A stretch of 36,757 nucleotides of DNA from Singulisphaera sp. GP187 (GTDB lineage Bacteria; Planctomycetota; UBA1135; UBA2386). The stretch covers positions 1 to 36,757 of the forward strand of contig CAMBXM010000019.1 of NCBI GenBank assembly GCA_945871815.1. Direction: 5' to 3'. The position numbers and the translations under genes were made by a program. The number at the start of each line of letters is the position of its first letter. Position 1 is the stretch's first letter. Positions 1 through 36,757 of this stretch are shown piece after piece. The notes beneath the pieces were generated by a model. That model ran no database searches, was not told where the DNA came from, and saw nothing but the letters and a program-made list of their open reading frames with translations.

Positions 1-1
1 C

Positions 2-541
2 GAAGATCCTCGGTTCCGAGCACGCTTCGCGTTGCGCGGGCTGCACCTTCGCCGTGGCATTGCCGCCGTCGTGTTGTTGGCAATGGTCGCCGGCGGATGG
101 AGTTGGTATCGGGCGTGGCCGTACGAACGCGCCGCACATCGTTTCTACAACGGCGATCTCGCCGGCGCGCGGGCTCAGGCCGACGTGGTCGGCGTCGATG
201 TCCCCGCAGGTCAGTGGGAATGGTGGCAGCACTTCCGCCAGGATCTGGATGCCGCGCAAGCGATCGCCGGGGCTGGCGGCGAGTGGGAACAACTGCAACC
301 GCGACTAGCCGCGGAGGGTTGGCGGCGCGGTATCGAGGTGCTCGTGAGCGATGGGCCGGCCGCAGCGCGGCCGTGGATGTCGCTCGCTACGGAAGACGAG
401 GCCCGATCGCCGCTACGGCGTTGCGTTCTGCTGTTCTGCGAAGCCGCGGTGAATGCCGACCTCGAAGGCATGGACGCGGCGGCGGCCCAAGTCCGCGCTC
501 TCGGCGTGCCCACGGAACTCGCAAGTGTCTTTGCGCAGTGA
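2..541 (+). CDS. Membrane-anchored protein of unknown function, 5' end outside the window
   Basis: The reading frame is already open at base 2, so the true start probably lies upstream. The first start codon inside the window is a TTG at 32. Near the left edge there is a basic stretch (RFRARFALRG...LRRG) followed by one hydrophobic helix (IAAVVLLAMVAGG, about 62-102), so the visible part reads as an Arg-rich cytoplasmic segment, one membrane span and a C-terminal domain of about 140 residues outside the membrane. That domain is Ala- and Trp-rich, helical in character and resembles TPR-type repeats (paired helices such as YERAAHRFYNGDLAGARAQA), but I do not recognise a family. It ends 25 bp from the convergent gene at 567. 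A short TM plus C-terminal domain could also be the tail of a larger receptor or kinase. Function unknown. Confidence 0.6.
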   Translation, partial: EDPRFRARFALRGLHLRRGIAAVVLLAMVAGGWSWYRAWPYERAAHRFYNGDLAGARAQADVVGVDVPAGQWEWWQHFRQDLDAAQAIAGAGGEWEQLQPRLAAEGWRRGIEVLVSDGPAAARPWMSLATEDEARSPLRRCVLLFCEAAVNADLEGMDAAAAQVRALGVPTELASVFAQ

Positions 542-566
542 GGCCACGGTCGAGTGAGCGCGCTGC

Positions 567-2828
567 TCAGTAGCGATTGGCTTCGACGGCCCAGTTGACT
601 TCGCGTCGCCACACCACGTTTTTGCGACGGTCGAACTCGCGCACGACCCCGTTTTCGGAGACGAGCGTGTGTCCGTTGGGCAAGCGATCGGCGTCGCTTG
701 GCGAGTTGAGTGCTTCGAGTTCCCAGACGACTGTGCCGTCGCGGTCCACCTCGAGCACCGAGCCCTTTGACCGCAGAGTGATCAACGTGTTGCCATTCTG
801 CAGCCGGTCGGCGTCGTGCACGTTGTTCATGCCCTTCAGCTCCCAGACGATCTCGCCGGCGGGCGAAACCTCGATGACGCGGTCCTTCAGCACATCGCAG
901 ATGAGCGTGTTGCCGTTCGTCAACCGTTCGACGTCAAAGGGCCGGATGTCCTTGTCGTAGGTCCAGACGATCTCCTTCTTGGGATTCACCTCGATGACGC
1001 GCAGAGCGAAGGTGTCGGCGATCAGCGTGTTGCCGTTCTGCAGGCGGTCGGCGTCGTACGGGTTCTTGAGATCGTCATAGGACCACACGACCTCACCTTT
1101 GCGATTCACTTCCTGCACGCGACTCACCGGGAACTCGGTGATCAGCAGGTTGCTGTTGTCGAGGCACTCGATGTCCCAGGCGCCAAAGACATCGTCCATC
1201 TTGAACCCCTCACGGCCCTGGTCGTCGACCTCGAAGACGCGATTGTCGCTGTAGTCAGCAATGACGGTGAAGCCCCACATCGCGCCGCCGCCAACGCCGA
1301 TCTCGACGTGCATCAGCGAGGCGATCGGAACGACGGTTGCACCGAGCAACGGCACCGAGAACGTCACGTGCGACCGCGTGCCGCCGACGACGAAACCCAG
1401 GATGCGGTCGCCGTTCACCAAGTCTGCGCGCGCGTACGAGGAGTTGTCGGGCTCAGGAGACGCAGGGCGAATGGTGAGGAAGCCCGCGATCTCGGTCAGC
1501 GGGATCGATCTCGTGCCCCCGGTCGCGAGCGTGACAGCGAGCGAGTTGCCGTCGAGTCGATCGACGGTTCCTTCGACTAGCTCGTTGTTGCGCAGGCGAA
1601 CGCGATCGTAGTCAACGGACGCGCCCACCAGCCGGTCCAGTTCCGGGTCGATGGCGATGCCTTGCAGGCCAGCGCGCGCCAGCTTGAGCACACCGAACGT
1701 TGGCGACAGAAGTTGAACGGTCGCTTTGTCGATCGCCTGGAGCTTGCCGGTGACGAGGCTGCCCTGGCTCAAGAACACACGCACATCGGTCGACGGTTCG
1801 GCCTTGTGCTCGGGGAAGTCGAGGATGTCGGCATCGCTGAAGGAGATCTGCGCCACGGGCAAACCAGCTACCGCATTGCCGACGTTCGTGTGGTCGGTGC
1901 CAAATCCCTCGAAGGTGCCTTCGAGGGCGGTTCGGTTGGCGAGCATCAGGCTGACTCTCGTCGGCGCGGCCTCAGGAGTCGGCAATTGCAGTTTGGTGCC
2001 GGCGGCAACGACTGGGTCGCTACTCGTGCGCAGTAGTTCGACCAACGTGGCGGCATCGCTTCGAGTCTGGCATGCGAACACGAGGTTGCACTGTTCGTTG
2101 CGGGACAGCTTGCCATCGGTCAGCAACTGCGTGCACAGCGCTAGTGAGCGCGGCGTCTGCATTCGTCCTAGAGCGTTGAGCACGTTCGCGCGGTAGACGC
2201 CGCCTCTCCAATCGAGCAGCTGAAACACCGCCTCGGCTTCGTCGTCGCCGCCGTGCAGGCCCAGCGAGCGGATCGTTGCGTCCACGATCGACGCGTCAGT
2301 GTGCCCGAGCGCAGAGCGCAGCGATCGCAGCATGCGCTCGTCCGACTTCATGTAGGCCGAGGTCGCGACCAGGCCGCGAAGGAGTCGCAGTTGTCGCTCT
2401 TCGTCGGCCGTGCCGCGCGCCAAGATGGCGTCGAGGATGCGACGGCAGCGCATGCGTTCCTCGACGAGTTGTGCTTGTTCAACTCGTTGCTGCAACGTGG
2501 TCGTCGCCCTGGCACCGACTTCGATCAGGGACCGTTCGGCTTGTTCTCGAACGGTCCACCGAGAATCGGTTAGCTCAGTGACCAGTCGGTCGATCTTGAG
2601 CATGTACTCACGGTGGTCGCCGTGGATCCGAGCCACTATTGCGGAGCGCGCTTCCTGTTGCTTTGGCACCAGGGACCCGATCTGCGCCAAGCGCTCGGGC
2701 AATGACTCCGACTGGAAGGCGCTGCACGCTTCGACCAGTTGTTCGTCGCTCCATTCCTGGCTGCGGACGGCACCGACCAACAGCAGCGGGAACAGGAAAC
2801 GAACTGCCTTCGGGTTGCGCGGCATCAT
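567..2828 (-). CDS. Secreted HEAT-repeat / Sm-like repeat / beta-propeller protein
   Basis: 753 codons, starting at a double ATG (2828 and 2825), with a signal peptide (basic MMPRNPKAVR, then FLFPLLLVGAVRS before QEW). Residues about 90-270 are helical HEAT-like repeats (for example SRWTVREQAERSLIEVG). Residues about 290-520 contain several copies of a small beta-barrel pattern, L..G..L.G.v....v.l....v.L..I..i, reminiscent of Sm-like modules. Residues about 525-753 form a propeller of 40-residue blades with the consensus RV.EV...GE.VW......DADRLqNGNTLI, similar to PQQ/arylsulfotransferase-type propellers. No catalytic residues of arylsulfotransferase are recognisable, so a binding or scaffold role outside the cytoplasm is more likely than an enzymatic one. 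It is divergent from the large operon at 3066, and the 237-bp gap should hold promoters for both. The domain reading is good; the function is not known. Confidence 0.85.
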   Translation of the reverse strand: MMPRNPKAVRFLFPLLLVGAVRSQEWSDEQLVEACSAFQSESLPERLAQIGSLVPKQQEARSAIVARIHGDHREYMLKIDRLVTELTDSRWTVREQAERSLIEVGARATTTLQQRVEQAQLVEERMRCRRILDAILARGTADEERQLRLLRGLVATSAYMKSDERMLRSLRSALGHTDASIVDATIRSLGLHGGDDEAEAVFQLLDWRGGVYRANVLNALGRMQTPRSLALCTQLLTDGKLSRNEQCNLVFACQTRSDAATLVELLRTSSDPVVAAGTKLQLPTPEAAPTRVSLMLANRTALEGTFEGFGTDHTNVGNAVAGLPVAQISFSDADILDFPEHKAEPSTDVRVFLSQGSLVTGKLQAIDKATVQLLSPTFGVLKLARAGLQGIAIDPELDRLVGASVDYDRVRLRNNELVEGTVDRLDGNSLAVTLATGGTRSIPLTEIAGFLTIRPASPEPDNSSYARADLVNGDRILGFVVGGTRSHVTFSVPLLGATVVPIASLMHVEIGVGGGAMWGFTVIADYSDNRVFEVDDQGREGFKMDDVFGAWDIECLDNSNLLITEFPVSRVQEVNRKGEVVWSYDDLKNPYDADRLQNGNTLIADTFALRVIEVNPKKEIVWTYDKDIRPFDVERLTNGNTLICDVLKDRVIEVSPAGEIVWELKGMNNVHDADRLQNGNTLITLRSKGSVLEVDRDGTVVWELEALNSPSDADRLPNGHTLVSENGVVREFDRRKNVVWRREVNWAVEANRY
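601..1260 (-). repeat. Five to six propeller-blade repeats with an exact 120-bp period
   Basis: The block encoding NGNTLI..DRLQ recurs at 661, 781, 901, 1021 and 1141, each exactly 120 bp (40 codons) from the next with no insertion or deletion. On the plus strand the core reads like GCGTGTTGCCGTTC with a few changes per copy; the first and last copies are the most divergent. These are the blades of the propeller in the 567-2828 gene. The regular spacing suggests expansion by tandem duplication. Confidence 0.85.
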
Positions 2829-2992
2829 GATGGTCGGTTCGAGCTGTCTTGAAAGCCGCGGAAGAATCCGTGCCTGTGCTCGGTCTGGATGCTAGCCCAG
2901 GACGGCTGACTGGCAGAAACGGTCTGCGAGCCTCGCCGGTTGGGGGCGATTGACGTAGATTGCAAACCGATCCCTCCCGGCGATTGCGCCGT

Positions 2993-3030
2993 TGGATCGA
3001 GGAGAACTCGCCGACCCCTCCTCGGATCCA
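2993..3030. other. Inverted repeat in the leader of the large operon
   Basis: TGGATCGAGGA (2993-3003) pairs with TCCTCGGATCCA (3019-3030) with a single one-base bulge around a 15-base loop. A 10-bp direct repeat, CGACCCCTCC, lies at 3012-3021 and 3038-3047. If translation starts at 3066 this hairpin lies in the 5' leader, 35 bases before the start codon, where it could affect translation or act as a protein-binding site. No T-run follows, so it is not a standard terminator. Confidence 0.45.
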
Positions 3031-3065
3031 GCTGCTCGACCCCTCCGCAACCCTCGACAGGAGCC

Positions 3066-5834
3066 GTGATTTTCCTATTGCCGCCCGTTCCGGCTGTGCT
3101 CTGCGCCGTCGCCGCTCTGCTGGGCAGTGATGTGCGCGGTCAGCAACTGCGAATCCAGGTCGGGCGCGCGGGCGGGGCAATTCAGGCGCCGGAGAGCGGC
3201 AACGAGACTGGCGATTCCGGCCCGCCGGTCGAGTTGTTCGAGAGCCCCAACCTCGACCGCTTCGTTCGGCGCGCACGCCAGTTCTTGACCGAGGAGCGCT
3301 TCGCCGACGCGATCCAGGTGCTGCAGTCCGTGGTCGAGGGGCGGACCCTGGAGGCGATGCCGCTCGAAGCAGGCGAGACCCAGGCGACGCCCACGCCCGC
3401 ACCGTCAGCGCCTGAAGCCGCGGAAGGTGAGCGCAAGCCGCCAGTCGAGGGCGAAGCGCCCGCTCCGCCGGCGGCCGACGCGGCGGCCATCGACCCGCGG
3501 CAGGCAGTGTTTTCTGCCGACGGCCGCGTCTATCGCCCTGCCGGTCGACTGTGCCAGGAGTACCTCGCGGCGATGCCCGCGACCGGGATCGAACTCTATC
3601 AAAGCCTGTTCGAGGCGGTAGCTGGCGAGATGTTGGCGCAGGCGCAGACCAGCGGTTCGCTGCGCGACCTCGAGCAGGTGGCGCTGCGCTACTTTCCGAC
3701 TCTCGCAGCCGGAACGGCGCAACAGGTGCTGGCCGACCGCCATCTCAACGCTGGCCAATACCGCGCCGCGGTTCAGGTGCTACGCGATGTTCTCGAGCTC
3801 TATCCGGCGGCCAATCTGGCCAAGCTGGGAATCTCGCCGCTGTGGTGCCGATTCAAGATCGCACTGTGCCTTCGTCTTGCTGGCGAGATTGGTGCGGCCA
3901 ACGATGCGGCGCGCAAGATCGCCGCGGACTTCCCCGACGAGTCGCTGCGCCTGATGGGCGAGCTGCAGCCCGTGAGTCAGTTGCCCGAGCACCCGCTCTT
4001 TGCGACCAGCGACGCGCAGCCGGCGACCACGGCGTTGCAACCGGGCGCCAACATCGAGTGGCTCACCGAGGCGAGCACCACGCTGCTACCCATGTGGGTC
4101 TATCGCTTCGCCGGGTCGAATCCCTACGAACCGATCAAGGACCGACGCGGCAGCGACTCGATCTTCATGTTTGGCAGTGAGACCGTTGCCAACTCAGCGC
4201 CGCCGGGGTCGAAGTACGGCGTCGGCACCCAGGTCGCATTCAGTGGCGGCGGTGCGGCTTTGCCTCGCACGCTGTTTCTCGAGAACTTCCGGCTGCGCAT
4301 CGCAGAGTCGTTTTCGGGCGTGCTGCAAGTCGAAGGCGACGGCGAGCAGTTGCCGCCAAAGCCTCAGGAGATGCGACCGCGTCCACGAGTGCCGGCATAC
4401 GACTTTGCGCTCATGGCGCCGGTCGAGGACCAAGAGCGCTACTACGCGGTCCTTGGCTACAACCGCGTCACGCAAAGCGTCGATCCGCTGAAGCTCAACG
4501 AGATCGTTGCCTATCGCAAGCCTGAGTGCCAACGCGCGTGGTCGACGAAGGACTTCTGCGCCGGCGACGACGGCCTTGCGGACGTGACCTTCCTCGCCGC
4601 TCCGACCCTGTTCGGCGAACGATTGCTCGTACCGACACTGCGCAACGGCGCCTACGAGTTGCAGTGCCTCGACCGGCGCACCGGCGAGCCGTTGTGGCAC
4701 ACCCGCATTCACGGCGGCGGCACGAGCTACTTCAAGGCGCCGGGCGCCCGCGTGCACGTGATCGGCAACCTCGCCTACATGCTCACCAACGCCGGTGCCG
4801 TCGGTGCCGTCGACGCGTTTGCTGGCGACCTGCGATGGATCCGCAAGTACGAGCGGGACGACCCGCTGCGCCGACGGCCGGCCAAACGGAAGCGCGAGAA
4901 CGGCAACTCACCGTTTGGCTTCAGCAGTGCCTTCTCGGAGGCAGACCTTCCAGGCTTCTTGCCGAGCGCGATCTTCGAGATCGGCGGCTCGGTGGTGTTT
5001 GCGGCCTGCGACACCGACATGGTGTTCTGTCTCGACGGCGCTAGTGGCGATCCCGTCTGGATGCTCGACGGCACCTCCCGCTACGCGCCCTACGGCAAGA
5101 TCCGCTACCTCCTCGGCGTGAGCGGACCCTTGCTGTTCGCGGAGGCTTCGGGTGACTTGCGCGACCATCTCGTCGGCATCGAGATCGCGACGGGCATCGT
5201 TCGTTGGTCGATCGAGATCCCGCGCCCCAGCGAACGATTGACGCGCTGGCCTGGGCGCGGCTGCGTGGTTGGCGATTTTGTCTTGCTGCCGAGTGATCGC
5301 GAAGTGCTCGTGCTGGATGTGAAGAGGCCTGCTGCGTTCAACCGATTGACTCTGCCGTCGTTTGGCCTCGGTGACGAACCGCTCGCTGGGCCCAACAACC
5401 TGTTCTCAGCCGGTCCATGGCTCGCAGTCTGCTACGCAACCGGCATCGAGCTCTACAGCAGTGCGACGGCGTTGAACGAACTCGCAGCTCGCAGTGGGAC
5501 CGTCGAAGAGCGTGCGCGCTACCTCGTGCAGGTGGGCCGCAAGCAAGATGCCTTCGATGCGCTCGTCGCCGACCTTGCGTCCAGCTCGAACGCCACGCCA
5601 GCCGACCGCGAACGTGCGAGTCTTCTCGCCATCGACTACGCGCGTGAATTGTCGGTGACCGAAGCCGTGAGGTCGCTCGCGCCACTCGACCGCATGCAGC
5701 CGTTGGTCACCGACCGCCGCGTTCGCCTCGCATGGCATCTCGCCCGAATGGACGTGTCGCGCGCCCTGAACGACCTACCTGCACTCGAGCAGGAGCAACA
5801 GCTCCTTTACCGCTACATGGAGGGCAAGCAATGA
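3066..5834 (+). CDS. Secreted TPR plus PQQ-like beta-propeller protein, first gene of the operon
   Basis: About 922 residues from GTG 3066. I chose this start because it places a hydrophobic signal peptide at the N-terminus (IFLLPPVPAVLCAVAALLG, cleavage near VRGQQ) and follows AGGAG at 3059-3063, although that spacing is short. The frame is open back to TTG 2940, but the extra 42 residues are basic, low in complexity and contain a hairpin. Residues about 55-320 resemble TPR repeats (FLTEERFADAIQVLQSVVE; AGQYRAAVQVLRDVLELYP), interrupted by an Ala/Pro/Glu-rich linker near residues 100-135. Residues about 480-840 form a PQQ-binding-like propeller with blades such as LQCLDRRTGEPLWHT, VDAFAGDLRW, FCLDGASGDPVW and VGIEIATGIVRW. 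A further helical segment ends the protein. No quinoprotein catalytic residues are evident, so a scaffold role is likely. It overlaps the next gene by 4 bp (ATGA). Confidence 0.85.
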   Translation: MIFLLPPVPAVLCAVAALLGSDVRGQQLRIQVGRAGGAIQAPESGNETGDSGPPVELFESPNLDRFVRRARQFLTEERFADAIQVLQSVVEGRTLEAMPLEAGETQATPTPAPSAPEAAEGERKPPVEGEAPAPPAADAAAIDPRQAVFSADGRVYRPAGRLCQEYLAAMPATGIELYQSLFEAVAGEMLAQAQTSGSLRDLEQVALRYFPTLAAGTAQQVLADRHLNAGQYRAAVQVLRDVLELYPAANLAKLGISPLWCRFKIALCLRLAGEIGAANDAARKIAADFPDESLRLMGELQPVSQLPEHPLFATSDAQPATTALQPGANIEWLTEASTTLLPMWVYRFAGSNPYEPIKDRRGSDSIFMFGSETVANSAPPGSKYGVGTQVAFSGGGAALPRTLFLENFRLRIAESFSGVLQVEGDGEQLPPKPQEMRPRPRVPAYDFALMAPVEDQERYYAVLGYNRVTQSVDPLKLNEIVAYRKPECQRAWSTKDFCAGDDGLADVTFLAAPTLFGERLLVPTLRNGAYELQCLDRRTGEPLWHTRIHGGGTSYFKAPGARVHVIGNLAYMLTNAGAVGAVDAFAGDLRWIRKYERDDPLRRRPAKRKRENGNSPFGFSSAFSEADLPGFLPSAIFEIGGSVVFAACDTDMVFCLDGASGDPVWMLDGTSRYAPYGKIRYLLGVSGPLLFAEASGDLRDHLVGIEIATGIVRWSIEIPRPSERLTRWPGRGCVVGDFVLLPSDREVLVLDVKRPAAFNRLTLPSFGLGDEPLAGPNNLFSAGPWLAVCYATGIELYSSATALNELAARSGTVEERARYLVQVGRKQDAFDALVADLASSSNATPADRERASLLAIDYARELSVTEAVRSLAPLDRMQPLVTDRRVRLAWHLARMDVSRALNDLPALEQEQQLLYRYMEGKQ

Positions 5835-6883
5835 CGACGCCACATGCACTCGCTGTGTCTGCTCTCGCCACGATCCTGCTCTTCGGCGCAACTGCTAGGG
5901 CACAAGCGGTCCCAGAGCTGCTGCCGCGCGGCATCTCGCGCGAGATGTACACTTCGATCCAGAGCGGGCTGCAGTACTTGAAACGCAACCAGTCGACCGA
6001 TGGCTCGTGGCGCAACGCTGGTGGTCACGGCACGTATCCCACCGCGATGACCGGCCTTGCTGGCATGGCTCTGGTCGCATCGGGATCGACGCCCACCCGC
6101 GGCGTGCATTGGCGCGAAGTGCGCCAGTCGATGGAGTTCTTGATGAAGCAGGCCGATCCGCAGACTGGCGTCATCACCGACATGTCGACCGAGAACCGGA
6201 ACATGTACGGGCACGGCTTCGCGTTGCTGTATCTCGCGTCGGTCTATGGCATGGAAGAGGACGCGCAGCGCCAACAGAGACTTCAGGGCGTGCTGACGCG
6301 GGCGGTGAAGCTGGTGGAGCGCGCGCAGTCGAGCGCCGGCGGTTGGATCTACACGCCCGACTCAGGTGGTGACGAAGGCAGCGTGACGGTCACGCAAGTG
6401 CAAGCGCTGCGCGCCTGTCGGATGGACGGCATCGTCGTCGACAAGAAGACGATCGATCGTGCCGTCGATTACATCAAGAAGTGCCAGAACGCGGACGGCG
6501 GCATCAGCTACAGCCTCGGATCGCGCGGCTCCAGCCGGCCCGCCATCAGCGCTGCCGGCGTCGCCGTGCTCTACAACGCCGGCTTCTACGACGATCAGCC
6601 GTTCGTCGACAAGGCGATGAAGTACGTCATGCGCAACGTCAATCCGACGTCCGACACGACGGGCCATCACTTCTACACGCAGCTCTATTTCTCGCAGGCG
6701 CTGTACCAGCGCGGCGGTAAGGACTGGGACGACTACCTCGCCAAGATCGGACCCTATCTCGTGCGCTTGCAGCGCAAGGATGGTTCGTGGGAGAGCGATG
6801 GTTGCGGTCCGGTCTTCGGCACCGCCATCGCGCTGACGATCCTGCAGTTGCCGTTCGCTCTCGTCCCCATCTACCAACGTTGA
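5831..6883 (+). CDS. Secreted alpha/alpha-toroid (prenyltransferase/squalene-oxidase repeat) protein
   Basis: 350 residues from ATG 5831, which overlaps the upstream stop in an ATGA; the open frame extends further 5' but the signal peptide (HALAVSALATILLFGATARAQA) begins here. The mature part carries repeated motifs of the terpene-cyclase/prenyltransferase alpha-toroid fold: LKRNQSTDGSWRN, VERAQSSAGGWIY, IKKCQNADGGISY and LVRLQRKDGSWES, each with the Q....G.W or DGG/DGS turn. The DxDD acid motif of squalene-hopene cyclase and an obvious zinc site of protein prenyltransferases are absent, so enzymatic cyclase activity is doubtful. Proteins of this kind are common next to Bat/VWA genes in planctomycetes and may bind peptides or act structurally in the periplasm. 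Its place between a PQQ-propeller protein and two VWA membrane proteins suggests a common complex. Confidence 0.88.
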   Translation: MTTPHALAVSALATILLFGATARAQAVPELLPRGISREMYTSIQSGLQYLKRNQSTDGSWRNAGGHGTYPTAMTGLAGMALVASGSTPTRGVHWREVRQSMEFLMKQADPQTGVITDMSTENRNMYGHGFALLYLASVYGMEEDAQRQQRLQGVLTRAVKLVERAQSSAGGWIYTPDSGGDEGSVTVTQVQALRACRMDGIVVDKKTIDRAVDYIKKCQNADGGISYSLGSRGSSRPAISAAGVAVLYNAGFYDDQPFVDKAMKYVMRNVNPTSDTTGHHFYTQLYFSQALYQRGGKDWDDYLAKIGPYLVRLQRKDGSWESDGCGPVFGTAIALTILQLPFALVPIYQR

Positions 6884-6893
6884 GTCGGCGCCA

Positions 6894-9140
6894 GTGATCT
6901 TCGCGTTCTCATTCCTCAACCCGATGCTGCTCTGGGCGGTGCCACTCGCGGCAGTGCCTATCCTCATCCATCTGCTGAATCGCCGACGGTTCCAGCAGGT
7001 GTCGTGGGCTGCGATGGAGTACTTGCTCAAGGCTCTCGAGCGCAACCGCAAGCGCTTGCGCATGGAGCAATGGCTCGTGCTGTTGCTGCGAACACTGGCG
7101 GTGCTGCTGTTGGTGATGCTGGTGTCGCGGCCCCAACTCGGTGGCGGTGGTCTCGTTTCGACGGTCACGCACCACGTCGTCGTGCTCGACGACACCGCCT
7201 CGATGCGCCAGCGGAGTGGCAGTGTTGCGCTCTGGGACAAGGCGCAGGACCAGGTCAGACAGCTCGTGACAGCCCTCGCCGACTCGCGCAGTGGGGACCT
7301 GTTGTCGATCCTGCGGGCGAGCCGACCAGCGCAGCCTGACTTGTGGGCGCAGCGAGTTGGCGAAGATCTCGAACGCCGGGTCGGGGCAGTGCTGGCGGAG
7401 ATGCGGGTAGGCGACGGCACGGCAGACTTTGGCAGCGTCCTCCACGATGCCCGCGCCCGCGCGACGGCGATGAAGGAGGCCAGTCGTAACGACTACTACC
7501 TCGTCGGTGACCTCCGGGCGATCGACTGGATCGGCGACGACGACAAGCCACGCGGCAAGTTGCTGCAGACGATTGCAGCCTTCGATCCGCAGAACGAACA
7601 CCTGCACGCCACGGGTGTCGGTTCGCGCGACGCCGACAACCTCGCGATCGTCGCGGTCCGGTGCGTCGATCGTCTGGCGACGGCGGGCGTACCGGTCGAA
7701 CTCGCGATCGATGTGCAGAACCTCGGTCTCGATGCCACGGCAGCCGGTGAGCTCGCGATCGAGGTCGACGGCAAGACCCGCGTTGCGCGCCCGTTGCCGC
7801 CGCTCGCGCCCGGTGAACGCGTCTCGGTCGCAGTGGTGCACACGTTTCACCAGCCGGGCGATCATCGGGTCGAGGCGTCCTTCGTCGCGGTCGACCACTA
7901 CCTGGTCGATGACCGCCGTGCGCTCGCGTTGCCGGTGCTGCCGAGTTCGCGCGTGTTGCTCGTGGATGGGGAGCCCGAGGACGGCGAAGGCGGCGAAACG
8001 CTGTTCTTGCAGGTCGCGCTCGACCCGGGCAGCGATCAACCGTCGGGGATCGCGGCCGAGGTCGTCGCCGAGAGTTCGCTCGCCGAACTCGACCTCGCTC
8101 CGTTCGACATGATCTGGCTGTGCAACGTGCCGGTGCCGCCGCGCAGCACGGTCGAGAAGTTGGAACGGTTCGCGGCCGCTGGTGGCGGCATCGCGATCTT
8201 CGTCGGTGCGCAGGTCGACCCGGTTCGCTACACGGACGCGATGTGGCGTGGCGGGCAGGGCCTCTTGCCGCTGCCGCTCGGCGACATCGCCGGCGACCCG
8301 GATCGACGCGAACACGTCGTCTTGACCGATCAGAGCCATCCTGTTTGCGGCAAGATCGGCGATGTCTTGCAGTTGTTGATCGACAATGCCGTGCTGGCCA
8401 AGCGCTACCTCACGATCGTCGAGGAGCGGAGTGCCAACGCCGCGGTTCTCGCGCGCATGCGCGATGCGGACGGCCCGCCGGCAATCGTCACCCGCACGTT
8501 CGGCAGCGGCGGCGGTGAAGTCGTGCTGTTCGCGTTCTCGGCCGACAAGCACTGGTCCAATTGGCCGGACACCGACGCCAATGTGGTGATGGCGCACCAG
8601 GTGCACCGCTTTGCCAGCCGCCCGCGTGAACTCGCGAGCCGGAACCTGCAGCCCGATGGCATCTACCGCCTGCAACTCGATCCGGGCAGTTACGAAGCCG
8701 ACGTCGTCGTACGGGCGTTGGCCGAAGATGGTGACGAGCGGACGCTGACGGCAACGCTGCCCGAAGTCGCTTCGCCGGCCACGAGCCCGACGACGACCGC
8801 CGAGTCCGTCCCGCGCGCACTGGAGCTGGCGCTGCCGATGGCCGAACTCACGTCGCTCGGCTGCTACGACGTCCAACTCAGACTGCACTCCGGCACGGTC
8901 GAGACGCGCGTGTTTGCCCGCAATCCCGACATCTTCGAGAGCCGCCTCGTGCGCCTTGCGACTGCGGACTTCACGCGGGTGTTCCCGCCCGAGATACACG
9001 ATCGAGTGACGTTCCGCGACGAGAGCGCGGGCCTCGGGAGTGGTGGCAGCGAGGGCGAATTGTGGCGCCTGCTCGGGTTTGGCATGTTGCTCGCGCTGCT
9101 GCTCGAGACCCTTCTGGCCTGGAGGTTCGGACGCCGCTGA
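6894..9140 (+). CDS. BatA-like VWA-domain membrane protein
   Basis: 748 residues from GTG 6894, 10 bp after the previous stop. The N-terminus is the BatA/aerotolerance-regulator module: FSFLNPMLLWAVPLAAVPILIHLLNRR, a linker, then a second span LVLLLRTLAVLLLVMLVSRPQ. A VWA domain follows (HVVVLDDTASM near residue 100) with a MIDAS-like DxTxS in place of DxSxS. Residues about 345-480 look like a class I glutamine-amidotransferase-like fold (SRVLLVDGEPED... FDMIWLCNV... AAGGGIAIFVGA) without a catalytic Cys at the expected nucleophile position. A last membrane helix lies at the C-terminus (LLGFGMLLALLLETLLAWRFGRR). Most of the protein should face the periplasm. In other bacteria such proteins work with MoxR ATPases and DUF58 proteins, neither of which is in this operon. 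It probably forms a complex with the VWA protein encoded immediately downstream. Confidence 0.88.
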   Translation: MIFAFSFLNPMLLWAVPLAAVPILIHLLNRRRFQQVSWAAMEYLLKALERNRKRLRMEQWLVLLLRTLAVLLLVMLVSRPQLGGGGLVSTVTHHVVVLDDTASMRQRSGSVALWDKAQDQVRQLVTALADSRSGDLLSILRASRPAQPDLWAQRVGEDLERRVGAVLAEMRVGDGTADFGSVLHDARARATAMKEASRNDYYLVGDLRAIDWIGDDDKPRGKLLQTIAAFDPQNEHLHATGVGSRDADNLAIVAVRCVDRLATAGVPVELAIDVQNLGLDATAAGELAIEVDGKTRVARPLPPLAPGERVSVAVVHTFHQPGDHRVEASFVAVDHYLVDDRRALALPVLPSSRVLLVDGEPEDGEGGETLFLQVALDPGSDQPSGIAAEVVAESSLAELDLAPFDMIWLCNVPVPPRSTVEKLERFAAAGGGIAIFVGAQVDPVRYTDAMWRGGQGLLPLPLGDIAGDPDRREHVVLTDQSHPVCGKIGDVLQLLIDNAVLAKRYLTIVEERSANAAVLARMRDADGPPAIVTRTFGSGGGEVVLFAFSADKHWSNWPDTDANVVMAHQVHRFASRPRELASRNLQPDGIYRLQLDPGSYEADVVVRALAEDGDERTLTATLPEVASPATSPTTTAESVPRALELALPMAELTSLGCYDVQLRLHSGTVETRVFARNPDIFESRLVRLATADFTRVFPPEIHDRVTFRDESAGLGSGGSEGELWRLLGFGMLLALLLETLLAWRFGRR

Positions 9141-9150
9141 GCGGCCCGAG

Positions 9151-11661
9151 ATGACCATGCAGGAACTGCTCCGCTGGATCGCCAACCTCCAAGGCATCGC
9201 CACCGATGGTGTCGAGATGCAGTTTGAGTTCGCCAGCTTCCCCGGCGGTGGCCTCGGCCTCGCCGTGCTGTTGTTGCTGTTGCTGCTGGTGCTGTTTGTC
9301 AGCTTCGTCTACCGGCGCGATGGCAAGAACCTGACCTCGCGGCAACGCCTGATGCTGGTGAGCCTTCGCGGACTCGCGGTGCTCGCGGCCGCGCTGCTGT
9401 TGCTGGAGCCAAATCTCGTGGCGGTGAAGCACGACACGCGCCCCGGCACCACAATCCTGCTGGCCGACACCAGCCAGTCGATGCAACAGCTCGATCCCTA
9501 CCGCCGCGACGAAGTCCGGGCGCTGGCTGACGGTTGGCGCAGCATCGGGATCGCTGAGCCCGCATCGGTGCCGCGTATCGAGTTGCTCAAGGCGCTGCTG
9601 GCGCACGATGACGGCGCGCTCACCCGCGCACTTGCGGCCAAGAACGACGTGATGCTCTACGGCTATTCGTCGGGGATCGATGCGTTGCCCTTGCTGGCGC
9701 CGGCCAATGGCGCCTCGAGCTCGAGTACTGCGGCGCCGCGCGACGACCAAGGCAGGCTTTCGCCGCCGCGCCTCGATGTTGCCGCGATCGCCGCCAAGGG
9801 CCGCTACTCCAACCTTGGTGGATCCCTGCGTTCGGCGCTCGACAAGAGCCGCAACTCGGAGATCGCCGCAGTCGTGATTCTGGGTGACGGCCGGCGCAAC
9901 GCGGGCCCGCAGGCCGCCGAGATTGCGCGCATGCTCAATCAGCGCAAGGTGCCGCACACCTTCGTGCTCGGCATCGGCGATTCGTCGGCGACGCAGACGG
10001 TTGCAATCGGCCACTTCGAGGCGCCAGAGAAGGTGTTTCAGAAGGACCCGTTTGAAGTCCGCGCCACCGTTGTCGCGCAGGGCTACGACGCCATGCCGAT
10101 GACCATCCGCCTGCTGCGCACCGACGCCGAGGGCGTTGAGTCGGTGGTGCGCACGCAGCAACTCGAAGTGGGCGGCGCCGTCAGCGAAGCCGTCGTCGAG
10201 TGGAAGGACATCACTTCGGTGGAGATTGGACGCTTTGTCTACCGCGCCGTGATCGAACCGCCGAGCGGCGAACCGCCCGCCCCCGAGCGGCATCAGAAGA
10301 ACCTGCCGGTCGAAGTGTTGGGCGAACGAGCGCGCGTGCTGTTGCTTGCGGGCGGTTCGAACCACGAGTTCCAGATCCTGCGCAACTTGCTGATTCGCGA
10401 CAAGACGATCGATGTCAGCTGCTGGCTGCAGAGCGCTGATCCGAACTTTCCTCAAGACGGTGACGAAGGGGTGCGTCTTGACGCATTGCCAGTCGACGAG
10501 AAGCAGCTCGACCCGTTCGACGTGGTCATCGCCATCGATCCGGACGCCAGCAAGCTGACACCGTCATTCTGCGAGTTGCTGCGCAAGCACGTGCTCGAGA
10601 ATGGCTGCGGCTTGTGGTGGATCGCTGGCGAGAAGTTCGCCATCGACTCGTTCAAAGAGACCTCTCCGACCAAGTCGCTCGTCGATCTGCTGCCGATCGT
10701 TCCTGATCTCGTCTACGCCGAGAGTGTCGCCAACCTCGGTCTTGGGCTCGCGCATACGAGGCTCTATCCCTACACGCTGACTCCCGAGGGCGAGGACGGC
10801 GTCGCCAGCAAGATCACGCGGATCACCGAGTCTCGCGAGCAGTGTCGCTTGATGTGGTCGCGGCTCCCGGGCTTCCACCTGGCGTTCCCGGTCAAGCAAC
10901 TCAAGCCCGCCGCAACCGTGCTCGTGGTGCACGAGAACTGCGATCCTCGCCTGAAGCGCGATGGCCGCGGCATGCCGCTCGTGGCTTCGCACTTCGTGGG
11001 AGCAGGGCGCGTGATCTTCAGCGGCATCGACGAGACCTATCGGTGGCGTTCGTTGTTCGAGGACGCCTACGACCGTCTGTGGGTCAAGGGCATCCGCTTC
11101 TTGTTCGACGGCCGCATTCACGCCGGCAACAGCCGCCTCCAGCTGCGCATCAGCGACGAGAAGGTCGAGCTCGGCGACGCGCTGACGATCACCGTCGACG
11201 CCAAGGACGAACAGATGCAGCCGCTGGTGTCGCCGACGTATGAGCTGCTGCTCGAACGCGAGGGCAAAGAACTCGAACCGCTGAAGCTCGAGCCGGTCGC
11301 CGAGGTGCCCGGTTCCTACCAGTTGCAGCTGCGACCCGACCAACTCGGTGTCTACCGGCTGCGAACGCTGGCGGCGGGCGGCAAGAGTGTGGAAGTGCCG
11401 TTCCAGGTGGTCCCCGCCCAGATCGAGAGCGAGGGTCCGGTGGATCGATCCGAACTTGCTGCGATCGCAGCCGCCAATGGCGGTCGGTTGTTCGATACCC
11501 CAGCGGCTCTGTTCGCCGCGCTCGGCGAGATCCCCTCGCGCAGCGCCACGGACACCTACCGCACGCCGCACGCGATCTGGGACGGCTGGATCACCGTCGC
11601 GATCTTGCTGATCGCGCTTTCGCTCGAGTGGCTACTGCGCAAGAGGTTCAACCTCCTATGA
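9151..11661 (+). CDS. VWA-domain membrane protein with glutamine-amidotransferase-like domain
   Basis: About 836 residues from ATG 9151 (a second ATG two codons later is possible), 10 bp after the previous gene. Two N-terminal membrane spans (GGLGLAVLLLLLLLVLFVSFVY and LVSLRGLAVLAAALLLLEP) are followed by a VWA domain with a canonical MIDAS, ILLADTSQSM. The middle of the protein has a class I GATase-like fold (ARVLLLAGGSNHEFQILRNLL ... FDVVIAIDPDASKL ... VLENGCGLWWIAG). The C-terminal part is a beta-sandwich region (ISDEKVELGDALTITVDAKD), and the last membrane helix is GWITVAILLIALSLEWLLRKR. The architecture is typical of planctomycete and acidobacterial cell-surface VWA proteins. It shares its overall plan with the protein upstream, so the two are probable paralogues or partners. 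Its stop overlaps the next start in ATGA. Confidence 0.88.
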   Translation: MTMQELLRWIANLQGIATDGVEMQFEFASFPGGGLGLAVLLLLLLLVLFVSFVYRRDGKNLTSRQRLMLVSLRGLAVLAAALLLLEPNLVAVKHDTRPGTTILLADTSQSMQQLDPYRRDEVRALADGWRSIGIAEPASVPRIELLKALLAHDDGALTRALAAKNDVMLYGYSSGIDALPLLAPANGASSSSTAAPRDDQGRLSPPRLDVAAIAAKGRYSNLGGSLRSALDKSRNSEIAAVVILGDGRRNAGPQAAEIARMLNQRKVPHTFVLGIGDSSATQTVAIGHFEAPEKVFQKDPFEVRATVVAQGYDAMPMTIRLLRTDAEGVESVVRTQQLEVGGAVSEAVVEWKDITSVEIGRFVYRAVIEPPSGEPPAPERHQKNLPVEVLGERARVLLLAGGSNHEFQILRNLLIRDKTIDVSCWLQSADPNFPQDGDEGVRLDALPVDEKQLDPFDVVIAIDPDASKLTPSFCELLRKHVLENGCGLWWIAGEKFAIDSFKETSPTKSLVDLLPIVPDLVYAESVANLGLGLAHTRLYPYTLTPEGEDGVASKITRITESREQCRLMWSRLPGFHLAFPVKQLKPAATVLVVHENCDPRLKRDGRGMPLVASHFVGAGRVIFSGIDETYRWRSLFEDAYDRLWVKGIRFLFDGRIHAGNSRLQLRISDEKVELGDALTITVDAKDEQMQPLVSPTYELLLEREGKELEPLKLEPVAEVPGSYQLQLRPDQLGVYRLRTLAAGGKSVEVPFQVVPAQIESEGPVDRSELAAIAAANGGRLFDTPAALFAALGEIPSRSATDTYRTPHAIWDGWITVAILLIALSLEWLLRKRFNLL

Positions 11662-13976
11662 CCGCCGCCCCTCCGCCGCTGGTGCCACGCGAGCACGAAG
11701 GCCCCGGCCCGGCCAGTTCGGTGCTGCGCGTTGCTGCTTTCCGCTTCGCGTTGCTGCGGGCCAAGATTCGAGTGGCGGTGTGGACCGAGTCGTCGGCCTA
11801 CGTCGTCGCAGCACTCCTCGTCTACGCGGCGCTGACGTTTGCTGCCGATCGCACCTTGCGGCTCGAGACGCCGGTCCGCGCTGTCCTGTTGTGCGTGTTC
11901 CTCGTGCTCGTGGCGCGGACGGTGTGGCAGCGCCTCGTCGTGCCACTGCGGGTGCAACTCGGGGACGACGATCTGGCACTGGCCGTCGAACGCCAGACAC
12001 CCGGCCTGCGACAGTCGCTCATCAGCTCGATGCAGTTCGAGCGGTCGCTGAGCGGTGAGCGCCGCGTAACCGAGTCGCGGGAGCTGATGCGCGCCGTCGT
12101 GGTCGACGTCGAGGCCCGCGTCGCGGCTATGCCGTTCGCGGAGGCGCTGGATGCAGGCCGCATGCGGCGTGCGACTTCGGCCCTCGTCGGTATCGGGCTC
12201 GTATTCGTCGTCTGGGGCCTTGCCTCGGGCGCGGCGCTGCAGCTCTGGGCGCAGCGCAATCTGATGCTGTCGAGCGTCGAGTGGCCGCGCTACACGCAAC
12301 TGCACTTCGCCGACGTCGGCGAGGGTGTGAGGCGACTGCCGCAGGGCGACCCGCTGACCATCATCGTGCGCGCCGCGGGCGAACTGCCGGAGCAGGTGCA
12401 CTTGCGCAGTACGTTTGCGAACGGCGATACCGCGTACGAGCCGATGAGTCGCACCGGCGACGGCGAGTTCACGCTGACGATGGAGACGCTGCTCGAAAAC
12501 GCGACGATCGTCGCCGAAGGAGGCGACGGGATCTCGACGCCGCTGCGCATCGAGATCGTCGCTCGCCCGCGCATCGAGAATGTCACGCTGCAGATCGTCT
12601 TCCCGTCATACATGCAGAAGGAGCCGGAGGACGTGCCGCCGACGGAGGGCGAACTCCGCATCGTCCGCGGCAGCCAGCTGCGCCTGCGTGGCACCAGTCA
12701 CAAGAAGCTGGCGTCCGCGTTTGCGTTGCTGGCCGACACGAAGCTGCCGCTGGAGCTCGATGCCGACGCGATGGTCTTCTCGGGCGCCGTAGCCCCCGAG
12801 GCCGGTGGTCTCTTGACGATCGATGTGATCGACACCGATCAACTTGGCGCCGCAACTCCACCAAAGCTGTTCGTGCGCATGGTCGAGGACAAGGCTCCGA
12901 GCGTGGAGTTCAAGCTGCGCGGCATCGGCCCGTTGGTCACTGCTCAGGTGCGCATCCCGGGCGAGCTGAAGTGCAAGGACGACTTCGGCGTGACCAAGGT
13001 CGCAGCCGAGTTCCGCGCCGTCATCGACGCGCCGGAAGCGAAGGCGCCGACTGCGACCGAACAGTCCGCAGTTGCGCCGCCCCTGGAGCTCCCGTTCGTG
13101 CCGATGGAGATGGCCCTCGCCGACGCGCTCGAACCGGGCAGCGTCCGCTACGACACCACGGGCATCCTCGATGTGATGCAGCGCAACCCGAAGCCGCAGA
13201 CGGAAGAGGATCCGAGCAACGAGGTACGGCCTGGCATGTTGCTGTCGCTGCGCTTCTGCGCGACCGACAACTTCGGTCCTGGCGAGCCGCATACGAGCAA
13301 GGGCGAGGCCTTTGCGTTTCGCGTCGTCACGCGCGAGAAGCTTGTCGACGAACTGCGTCGTCGTCAGGTCGAACAGCGGATGGAGCTGGAGAAGGTGCGC
13401 GACGAAGAGTCGGCAGCGTTGTTGGCGCTGCGCGAAACCCTGAGTCCGAAGGCCAACGACTCCCGAGCCGCGCAGGCGCGATTGCAGTTCAAACAACTGG
13501 CAGCGCGGCAGCAAACGCTCGGTCGCCGCGCGGCCTTCACCGCGGATCTGTACCAGCGCATCCTCTGGGAGTACGAGAACAACCGCATCTGGGAGCCCAG
13601 CAAGGTGCGCGAGTATGAGGCGCTGACGGCCGTGCCCCTGCTCGACTTGGGGAAGGCCTCCTTCCCGAACAGCGCACACGCGGTTGCGACTTTCGCCGAC
13701 ACCGGCGATGAGGAGTTAAGGGGCGCTGCGGTCGACGCTTACGCCGAGATCCTGCGGCGCCTCGAAGCGATTCTCCGAGTGATGGAGCAGGTCGAGACCC
13801 TCGCGGGCCTCATCGAGCAACTGCGCGGCGTGATAAAAGTCGAGGACTCCGCCATCCGCGAAGTCGAAAACAAGATCAAGGCCGCTGGCGAGAGCATCTT
13901 CCAGAAGCCTGCTCAGCCGTCGAAGCCCGAGGCCATCAAGCCATCGGGTGGTGAACAGCCGGACAAGGACAAGTAG
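11658..13976 (+). CDS. DUF4175-like membrane protein with long periplasmic and coiled-coil regions
   Basis: 772 residues from ATG 11658 (ATGA overlap with the upstream stop; the frame opens slightly earlier but gives no better start). Two membrane spans near the N-terminus (SSAYVVAALLVYAALTFAA and PVRAVLLCVFLVLVART) are followed by LAVERQTPGLRQSLISSMQFE, a conserved-looking segment of DUF4175-type proteins, and a third span near residues 175-195 (ALVGIGLVFVVWGLASGAAL). The large remainder has beta-sandwich character (residues about 205-480), then a charged helical region (ELRRRQVEQRMELEKVRDEE) and a Lys/Pro-rich tail. In other genomes this family sits beside VWA and coiled-coil genes, as here. 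I infer a structural membrane component of the same complex; no catalytic motif is visible. Confidence 0.8.
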   Translation: MTAAPPPLVPREHEGPGPASSVLRVAAFRFALLRAKIRVAVWTESSAYVVAALLVYAALTFAADRTLRLETPVRAVLLCVFLVLVARTVWQRLVVPLRVQLGDDDLALAVERQTPGLRQSLISSMQFERSLSGERRVTESRELMRAVVVDVEARVAAMPFAEALDAGRMRRATSALVGIGLVFVVWGLASGAALQLWAQRNLMLSSVEWPRYTQLHFADVGEGVRRLPQGDPLTIIVRAAGELPEQVHLRSTFANGDTAYEPMSRTGDGEFTLTMETLLENATIVAEGGDGISTPLRIEIVARPRIENVTLQIVFPSYMQKEPEDVPPTEGELRIVRGSQLRLRGTSHKKLASAFALLADTKLPLELDADAMVFSGAVAPEAGGLLTIDVIDTDQLGAATPPKLFVRMVEDKAPSVEFKLRGIGPLVTAQVRIPGELKCKDDFGVTKVAAEFRAVIDAPEAKAPTATEQSAVAPPLELPFVPMEMALADALEPGSVRYDTTGILDVMQRNPKPQTEEDPSNEVRPGMLLSLRFCATDNFGPGEPHTSKGEAFAFRVVTREKLVDELRRRQVEQRMELEKVRDEESAALLALRETLSPKANDSRAAQARLQFKQLAARQQTLGRRAAFTADLYQRILWEYENNRIWEPSKVREYEALTAVPLLDLGKASFPNSAHAVATFADTGDEELRGAAVDAYAEILRRLEAILRVMEQVETLAGLIEQLRGVIKVEDSAIREVENKIKAAGESIFQKPAQPSKPEAIKPSGGEQPDKDK

Positions 13977-13987
13977 GAGCACGACCC

Positions 13988-15880
13988 ATGAGACGATTCT
14001 TTGCATTGGCATGCGCGGCGATCTGCCTCGCCTCGGCTCCGACTAAGGCGTTGCTCGCGCAAGACCCGCCGCCCGTGGCGCAGCAGCAACAGTCTGCCGA
14101 AGCACGCTTCCGTGAGCTGACGGAGAGCATGCAGCGCCTGCACGCCTACCTCACGAAGGCCGGCAACCAGGACGACGTGAAGCTCGTGCGCGCGGGCCTC
14201 ACGCTGGCGCAGGAGAAGAAGATCCAGGACGCGATGGGCCAGGTGCGCACGCTGCTCGATCAGCAGAAGTGGGACGCCGCGCTCGAGCGCATGCAGTCCG
14301 TTCGTGCCGATCTCGTCCAACTGCTCGACCTGCTGCAAAACCGCAACCTCGACCTCGCCAAGTTGCTCGAACAACTCGAGCGCTTGAAGGGCTATCGCGG
14401 TGAAGTCGACCAGCTGGTCAAGGATCAGGCGGCCGAGAAGGATGCATCGGCACGCACGCAGGCTTTGCAGGATCAGCTCGAAGCAGTGCAAAAAGCCAAG
14501 GCCGCCACCGAACAACTGCTCGCTGAACAGCAGCAGTTGCGCCAGCAGACCAATGCGCTCGGCCTGCAGGCCGTCGGCGAGGCGACCAAGCCGCTGGCGC
14601 AGAAGGAGAACGAGCTGAAGGCTGCAACCGAAGAGCTCGGCAAGAACCTTGACCAACTCGACAAGAAGGCCGCCGAACTGGCCATGCCCTCGGAGTCGGC
14701 GCCTCCGAAGGACGGCGAAGCGAAGCCGTCGAAGCCATCGCCGAGTTCGTCGTCGAAGTCGGGCAACAGCGCGCGCAGCGCGGCGCAGTCGATGAGCAAG
14801 GCACAACAGCAGCTCGACCAGAAGTACGCCGAGCCGTCGCTGAAGGACCAGGATCAGGCGATCGAGCAACTGAAGTCGACCGTCAAAGAGCTCGAAGCGA
14901 TGGCCGATCAGGCACGCCGCGAACTCGAGAAGCTGCCGTTCGACCAGCAGGCCAAGCGCCAGGACGACACCCAGCACGCGACCGACACCCTCGCGCAGAA
15001 GATGGAGAAGTCCGAGCAAGATGGCGAGAACCAGGACGGTCAACCGACGCCTGGTCGCAAGTCGGTGCAGCAGGCGGTGCCAAAGCAGAAGGCCGCCGCG
15101 GGTCAGCTCAAGGAGTACAAGCCGGCGAAACAGAAGCAGCAGGACGCCAAGGAAGACCTCGAGAAGGCCCGTGACGAGCTCGACGAAGCGATCAACCAAC
15201 TGCGGCAGCAACTGCAAGACGAAGTGCTGCGCGCACTCGAAGAGCGCTTCACGGCGATGCTGGCCAAGCAGCGCGAACTATCGCTGCAGACCAAGACGCT
15301 CGACAAGACACGCGCCCAGGTGCTGACTGCCGACGGTGGGCTGCCCGCTGCCCTGCAGTCGCGCATCCAGGCCGTCGCGTCCGGCGAGCAGGACCTCGAG
15401 GTCGAGGCCTCTGATGCGCTGAAGTTGCTCGAAGAAGAAGGCACCACTGCCGTGTTCCCCGAGATCGTTTCCGACCTCAAGGACCAATTGCGCGAGGTCG
15501 GGAAGCGCTGCCGTGGCAACGCTACCGACAAGCCGGTGCAGGAGCGTCAGTTCGAGGTCGAGCAGACGCTCGAGTTGCTGATCAATTCGCTGCGCAAGGC
15601 CATCGAACAGCGCGAAGGCGGCGGTGAGCCCGGTCAGTGCAACGGACAGCCTCAGCTCGTGCCGATCTCGGCCGAACTCAAGCTCGTCCGCTACCTGCAA
15701 GAGCGCGTCAACAAGCGCACCAAGGACTACGAAGAAGGTATGCCCGCTGAGATGCGCGACACCGACGAGGGGAGAGCGGAGGCGGTCGAGCTTTCGGGCA
15801 AGCAGGTGAAGGTCCGTGATCTCACGCGCAAGCTTGCGACCAAGCTCAACCAGGAGAACAACGCCGAGGAGGGCAAGTGA
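13988..15880 (+). CDS. Secreted coiled-coil protein rich in Gln, Lys and Glu
   Basis: 630 residues from ATG 13988, with AGGAG at 13975-13979 placed 8 bases upstream and an N-terminal signal peptide (MRRFFALACAAICLASAPTKALLAQ). Almost all of the mature protein has the heptad and charge pattern of long coiled coils (LAKLLEQLERLKGYRGEVDQ; LEAVQKAKAATEQLLAEQQQL; LEKARDELDEAINQLRQQLQ). A Ser/Lys/Pro-rich hinge lies near residues 235-260 and a Pro/Gln/Lys-rich stretch near residues 335-375. No enzymatic motif is present. Long secreted coiled-coil proteins at this position, between the DUF4175-like and TPR genes, are common in such clusters and probably tether or bridge envelope components. Its stop overlaps the GTG of the next gene (GTGA). 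Confidence 0.82.
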   Translation: MRRFFALACAAICLASAPTKALLAQDPPPVAQQQQSAEARFRELTESMQRLHAYLTKAGNQDDVKLVRAGLTLAQEKKIQDAMGQVRTLLDQQKWDAALERMQSVRADLVQLLDLLQNRNLDLAKLLEQLERLKGYRGEVDQLVKDQAAEKDASARTQALQDQLEAVQKAKAATEQLLAEQQQLRQQTNALGLQAVGEATKPLAQKENELKAATEELGKNLDQLDKKAAELAMPSESAPPKDGEAKPSKPSPSSSSKSGNSARSAAQSMSKAQQQLDQKYAEPSLKDQDQAIEQLKSTVKELEAMADQARRELEKLPFDQQAKRQDDTQHATDTLAQKMEKSEQDGENQDGQPTPGRKSVQQAVPKQKAAAGQLKEYKPAKQKQQDAKEDLEKARDELDEAINQLRQQLQDEVLRALEERFTAMLAKQRELSLQTKTLDKTRAQVLTADGGLPAALQSRIQAVASGEQDLEVEASDALKLLEEEGTTAVFPEIVSDLKDQLREVGKRCRGNATDKPVQERQFEVEQTLELLINSLRKAIEQREGGGEPGQCNGQPQLVPISAELKLVRYLQERVNKRTKDYEEGMPAEMRDTDEGRAEAVELSGKQVKVRDLTRKLATKLNQENNAEEGK

Positions 15881-16914
15881 CGCTTTCGAGCAAGCTGACC
15901 GCCGCGCTCGCCTTTCTGTGTCTTGCACCATCGTCGCTGTTCGGCGTGTTGCGCGCGCAGGACGAGCCCGCGGCCTCGGCACCGGCGGTGCAGAGCCCCT
16001 TTCGTCCATTCGATCGCGCGGCCTACGAGGCGCATGCGAAGAAGCTCGGCGCCACTGACGCGCAGTTGGAGCAGTTCACCCGCGAGGTCGGCGAGGTCGG
16101 CGTCGAACGTGCTGCCGATGCTCTGATGCGCGCTTTGCGCAAGGACTTCGACGCCGCGGTCAGGCTCGGTGAGGACGGGGATCCCAAGGCCGTGCTCGCG
16201 CTCGCTGAGATCCTCGCCAAAGACTCCGATACGGTGCTCGGCGGCCATGTGCGCTACCACATGGCGCGACTGTTCCTCGACAGTGACGACCCCGAGCGCG
16301 CGGTCGAAATCCTGAACGAGTACTTCCAGCTCGATATCAACTTGACGCCGCTCGATGGCGAAACGGCCTTCTTCTATGCCCAGGCGCTGGCGGAGATCCC
16401 TCGCGGCGATTTGGCTTTGCCGCGGTTCCGCGCGTTTATGGAATGGTTTCCTCAGGCGAGTGAACGCTTCCGGGCTACGGCGCAGCAGCGCGTCGCTGAA
16501 CTAGAGCGCCAGCAAGAGAGTCGGCTCCACGTGCTCGCCGACCGCATGAAGAAGGTCGGGCGCGACCTGAAGAAGCAGAAGACCAACGAACCGATCCAAG
16601 TCGAGCAGAAGGAGATGATCGAAGAGCTCAGCGAGCTCATCGAGATGTACGAGCAGCAAGAGAAGCAGTCCGGTGGTCCGCCGAATGGCAATGGTCCCTC
16701 GAACAACCCCGCGACGCAGAGTGCGTTGACCGAAGGCGAAGGCCGCATCGGCAACCTCGAGAAGCGCGTCAGCCTCGCCGACCGATGGGGGCCGATGCCC
16801 GAGAAGGATCGGAAGCAGATCGAATCGCAGGTGCAGACGAAGCTGCCGCCGCAGTACCGCAAGCTGCTCGAGGGCTACTACAAGAAGCTTGGCACGGGCA
16901 ACAACGGCAAGTGA
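15877..16914 (+). CDS. Secreted TPR-like protein with Bat-cluster C-terminal motif
   Basis: 345 residues from GTG 15877, which overlaps the upstream TGA. The signal peptide is LTAALAFLCLAPSSLFGVLRAQ. Residues about 75-200 are TPR-like helical pairs (AVLALAEILAKDSD; MARLFLDSDDPERAVEILNEYFQLD; LPRFRAFMEWFPQASER). A coiled-coil stretch follows (ELERQQESRLHVLADRMKKVGRDLKK), then a Gly/Asn/Pro-rich linker. The end carries LADRWGPMPEKDRKQIESQ and LPPQYRKLLEGYYKKL, the WGxxP...LPPxYRxLLExYYKxL signature I associate with proteins encoded beside VWA/Bat genes in planctomycetes and acidobacteria. That tail is the best clue that this gene belongs functionally with the VWA proteins upstream. The stop overlaps the next GTG (GTGA). 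Confidence 0.82.
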   Translation: MTLSSKLTAALAFLCLAPSSLFGVLRAQDEPAASAPAVQSPFRPFDRAAYEAHAKKLGATDAQLEQFTREVGEVGVERAADALMRALRKDFDAAVRLGEDGDPKAVLALAEILAKDSDTVLGGHVRYHMARLFLDSDDPERAVEILNEYFQLDINLTPLDGETAFFYAQALAEIPRGDLALPRFRAFMEWFPQASERFRATAQQRVAELERQQESRLHVLADRMKKVGRDLKKQKTNEPIQVEQKEMIEELSELIEMYEQQEKQSGGPPNGNGPSNNPATQSALTEGEGRIGNLEKRVSLADRWGPMPEKDRKQIESQVQTKLPPQYRKLLEGYYKKLGTGNNGK

Positions 16915-18140
16915 CGCGCGCACGGACATACTCGGTCGCTGCGGCCTGCGTCGCGCTTGGCCTTGCCTCGGCTTCTGCGCAGGGGTCGGCTGCCACGATC
17001 GTGACGATTGACGGTCGCACGCTGACTGGCATCGTCGTCGGCGACGCCAACGAGCTACAGATCGGCGCTGAGACGATCGCACTTGCTGACGTGATGTCCT
17101 TGCGGCTCGACGCCGCCGGGGTCGAAGCGCCGGCGAAGGCGAACTTCTGCGTGTGGTTGCGATCGGGCTCGCTGTTGCCGGCTACCAGGATCGACGGTGT
17201 TGCCGCCACTGCCTCAACACCCAATCAGCTGCTGATCGAGCTGGCGTCCGGGGGCGAGCTTCGAGTGCCACTGACCACGGTTGCCGCCGTGCGCTCGCGC
17301 GCCAACGATCCGCAGACCTTCACCGCCGATCGCAAGGAGCCCGATGAGAACCGCGACTACCTGTACGTGGTCAAGGACGGCGCCCCGCAGCGATTTGGCG
17401 TCACGATCGAGGCCGTGCGCGACGGCAACGTGCACTTCGACCTCCGTGGCTCGAGTTACGAGTTTCCGCTGCGAGGTGACAACAGTGTGGCTGCGATCGT
17501 GTTCGGCAAGAACACTGGCTTCGCGCCGGATCGCCTGCCGGCGCCGCGTGTGCAAGCTTCGTTGGCCGGAGGCGAAGTCTGTTTTGGCAAGCTGCTGGCG
17601 ATTGGTGCCAGCGTGAAGCTGCAGCTTGACGAAGGCGCGATCTTGGAAGTGCCCGCTTCGCGCCTGCTCGGCCTCGACGTCCAGAGCGACAAGCTCGCAT
17701 GGCTCTCATCGATGCAGCCAAGGGTGGAGCAAACTGCTGCGTTCGATCGTGTCTGGCCGTGGACTGTCGATCGGTCACCGGCCGGCCCCGGAATCGTGCT
17801 CGGTGGCGTGACCTACGCGCGTGGCCTCGTGATGGTGCCGCGCACGCGCCTCACCTTCGAACTCGGTGGCCGTTACGACGTGTTCGAGGCGGTCCTCGGT
17901 TTCGACGAACGTTCCGGCCCACAGGCCCACGCGATCTTCCGCGTGCTCACGGATGGCAAGCTGTTGTTCGAGGTGACGCTGAGTGGACCTGGTTCGCAGC
18001 CGCGGTTGATCCACCTCCAACTGGCGCGTTGCCGCGAACTCACGCTCGAAGCCGACTTTGGCAACGACTTCGATCTGGGTGACCTGTGTGCCTTCGCAGA
18101 AGCGCGTGTACTGCAGACCTCGACTGTCGCGCCGAAGTGA
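16911..18140 (+). CDS. Secreted protein with Sm-like repeats and an NPCBM domain
   Basis: 409 residues from GTG 16911 (GTGA overlap). The open frame begins at 16785, but the signal peptide (TYSVAAACVALGLASASAQG) starts at this GTG. Residues about 30-270 hold repeats of a small beta-barrel pattern (IDGRTLTGIVVGDANELQI; SLAGGEVCFGKLLAIGASVKLQL), like those in the 567-2828 gene. Residues about 277-400 match the NPCBM/NEW2 module: GVTYARGLVMVPRTRLTFELGGRYDVFEAVLGFDE, split here as ARGLVMVPRTRL and ELGGRYDVFEAVLGFD, then FRVLTDGKLLFEV and RELTLEADFGNDFDLGD. NPCBM is a putative carbohydrate-binding fold, so this protein could bind polysaccharide of the envelope. The gene closes the VWA-type part of the operon, 39 bp before the protease trio. 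Confidence 0.85.
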   Translation: MTRARTYSVAAACVALGLASASAQGSAATIVTIDGRTLTGIVVGDANELQIGAETIALADVMSLRLDAAGVEAPAKANFCVWLRSGSLLPATRIDGVAATASTPNQLLIELASGGELRVPLTTVAAVRSRANDPQTFTADRKEPDENRDYLYVVKDGAPQRFGVTIEAVRDGNVHFDLRGSSYEFPLRGDNSVAAIVFGKNTGFAPDRLPAPRVQASLAGGEVCFGKLLAIGASVKLQLDEGAILEVPASRLLGLDVQSDKLAWLSSMQPRVEQTAAFDRVWPWTVDRSPAGPGIVLGGVTYARGLVMVPRTRLTFELGGRYDVFEAVLGFDERSGPQAHAIFRVLTDGKLLFEVTLSGPGSQPRLIHLQLARCRELTLEADFGNDFDLGDLCAFAEARVLQTSTVAPK

Positions 18141-18179
18141 CCCCCCGAACGACCGAATCCCCGAACTGACGGAGTCGCG

Positions 18180-19967
18180 ATGCTGGTGTTGTCGTTGTTG
18201 ATCGCGCTCTGGCCTCAAGACCCTTCGGTCGCCGCCGTGCGTGTCGCGGAGCAACGCCGCGTCGAAGTCATTGCCCGGTGTGCTCCCGCCGTGTGTTCGG
18301 TGATGGACATGCAAGCCCCAGGCGGCGGCAGCGGCGTCGTGATCGACCCTCGCGGCTATGTGCTGACCAACTTCCACGTCATCGGTGGTGCCGACACCAA
18401 CGACAAGACGCCGAAGGACAAGGTGCTGCCCGCACCGCCGGCGCCGCCGGCCGAAGCCTTGCAGACCTTCAAGGCCGCCAATCCCGCAGCCAGCAGCGAA
18501 GACGAGAACCGATTCGTCAGCGACTGGCAGGACGCGTGGAAGCAGCAGCACTGGCCATCCGGCACGAACCACTGGCGCAACAAGAAGGTCGGTCTGCCGG
18601 ACGGCGAGCTCTATGAAGCCGTGGTGCTCGGTGTCGATCCCGGCAGCGATCTCGCGGTGCTGCGGCTGCTGCCAAAGCTCGACGGCCAAACCTGGCCCTG
18701 CTGCGAACTCGGCGATTCGGACGCGCTGCTCGTCGGCCAGACGGTGTTTGCCATGGGCAACCCGTTCTTGCTGGCGACCGATTTCACGCCGACGGTGACC
18801 TTTGGCATCGTCTCCGGCACGCATCGGTACCAGGAAGGCCAGGGCAATCGCATGCTGGTATATCCCGACTGCATCCAAGTCGATGCAGCGATCAATCCGG
18901 GCAACTCGGGGGGGCCGCTGTTCGACGAGGACGGCAAAGTCATCGGCATCAACGGCCGCATCTCGCTCGGGGATCGCGGTCGCGTCAACGTCGGCGTCGG
19001 CTTTGCGATCGCGTGCAATCAGGTGCGCAACTTCTTGCCCGACCTGCTCGCCGGTCGCCACGCGGAGCACGGCACGCTGGACCTGAGTGCCTGGTTCAAG
19101 AAGACGAAGAACGGCGACGAGCGGCACGGTGTCTTCGTGCAGCAGCTCTACAAGGACTCGGTCGCCGCGGTCGCTGGCATCAAGCTCGGCGACGAGATCG
19201 TGCACTTCCAAGGCGAAGATGTGCGTTCGGCCAACCAACTGGCGACGCGCATCGGCGTGTTGCCGGCGGGAGCCTGGATCGAACTCGGCTATCGCCCAGA
19301 GAACGTCGACAACAGCTTTGGCGACGAGCGCTTCGTCGACATCCGCTTGGCGCGTCTCGACACCGGCAGCAGCAAGGATGCGCGAACGGACACTGAGCGC
19401 CTGAGCAGTCTGATCGAACGGCAGCTCGCCACCAAGGCGATGAGGGCGCGCGCGACATCGCCCACGGCGCAGCGCACGGTCACACTCGCATTCGCGGACC
19501 GCGACGGCGCCAAGTGGTCGATAGTGCGCGACATGGCGCGCGAAGCCACCGCGATGGACCGCGATGGCGTGCGTTTCCTTCGCACGCGGAGTGAAGCCGA
19601 CCCCAATGTCGAAGGCGACGCGTTGCTGCAACGGCTCGTGCGCTGCAATCCACTGCTGTGGATCGGCTGTGATCGCGGCGAGCGGTTCGATGAGGCGCTT
19701 CTTCTCGGCGGCGTGCACGTGCTCGGCCGCCCGGCCTACCGCTACTCGCTCCCAGGCGACGGGGAACTCGAGTTCTTTCTGTTCGCCGACGGCAGTGCGG
19801 CGGGCTGTTCGCTGCGCGATCCCGTGCGCCGCGAGAAGCTCGAACTGCATTGCGATGGCAGCAGTGTTCGCGTCATCCGCGACGGCGTGTTCGACCGCGG
19901 TTGGCGAGTGGCGAGCTACGCGACCGACGTCCAAGTCGAAGACTCCGTGTTCGGGAGGCCGCAGTGA
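18180..19967 (+). CDS. HtrA-like trypsin-fold serine protease with PDZ domain, triad intact
   Basis: 595 residues from ATG 18180, preceded by GGAG at 18171-18174. The N-terminus is a short hydrophobic signal (MLVLSLLIALWPQ). The chymotrypsin-fold domain has GSGVVIDPRGYVLTNFHVI (His66), GSDLAVLRL (Asp157) and INPGNSGGPLFD (Ser243), so the catalytic triad is complete. Between His66 and Asp157 there are about 60 more residues than usual, an Ala/Pro-rich then Trp-rich segment (residues about 75-135). A PDZ domain follows at about 315-405 (GVFVQQLYKDSVAAVAGIKLGDEIVHF). The last 190 residues form a domain I do not recognise (ELEFFLFADGSAAGCSLRD). DegP/DegQ-type proteases degrade misfolded proteins in the periplasm, and this gene leads a trio whose other members are catalytically dead. 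GTGA overlap with the next gene. Confidence 0.92.
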   Translation: MLVLSLLIALWPQDPSVAAVRVAEQRRVEVIARCAPAVCSVMDMQAPGGGSGVVIDPRGYVLTNFHVIGGADTNDKTPKDKVLPAPPAPPAEALQTFKAANPAASSEDENRFVSDWQDAWKQQHWPSGTNHWRNKKVGLPDGELYEAVVLGVDPGSDLAVLRLLPKLDGQTWPCCELGDSDALLVGQTVFAMGNPFLLATDFTPTVTFGIVSGTHRYQEGQGNRMLVYPDCIQVDAAINPGNSGGPLFDEDGKVIGINGRISLGDRGRVNVGVGFAIACNQVRNFLPDLLAGRHAEHGTLDLSAWFKKTKNGDERHGVFVQQLYKDSVAAVAGIKLGDEIVHFQGEDVRSANQLATRIGVLPAGAWIELGYRPENVDNSFGDERFVDIRLARLDTGSSKDARTDTERLSSLIERQLATKAMRARATSPTAQRTVTLAFADRDGAKWSIVRDMAREATAMDRDGVRFLRTRSEADPNVEGDALLQRLVRCNPLLWIGCDRGERFDEALLLGGVHVLGRPAYRYSLPGDGELEFFLFADGSAAGCSLRDPVRREKLELHCDGSSVRVIRDGVFDRGWRVASYATDVQVEDSVFGRPQ

Positions 19968-21055
19968 AGAGGTACCTCGTTCTACTCCTGGCCCTGACAG
20001 ATCTCGCGGCGCAAGGGGAACCCAACTTGCCCGATGCAACGAAGCCGCCTGCGGAAGCGCAGTCCGCGGATGTGCACGCGAGCTACGCCTTTGCCGAGCG
20101 CGCGCCGGCGACCAAGGTCGAGAGCGCGATCGACCGGCTGCTGCCGAGCATCGTCAAGGTGCACGGCGCCTCAGGCCTCTCGACGATCACTCCGTACGCG
20201 ACGGGCATCGTCGTCAGTGCGAAGGGTCACGTGCTGACGTTGGACCAAGTGTTGGTGCAAAAGGAACGGACGCGTGTGGTGCTCTACGACGGTTCGGTGC
20301 ACGACGCACAAGTGCTGCCCGAGGACGGCAAACTCGGCGTGCGTCTGCTCAAGATCGACCCGGAGCAATGCCAGGGTCTGCTGCACCCGATCTGGCCCGA
20401 CGAGAGCGATGCGCCGCTCTACCGGACCGGCGATTTCGTCGTGTCGCTTGGCAACTGTTTCCGCCTTGCGGAGTTCTCCGAGAAGGTCTCAGCGACGTTC
20501 GGCATCGTGGTGGGCAGGGCCAACACGGCATTGCGCTTTCGTCTCGCCGACGTGCAGTACGACGGCGATCTGATCCTGACTGACGCGTGCAACAACCCGG
20601 GCCACTACGGCGGCGGGCTATTTGCTCTCGACGGCCGTTGGATCGGCTTCAACATGCGATTGCTCGAGAGCAAGGAGACCAACACGATGCTGTCGGCTGC
20701 GATTCCGTCGCGCGATCTGCTGCCGTACCTGCGCGAGCACGTGAACGGCGATTTGCGCGAGGTGACCGAGAGCGATCGGCGCCCCGTGCGCACCGGCATC
20801 GTGTTGTTTCGCCAGGCTGGCCGGGCTTCGCCGCCCGCTTACGTCGACCGTGCAGAGCGCGATTCGCCGGCGGCGGCGATCGGGCTGCGTCCGGACGACC
20901 TGATCGTCCGCATCGGCGACTACTCGGTACGTAGCTGCAAGGAGTTCGACGACGTGCTGAAGAAGTTCGAACCGGGCGACAAGGTCATGCTGACCTGGAA
21001 GCGCGGCACCAAGGTGATGCAGAGAGACCTTGAACTCGCGGAGGACAAGCAATGA
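19964..21055 (+). CDS. HtrA-like pseudoprotease with PDZ domain (all triad residues lost)
   Basis: 363 residues from GTG 19964, overlapping the upstream TGA; the signal peptide KRYLVLLLALTDLAAQG starts here, which settles the start over the open frame further 5'. It aligns throughout with the protease encoded just upstream: TGIVVSAKGHVLTLDQVL in place of SGVVIDPRGYVLTNFHVI, and NNPGHYGGGLF in place of NPGNSGGPLF. At the catalytic His position there is Gln95, at the Asp position a Leu (GKLGVRLLKI), and at the Ser position Tyr215. A PDZ domain closes the protein (RDSPAAAIGLRPDDLIVRIGDYSV). It therefore cannot use the standard serine-protease mechanism. A substrate-binding, regulatory or scaffold role with the active paralogue is likely. 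ATGA overlap with the third member. Confidence 0.88.
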   Translation: MKRYLVLLLALTDLAAQGEPNLPDATKPPAEAQSADVHASYAFAERAPATKVESAIDRLLPSIVKVHGASGLSTITPYATGIVVSAKGHVLTLDQVLVQKERTRVVLYDGSVHDAQVLPEDGKLGVRLLKIDPEQCQGLLHPIWPDESDAPLYRTGDFVVSLGNCFRLAEFSEKVSATFGIVVGRANTALRFRLADVQYDGDLILTDACNNPGHYGGGLFALDGRWIGFNMRLLESKETNTMLSAAIPSRDLLPYLREHVNGDLREVTESDRRPVRTGIVLFRQAGRASPPAYVDRAERDSPAAAIGLRPDDLIVRIGDYSVRSCKEFDDVLKKFEPGDKVMLTWKRGTKVMQRDLELAEDKQ

Positions 21056-22209
21056 GGCGGTGGCTTGTTGCCGTCGTGCTCGGCGCTCTCGCGAGTGCGC
21101 AACAGCGCGCGGACCTCGACGAGTTCGTGCGTCTACAGCCCGTGCTCCGGGCGGCGGTCGAACACGCCGCGCCGTGGGTCGTGACGATCGAGACCTTTGG
21201 CGGCACGCGCCGAGTTCTGGGCGATGACGGGCCCGTCGACTCGACAGCTCCAGCGCAACCGCGACCGGTGCCGAAGCCGCCGGCCAATCCCGATCGCAAA
21301 GGCAACCTGCCGCTGAAGGACCCGGGCTTCCATCAATCGCAAGGCAAGAGCACGGGCCTGATCGTTGGCGCGGACGGCTGGATCCTGGTGTCGCGGTTCT
21401 GCCTCAACTACGACCCGACCACGATCCTGGTCGGTATTCCTGGCGGCGAGACCTTCCATGCGGTGCGGAAGGGCGAGGACACCAGCCGCGGTATGGCGCT
21501 GCTCAAGATCGAGGCAACGAGTCTGCCGGTTGCGCAACTGGTCGATCCGAAGGATGTGCGGGTCGGGCAGTGGGCGTTCGTGCTGGGCCGGACGTTCGCT
21601 AGCGACGAGCCGACGGTGCACTTCGGGATCGTCAGCGCCCAAAAGCGGCAGTTTGGTCGCGCCTTGCAGATTGACGCCTACACGTCACCCGCCAACTACG
21701 GCGGCGCGGTGGTCGACGTCGAGGGCAAGGTGCTGGGTCTCGCGGTGCCGTTGTCGCCATCGGGTCGCGATGCCGGTGTGGAGTGGTACGACTCGGGCAT
21801 CGGCTTTTGCTCGACGATCGCCGACATCCCAGAGCTGATCGAACGCATGAAGCAGGGCGAACGACTGCAGCGCGGTTGGCTCGGGGTCACGCTCGATCCG
21901 GCGCACTTGGGTCCTGGCGCGCGCCTGAGTGGCACGCCGAAAGATGGCGTCGCGGCACAGGCCGGGCTGCGCAAGGGCGATGTGATCGTCGACATCGACG
22001 GCATTGCGATCCGCAACGGTGCGCACCTGCAGATGTTGATCGGCGCACGCATGGCCGGCGACGCCGTGGGGATGCGCGTGCAGAAGAAGCGCGAAGACGC
22101 GCCGGTGTCGATGACGGTGCTATTGGCGGACCTTCCCGGGAGCGGCGACGTGGAGAACGGGCCAGTGGAGTTGCCGGCAGGTTTCCCGGTGCCGGAAGAG
22201 AAGAAGTAG
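21052..22209 (+). CDS. Second HtrA-like pseudoprotease with PDZ domain
   Basis: 385 residues from ATG 21052 (ATGA overlap), with a signal peptide MRRWLVAVVLGALASAQQ. A Pro-rich stretch near residues 60-95 precedes the chymotrypsin-like fold, STGLIVGADGWILVSRFCL. Aligned to the active protease upstream, the His position is Phe116, the Asp position is Gly (SRGMALLKI) and the Ser position is Tyr216 (SPANYGGAVVD). The PDZ domain is well preserved (GWLGVTLDP ... AAQAGLRKGDVIVDIDGIAI), and the tail is acidic and Pro-rich. Like its neighbour it should bind rather than cut substrates. It is the last gene of the long plus-strand operon; a hairpin and 227 non-coding bases follow. Confidence 0.88.
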   Translation: MRRWLVAVVLGALASAQQRADLDEFVRLQPVLRAAVEHAAPWVVTIETFGGTRRVLGDDGPVDSTAPAQPRPVPKPPANPDRKGNLPLKDPGFHQSQGKSTGLIVGADGWILVSRFCLNYDPTTILVGIPGGETFHAVRKGEDTSRGMALLKIEATSLPVAQLVDPKDVRVGQWAFVLGRTFASDEPTVHFGIVSAQKRQFGRALQIDAYTSPANYGGAVVDVEGKVLGLAVPLSPSGRDAGVEWYDSGIGFCSTIADIPELIERMKQGERLQRGWLGVTLDPAHLGPGARLSGTPKDGVAAQAGLRKGDVIVDIDGIAIRNGAHLQMLIGARMAGDAVGMRVQKKREDAPVSMTVLLADLPGSGDVENGPVELPAGFPVPEEKK

Positions 22210-22267
22210 AGCGCCGCGAACACTACGACGAGGCTCTAGGGCCAGCTCGCATGCCGGTGGCGGCGTC

Positions 22268-22309
22268 GCGAGTTCTCCGCGGTGCTCACGGAGGCTGCTG
22301 CGAACTCGC
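22268..22309. terminator. Nested hairpin after the HtrA trio, possible operon end
   Basis: GCGAGTTC (22268-22275) pairs with GAACTCGC (22302-22309), and inside it TCCG (22276-22279) pairs with CGGA (22289-22292). It lies 59 bases after the stop of the last operon gene. There is no T-run, so it is not a classical intrinsic terminator; it could still stabilise the 3' end or assist factor-dependent termination. Nothing else is recognisable in the gap 22210-22436. Confidence 0.3.
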
Positions 22310-22436
22310 TCCTTGCCCGCGGCCTTCGTTGCTCGGCCTCGCTCGCCGGCTTGTTGTGAAACCACTTCTAGTGTGGGCAGATCGCAACCGACGGCCTGTT
22401 CGCTAACGTGACAGTCTTCTAGATGCCTCGCTAGCC

Positions 22437-24539
22437 ATGATCCTCGAGCAGTTGTATCTCGCGTGCCTCTCGCAGGCTTCCTACCTGCTCGGCGACGAGT
22501 CCACGGGCATTGCTGTGATCGTCGATCCGCGCCGCGACGTCGATGAGTACGTCGAGCGGGCCACGGCTCTTGGTCTGCGCATCGAGCACGTGCTGCTGAC
22601 GCACGTGCACGCTGACTTCGTGGCGGGCCATCTCGAACTGCAGCAACGCACGGGCGCCAAGATCCATCTCGGTGCTGGCGCACGGACTGACTTTGACTAC
22701 CAACCACTGACCGATGGCCAAGCGCTTCAGTTCGGCGCGCTGCGCATCGCCGTGCTGGCGACGCCGGGTCACACGCCGGAGAGCGTGTGCTTTGCCGTGT
22801 ACGATCTCGATCACGGCGACGAACCCGTCGCGGTGCTGACCGGCGACACCTTGTTCCTCGGTGATGTCGGCCGGCCCGACCTCATGGCTGCGAGCGGGGT
22901 GACGGCGCACGACCTCGCGCGAAGGCTGCACGCGTCGCTGCACGACAAGTTGTTGCGGTTGCCTGACGCCACGTTGGTCTACCCCGGGCACGGCGCCGGT
23001 TCTGCCTGTGGCAAGAACCTCAGCCAGGACCGCGTTTCGACCATCGGCGCACAGCGCACCGGCAACTGCATGCTGCGACCGATGAGCGCGCAAGAGTTCG
23101 TCGACCTGGCGGTGAAGGACCTACCACCGGCGCCAGCGTACTTCGCGCGGGCAGCAGCCAAGAACCGCGAGCAACTCCCGACGCTCGACTCGACCATCGC
23201 AACGCGCTTGCGACCGTTGTCGATGGCCGAGTTGCTCGATTGCCAGCAGCAGGGAATGACGGTGCTCGACGTGCGCAATCCCAATGCGTTGGCCGCCGGT
23301 TTTGTACGCGGGAGCATCCACATCGGACTCGATGGCCGCTTCGCGAGTTGGGTCGGCGCGCTTGTCGATGGCGCGCGTCCAATCGTCGTCATCGCCGATG
23401 TCGGCCGCGAACGCGAAGCCGTGATGCGGCTCTCTCGCATCGGCTTCGACCTCGTGCACGGAGTCCTCGCTGCACCTGAGGCGGCGGCGCTCGGGCGAGG
23501 TCGAGCATTGCCTCGCCTCATCCGCCTGCTGCCGCCGGCACTTGCCGCGGTGCTGGACGGGCCGGCACCGCCGCTCGTGGTCGACATTCGCGAAGCGGGT
23601 GAGCGCGCGCAGAACCACATCGCCGGCAGTGTGCACATCCCACTCGGCAGCCTCGGGTCGCGCATCGGCGAGTTGCCGCGCAACCGTTCGCTCGTGTTTC
23701 AATGTCAGAGCGGCTATCGCTCGACGATTGCTGCCACGATCGCGGTGCAGCACGGACACGAGCAACCCAGTGATCTTGAAGGCGGCATGGCCGGTTGGCT
23801 CGCCGCGTTTCCCCCGACTCATTCACGCACAGTGACGCCTGAGCATCCAAACCAAGAGCCCAAAATGGACACCTGCACCACGAGTGGCGGCATTCCGCGC
23901 ATCGGCGATCTCGCCCCCGACTTCACCGCGATTACGACCCACGGCGAACTCAACTTCAGCAAATGGCAGGACGGCAAATGGGTGATGCTGTTCAGCCACC
24001 CGGCCGATTTCACGCCGGTGTGCTCGACCGAGTTGACCGAGTTCCAAAGGCGCAGTGAAGAGTTCACCCTGCGCAACACCAAGCTCATCGGACTGAGCAT
24101 TGACTCGGTCCACAGTCACCTTGCGTGGATCGAGAACCTCGAGCACATCCTCGGTGTTGCCATCAAGTACCCGATGATCGCCGACCTCGACATGAAGGTC
24201 GCGATGGCCTACGGCATGCTGCATCCCGGCGCTTCGAGCACGGCGACCGTGCGCTCGGTCTTTCTGCTCGATCCCAAGCGGACGATTCGCGCGCTGGTCT
24301 ACTACCCAATGAGCGTCGGTCGCAGCTGCGACGAACTGCTGCGATTGCTCGACGGCCTGCAGATGTCAGAGAAGCACGGCTGTGCGATGCCGGTCAACTG
24401 GAAGCCGGGCGACAAGGTCATCGTGCCACCGCCAAAGACCATGGCCGAAGTCGCCGAGCGCAAGACGCACACGGAGTACGAACGGATCGACTTCTACCTC
24501 AACAAGCGCGATCTGCCGTTGGACAAGCTGCGCGGTTGA
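22437..24539 (+). CDS. Persulfide dioxygenase-like / rhodanese / rhodanese / 1-Cys peroxiredoxin fusion
   Basis: 700 residues in one uninterrupted frame from ATG 22437. Residues about 1-245 are an ETHE1/CstB-type metallo-beta-lactamase domain: THVHADF (His56, His58), TPGHTPES (His112), GDTLFLGDVGRPDL (Asp137) and YPGHG (His185). By family precedent it would oxidise glutathione persulfide or a similar low-molecular-weight persulfide to sulfite using one iron. Residues about 262-350 are a rhodanese domain with no Cys in the active-site loop (IADVGRERE). Residues about 375-465 are a second rhodanese with Cys423 in CQSGYRS. A linker (THSRTVTPEHPNQEPK) leads to a Prx6-type peroxiredoxin with PADFTPVC (peroxidatic Cys529) and the PVNWKPGDKVIVPPP arm. 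Met477 could be a secondary start for free peroxiredoxin, but no clear ribosome-binding site precedes it. No export signal is seen, so the protein is probably cytoplasmic. Confidence 0.93.
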   Translation: MILEQLYLACLSQASYLLGDESTGIAVIVDPRRDVDEYVERATALGLRIEHVLLTHVHADFVAGHLELQQRTGAKIHLGAGARTDFDYQPLTDGQALQFGALRIAVLATPGHTPESVCFAVYDLDHGDEPVAVLTGDTLFLGDVGRPDLMAASGVTAHDLARRLHASLHDKLLRLPDATLVYPGHGAGSACGKNLSQDRVSTIGAQRTGNCMLRPMSAQEFVDLAVKDLPPAPAYFARAAAKNREQLPTLDSTIATRLRPLSMAELLDCQQQGMTVLDVRNPNALAAGFVRGSIHIGLDGRFASWVGALVDGARPIVVIADVGREREAVMRLSRIGFDLVHGVLAAPEAAALGRGRALPRLIRLLPPALAAVLDGPAPPLVVDIREAGERAQNHIAGSVHIPLGSLGSRIGELPRNRSLVFQCQSGYRSTIAATIAVQHGHEQPSDLEGGMAGWLAAFPPTHSRTVTPEHPNQEPKMDTCTTSGGIPRIGDLAPDFTAITTHGELNFSKWQDGKWVMLFSHPADFTPVCSTELTEFQRRSEEFTLRNTKLIGLSIDSVHSHLAWIENLEHILGVAIKYPMIADLDMKVAMAYGMLHPGASSTATVRSVFLLDPKRTIRALVYYPMSVGRSCDELLRLLDGLQMSEKHGCAMPVNWKPGDKVIVPPPKTMAEVAERKTHTEYERIDFYLNKRDLPLDKLRG

Positions 24540-24675
24540 GAGCGGTCGCTCTGTGCCTGCGCCGGACGAGGTCCATGGGTCTGGTGTCGCAGCGAGAGTC
24601 GGGCGACTGCTGCCATCGGCTGATACCGCTGCGAGGTTGGCCGCGAGGCCGTCGATGATCCGGCGCCAACATGTC

Positions 24676-24694
24676 GAGCGAACGGCACTCGCTC
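24676..24694 (-). terminator. Small hairpin overlapping the ppk2 stop codon
   Basis: GAGCGA (24676-24681) and TCGCTC (24689-24694) form a 6-bp stem with a 7-base loop in the 153-bp gap between convergent genes. There is no T-run on either strand, so a terminator role is only a guess. A second short pair, GTTGGC and GCCAAC, lies just to the left. Confidence 0.2.
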
Positions 24695-25505
24695 ACTCGA
24701 CGCGGATGCTGGCGATCTTCGGATCCACTTCTGGCATTCCGATCTTCATCGCTTCGAGCGTCTCGACCAGAACCTGGGAGACGATGAGGTTGCGGTACCA
24801 GTTGCGATCGGCGGGAACCACGTACCACGGTGCGGTCTTCGTGCTCGTTGCCGCGATCGCGTCTTCGTAGGCGCTCTGGTAGTCGTCCCAATGCTGGCGT
24901 TCGGCGAGGTCGCCGTCGTTCCACTTCCATCGCTTCGCCGGGTTGTCGATGCGCTCCTGCAGCCGTTGCTGCTGCTCGTCCTTGGAGATGTGGAGGAAGA
25001 ACTTGAGGACCACGGTGCCCTCCTCGACGAGCAGTTGTTCGAACGCGGCGATGTGGTGGTAGCGGCGATGCCAGACTGGTTTGGTCACGAGGTTGTGAAC
25101 CCGTACGACCAGCACATCTTCGTAGTGACTGCGGTTCCAGATCGCGATCTCGCCCTGGCCCGGAGCATGCGGATGGACGCGCCACAAGAAGTCGTGCGCG
25201 AGCTCCGCTTCGGTCGGCTTCTTGAAGCACTTGACCGTTACGCCCTGGGGATTCACGCCGTCGAAAACACTGCGGATCGTGCCGTCCTTCCCGCCAGCGT
25301 CCATTGCCTGAAGCACGACCAGTAGGCGCTGGCGACCTTCGGCGTACATGGCTTCTTGGAGGGCTTCGAGCCGCGCGTTGCAACGCGCCTGGTGCTCGAG
25401 CGCCGCAGCCTTGTCGCCATCGAAGGCCTTGGTGCTACGCGGATCGTGATCGGCGAGCCGGAACCCAGTGCCGGAAGTAATGCGGTGGACTTCGGTGCGG
25501 ACCAT
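24693..25505 (-). CDS. ppk2: Polyphosphate:nucleotide phosphotransferase, PPK2 family
   Basis: 270 residues from ATG 25505, a typical length for single-domain PPK2; the frame is open further upstream, but the added 42 residues are Arg/Ala-rich and unlike the family. PPK2 enzymes move phosphate between polyphosphate and nucleotides. Visible motifs are the Walker A-like QAMDAGGKDGTI (residues 66-77), the family core VNPQGVTVKCFKKPTEAEL, the Walker B-like IWNRSHYEDVLVVRVH, the lid region KRWKWNDGDL and the closing PWYVVPADRNWYRNL. The pattern WNRSHYEDVL with VVPADRNWYRNL fits the polyphosphate:nucleotide phosphotransferase subgroup, which mostly handles AMP or ADP; direction and substrate cannot be set from sequence alone. 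It lies 103 bp downstream of the small membrane-protein gene on the same strand, so the two may share a transcript. Confidence 0.95.
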   Translation of the reverse strand: MVRTEVHRITSGTGFRLADHDPRSTKAFDGDKAAALEHQARCNARLEALQEAMYAEGRQRLLVVLQAMDAGGKDGTIRSVFDGVNPQGVTVKCFKKPTEAELAHDFLWRVHPHAPGQGEIAIWNRSHYEDVLVVRVHNLVTKPVWHRRYHHIAAFEQLLVEEGTVVLKFFLHISKDEQQQRLQERIDNPAKRWKWNDGDLAERQHWDDYQSAYEDAIAATSTKTAPWYVVPADRNWYRNLIVSQVLVETLEAMKIGMPEVDPKIASIRVE

Positions 25506-25608
25506 CGGGCGAAGGGTAACCGAGAGGGGCTTCGCTGGGCGAATGGGCGGCCACAGACTGGCGCGCGCAGCACACGCGGCACCGCGCGCGATTCGCCGAC
25601 TCCTGCAG

Positions 25609-25857
25609 TCACTGCCGAACCCAGCCCCCAAACCGCCGCAGCAAGAACGGCATGACCACGTAGCCCATCAACGGCACCACGATCGCGGTGACGATCAGCG
25701 TGACCACCGGCAGCGGGAAGTGCGGCAGGAGGTGTGGCAGCAAGAGCCAGAGCACGGTCGTGATCGTTGGCCAGATTCCCATCCAGGTCAGCAGTACCAT
25801 CTTGTGTCGATTGGGCGCGCCCGATGGTGGGCTCTTAGCTGGCGGTGCGTGCGACAT
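25609..25857 (-). CDS. Small two-helix membrane protein, like the C-terminal part of some monooxygenase-type proteins
   Basis: 82 residues from ATG 25857. A short polar N-terminus (Pro/Ser-rich, ending NRHK) is followed by two membrane helices (MVLLTWMGIWPTITTVLWLL and VVTLIVTAIVVPLMGYVVM) and a basic tail (FLLRRFGGWVRQ). The pattern KM.LLTW.giwP.....l..........lp......l.VPlm.YvvMP.L.r.F..W closely resembles the membrane tail found after an antibiotic-biosynthesis monooxygenase (ABM) domain in many bacterial proteins. Here it stands alone, with no ABM domain upstream. Function unknown. The gene probably heads a short transcript with ppk2. Confidence 0.75.
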   Translation of the reverse strand: MSHAPPAKSPPSGAPNRHKMVLLTWMGIWPTITTVLWLLLPHLLPHFPLPVVTLIVTAIVVPLMGYVVMPFLLRRFGGWVRQ

Positions 25858-26131
25858 GCGCGGCAGAACATACCGAGTCCCAGCCGTGCGGGCGTCGTTT
25901 GCGCGCCAGTCACTGCATCCAGAGCTTGACCGCCGCGTACCACTTCGGCGAGCACGGGAACGGCGGCGAGAGCGGTCGCGTGGTCAGCGCGGCAGGCGAG
26001 GAAAGCGTCGATTCAGACGCCGCAAGAACTCGGCGTGCCGAAGCAGGGAATCGATCGGGTGGCTGCCGGACATCGCAGGTCCGAACACCGCCGCGTGACC
26101 GGTCGCGCGCCAGTGCCGCTACGCTGGGTCG
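25858..26131. other. Divergent intergenic region with coding-like fragments on the minus strand
   Basis: No complete gene is convincing in these 274 bases. On the minus strand a 29-residue open frame (26073 to 25984, ending FPRLPR) stops exactly where another frame takes on a strongly coding-like third-position GC bias (25987-25913), ending PCSPKWYAAVKLWMQ before a TGA at 25910-25912. The two could be halves of a small gene broken by a frameshift, or chance in GC-rich DNA. The region should also carry promoters for the divergent genes, but none stands out. Confidence 0.3.
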
Positions 26132-28627
26132 ATGGCGGCTCGCCTCCTCATCGCCAGTCTGTTGGTCACAGGCCTAGGCGCCCAAGAACGGCACTGGGCT
26201 TTCGTGCCGCCGGTTCGCCCCGCGGTGCCAAAGGTCGACCTCGCGACCCGAGCTGCGGACGACTGGTCCCGCAATGACGTCGATCGCTTCGTGCTTGCGC
26301 GTTCCACTGGTCGCGGTTTGTCGCCGTCGCCCGAGGCGTCTCGGGCTGAGTGGCTGCGGCGTGTAACCTTCGACCTCACCGGCTTGCCGCCGACTCTCGC
26401 CGACCTCGAGAGGTTTCAACTCGACGCGAGCAGCGATGCCCACGAACGCGTCGTGCAGCAGTTGCTCGCGTCGCCAGCGGCAGCCGAGGAGTCGACGCGC
26501 CTGTGGCTCGACCTTGCTCGCTATGCCGACACTCACGGCATGCAGCGCGATCAAGTGCGTTCGTTGTGGCGCTGGCGCGATTGGGTGCTCGACGCCCAGC
26601 TGGCGAACATGCCGTTTGATCGCTTCGTCACCGAACAACTCGCCGGCGACCTGTTGCAGAACGCGACCACCGCGCAGCGCATCGCCAGCGGGTTCTTGCG
26701 CAACAACCCGAGCTCCGACGAAGGCGGGCTGATCCCGGAGGAGTACCTCGTCCTCTATGCCAAGAGCCGAACCGACGCCTTTGGCACGGCCTTGCTCGGG
26801 TTGACGGTCGGCTGCGCGCAGTGCCACGACCACAAGTCGGATCCACTGTCGCAGCGCGACTACTACCGCTTGTCGGCTTACTTCGCGTCCTTCGCCGAGG
26901 CCGGCAACGATGGTGGGGACCTCGCGCCGGCGCCGGCGATCCCGGCGCCGCGGGTCCACGAAGTCGCCGAACGCCAGCGTCTCGATGCGGCGGTGATCGC
27001 TGCGCAGGCCGGGTTTGATGGCCTTGGGTGGCAACGGCTCGATCTCGCGGCCGTTGGCCCAACGCCGTTTGCAGCGCGCGACGATGGGTCCCTGGTGGCG
27101 ACCGGGGCGGTGCCGGAGCGCGCGGACTACGTGGTGCGCGCCACCGGTTCCTTTGCCGCGGTGCGTGCGCTGCGGCTTTCGGTCTTGCCCGACGACAGTC
27201 TGCCGGAACGCGGTCCAGGTCGCGCCGACAACGGCAACTTCGTGCTCTGTGAGCTTGCAGTGTTCGCCTCTGTCGAGGGCAAACCGCAGCGCATCGCGCT
27301 GGCGACCGCCGATGCCGACTACGCGCAAGAGGGCCACGAGCCAATGCGTGCAATCGACGGCGATGCGACCACCGGATGGGCTGTGCAAGGCCGGCACGAA
27401 CCGATGCACCTGCAGGTCGCATTTGCGGCGCCGTTGCCTGCAGCGACGACGACGATCGAAGTTCGTCTGTGCCACCAGTCGGTGCATGCGCGGCATCTCA
27501 TCGGTCGCTTCGCGATCCACGCAACTGCGGCGGAGTTGACGGCGCAGCCCGAGCGCCTGCGGGACGCGCTGCGGGCGCTCGCCGCGTTCGATGCTGCTCT
27601 GCCGCAGTGCATGGTCAGCGCGGACTTGGCTGAGCCAAGAGCCGTGCACGTGCTGCTGCGCGGGCGCTACGACCTGCACGGCGAACGCGTGACTCCCGGC
27701 ACGCCGAGCTTCTTGCCGCCGTTGCCGGCCTCGTTGCCAGCGGACCGTCGTGCGCTCGCCGCGTGGCTGTTCGATCGCGACCATCCGCTGACCGCGCGCG
27801 TCGCCGTCAACCGCATCTGGCAGCGCCATTTCGGGCGCGGGCTGGTCGCAACGCCGCACGACTTCGGCGTTCTCGGCGCGCGTCCCAGTCACGAAGCGCT
27901 GCTCGACTGGCTGGCCTGCGAGTTTCGCGACAGCGGCTTTGACGAGCGCCACCTGCACACTCTGCTGGTGACCTCGGCGACCTATCGACAGTCGTCGCGC
28001 GTGCAGCCCTTGCAGCTAGAGCGGGACCCCGACAACCTCTACCTGATGCGCATGCCGCGCCTTCGTCTGCCGGCCGAGTCGATTCGGGATCAGGCGCTGG
28101 CCATCGCCGGCTTGCTGGTGCCGACGATCGGTGGGCCGAGCGTGCGTATCTCGCAGCCGCCGGGCATCTGGGAGGCCGTCGCGTTTCCGGGCAGCAACAC
28201 CGAGCGCTACACGGCCGACACCGGCGACGCGCTGCATCGCCGCAGCCTCTACACGTTTTGGAAGCGCACGGCCCCGCCACCCCTCATGTCGATCTTCGAC
28301 GCGCCGGGTCGCGAGCACTGTGTGGTCGAACGCCAAGTGACCAACACGCCGCTGCAAGTTCTCGCCCTGTGGAACGACGAAGGCCTCGTCGAGGCGGCGC
28401 GCGCATTTGCCGAACGGTGTCTTGCGGCGAGCGACGATGACGTGGTTCGGGTGCACTTTGCCTTCCGCACCGTGCTGCAGCGCGAACCGACGACGGCGGA
28501 GACAGCGACCTGTCTTCGCCTGCTCGATCGGCACCCGACGCTGACGACAGCGACGGAGCAACTGACGGCGTGGACGGTGCTCACCAACCTGCTGTTGTCG
28601 CTCGACGAAGCGCTGCATCGCAACTGA
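26132..28627 (+). CDS. DUF1549/DUF1553 (PSD1-type) protein lacking the cytochrome domain
   Basis: 831 residues from ATG 26132, with a signal peptide (ARLLIASLLVTGLGAQ). The DUF1549 region covers about residues 45-250: WSRNDVDRFVLAR, LRRVTFDLTGLPPTLADLERF, WLDLARYADTHG, and the heme-like Cys motif VGCAQCHDHKSDPLSQRDYYRL (Cys228, Cys231, His232). Residues about 330-465 form a beta-rich insert resembling a discoidin-like fold (AIDGDATTGWAVQG). DUF1553 follows from about residue 535 (RRALAAWLFDRDHPLTARVAVNRIWQRHFGRGLV, here cited as RVAVNRIWQRHFGRGLV; LPAESIRDQALAIAGLL; PPPLMSIFDAPGREHC). The N-terminal planctomycete cytochrome C domain of longer relatives is missing. The biochemical role is not established; secretion and the DUF1501 partner one base downstream suggest extracytoplasmic function, perhaps in polysaccharide metabolism. 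Confidence 0.93.
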   Translation: MAARLLIASLLVTGLGAQERHWAFVPPVRPAVPKVDLATRAADDWSRNDVDRFVLARSTGRGLSPSPEASRAEWLRRVTFDLTGLPPTLADLERFQLDASSDAHERVVQQLLASPAAAEESTRLWLDLARYADTHGMQRDQVRSLWRWRDWVLDAQLANMPFDRFVTEQLAGDLLQNATTAQRIASGFLRNNPSSDEGGLIPEEYLVLYAKSRTDAFGTALLGLTVGCAQCHDHKSDPLSQRDYYRLSAYFASFAEAGNDGGDLAPAPAIPAPRVHEVAERQRLDAAVIAAQAGFDGLGWQRLDLAAVGPTPFAARDDGSLVATGAVPERADYVVRATGSFAAVRALRLSVLPDDSLPERGPGRADNGNFVLCELAVFASVEGKPQRIALATADADYAQEGHEPMRAIDGDATTGWAVQGRHEPMHLQVAFAAPLPAATTTIEVRLCHQSVHARHLIGRFAIHATAAELTAQPERLRDALRALAAFDAALPQCMVSADLAEPRAVHVLLRGRYDLHGERVTPGTPSFLPPLPASLPADRRALAAWLFDRDHPLTARVAVNRIWQRHFGRGLVATPHDFGVLGARPSHEALLDWLACEFRDSGFDERHLHTLLVTSATYRQSSRVQPLQLERDPDNLYLMRMPRLRLPAESIRDQALAIAGLLVPTIGGPSVRISQPPGIWEAVAFPGSNTERYTADTGDALHRRSLYTFWKRTAPPPLMSIFDAPGREHCVVERQVTNTPLQVLALWNDEGLVEAARAFAERCLAASDDDVVRVHFAFRTVLQREPTTAETATCLRLLDRHPTLTTATEQLTAWTVLTNLLLSLDEALHRN

Positions 28628-28628
28628 C

Positions 28629-30032
28629 ATGGACGCACCCGTAACGGACCGCAGGACGTTCTTGGCGAGGTCCGTGTTCGCGACGGCAGGCGCCGCATTC
28701 TTCGGACTGGGCGATGAGCCACGGCGATTGCCGCACTTTGCCGCGCGCGCGCGCCGCGTGATCTACCTGCACATGTCGGGCGGACCTTCGCAGCACGACC
28801 TGTTTGACCACAAGCCAGAACTGGCGCGCTGGCACGGATCTGACTTGCCGGACTCGGTGCGACAAGGCCAACGCATCACGACGATGACCTCGAGTCAGAA
28901 GCGACTTCGCATCGTCAACACGCGGCGCGCCTTCGCGCAACGGGGGCGGTGCGGCGCGTGGATCAGCGACTTGCTGCCGTTCACGGCCCAAGTCATCGAT
29001 GAACTGGCGATCGTGCGTTCGATGCATACCGACGCCATCAACCACGAACCGGCGATCAATCTGCTGCAGACCGGTTCAGAGCAGTCGGGGCGCCCGAGCT
29101 TTGGTGCGTGGCTCGCGTGGGCGATGGGCAGCGAGGCGCGCGACTTGCCTGCCTTTGTCGTGCTGCACTCCTCATGGAGCGGGCCCAAGGTCGATCAGCC
29201 GCTCTATCACCGATTGTGGGGCGCAGGCTTTCTGCCGGCAGAGCACCAGGGGGTGTTGCTGCGCGGTCAGGGCGATCCCGTGCTGTTCTTGCAGAACCCA
29301 GCCGGCATCACGCGTGCGAGCCGCGGCCAGCAACTCGCAGCGATGGCCGAACTCAACGCGGCAGCTCACGAGCGCTATCTCGATCCCGGCATCGCGGCGC
29401 GGCAGCAGCAAGCGGAGTTGGCGTTCCGCATGCAGATGGCGGTGCCAGAACTCGTCGCGTTCGAGTCCGAGCCGGAGCACGTTCGTGCGCTCTATGGCCA
29501 GGAGGTGATGACGCGGGGCACGTTTGCCAACAATGCGCTGATGGCGCGGCGACTGCTGGAGCGCGGCGTGCGCTGCGTCCAGATCTACCATCGCGGTTGG
29601 GATCAACACCGCAACCTGGATTTGGACCTGCCGCGGCAGTGCGCGGACATCGATCGTGCGACGGCGGCGCTGCTGATCGACCTCCGCCAGCGCGGCATGC
29701 TCGACGACACGCTGGTGGTCTGGACCAGCGAGTTCGGTCGGACGGTCTACGCCCAGGGCGAGCTCGAGGACGGTAGCTTCGGCCGCGACCATCATCCGCG
29801 CTGTTTCGTCACCTGGCTTGCGGGCGGCGGCGTGCGCGCGGGGGCTCAGGTCGGAGCCACCGATGAACTGGGCTACAACGTGGTCGCCGACCCGGTGCAC
29901 GTGCACGACCTCAACGCGACCTTGCTGCACTTGCTCGGCTTCGATCACGAACGGCTGACGTTTCGTTACGAGGGTCGCGAGTTTCGACTCACCGACGTGC
30001 ACGGTCGCGTCGTGCGTGCTGTGCTGTCGTGA
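28629..30032 (+). CDS. DUF1501 protein with Tat signal
   Basis: 467 residues from ATG 28629, one base after the stop of the DUF1549/DUF1553 gene, so the two are surely co-transcribed. The N-terminus carries a twin-arginine export motif (TDRRTFLARS, then VFATAGAAFFGLG), meaning export in folded form. The rest is typical DUF1501, a sulfatase/alkaline-phosphatase-like fold: VIYLHMSGGPSQHDLFDHKP, LAIVRSMHTDAINHEPA, RPSFGAWLAWAMG, GVRCVQIYHRGWDQH, TLVVWTSEFGRT and FGRDHHPRCFVTWLAGGGV. His and Asp residues at GPSQHDLFD, SEFGRT and GRDHHP fit the metal-binding sites of that superfamily. The substrate is unknown. Such pairs with DUF1549/DUF1553 occur in many copies in planctomycete genomes. Confidence 0.94.
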   Translation: MDAPVTDRRTFLARSVFATAGAAFFGLGDEPRRLPHFAARARRVIYLHMSGGPSQHDLFDHKPELARWHGSDLPDSVRQGQRITTMTSSQKRLRIVNTRRAFAQRGRCGAWISDLLPFTAQVIDELAIVRSMHTDAINHEPAINLLQTGSEQSGRPSFGAWLAWAMGSEARDLPAFVVLHSSWSGPKVDQPLYHRLWGAGFLPAEHQGVLLRGQGDPVLFLQNPAGITRASRGQQLAAMAELNAAAHERYLDPGIAARQQQAELAFRMQMAVPELVAFESEPEHVRALYGQEVMTRGTFANNALMARRLLERGVRCVQIYHRGWDQHRNLDLDLPRQCADIDRATAALLIDLRQRGMLDDTLVVWTSEFGRTVYAQGELEDGSFGRDHHPRCFVTWLAGGGVRAGAQVGATDELGYNVVADPVHVHDLNATLLHLLGFDHERLTFRYEGREFRLTDVHGRVVRAVLS

Positions 30033-30065
30033 AGCGCGCAGTTCTCGCGCGGCGTCGACCGGCAA

Positions 30066-30143
30066 CTACCTGGTGCTGGCAAGGCGATGGCTGTGGTGCT
30101 CGAAGAAGTCGGCATCCTTCTGACCGCGGACGAGCTCTTGCAT
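30066..30143 (-). other. Coding-like 25-residue stretch in frame behind the metallopeptidase stop
   Basis: Directly after the TGA of the gene at 30159-33353, the same minus-strand frame continues RELET, then an ATG at 30143, MQELVRGQKDADFFEHHS, and ends at a TAG (30068-30066). The codons are mostly G or C at the third position and the residue mix looks like real protein. Options are a very short separate peptide, a tail lost by a nonsense mutation, or read-through of a TGA followed by C. No ribosome-binding site is visible before the ATG. Confidence 0.3.
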
Positions 30144-30158
30144 GGTCTCTAGTTCTCG

Positions 30159-33100
30159 TCACTTGGTGCGCGAGGGCCCGCGCAGTTCGATGGACTCGAC
30201 GCGCAGTTGCTCTCCCCACGTCGCAATCCCGATCCGTGTCTTGCCCGGGATCGGGAGCAGCGGTGCTTGGTCGAACAACACCTGACCGCCGAGCTTTACC
30301 GACAGTCGCTTGGCCCAATACGTGAGTTCGAGTTCCACCGACTTCTTGCCGTCCTTGGTGAAGGGCACGAGGTCTGACATGTGGATACGCAAGTCGTAGC
30401 GTTCGATGTAGGCACGAACCCTGTCGTCGTGCGGCTCGAGGATCAGCGTGAGACCGCACAGGGCATCGCGCTGGCCGTCGCCCTGCACGATGACGCAGGC
30501 CTTCGGCGCGGCGTTGTCGGCCGGCAACTCGACAACCAGACGGAAAGCGTCGAGTTGTTCGGTTGCCTTCTCGGGAAGCCAAGCGAGGTTGGAGGGCGAG
30601 TCCTTGGGAAAGCCGGGGCGAACGGTGTACTTGCGCCACTCGACTTCGCGTTCGGTCGCGAAGCCCTCGAGCGCGCCATTGCGCACGCGCCACTTGCCGA
30701 CCGTCGGGTCCAGCTTTCGGTGGGCTCCGGTCTGGTCAAAGCGCACACGAAACCGAGATGGCCACTTCTGGCCGTCGGGCAACTCGACCGCCGCGAGCTG
30801 CTTGGTCGGTTCGTCGAGGTCTGTGCTCCAACCGGGCAGCGGTAGACCATTGCGCTGCGCGATGGCGAGGGTCAGGCCCGATGGCCCGGACGTGTTCTTG
30901 ACCTTCACGAGCACCTTGTTGCGGCCCTTCCTCAGTTTGACGGCAAAGCGGACTGCGTCCGGCAGCTGCACGCGCCAGTCAGGACGCCACGGTCCGAGCG
31001 GGCCGCGGGCGTGGTCATGCTTGCCGATCAGTTCGTCGTCGACAAACAGCGTGACGTCGTCGTCGGCACGCAGGTGGAACGACACCTCCTGTTCCTTGTC
31101 GGATGCGACGTGCGTCAGCGCGTAGATCGCGCTGTCGTCCATGTAGGCAAAGTCAAACGCGAGCCAGCCGGTCGCATCGACCGTCACGGGCTTGGGTCCG
31201 GGCTTCCGCCAGGTGGGGTTGGAATTGATGCTCTCGTAGCGCGCCTTCAGGTCGACCTCGACTTCTGGTGGGAAGCGGAAGGTGTCGGGATCGACACCTT
31301 GCTTGCGAAACGGGCCGATGATCCACCAGTCGCGAACGACGCCGAGCTCCTGGGTGTGGTCCGCAAGCTCAGCGCGCTCCGCTTGTAGGCGCGAGGCCAT
31401 GCGATCGCGCGGCACTGGCGAACCGGGGGAGTCTTCGAGAGTCGGCCCGAGCGCGGTCTTCTTGGCGGCTGTCTGCTCGAGCCGAATTGCGGCGAGATCG
31501 CTCGGCAGCAGCGGCCAACGGAAGCGAATGAGATCGTCGAGTGCCTGATCACCGAACGCTTCGCAGAGATGGAACGCGAAAGCTCGAGCCAGCGTTGGCG
31601 TGCGCGCGTCCTTGATGGGGCACGCGCGGTAGTCGCGGAAGAACTTGCGATACAACTGCCAGCGGTAGCCGTCGCCGCTCTTGCCGTACGTCGTGATGAA
31701 GTGCAGGAAGAAGCCGGCGCTGGGCCCGTAGTTGGGGATGCGCCAGTACTCGAGATCGCGATCGAGGTAGTCCTGCAAGAACGCGCGTGCCGCCAAGCCC
31801 ATGGCGGCGCGGCCGCCGGCAACCTGATGGAGTTCCGTCATCGCGACGGCGGCGCCGAAATCGGCGAGTCCTTCGTGCATCCCGCCGTAGACCGGTGCGG
31901 TGTCGTCGATGCAGTGGGTCAGCTCGTGGTAGAGCAGGCCGTTGTCGACGCGCAGCGCCTTCTGCGTCGCATCCGCGTTGCCGATGTCGATGATCTTGCC
32001 GCCACCGACGCCACCGCCGAACTCCCACAGTTCCTTCCAGTAGACGGTGACGCGATCGCCATCGGGGTTGGGCACGCGGCCGAACAGATCGGTGAGGTAG
32101 AGGTAGGCGAGGTCGAAGCGCAGCAGGCTGTCGTCGACGATGCCGTCGACGAGTTGCTGCGGGCCGATCAGCACGAAGCGATGGGAGACGCGCTGCCCAG
32201 TTCGCGCCCAGCATGGGTGATTCATGGCGGCTTCGGCTTCGACGCGCTCCTCGGCGGGGACGTCGTCCAGCCAGGCCTTCTCGATCGCGGCCCGCGCGAC
32301 CTCGGCTTCTTGGCGCAGCTCCGGCGTGAACTCGAGCGTGCGCATCAGCTCACGGGCGACGGCCCGCTTGCTGCGGTCCTTCGCCATCTTCGTCGCGACC
32401 TCGAAGCGCGCTTGCCCCTTTGGGGTGTTGGCGTCGAGCTGCTTGAGCTCGCGGTCCTGCGCGTCGTCGAGTGCGAAGACCTTGGCGACGATGCCGTCGC
32501 GATCCTGAGAAACGCGCTGTTGGTCGCCAAGCGCCCCGAGCACGGCGCGGTCGGCGTCCTCTTGCAGCGCGCCGCCGACGTCGTCGAGCAGCAACAGGGC
32601 GCCGAGCAGCTTGCCGCGATCGTGCATGCGACCGGCGACCTGGCGCAGGTAGCGCGCGCGTTCCTCACGGATGCGGCCTTGCACGATGTCGTGTTCTTCG
32701 AACGTAAGCGGCGCCGGCGGCATCTTGCCCACCGCGGCGAGCGCCTTCTGCAGCTTGTCCTTCAGCGGGTAGTCGTCGATGCGCCGGAAGGTGAATTCGA
32801 GCTGATCCCAGGCGTCCTGGGGTTGTCTCGCGGCGAGTGCGGTGGCGGCTGCGATCACGGCGTCGACGGCCGCGGCATCGGGTGTTGCCGACAAGTCGGG
32901 GAACACGAAGCTGGCCACCGCTGCCATGCCGTCGCTGCCGATGGACGATGCGAGCCCCGGCACGACCTTGTCGATGGCGGGATCGAAGAACCCGAGGCAT
33001 ACCTCGACGGTGTCGCCTGCTTTCACGCCGGCGGGCTGGGTGCGGAACACCAACGGGATCGCGTAGTCGACGGGTTTGCCCTTGGTCCACTGCTTGGTGG

Positions 33101-33353
33101 CGACGGGCGGCGTGTGGTCGCGGCGCAGAAAGGAGCGGCCACCGCGGCGCAGCTCGATGCGTACGGAGAGTGGCCGATCGAGCGCTTCCTCGGCGACGAA
33201 GTGCAGCTGCAGGCGCGCACTGCCGGTGACCGCGATCGAGCTGGGGTCCACCGTTGCCGTGACCCGGACCGGGATCGACGCCGCAGGGTCTTGGACTGCG
33301 AGTGATGGCGCAAGCAGGAGCGCGAGAACCAGACGTTGGCGGTGACGGAGCAT
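30159..33353 (-). CDS. Large secreted HExxH metallopeptidase with C-terminal beta-sandwich domains
   Basis: 1064 residues from ATG 33353, chosen because it begins a clear signal peptide (MLRHRQRLVLALLLAPSLAVQ); the frame runs open to 33590 without one. Residues about 25-170 are beta-rich (VRVTATVDPSSIAVTGSARL). Residues about 190-420 are helical. A gluzincin-type site follows: YHELTH (His476, Glu477, His480) and MHEGLADFGAA with Glu494 as probable third zinc ligand, similar to peptidase-MA-like families. Residues about 673-850 form a PA14-like or related beta-sandwich (WWIIGPFRKQGVD; VSFHLRADDDVTLFVDDELIG; GRNKVLVKVKN). Residues about 865-1064 look like a LamG/DUF1080-type jelly roll (WRVRNGALEGFA ... 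KTRIGIATWGEQLRVESIELRG). The protein probably acts outside the cytoplasm on protein or on sugar-coated surfaces; its substrate is unknown. It is convergent with the DUF1501 gene. Confidence 0.85.
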   Translation of the reverse strand: MLRHRQRLVLALLLAPSLAVQDPAASIPVRVTATVDPSSIAVTGSARLQLHFVAEEALDRPLSVRIELRRGGRSFLRRDHTPPVATKQWTKGKPVDYAIPLVFRTQPAGVKAGDTVEVCLGFFDPAIDKVVPGLASSIGSDGMAAVASFVFPDLSATPDAAAVDAVIAAATALAARQPQDAWDQLEFTFRRIDDYPLKDKLQKALAAVGKMPPAPLTFEEHDIVQGRIREERARYLRQVAGRMHDRGKLLGALLLLDDVGGALQEDADRAVLGALGDQQRVSQDRDGIVAKVFALDDAQDRELKQLDANTPKGQARFEVATKMAKDRSKRAVARELMRTLEFTPELRQEAEVARAAIEKAWLDDVPAEERVEAEAAMNHPCWARTGQRVSHRFVLIGPQQLVDGIVDDSLLRFDLAYLYLTDLFGRVPNPDGDRVTVYWKELWEFGGGVGGGKIIDIGNADATQKALRVDNGLLYHELTHCIDDTAPVYGGMHEGLADFGAAVAMTELHQVAGGRAAMGLAARAFLQDYLDRDLEYWRIPNYGPSAGFFLHFITTYGKSGDGYRWQLYRKFFRDYRACPIKDARTPTLARAFAFHLCEAFGDQALDDLIRFRWPLLPSDLAAIRLEQTAAKKTALGPTLEDSPGSPVPRDRMASRLQAERAELADHTQELGVVRDWWIIGPFRKQGVDPDTFRFPPEVEVDLKARYESINSNPTWRKPGPKPVTVDATGWLAFDFAYMDDSAIYALTHVASDKEQEVSFHLRADDDVTLFVDDELIGKHDHARGPLGPWRPDWRVQLPDAVRFAVKLRKGRNKVLVKVKNTSGPSGLTLAIAQRNGLPLPGWSTDLDEPTKQLAAVELPDGQKWPSRFRVRFDQTGAHRKLDPTVGKWRVRNGALEGFATEREVEWRKYTVRPGFPKDSPSNLAWLPEKATEQLDAFRLVVELPADNAAPKACVIVQGDGQRDALCGLTLILEPHDDRVRAYIERYDLRIHMSDLVPFTKDGKKSVELELTYWAKRLSVKLGGQVLFDQAPLLPIPGKTRIGIATWGEQLRVESIELRGPSRTK

Positions 33354-33569
33354 GCGAAGCACGAGCGACGAAGCGTAATGGGGGGACGCAACGCGCGGGA
33401 TCGGGGAGGAGCAAACACGGCGAATCGCGACCCCCAACTGGGCGGCGCCGGCCGTGCGCGTTGGTCGGTGTTGCAGTGCGGAGTGGCGGAAGCGCAACGC
33501 TGAGCTCGCAGCCGGGCGCACGATGGACAAGAGCCCAGCGGGCCGGCCCGCTGGCGACGATCCAGGTAC

Positions 33570-33597
33570 TTGACACCATTGCACGGCCATCTACTTT
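33570..33597 (+). promoter_or_regulatory. Probable sigma-70-type promoter
   Basis: A perfect TTGACA (33570-33575) is followed after 16 bases by TACTTT (33592-33597), a half-match to TATAAT. Transcription would begin near 33604, only about 20 bases ahead of the GTG at 33626, with GGAGG at 33612-33616 as ribosome-binding site. It is placed correctly for the membrane-protein and regulator pair that follows. Confidence 0.5.
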
Positions 33598-33625
33598 GCT
33601 GCACAAAGCCTGGAGGCTCTTGCCC

Positions 33626-34234
33626 GTGGAACTTCGCGACGCCATCGACCAACTGACAGTGATCCGGTCCCAGCTCGCGCGCACCGAACGGTTGCGCTGC
33701 TTGCGCGCCGTGCCCGTGGCGTTTTCAGCGGTCCTCGCCCTCATCGCTGCGCTCGCGCAGAGTTGTTGGATCGCTGACCCAACCGCCGAACCGATGCGAT
33801 ATCTGATCCTATGGGTCGGCAGCGCGGTCACCTCGATGGTGGCGGCAGCGATGGAGATGGCCTTCCGCGTGCGCCGCAGCAGCGGCACCTTGGCCAGCGC
33901 CACGACGCTGCTGGCGTGGGAGCAGTTCGCACCGGCACTGTTCGCGGGCGCCGCCCTCACGACCTTTGTGGCGACTCGGCTGGGCGACCAGTTGTGGTTG
34001 TTGCCGGGTCTGTGGCAGATGCTGTTCGGTCTCGGCATCCTGGCGGCGTGGCGCCTGTTGCCGGGCCTTGGATTCGTCGTCGGCGCGTTCTTTTTGCTCA
34101 GCGGCACCTCGTGTTTGTGGCTCGGCCAACAAGCACTCGAACCGTGGGCCATGGGCGTTCCGTTCACCCTCGGGCAACTCGTGCTGAGCGCAATCCTCTA
34201 CTGGCAGCTCGAGCGCGATGGAGAACTCGCATGA
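33626..34234 (+). CDS. Multi-pass membrane protein paired with a winged-helix regulator
   Basis: 202 residues from GTG 33626, supported by GGAGG at 33612-33616 with a 9-base spacer; the frame is open well upstream, but that part is Arg/Gly/Pro-rich and overlaps a promoter. A charged N-terminal helix (ELRDAIDQLTVIRSQLARTERLR) is followed by about six membrane helices, for example AVPVAFSAVLALIAALAQS, FAPALFAGAALTTFVATRL, LWQMLFGLGILAAW and LGFVVGAFFLLSGTSCLWL. No transporter or enzyme motif is visible. Its stop overlaps the start of the regulator gene (ATGA). Membrane proteins of this type coupled to an HTH_34-type regulator are a recurring pair in bacteria; the membrane partner's role is unknown. 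Confidence 0.75.
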   Translation: MELRDAIDQLTVIRSQLARTERLRCLRAVPVAFSAVLALIAALAQSCWIADPTAEPMRYLILWVGSAVTSMVAAAMEMAFRVRRSSGTLASATTLLAWEQFAPALFAGAALTTFVATRLGDQLWLLPGLWQMLFGLGILAAWRLLPGLGFVVGAFFLLSGTSCLWLGQQALEPWAMGVPFTLGQLVLSAILYWQLERDGELA

Positions 34235-34617
34235 CCGAGAAGAAGCAATCGACCGGCCGCTACGCCTACGACGGACTCGATCGCGTCATCCACGAAAAGG
34301 CCCGCCTCGGCATCCTGACCTCACTCGCGGCCCGCGTCGAAGGCGTGCTGTTCACGGATCTGAAGGAGCTGTGCCAGCTCACCGACGGCAACCTCAGTCG
34401 CCATCTGACCGTGCTTCAAGACGCTGCACTGGTCGAGATCTGGAAAGGCTTCAAAGGCAAGCGGCCGCAGACGCTCTGCCGGTTGACCGATGTCGGACGC
34501 AAGCGCTTCCTCGACTACGTCGCCGTCCTCGGTGCCGTAGTCAGCGACGCCAATGAGGCGGCCAAGTCGTCCAGGGCAAAGAAGCGCAGCGACCCCGACG
34601 GCTTTCAGCCGGCGTGA
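34231..34617 (+). CDS. Winged-helix transcriptional regulator (HTH_34-like)
   Basis: 128 residues from ATG 34231, overlapping the upstream stop in ATGA. The DNA-binding domain occupies residues about 15-95: LDRVIHEKARLGILTSLAA, FTDLKELCQLTDGNLSRHLTVLQDAALVEI (here the recognition helix is TDGNLSRHLTVLQDA), then a wing KGFKGKRPQTLCRLTDVGRKRFLDY. This matches the winged-helix family near MarR/ArsR known as HTH_34. The C-terminal tail is Lys/Ser-rich and probably disordered. No metal-binding Cys cluster is seen. It most likely regulates its own operon with the membrane protein upstream, perhaps at the promoter at 33570; that is inference. Confidence 0.88.
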   Translation: MTEKKQSTGRYAYDGLDRVIHEKARLGILTSLAARVEGVLFTDLKELCQLTDGNLSRHLTVLQDAALVEIWKGFKGKRPQTLCRLTDVGRKRFLDYVAVLGAVVSDANEAAKSSRAKKRSDPDGFQPA

Positions 34618-34700
34618 CGCCGACCTTGTCACTTCACCTCCTGCAGCACCACGGAGTGAAACTTTGCAATGCCAAGCAGATACCGACCATGGAGAACGCG

Positions 34701-35600
34701 ATGAAGATCCTGCGAGCCGAAGAACTCGGCATGTGCTTTGGCGTGCGCGATGCCCTGCACGTACTCGATCAGGTTTCGGATCCGACGGCCGTCACCATCC
34801 ACGGCGAGTTGGTGCACAACCCCGAGGTCTTGCGCGACCTCGACCGGCGCGGCTTCACAAGGTCGCCTGAGGGTGAGCGCCAGGTGCCCGAGAAGCCCGT
34901 CGTGCTGGTCACTGCGCACGGCATCAGTGAGCGTGAGCGAACGCGACTCGAGGCCGCTGGCAAGCAACTCATCGACACCACGTGCCCCCTCGTGCAGAAG
35001 GCCCACGCGGCGGCGCAGCAACTGCAACGGCAAGGTTGCCGCGTCGTCGTGCTCGGCAAGCGCGATCACGTCGAGGTCCTCGGCATCATCGAAGACTTGA
35101 CCGATGCAATCGTCGTCACCACGGCCGCCAATGTCGCGACTTGGCCGGATGCACACCTGGGGGTCGTCTGCCAGACGACCACCCAAGTCGATGTCGCCGA
35201 GCAGCTGTTGGCCGCAATTCGCACGGCAAACCCGCACGCCGTGGTGCACTTCGCCGACACCATCTGCAGCCCGACCAAGGCCCGAGTCGACGCGTTGCGA
35301 GCGCTGTTGCCGAGGATTGATTCGTTGGTCGTGGTAGGCGGTCACAACTCGAACAACACGAAGCAGTTGGTTGCAAGTGCGGCCGAACAGGGTGTGCCGG
35401 CATTGCACATCGAGCGGGCGAGCGAACTCGACGACCAATGGTTCGATGGCCGCGCGGTTGTGGGCCTCACGGCCGGCACGTCGACCCTGGCCCGCACGAT
35501 CGACGAGGTGCACGAGGCCCTGCTGGCGATTGCGCAGCGGCAGCGCGGATTGCCAGCGAGTACGACGGTACGGCGGACAGGCCGAAGCCAGCCGTTGTGA
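34701..35600 (+). CDS. ispH: 4-hydroxy-3-methylbut-2-enyl diphosphate reductase (IspH/LytB)
   Basis: 299 residues from ATG 34701, preceded by GGAG at 34691-34694; this start gives MKILRAEELGMCFGV, the usual IspH N-terminus. An ATG at 34689 and a GTG at 34614 (overlapping the regulator stop) are alternatives. IspH makes isopentenyl and dimethylallyl diphosphate in the last step of the MEP pathway, using an iron-sulfur cluster. The three cluster cysteines are present: Cys12 (GMCFGV), Cys95 (DTTCPLV) and Cys189 (DTICSPTK). Substrate residues are also recognisable: TIHGELVHNPEV, TAHGIS, DHVEVLGI, TTTQVD, GGHNSNNTKQL and GLTAGTST. The protein should be cytoplasmic. The gene follows the regulator by 83 bases and may share its transcript or have its own promoter. 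Confidence 0.96.
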   Translation: MKILRAEELGMCFGVRDALHVLDQVSDPTAVTIHGELVHNPEVLRDLDRRGFTRSPEGERQVPEKPVVLVTAHGISERERTRLEAAGKQLIDTTCPLVQKAHAAAQQLQRQGCRVVVLGKRDHVEVLGIIEDLTDAIVVTTAANVATWPDAHLGVVCQTTTQVDVAEQLLAAIRTANPHAVVHFADTICSPTKARVDALRALLPRIDSLVVVGGHNSNNTKQLVASAAEQGVPALHIERASELDDQWFDGRAVVGLTAGTSTLARTIDEVHEALLAIAQRQRGLPASTTVRRTGRSQPL

Positions 35601-35721
35601 TCGGTGCGCTGCAAGAGCCCTTCGACACGGCGGCGGCCCGTGCTCGAGCGCGGATCGCTGCCGGGTGCCGACGCTGCGCCGAGCTGGGTCGTCGCTACGC
35701 TTGTCGGATCTGCTAGGCACC

Positions 35722-36702
35722 ATGCTAACGACCCTGATGCTCACGCTGCTGTTGCAGCAAGATCCAGAAGCGATCACCGCTTGCCCACCCTGCGCGGCCC
35801 TGAACGAGCCGCCGTGCTCGTATGTCATCACGCAGCACCAGAAGGGCTTCGTGTCGACGGGCGACCCAGTGATCGCCTGGATCCGCGCTCGCCACAACGG
35901 TGGGGCCGCGCCACTGCGCCATTTCTTGGCCGGACCACGCGTGGTCAACGATACCTACGGCCTGTTCTTCTACGACCCGGACGGCGGCTACGTCGCCGCC
36001 TACGAGAAGGCCTACGGCTACTCATTCCACGGATGGCGGCGCGGCGTGATGGTCGTGAAGCACGAGGACGGAACGCTGTTCTCCGCGCTCACGGGCCGCG
36101 GTATCGCAGGTCCGCGCAACGGGGAGCAGTTGCCGCGCATTCCAAGCCTGACCACTACGTGGGGCCACTGGCTCTCGCTGCACCCCGAATCCACCGCCTA
36201 CGACCTGTTCGACGGCAAGCGCTACCCCGTCGTCGAGTTGCCGACAGAGCCGGAGCTCGCGAGCGTGGCGACGCGCGGAGCCATCGACACGCGCCTGCCG
36301 GCCGAGGCTCCGGTGCTCGGTGTGTTGGTCAATGGCAAGTGCATGGCGTTCCCCTTGAGCGAGCTGCCGCCGTGCGCAGTGTTGCAGGACAAGGTCGGCG
36401 GCATCAGCGTGGCGGTGTTCGTGCAGGACGCGGCCCGCGCAGCGACGGCGTTTCGCGCCGTCAAGGGCGATGCCAAGCTGGAGTTCGGCGTCGACGGCAT
36501 CGCCCCTGTGACGGCGCCCTTCAAGGACAAGAACACGAGCACGCGTTGGTCGATCGCCGGGCGCGGCATCGACGGATTGCTGCGCGGCGAGGAGTTGACC
36601 TGGGTCGACAGCGTGCAGTGCAAGTGGTTTGCCTGGGTCGCCGAGCATCCGGATACCGCGGTGCACGTTGAGCCGCCGTCGACGGACGAGGCGAAGAAGT
36701 AG
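35722..36702 (+). CDS. DUF3179 domain protein
   Basis: 326 residues from ATG 35722; the longer open frame upstream has no signal and was not used. A brief hydrophobic N-terminus (MLTTLMLTLLLQQ) may be a weak signal peptide. The body resembles DUF3179: VIAWIRARHNGGAAPLRHFL, FFYDPDGGYVAAYEK, VVKHEDGTLFSALTGRGIAGPR, LTTTWGHWLSLHPES, LGVLVNGKCMAFPLSEL, and STRWSIAGRGIDGLLRGEELTWVD. An early pair of Cys residues (CPPC) stands near the N-terminus. The biochemical function of DUF3179 is not known to me. It is separated from ispH by 121 bases in which I see no gene, and is followed after 2 bases by a probable lipoprotein gene on the same strand. Confidence 0.85.
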   Translation: MLTTLMLTLLLQQDPEAITACPPCAALNEPPCSYVITQHQKGFVSTGDPVIAWIRARHNGGAAPLRHFLAGPRVVNDTYGLFFYDPDGGYVAAYEKAYGYSFHGWRRGVMVVKHEDGTLFSALTGRGIAGPRNGEQLPRIPSLTTTWGHWLSLHPESTAYDLFDGKRYPVVELPTEPELASVATRGAIDTRLPAEAPVLGVLVNGKCMAFPLSELPPCAVLQDKVGGISVAVFVQDAARAATAFRAVKGDAKLEFGVDGIAPVTAPFKDKNTSTRWSIAGRGIDGLLRGEELTWVDSVQCKWFAWVAEHPDTAVHVEPPSTDEAKK

Positions 36703-36704
36703 TC

Positions 36705-36757
36705 GTGCGGACCTTGCTGCTCGCCCCCACGCTGCTCGCGGCGTGCTTGGTGTCGCC
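36705..36757 (+). CDS. Start of a probable lipoprotein, cut by the window edge
   Basis: A GTG at 36705, two bases after the DUF3179 stop, opens a frame that runs off the window: VRTLLLAPTLLAACLVS. The hydrophobic stretch ending in LAAC fits a lipoprotein signal with the lipid-bearing Cys at residue 14. Only 17 codons are visible, so the mature protein cannot be described. Tight spacing suggests an operon with the DUF3179 gene. Confidence 0.5.
   Translation, partial: MRTLLLAPTLLAACLVS

Follow-up and report, generated by a model that had tools for sequence, protein, structure and literature searches.

In the 36,757-nucleotide stretch of planctomycete DNA analysed here (the window), a single open reading frame at 22437-24539 (+; 700 aa, ATG start) encodes a persulfide dioxygenase-rhodanese fusion of the CstB type (PRF) followed in frame by a Prx6-type peroxiredoxin (Prx), and Prx6-type genes were found to adjoin PRF genes in at least ten genomes besides that of the window, often within sulfide-oxidation clusters that also hold SQR and TauE. 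This gene linkage is a stronger result than the fusion itself, which was seen once, in a fragmented assembly of 87.6% completeness. The history to which we give about an even chance, together with the H2S-linked mechanism proposed below, is that an ancestral pair of PRF and Prx6-type genes lost the stop of the PRF together with part of the DNA between the genes, and now forms one frame.

The two halves of the open reading frame

The given sequence has no stop codon inside the 700-aa frame, and all of the Pfam matches to its translation lie above the curated cut-offs: Lactamase_B at residues 11-185, two Rhodanese stretches (the best at 375-456), AhpC-TSA at 489-619 and 1-cysPrx_C at 640-672. 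A reading made from the letters alone (the sequence-only reading) had assigned a persulfide dioxygenase, two rhodaneses and a peroxiredoxin to this one frame and had pointed to Cys423 and Cys529 as the rhodanese and peroxiredoxin cysteines; the open reading frame and the Pfam domains confirm the first claim, and both cysteines are at the positions given, Cys423 being invariant across 64 PRF homologues and Cys529 across 42 Prx homologues.

Judged by its sequence, the stretch of residues 1-457 is a PRF of the CstB/3TP9 type, with an inactive and then an active rhodanese fold, and is predicted to carry out the oxygen-dependent oxidation of persulfides to sulfite or thiosulfate. In the CstB reaction as described in the literature, the dioxygenase oxidises the persulfide to sulfite, and the rhodanese can join sulfite and sulfane sulfur to give thiosulfate. 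The persulfide dioxygenase domain (PDO; metallo-beta-lactamase fold) occupies 22437-23186 (+; residues 1 to about 250), as delimited by Pfam, alignment and fold. H56, H58, D60, H112, D137, H185 and C191 of this domain are conserved in the alignment of PRF homologues, and the persulfide dioxygenase residues (HxHxD, H112, D137 and H185) are kept in 62-64 of the 64. The model of the domain has a pLDDT of about 90, and its top fold matches in the PDB are 3tp9 and 3r2u; the full-length model was built from PRF alignment rows only, and its Prx half is unreliable. For residues 1-457, the fold comparison with 3tp9 gives a TMt of 0.86 and 35% identity. At the sequence level, 3tp9 covers residues 1-457 end to end (E = 7e-71), and the alignment with 3r2u of S. 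aureus reaches residue 442.

The middle rhodanese-fold domain (23208-23501, +; approximate limits from Pfam, PDB alignment and fold) reads '...IVVIADVGRE...' and has no cysteine in its active site, as is the case for the same domain of 3r2u and 3tp9. The C-terminal domain (23520-23807, +; Pfam and homologue alignment) is a rhodanese of the active type with the loop CQSGYRS, in which Cys423 is encoded at 23703-23705. The two rhodaneses noted earlier are thus borne out as two folds, but not as two active enzymes, the catalytic cysteine being present in the second one only; one active and one inactive fold is the ordinary CstB layout and constitutes no novelty.

CstB of Staphylococcus aureus (3r2u) and the Alicyclobacillus protein 3tp9 share with residues 1-457 the order of PDO, inactive rhodanese fold and active rhodanese. 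CstB, however, terminates at the rhodanese, whereas the frame in the window continues for 243 residues beyond it with the peroxiredoxin; because related PRFs likewise carry extra C-terminal domains, this extension does not disqualify the protein from the CstB/PRF group. The Burkholderia phytofirmans PRF (5ve3-5ve5) also joins a PDO to a catalytic rhodanese, but it has a single rhodanese and no Prx, and is a weaker match. In Blh (a bifunctional sulfurtransferase/dioxygenase) and other PDO fusions, the PDO is again fused to sulfur-handling domains, although the arrangement of Blh differs from that in the window and the NCBIfam Blh model gives 51 bits, short of its cut-off of 625.

Residues 477-700 (23865-24539, +, with their own ATG) are, on the sequence criteria that follow, a complete Prx6-type peroxiredoxin. 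This half has the AhpC/TSA fold and a 1-cysPrx_C domain (NCBIfam PRK13189, 264 bits versus a cut-off of 211), and when modelled apart it reached a pLDDT of 89; its closest PDB match is 5ovq (E = 1e-61), and human PRDX6 (1prx) matches with E = 9e-41. The peroxidatic C529 (24021-24023), within the motif PxxFTPVC, and H521 (23997-23999), the equivalent of His39 of Prx6, are both invariant in the alignments of Prx homologues. The fold, the motif HPxDFTPVC with the His39 equivalent and the 1-cysPrx_C domain are shared with 5ovq, human PRDX6 and Plasmodium PfPrx6, but these known enzymes are stand-alone proteins, whereas the one in the window follows a PRF in frame. It further differs from them by an extra cysteine, C649 (24381-24383), which lies near the position of the resolving cysteine (CPxxW) of 2-Cys enzymes and is found in 16 of the 42 homologues; in 10 of the 42, a cysteine occurs two residues beyond this position. 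The Prx half therefore likely works by a 1-Cys mechanism, as had been read from the letters, with C649 leaving the label uncertain. Among the homologues, the second cysteine of the C-terminal domain shifts in place (CAxPVNW, VACPVNW, CACPVNW or none), a pattern that looks like an interchange of 1-Cys and 2-Cys forms inside one Prx clade.

The junction and the closest relative

The two halves are joined by a linker of 57 nt, FPPTHSRTVTPEHPNQEPK (23808-23864, +), that is not coding-like: its GC3 is 0.47, compared with about 0.80 in the genes of the contig, and its score of -8.9 bits falls within the lowest 0.5% when set against 8,032 coding windows of 19 codons each. Translated, the linker gives a hydrophilic sequence rich in proline. 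The Prx retains its own Met at the same place where Prx homologues begin, and AAGAG, a weak Shine-Dalgarno-like remnant, lies at 23854-23858 (+), 6 nt before this internal ATG at 23865.

In G045, the closest relative, from a different family within the order, two genes encode the two proteins: the PRF gene ends with TAG and is followed, after 43 nt and in a different frame, by the ATG of the Prx gene, which is preceded by AAGGAG. The TAG corresponds in part to what the sequence-only reading had named as evidence against itself, namely that close relatives make the two proteins separately, a stop codon lying at the junction. The two genomes share 59% identity in the PRF and 72% in the Prx, and they are sisters in both trees (SH-aLRT 97 for the PRF and 80 for the Prx), so the order of PRF and then Prx probably predates their split. 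The linker segment at 23817-23848 (+) matches the G045 leader, the untranslated DNA that separates the PRF stop from the Prx start (shuffle P about 0.001); the likeness is confined to this segment, and the final 20 nt before the Prx ATG have no significant likeness (P 0.49). The simplest history suggested by these comparisons is that the stop was lost within the intergenic stretch of a tandem PRF and Prx pair.

The search for a second fusion covered about 860 genomes from the phylum (154 covering both the order and the class as one set, 392 from an even draw of the phylum and 398 from another class of the phylum) and, by tblastn, 72,556 plasmids; phyla outside that of the window were covered by the plasmids and by one short-pattern scan of genome contigs. 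A second fused PRF-Prx frame was found in none of these genomes, plasmids and scanned contigs, and a close copy of the fused gene is absent from the two other genomes of the genus in the set. Nor did we find a publication on a PRF-Prx fusion or operon. The four-domain protein noted earlier stands as a reading of the domains, but no other genome searched has it as a fusion, and the nearest relative has two genes. Two kinds of candidate were rejected: the match in G695 (1-691) contains three stops and represents a tandem pair, and the long open frames that run across Prx and PRF in L084 and L085 read the Prx gene out of its own frame.

The fusion could instead be an assembly or sequencing error, the true genome having a PRF that ends at 23833-23835 or 23840-23842 and a Prx that starts at 23865, as separate partners that may still cooperate. 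Just 5' of two TGAs in other frames is a CCCCC run (23811-23815, +), where the gain or loss of a single base would yield two genes, with the PRF ending ...FPRLIHAQ at the TGA of frame +1 (23833-23835, +) or ...SPDSFTHSDA at the TGA of frame +2 (23840-23842, +). The segments in these alternative frames are more coding-like (-0.4 and -0.9 bits) than those in frame 0 (-7.0 and -7.8 bits), and a stop at either TGA would fit the tails of PRF homologues without an added domain, which extend at most 21 residues beyond the GGxxxW motif in the 64-homologue alignment. The two genes of G045 and the lack of a fusion in about 860 other genomes point in the same direction. However, codon statistics do not separate an indel error from a recent fusion, because a recently untranslated linker would look alike under both, and no other broken gene was found among the genes examined in the 36.7-kb contig, which speaks against frequent errors and makes an indel in so short a stretch unlikely a priori. 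In short, error retains a considerable minority share of the probability, a real and recent stop-loss fusion is somewhat more likely than error in the sequence, and our confidence that the fused frame is real in the genome is about two in three. The fusion is plausible and, if real, unique among the genomes searched, young and lineage-specific.

Linkage of PRF and Prx6-type genes and its proposed function

The arrangement of the linked genes varies among genomes. Within the window's order, the Prx6-type gene immediately precedes a CstB-type PRF gene in G126, G050, G111, G110, G130, G024 and G016, is convergent to the PRF gene in G014 and G027, adjoins a PDO-rhodanese gene in G026 and is downstream of the PRF gene in G045. 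In G695, a single-contig genome of another class, the genes run PRF, Prx, DUF1641 and SQR-like. By a rough estimate, the probability that two genes are adjacent by chance in a genome of 4-10 Mb is about one in a thousand per genome. Two Prx clades take part in the linkage: a distant one, with 44-52% identity to the Prx of the window, is the usual operon partner, and most members of the window's own clade (orthologues with 65-76% identity) stand alone. As two clades are involved, the association of PRF and Prx6-type genes seems to have arisen repeatedly, and the linkage suggests that the two proteins work together. Within the window's genome, an SQR of the linked type was not found, and the genes flanking the fused frame in the window (serine proteases and PPK2) include no sulfur genes.

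Clusters for sulfide oxidation that include a Prx6-type gene recur at L081, L082, L083, L084, L085 and L104; the genes that take part are those for a sigma-54 activator, Prx, PRF, an SQR-like protein and TauE. A sigma-54 activator is upstream in L081 and L084, and an SQR-like flavoprotein and/or TauE is downstream in L081, L082, L083 and L085. The SQR-like proteins align with the full length of the type III SQR model at 217-241 bits, below its cut-off of 525, and hence SQR-like is the safe name for them. The CstB gene itself shares an operon with sqr and tauE (PMC5480029).

Published work on Prx6-type enzymes bears on what such a partnership could do. The oxidised forms of PfPrx6 and human PRDX6 are reduced by HS- to a hydropersulfide with a rate constant above 1e8 per M per s, in a reaction that needs His39; the hydropersulfide is reduced by neither thioredoxin nor glutaredoxin/GSH, and a second HS- acts on it slowly (PMC12697902). 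The same 2025 study regarded HS- as the likely universal donor for Prx6-type enzymes, and its authors raised a possible requirement for a partner (PMC12697902). Sulfide raises the expression of a Rhodobacter capsulatus peroxiredoxin gene more than 10-fold, and transsulfuration has been proposed as its role (PMC9995734); a cyanobacterial peroxiredoxin reduces S8 (PMC9426444).

From the domains, the residues and the linkage, taken with this chemistry, the protein in the window would likely function as a peroxidase driven by H2S, with the PRF clearing the persulfide that forms. Most likely the fused protein would be made, along with some free Prx translated from the internal ATG at 23865. C529 would reduce H2O2 or an organic peroxide and become a sulfenic acid, which HS- would convert to the C529 hydropersulfide; the sulfane sulfur could then move from one half to the other, to Cys423 of the rhodanese, or to a low-molecular-weight thiol. 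The resulting persulfide would be oxidised to sulfite by the dioxygenase, and the rhodanese could combine sulfite with sulfane sulfur to give thiosulfate. The HS- step and the CstB reaction in this scheme come from the literature, whereas translation of the fusion, sulfur transfer between the halves and the physiological role are what we infer. More speculatively, as an SQR of the linked type was not found in the genome, the Prx may supply the PDO locally with some of its persulfide by peroxide-driven oxidation of sulfide. The earlier suggestion that the sulfur chemistry serves the peroxiredoxin finds good support in the recurrent PRF-Prx6 linkage and in the published reduction by HS- (PMC12697902).

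A true fusion in the DNA could also have left the Prx as a passenger, with no sulfur transfer and with each half doing its usual job, that is, oxidation of sulfane sulfur and removal of peroxide with an ordinary thiol. The close Prx orthologues that mostly stand apart from PRF genes, the potential of C649 to be a resolving cysteine and so permit a thioredoxin route, and the lack of an SQR-type gene among those found in the window's genome all fit such a passenger. We nevertheless consider it unlikely: the adjacency of Prx6-type and PRF genes recurs in varied arrangements, together with SQR and TauE, and thioredoxin and glutaredoxin/GSH fail on the Prx6-type hydropersulfide, while HS- reacts fast (PMC12697902). 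An old, selected four-domain enzyme with tuned linker and packing is very improbable, since the low GC3 and poor coding score of the linker, its alignment with the untranslated leader DNA of G045 and the lack of a second example in the genomes and plasmids searched outweigh the hydrophilic, proline-rich composition that it has in common with flexible linkers.

The H2S-driven peroxidase could be generalised, in a rather doubtful further step, to PRFs as the missing resolving partners of Prx6-type enzymes, the rhodanese taking the sulfane sulfur and the PDO burning it to sulfite or thiosulfate. If this is true, peroxide and sulfide would be cleared together by one gene pair and, in the window, by one polypeptide. 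The physiological reductant of Prx6-type peroxiredoxins is disputed, and the recurrent pairs make the PRF a concrete candidate partner, so that the partner question becomes testable with two purified proteins.

Other PRF variants and neighbouring genes

PRFs accept various C-terminal additions, including a third rhodanese, a radical SAM protein and a sulfite oxidase. In a Solirubrobacterales metagenome-assembled genome (JAFAPR010000239.1, L055:4001-6532, +), a PRF is in frame with a molybdenum sulfite oxidase (PF00174 and PF03404; 844 aa in total), which would join the sulfite-making dioxygenase to an enzyme that would oxidise sulfite to sulfate. In G052 (L003:316-2901, -), one frame of 862 aa runs from a PRF into a radical SAM and SPASM protein, which may be a fusion or reflect a missing stop. 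A second PRF clade is common in the window's family, with a copy in the window's own genome (G000:C113:2788-4161). Its members L022-L030 have a third rhodanese domain, and the three of them read to the end, L022, L025 and L030, terminate in ...KRSAGC.

Elsewhere in the window, three successive genes for trypsin-like proteases, the last two with PDZ domains, lie at 18180-22209, and a pair of DUF1549/DUF1553 and DUF1501 genes, typical of Planctomycetota and so suggestive of the window's phylum, is found at 26132-30032.
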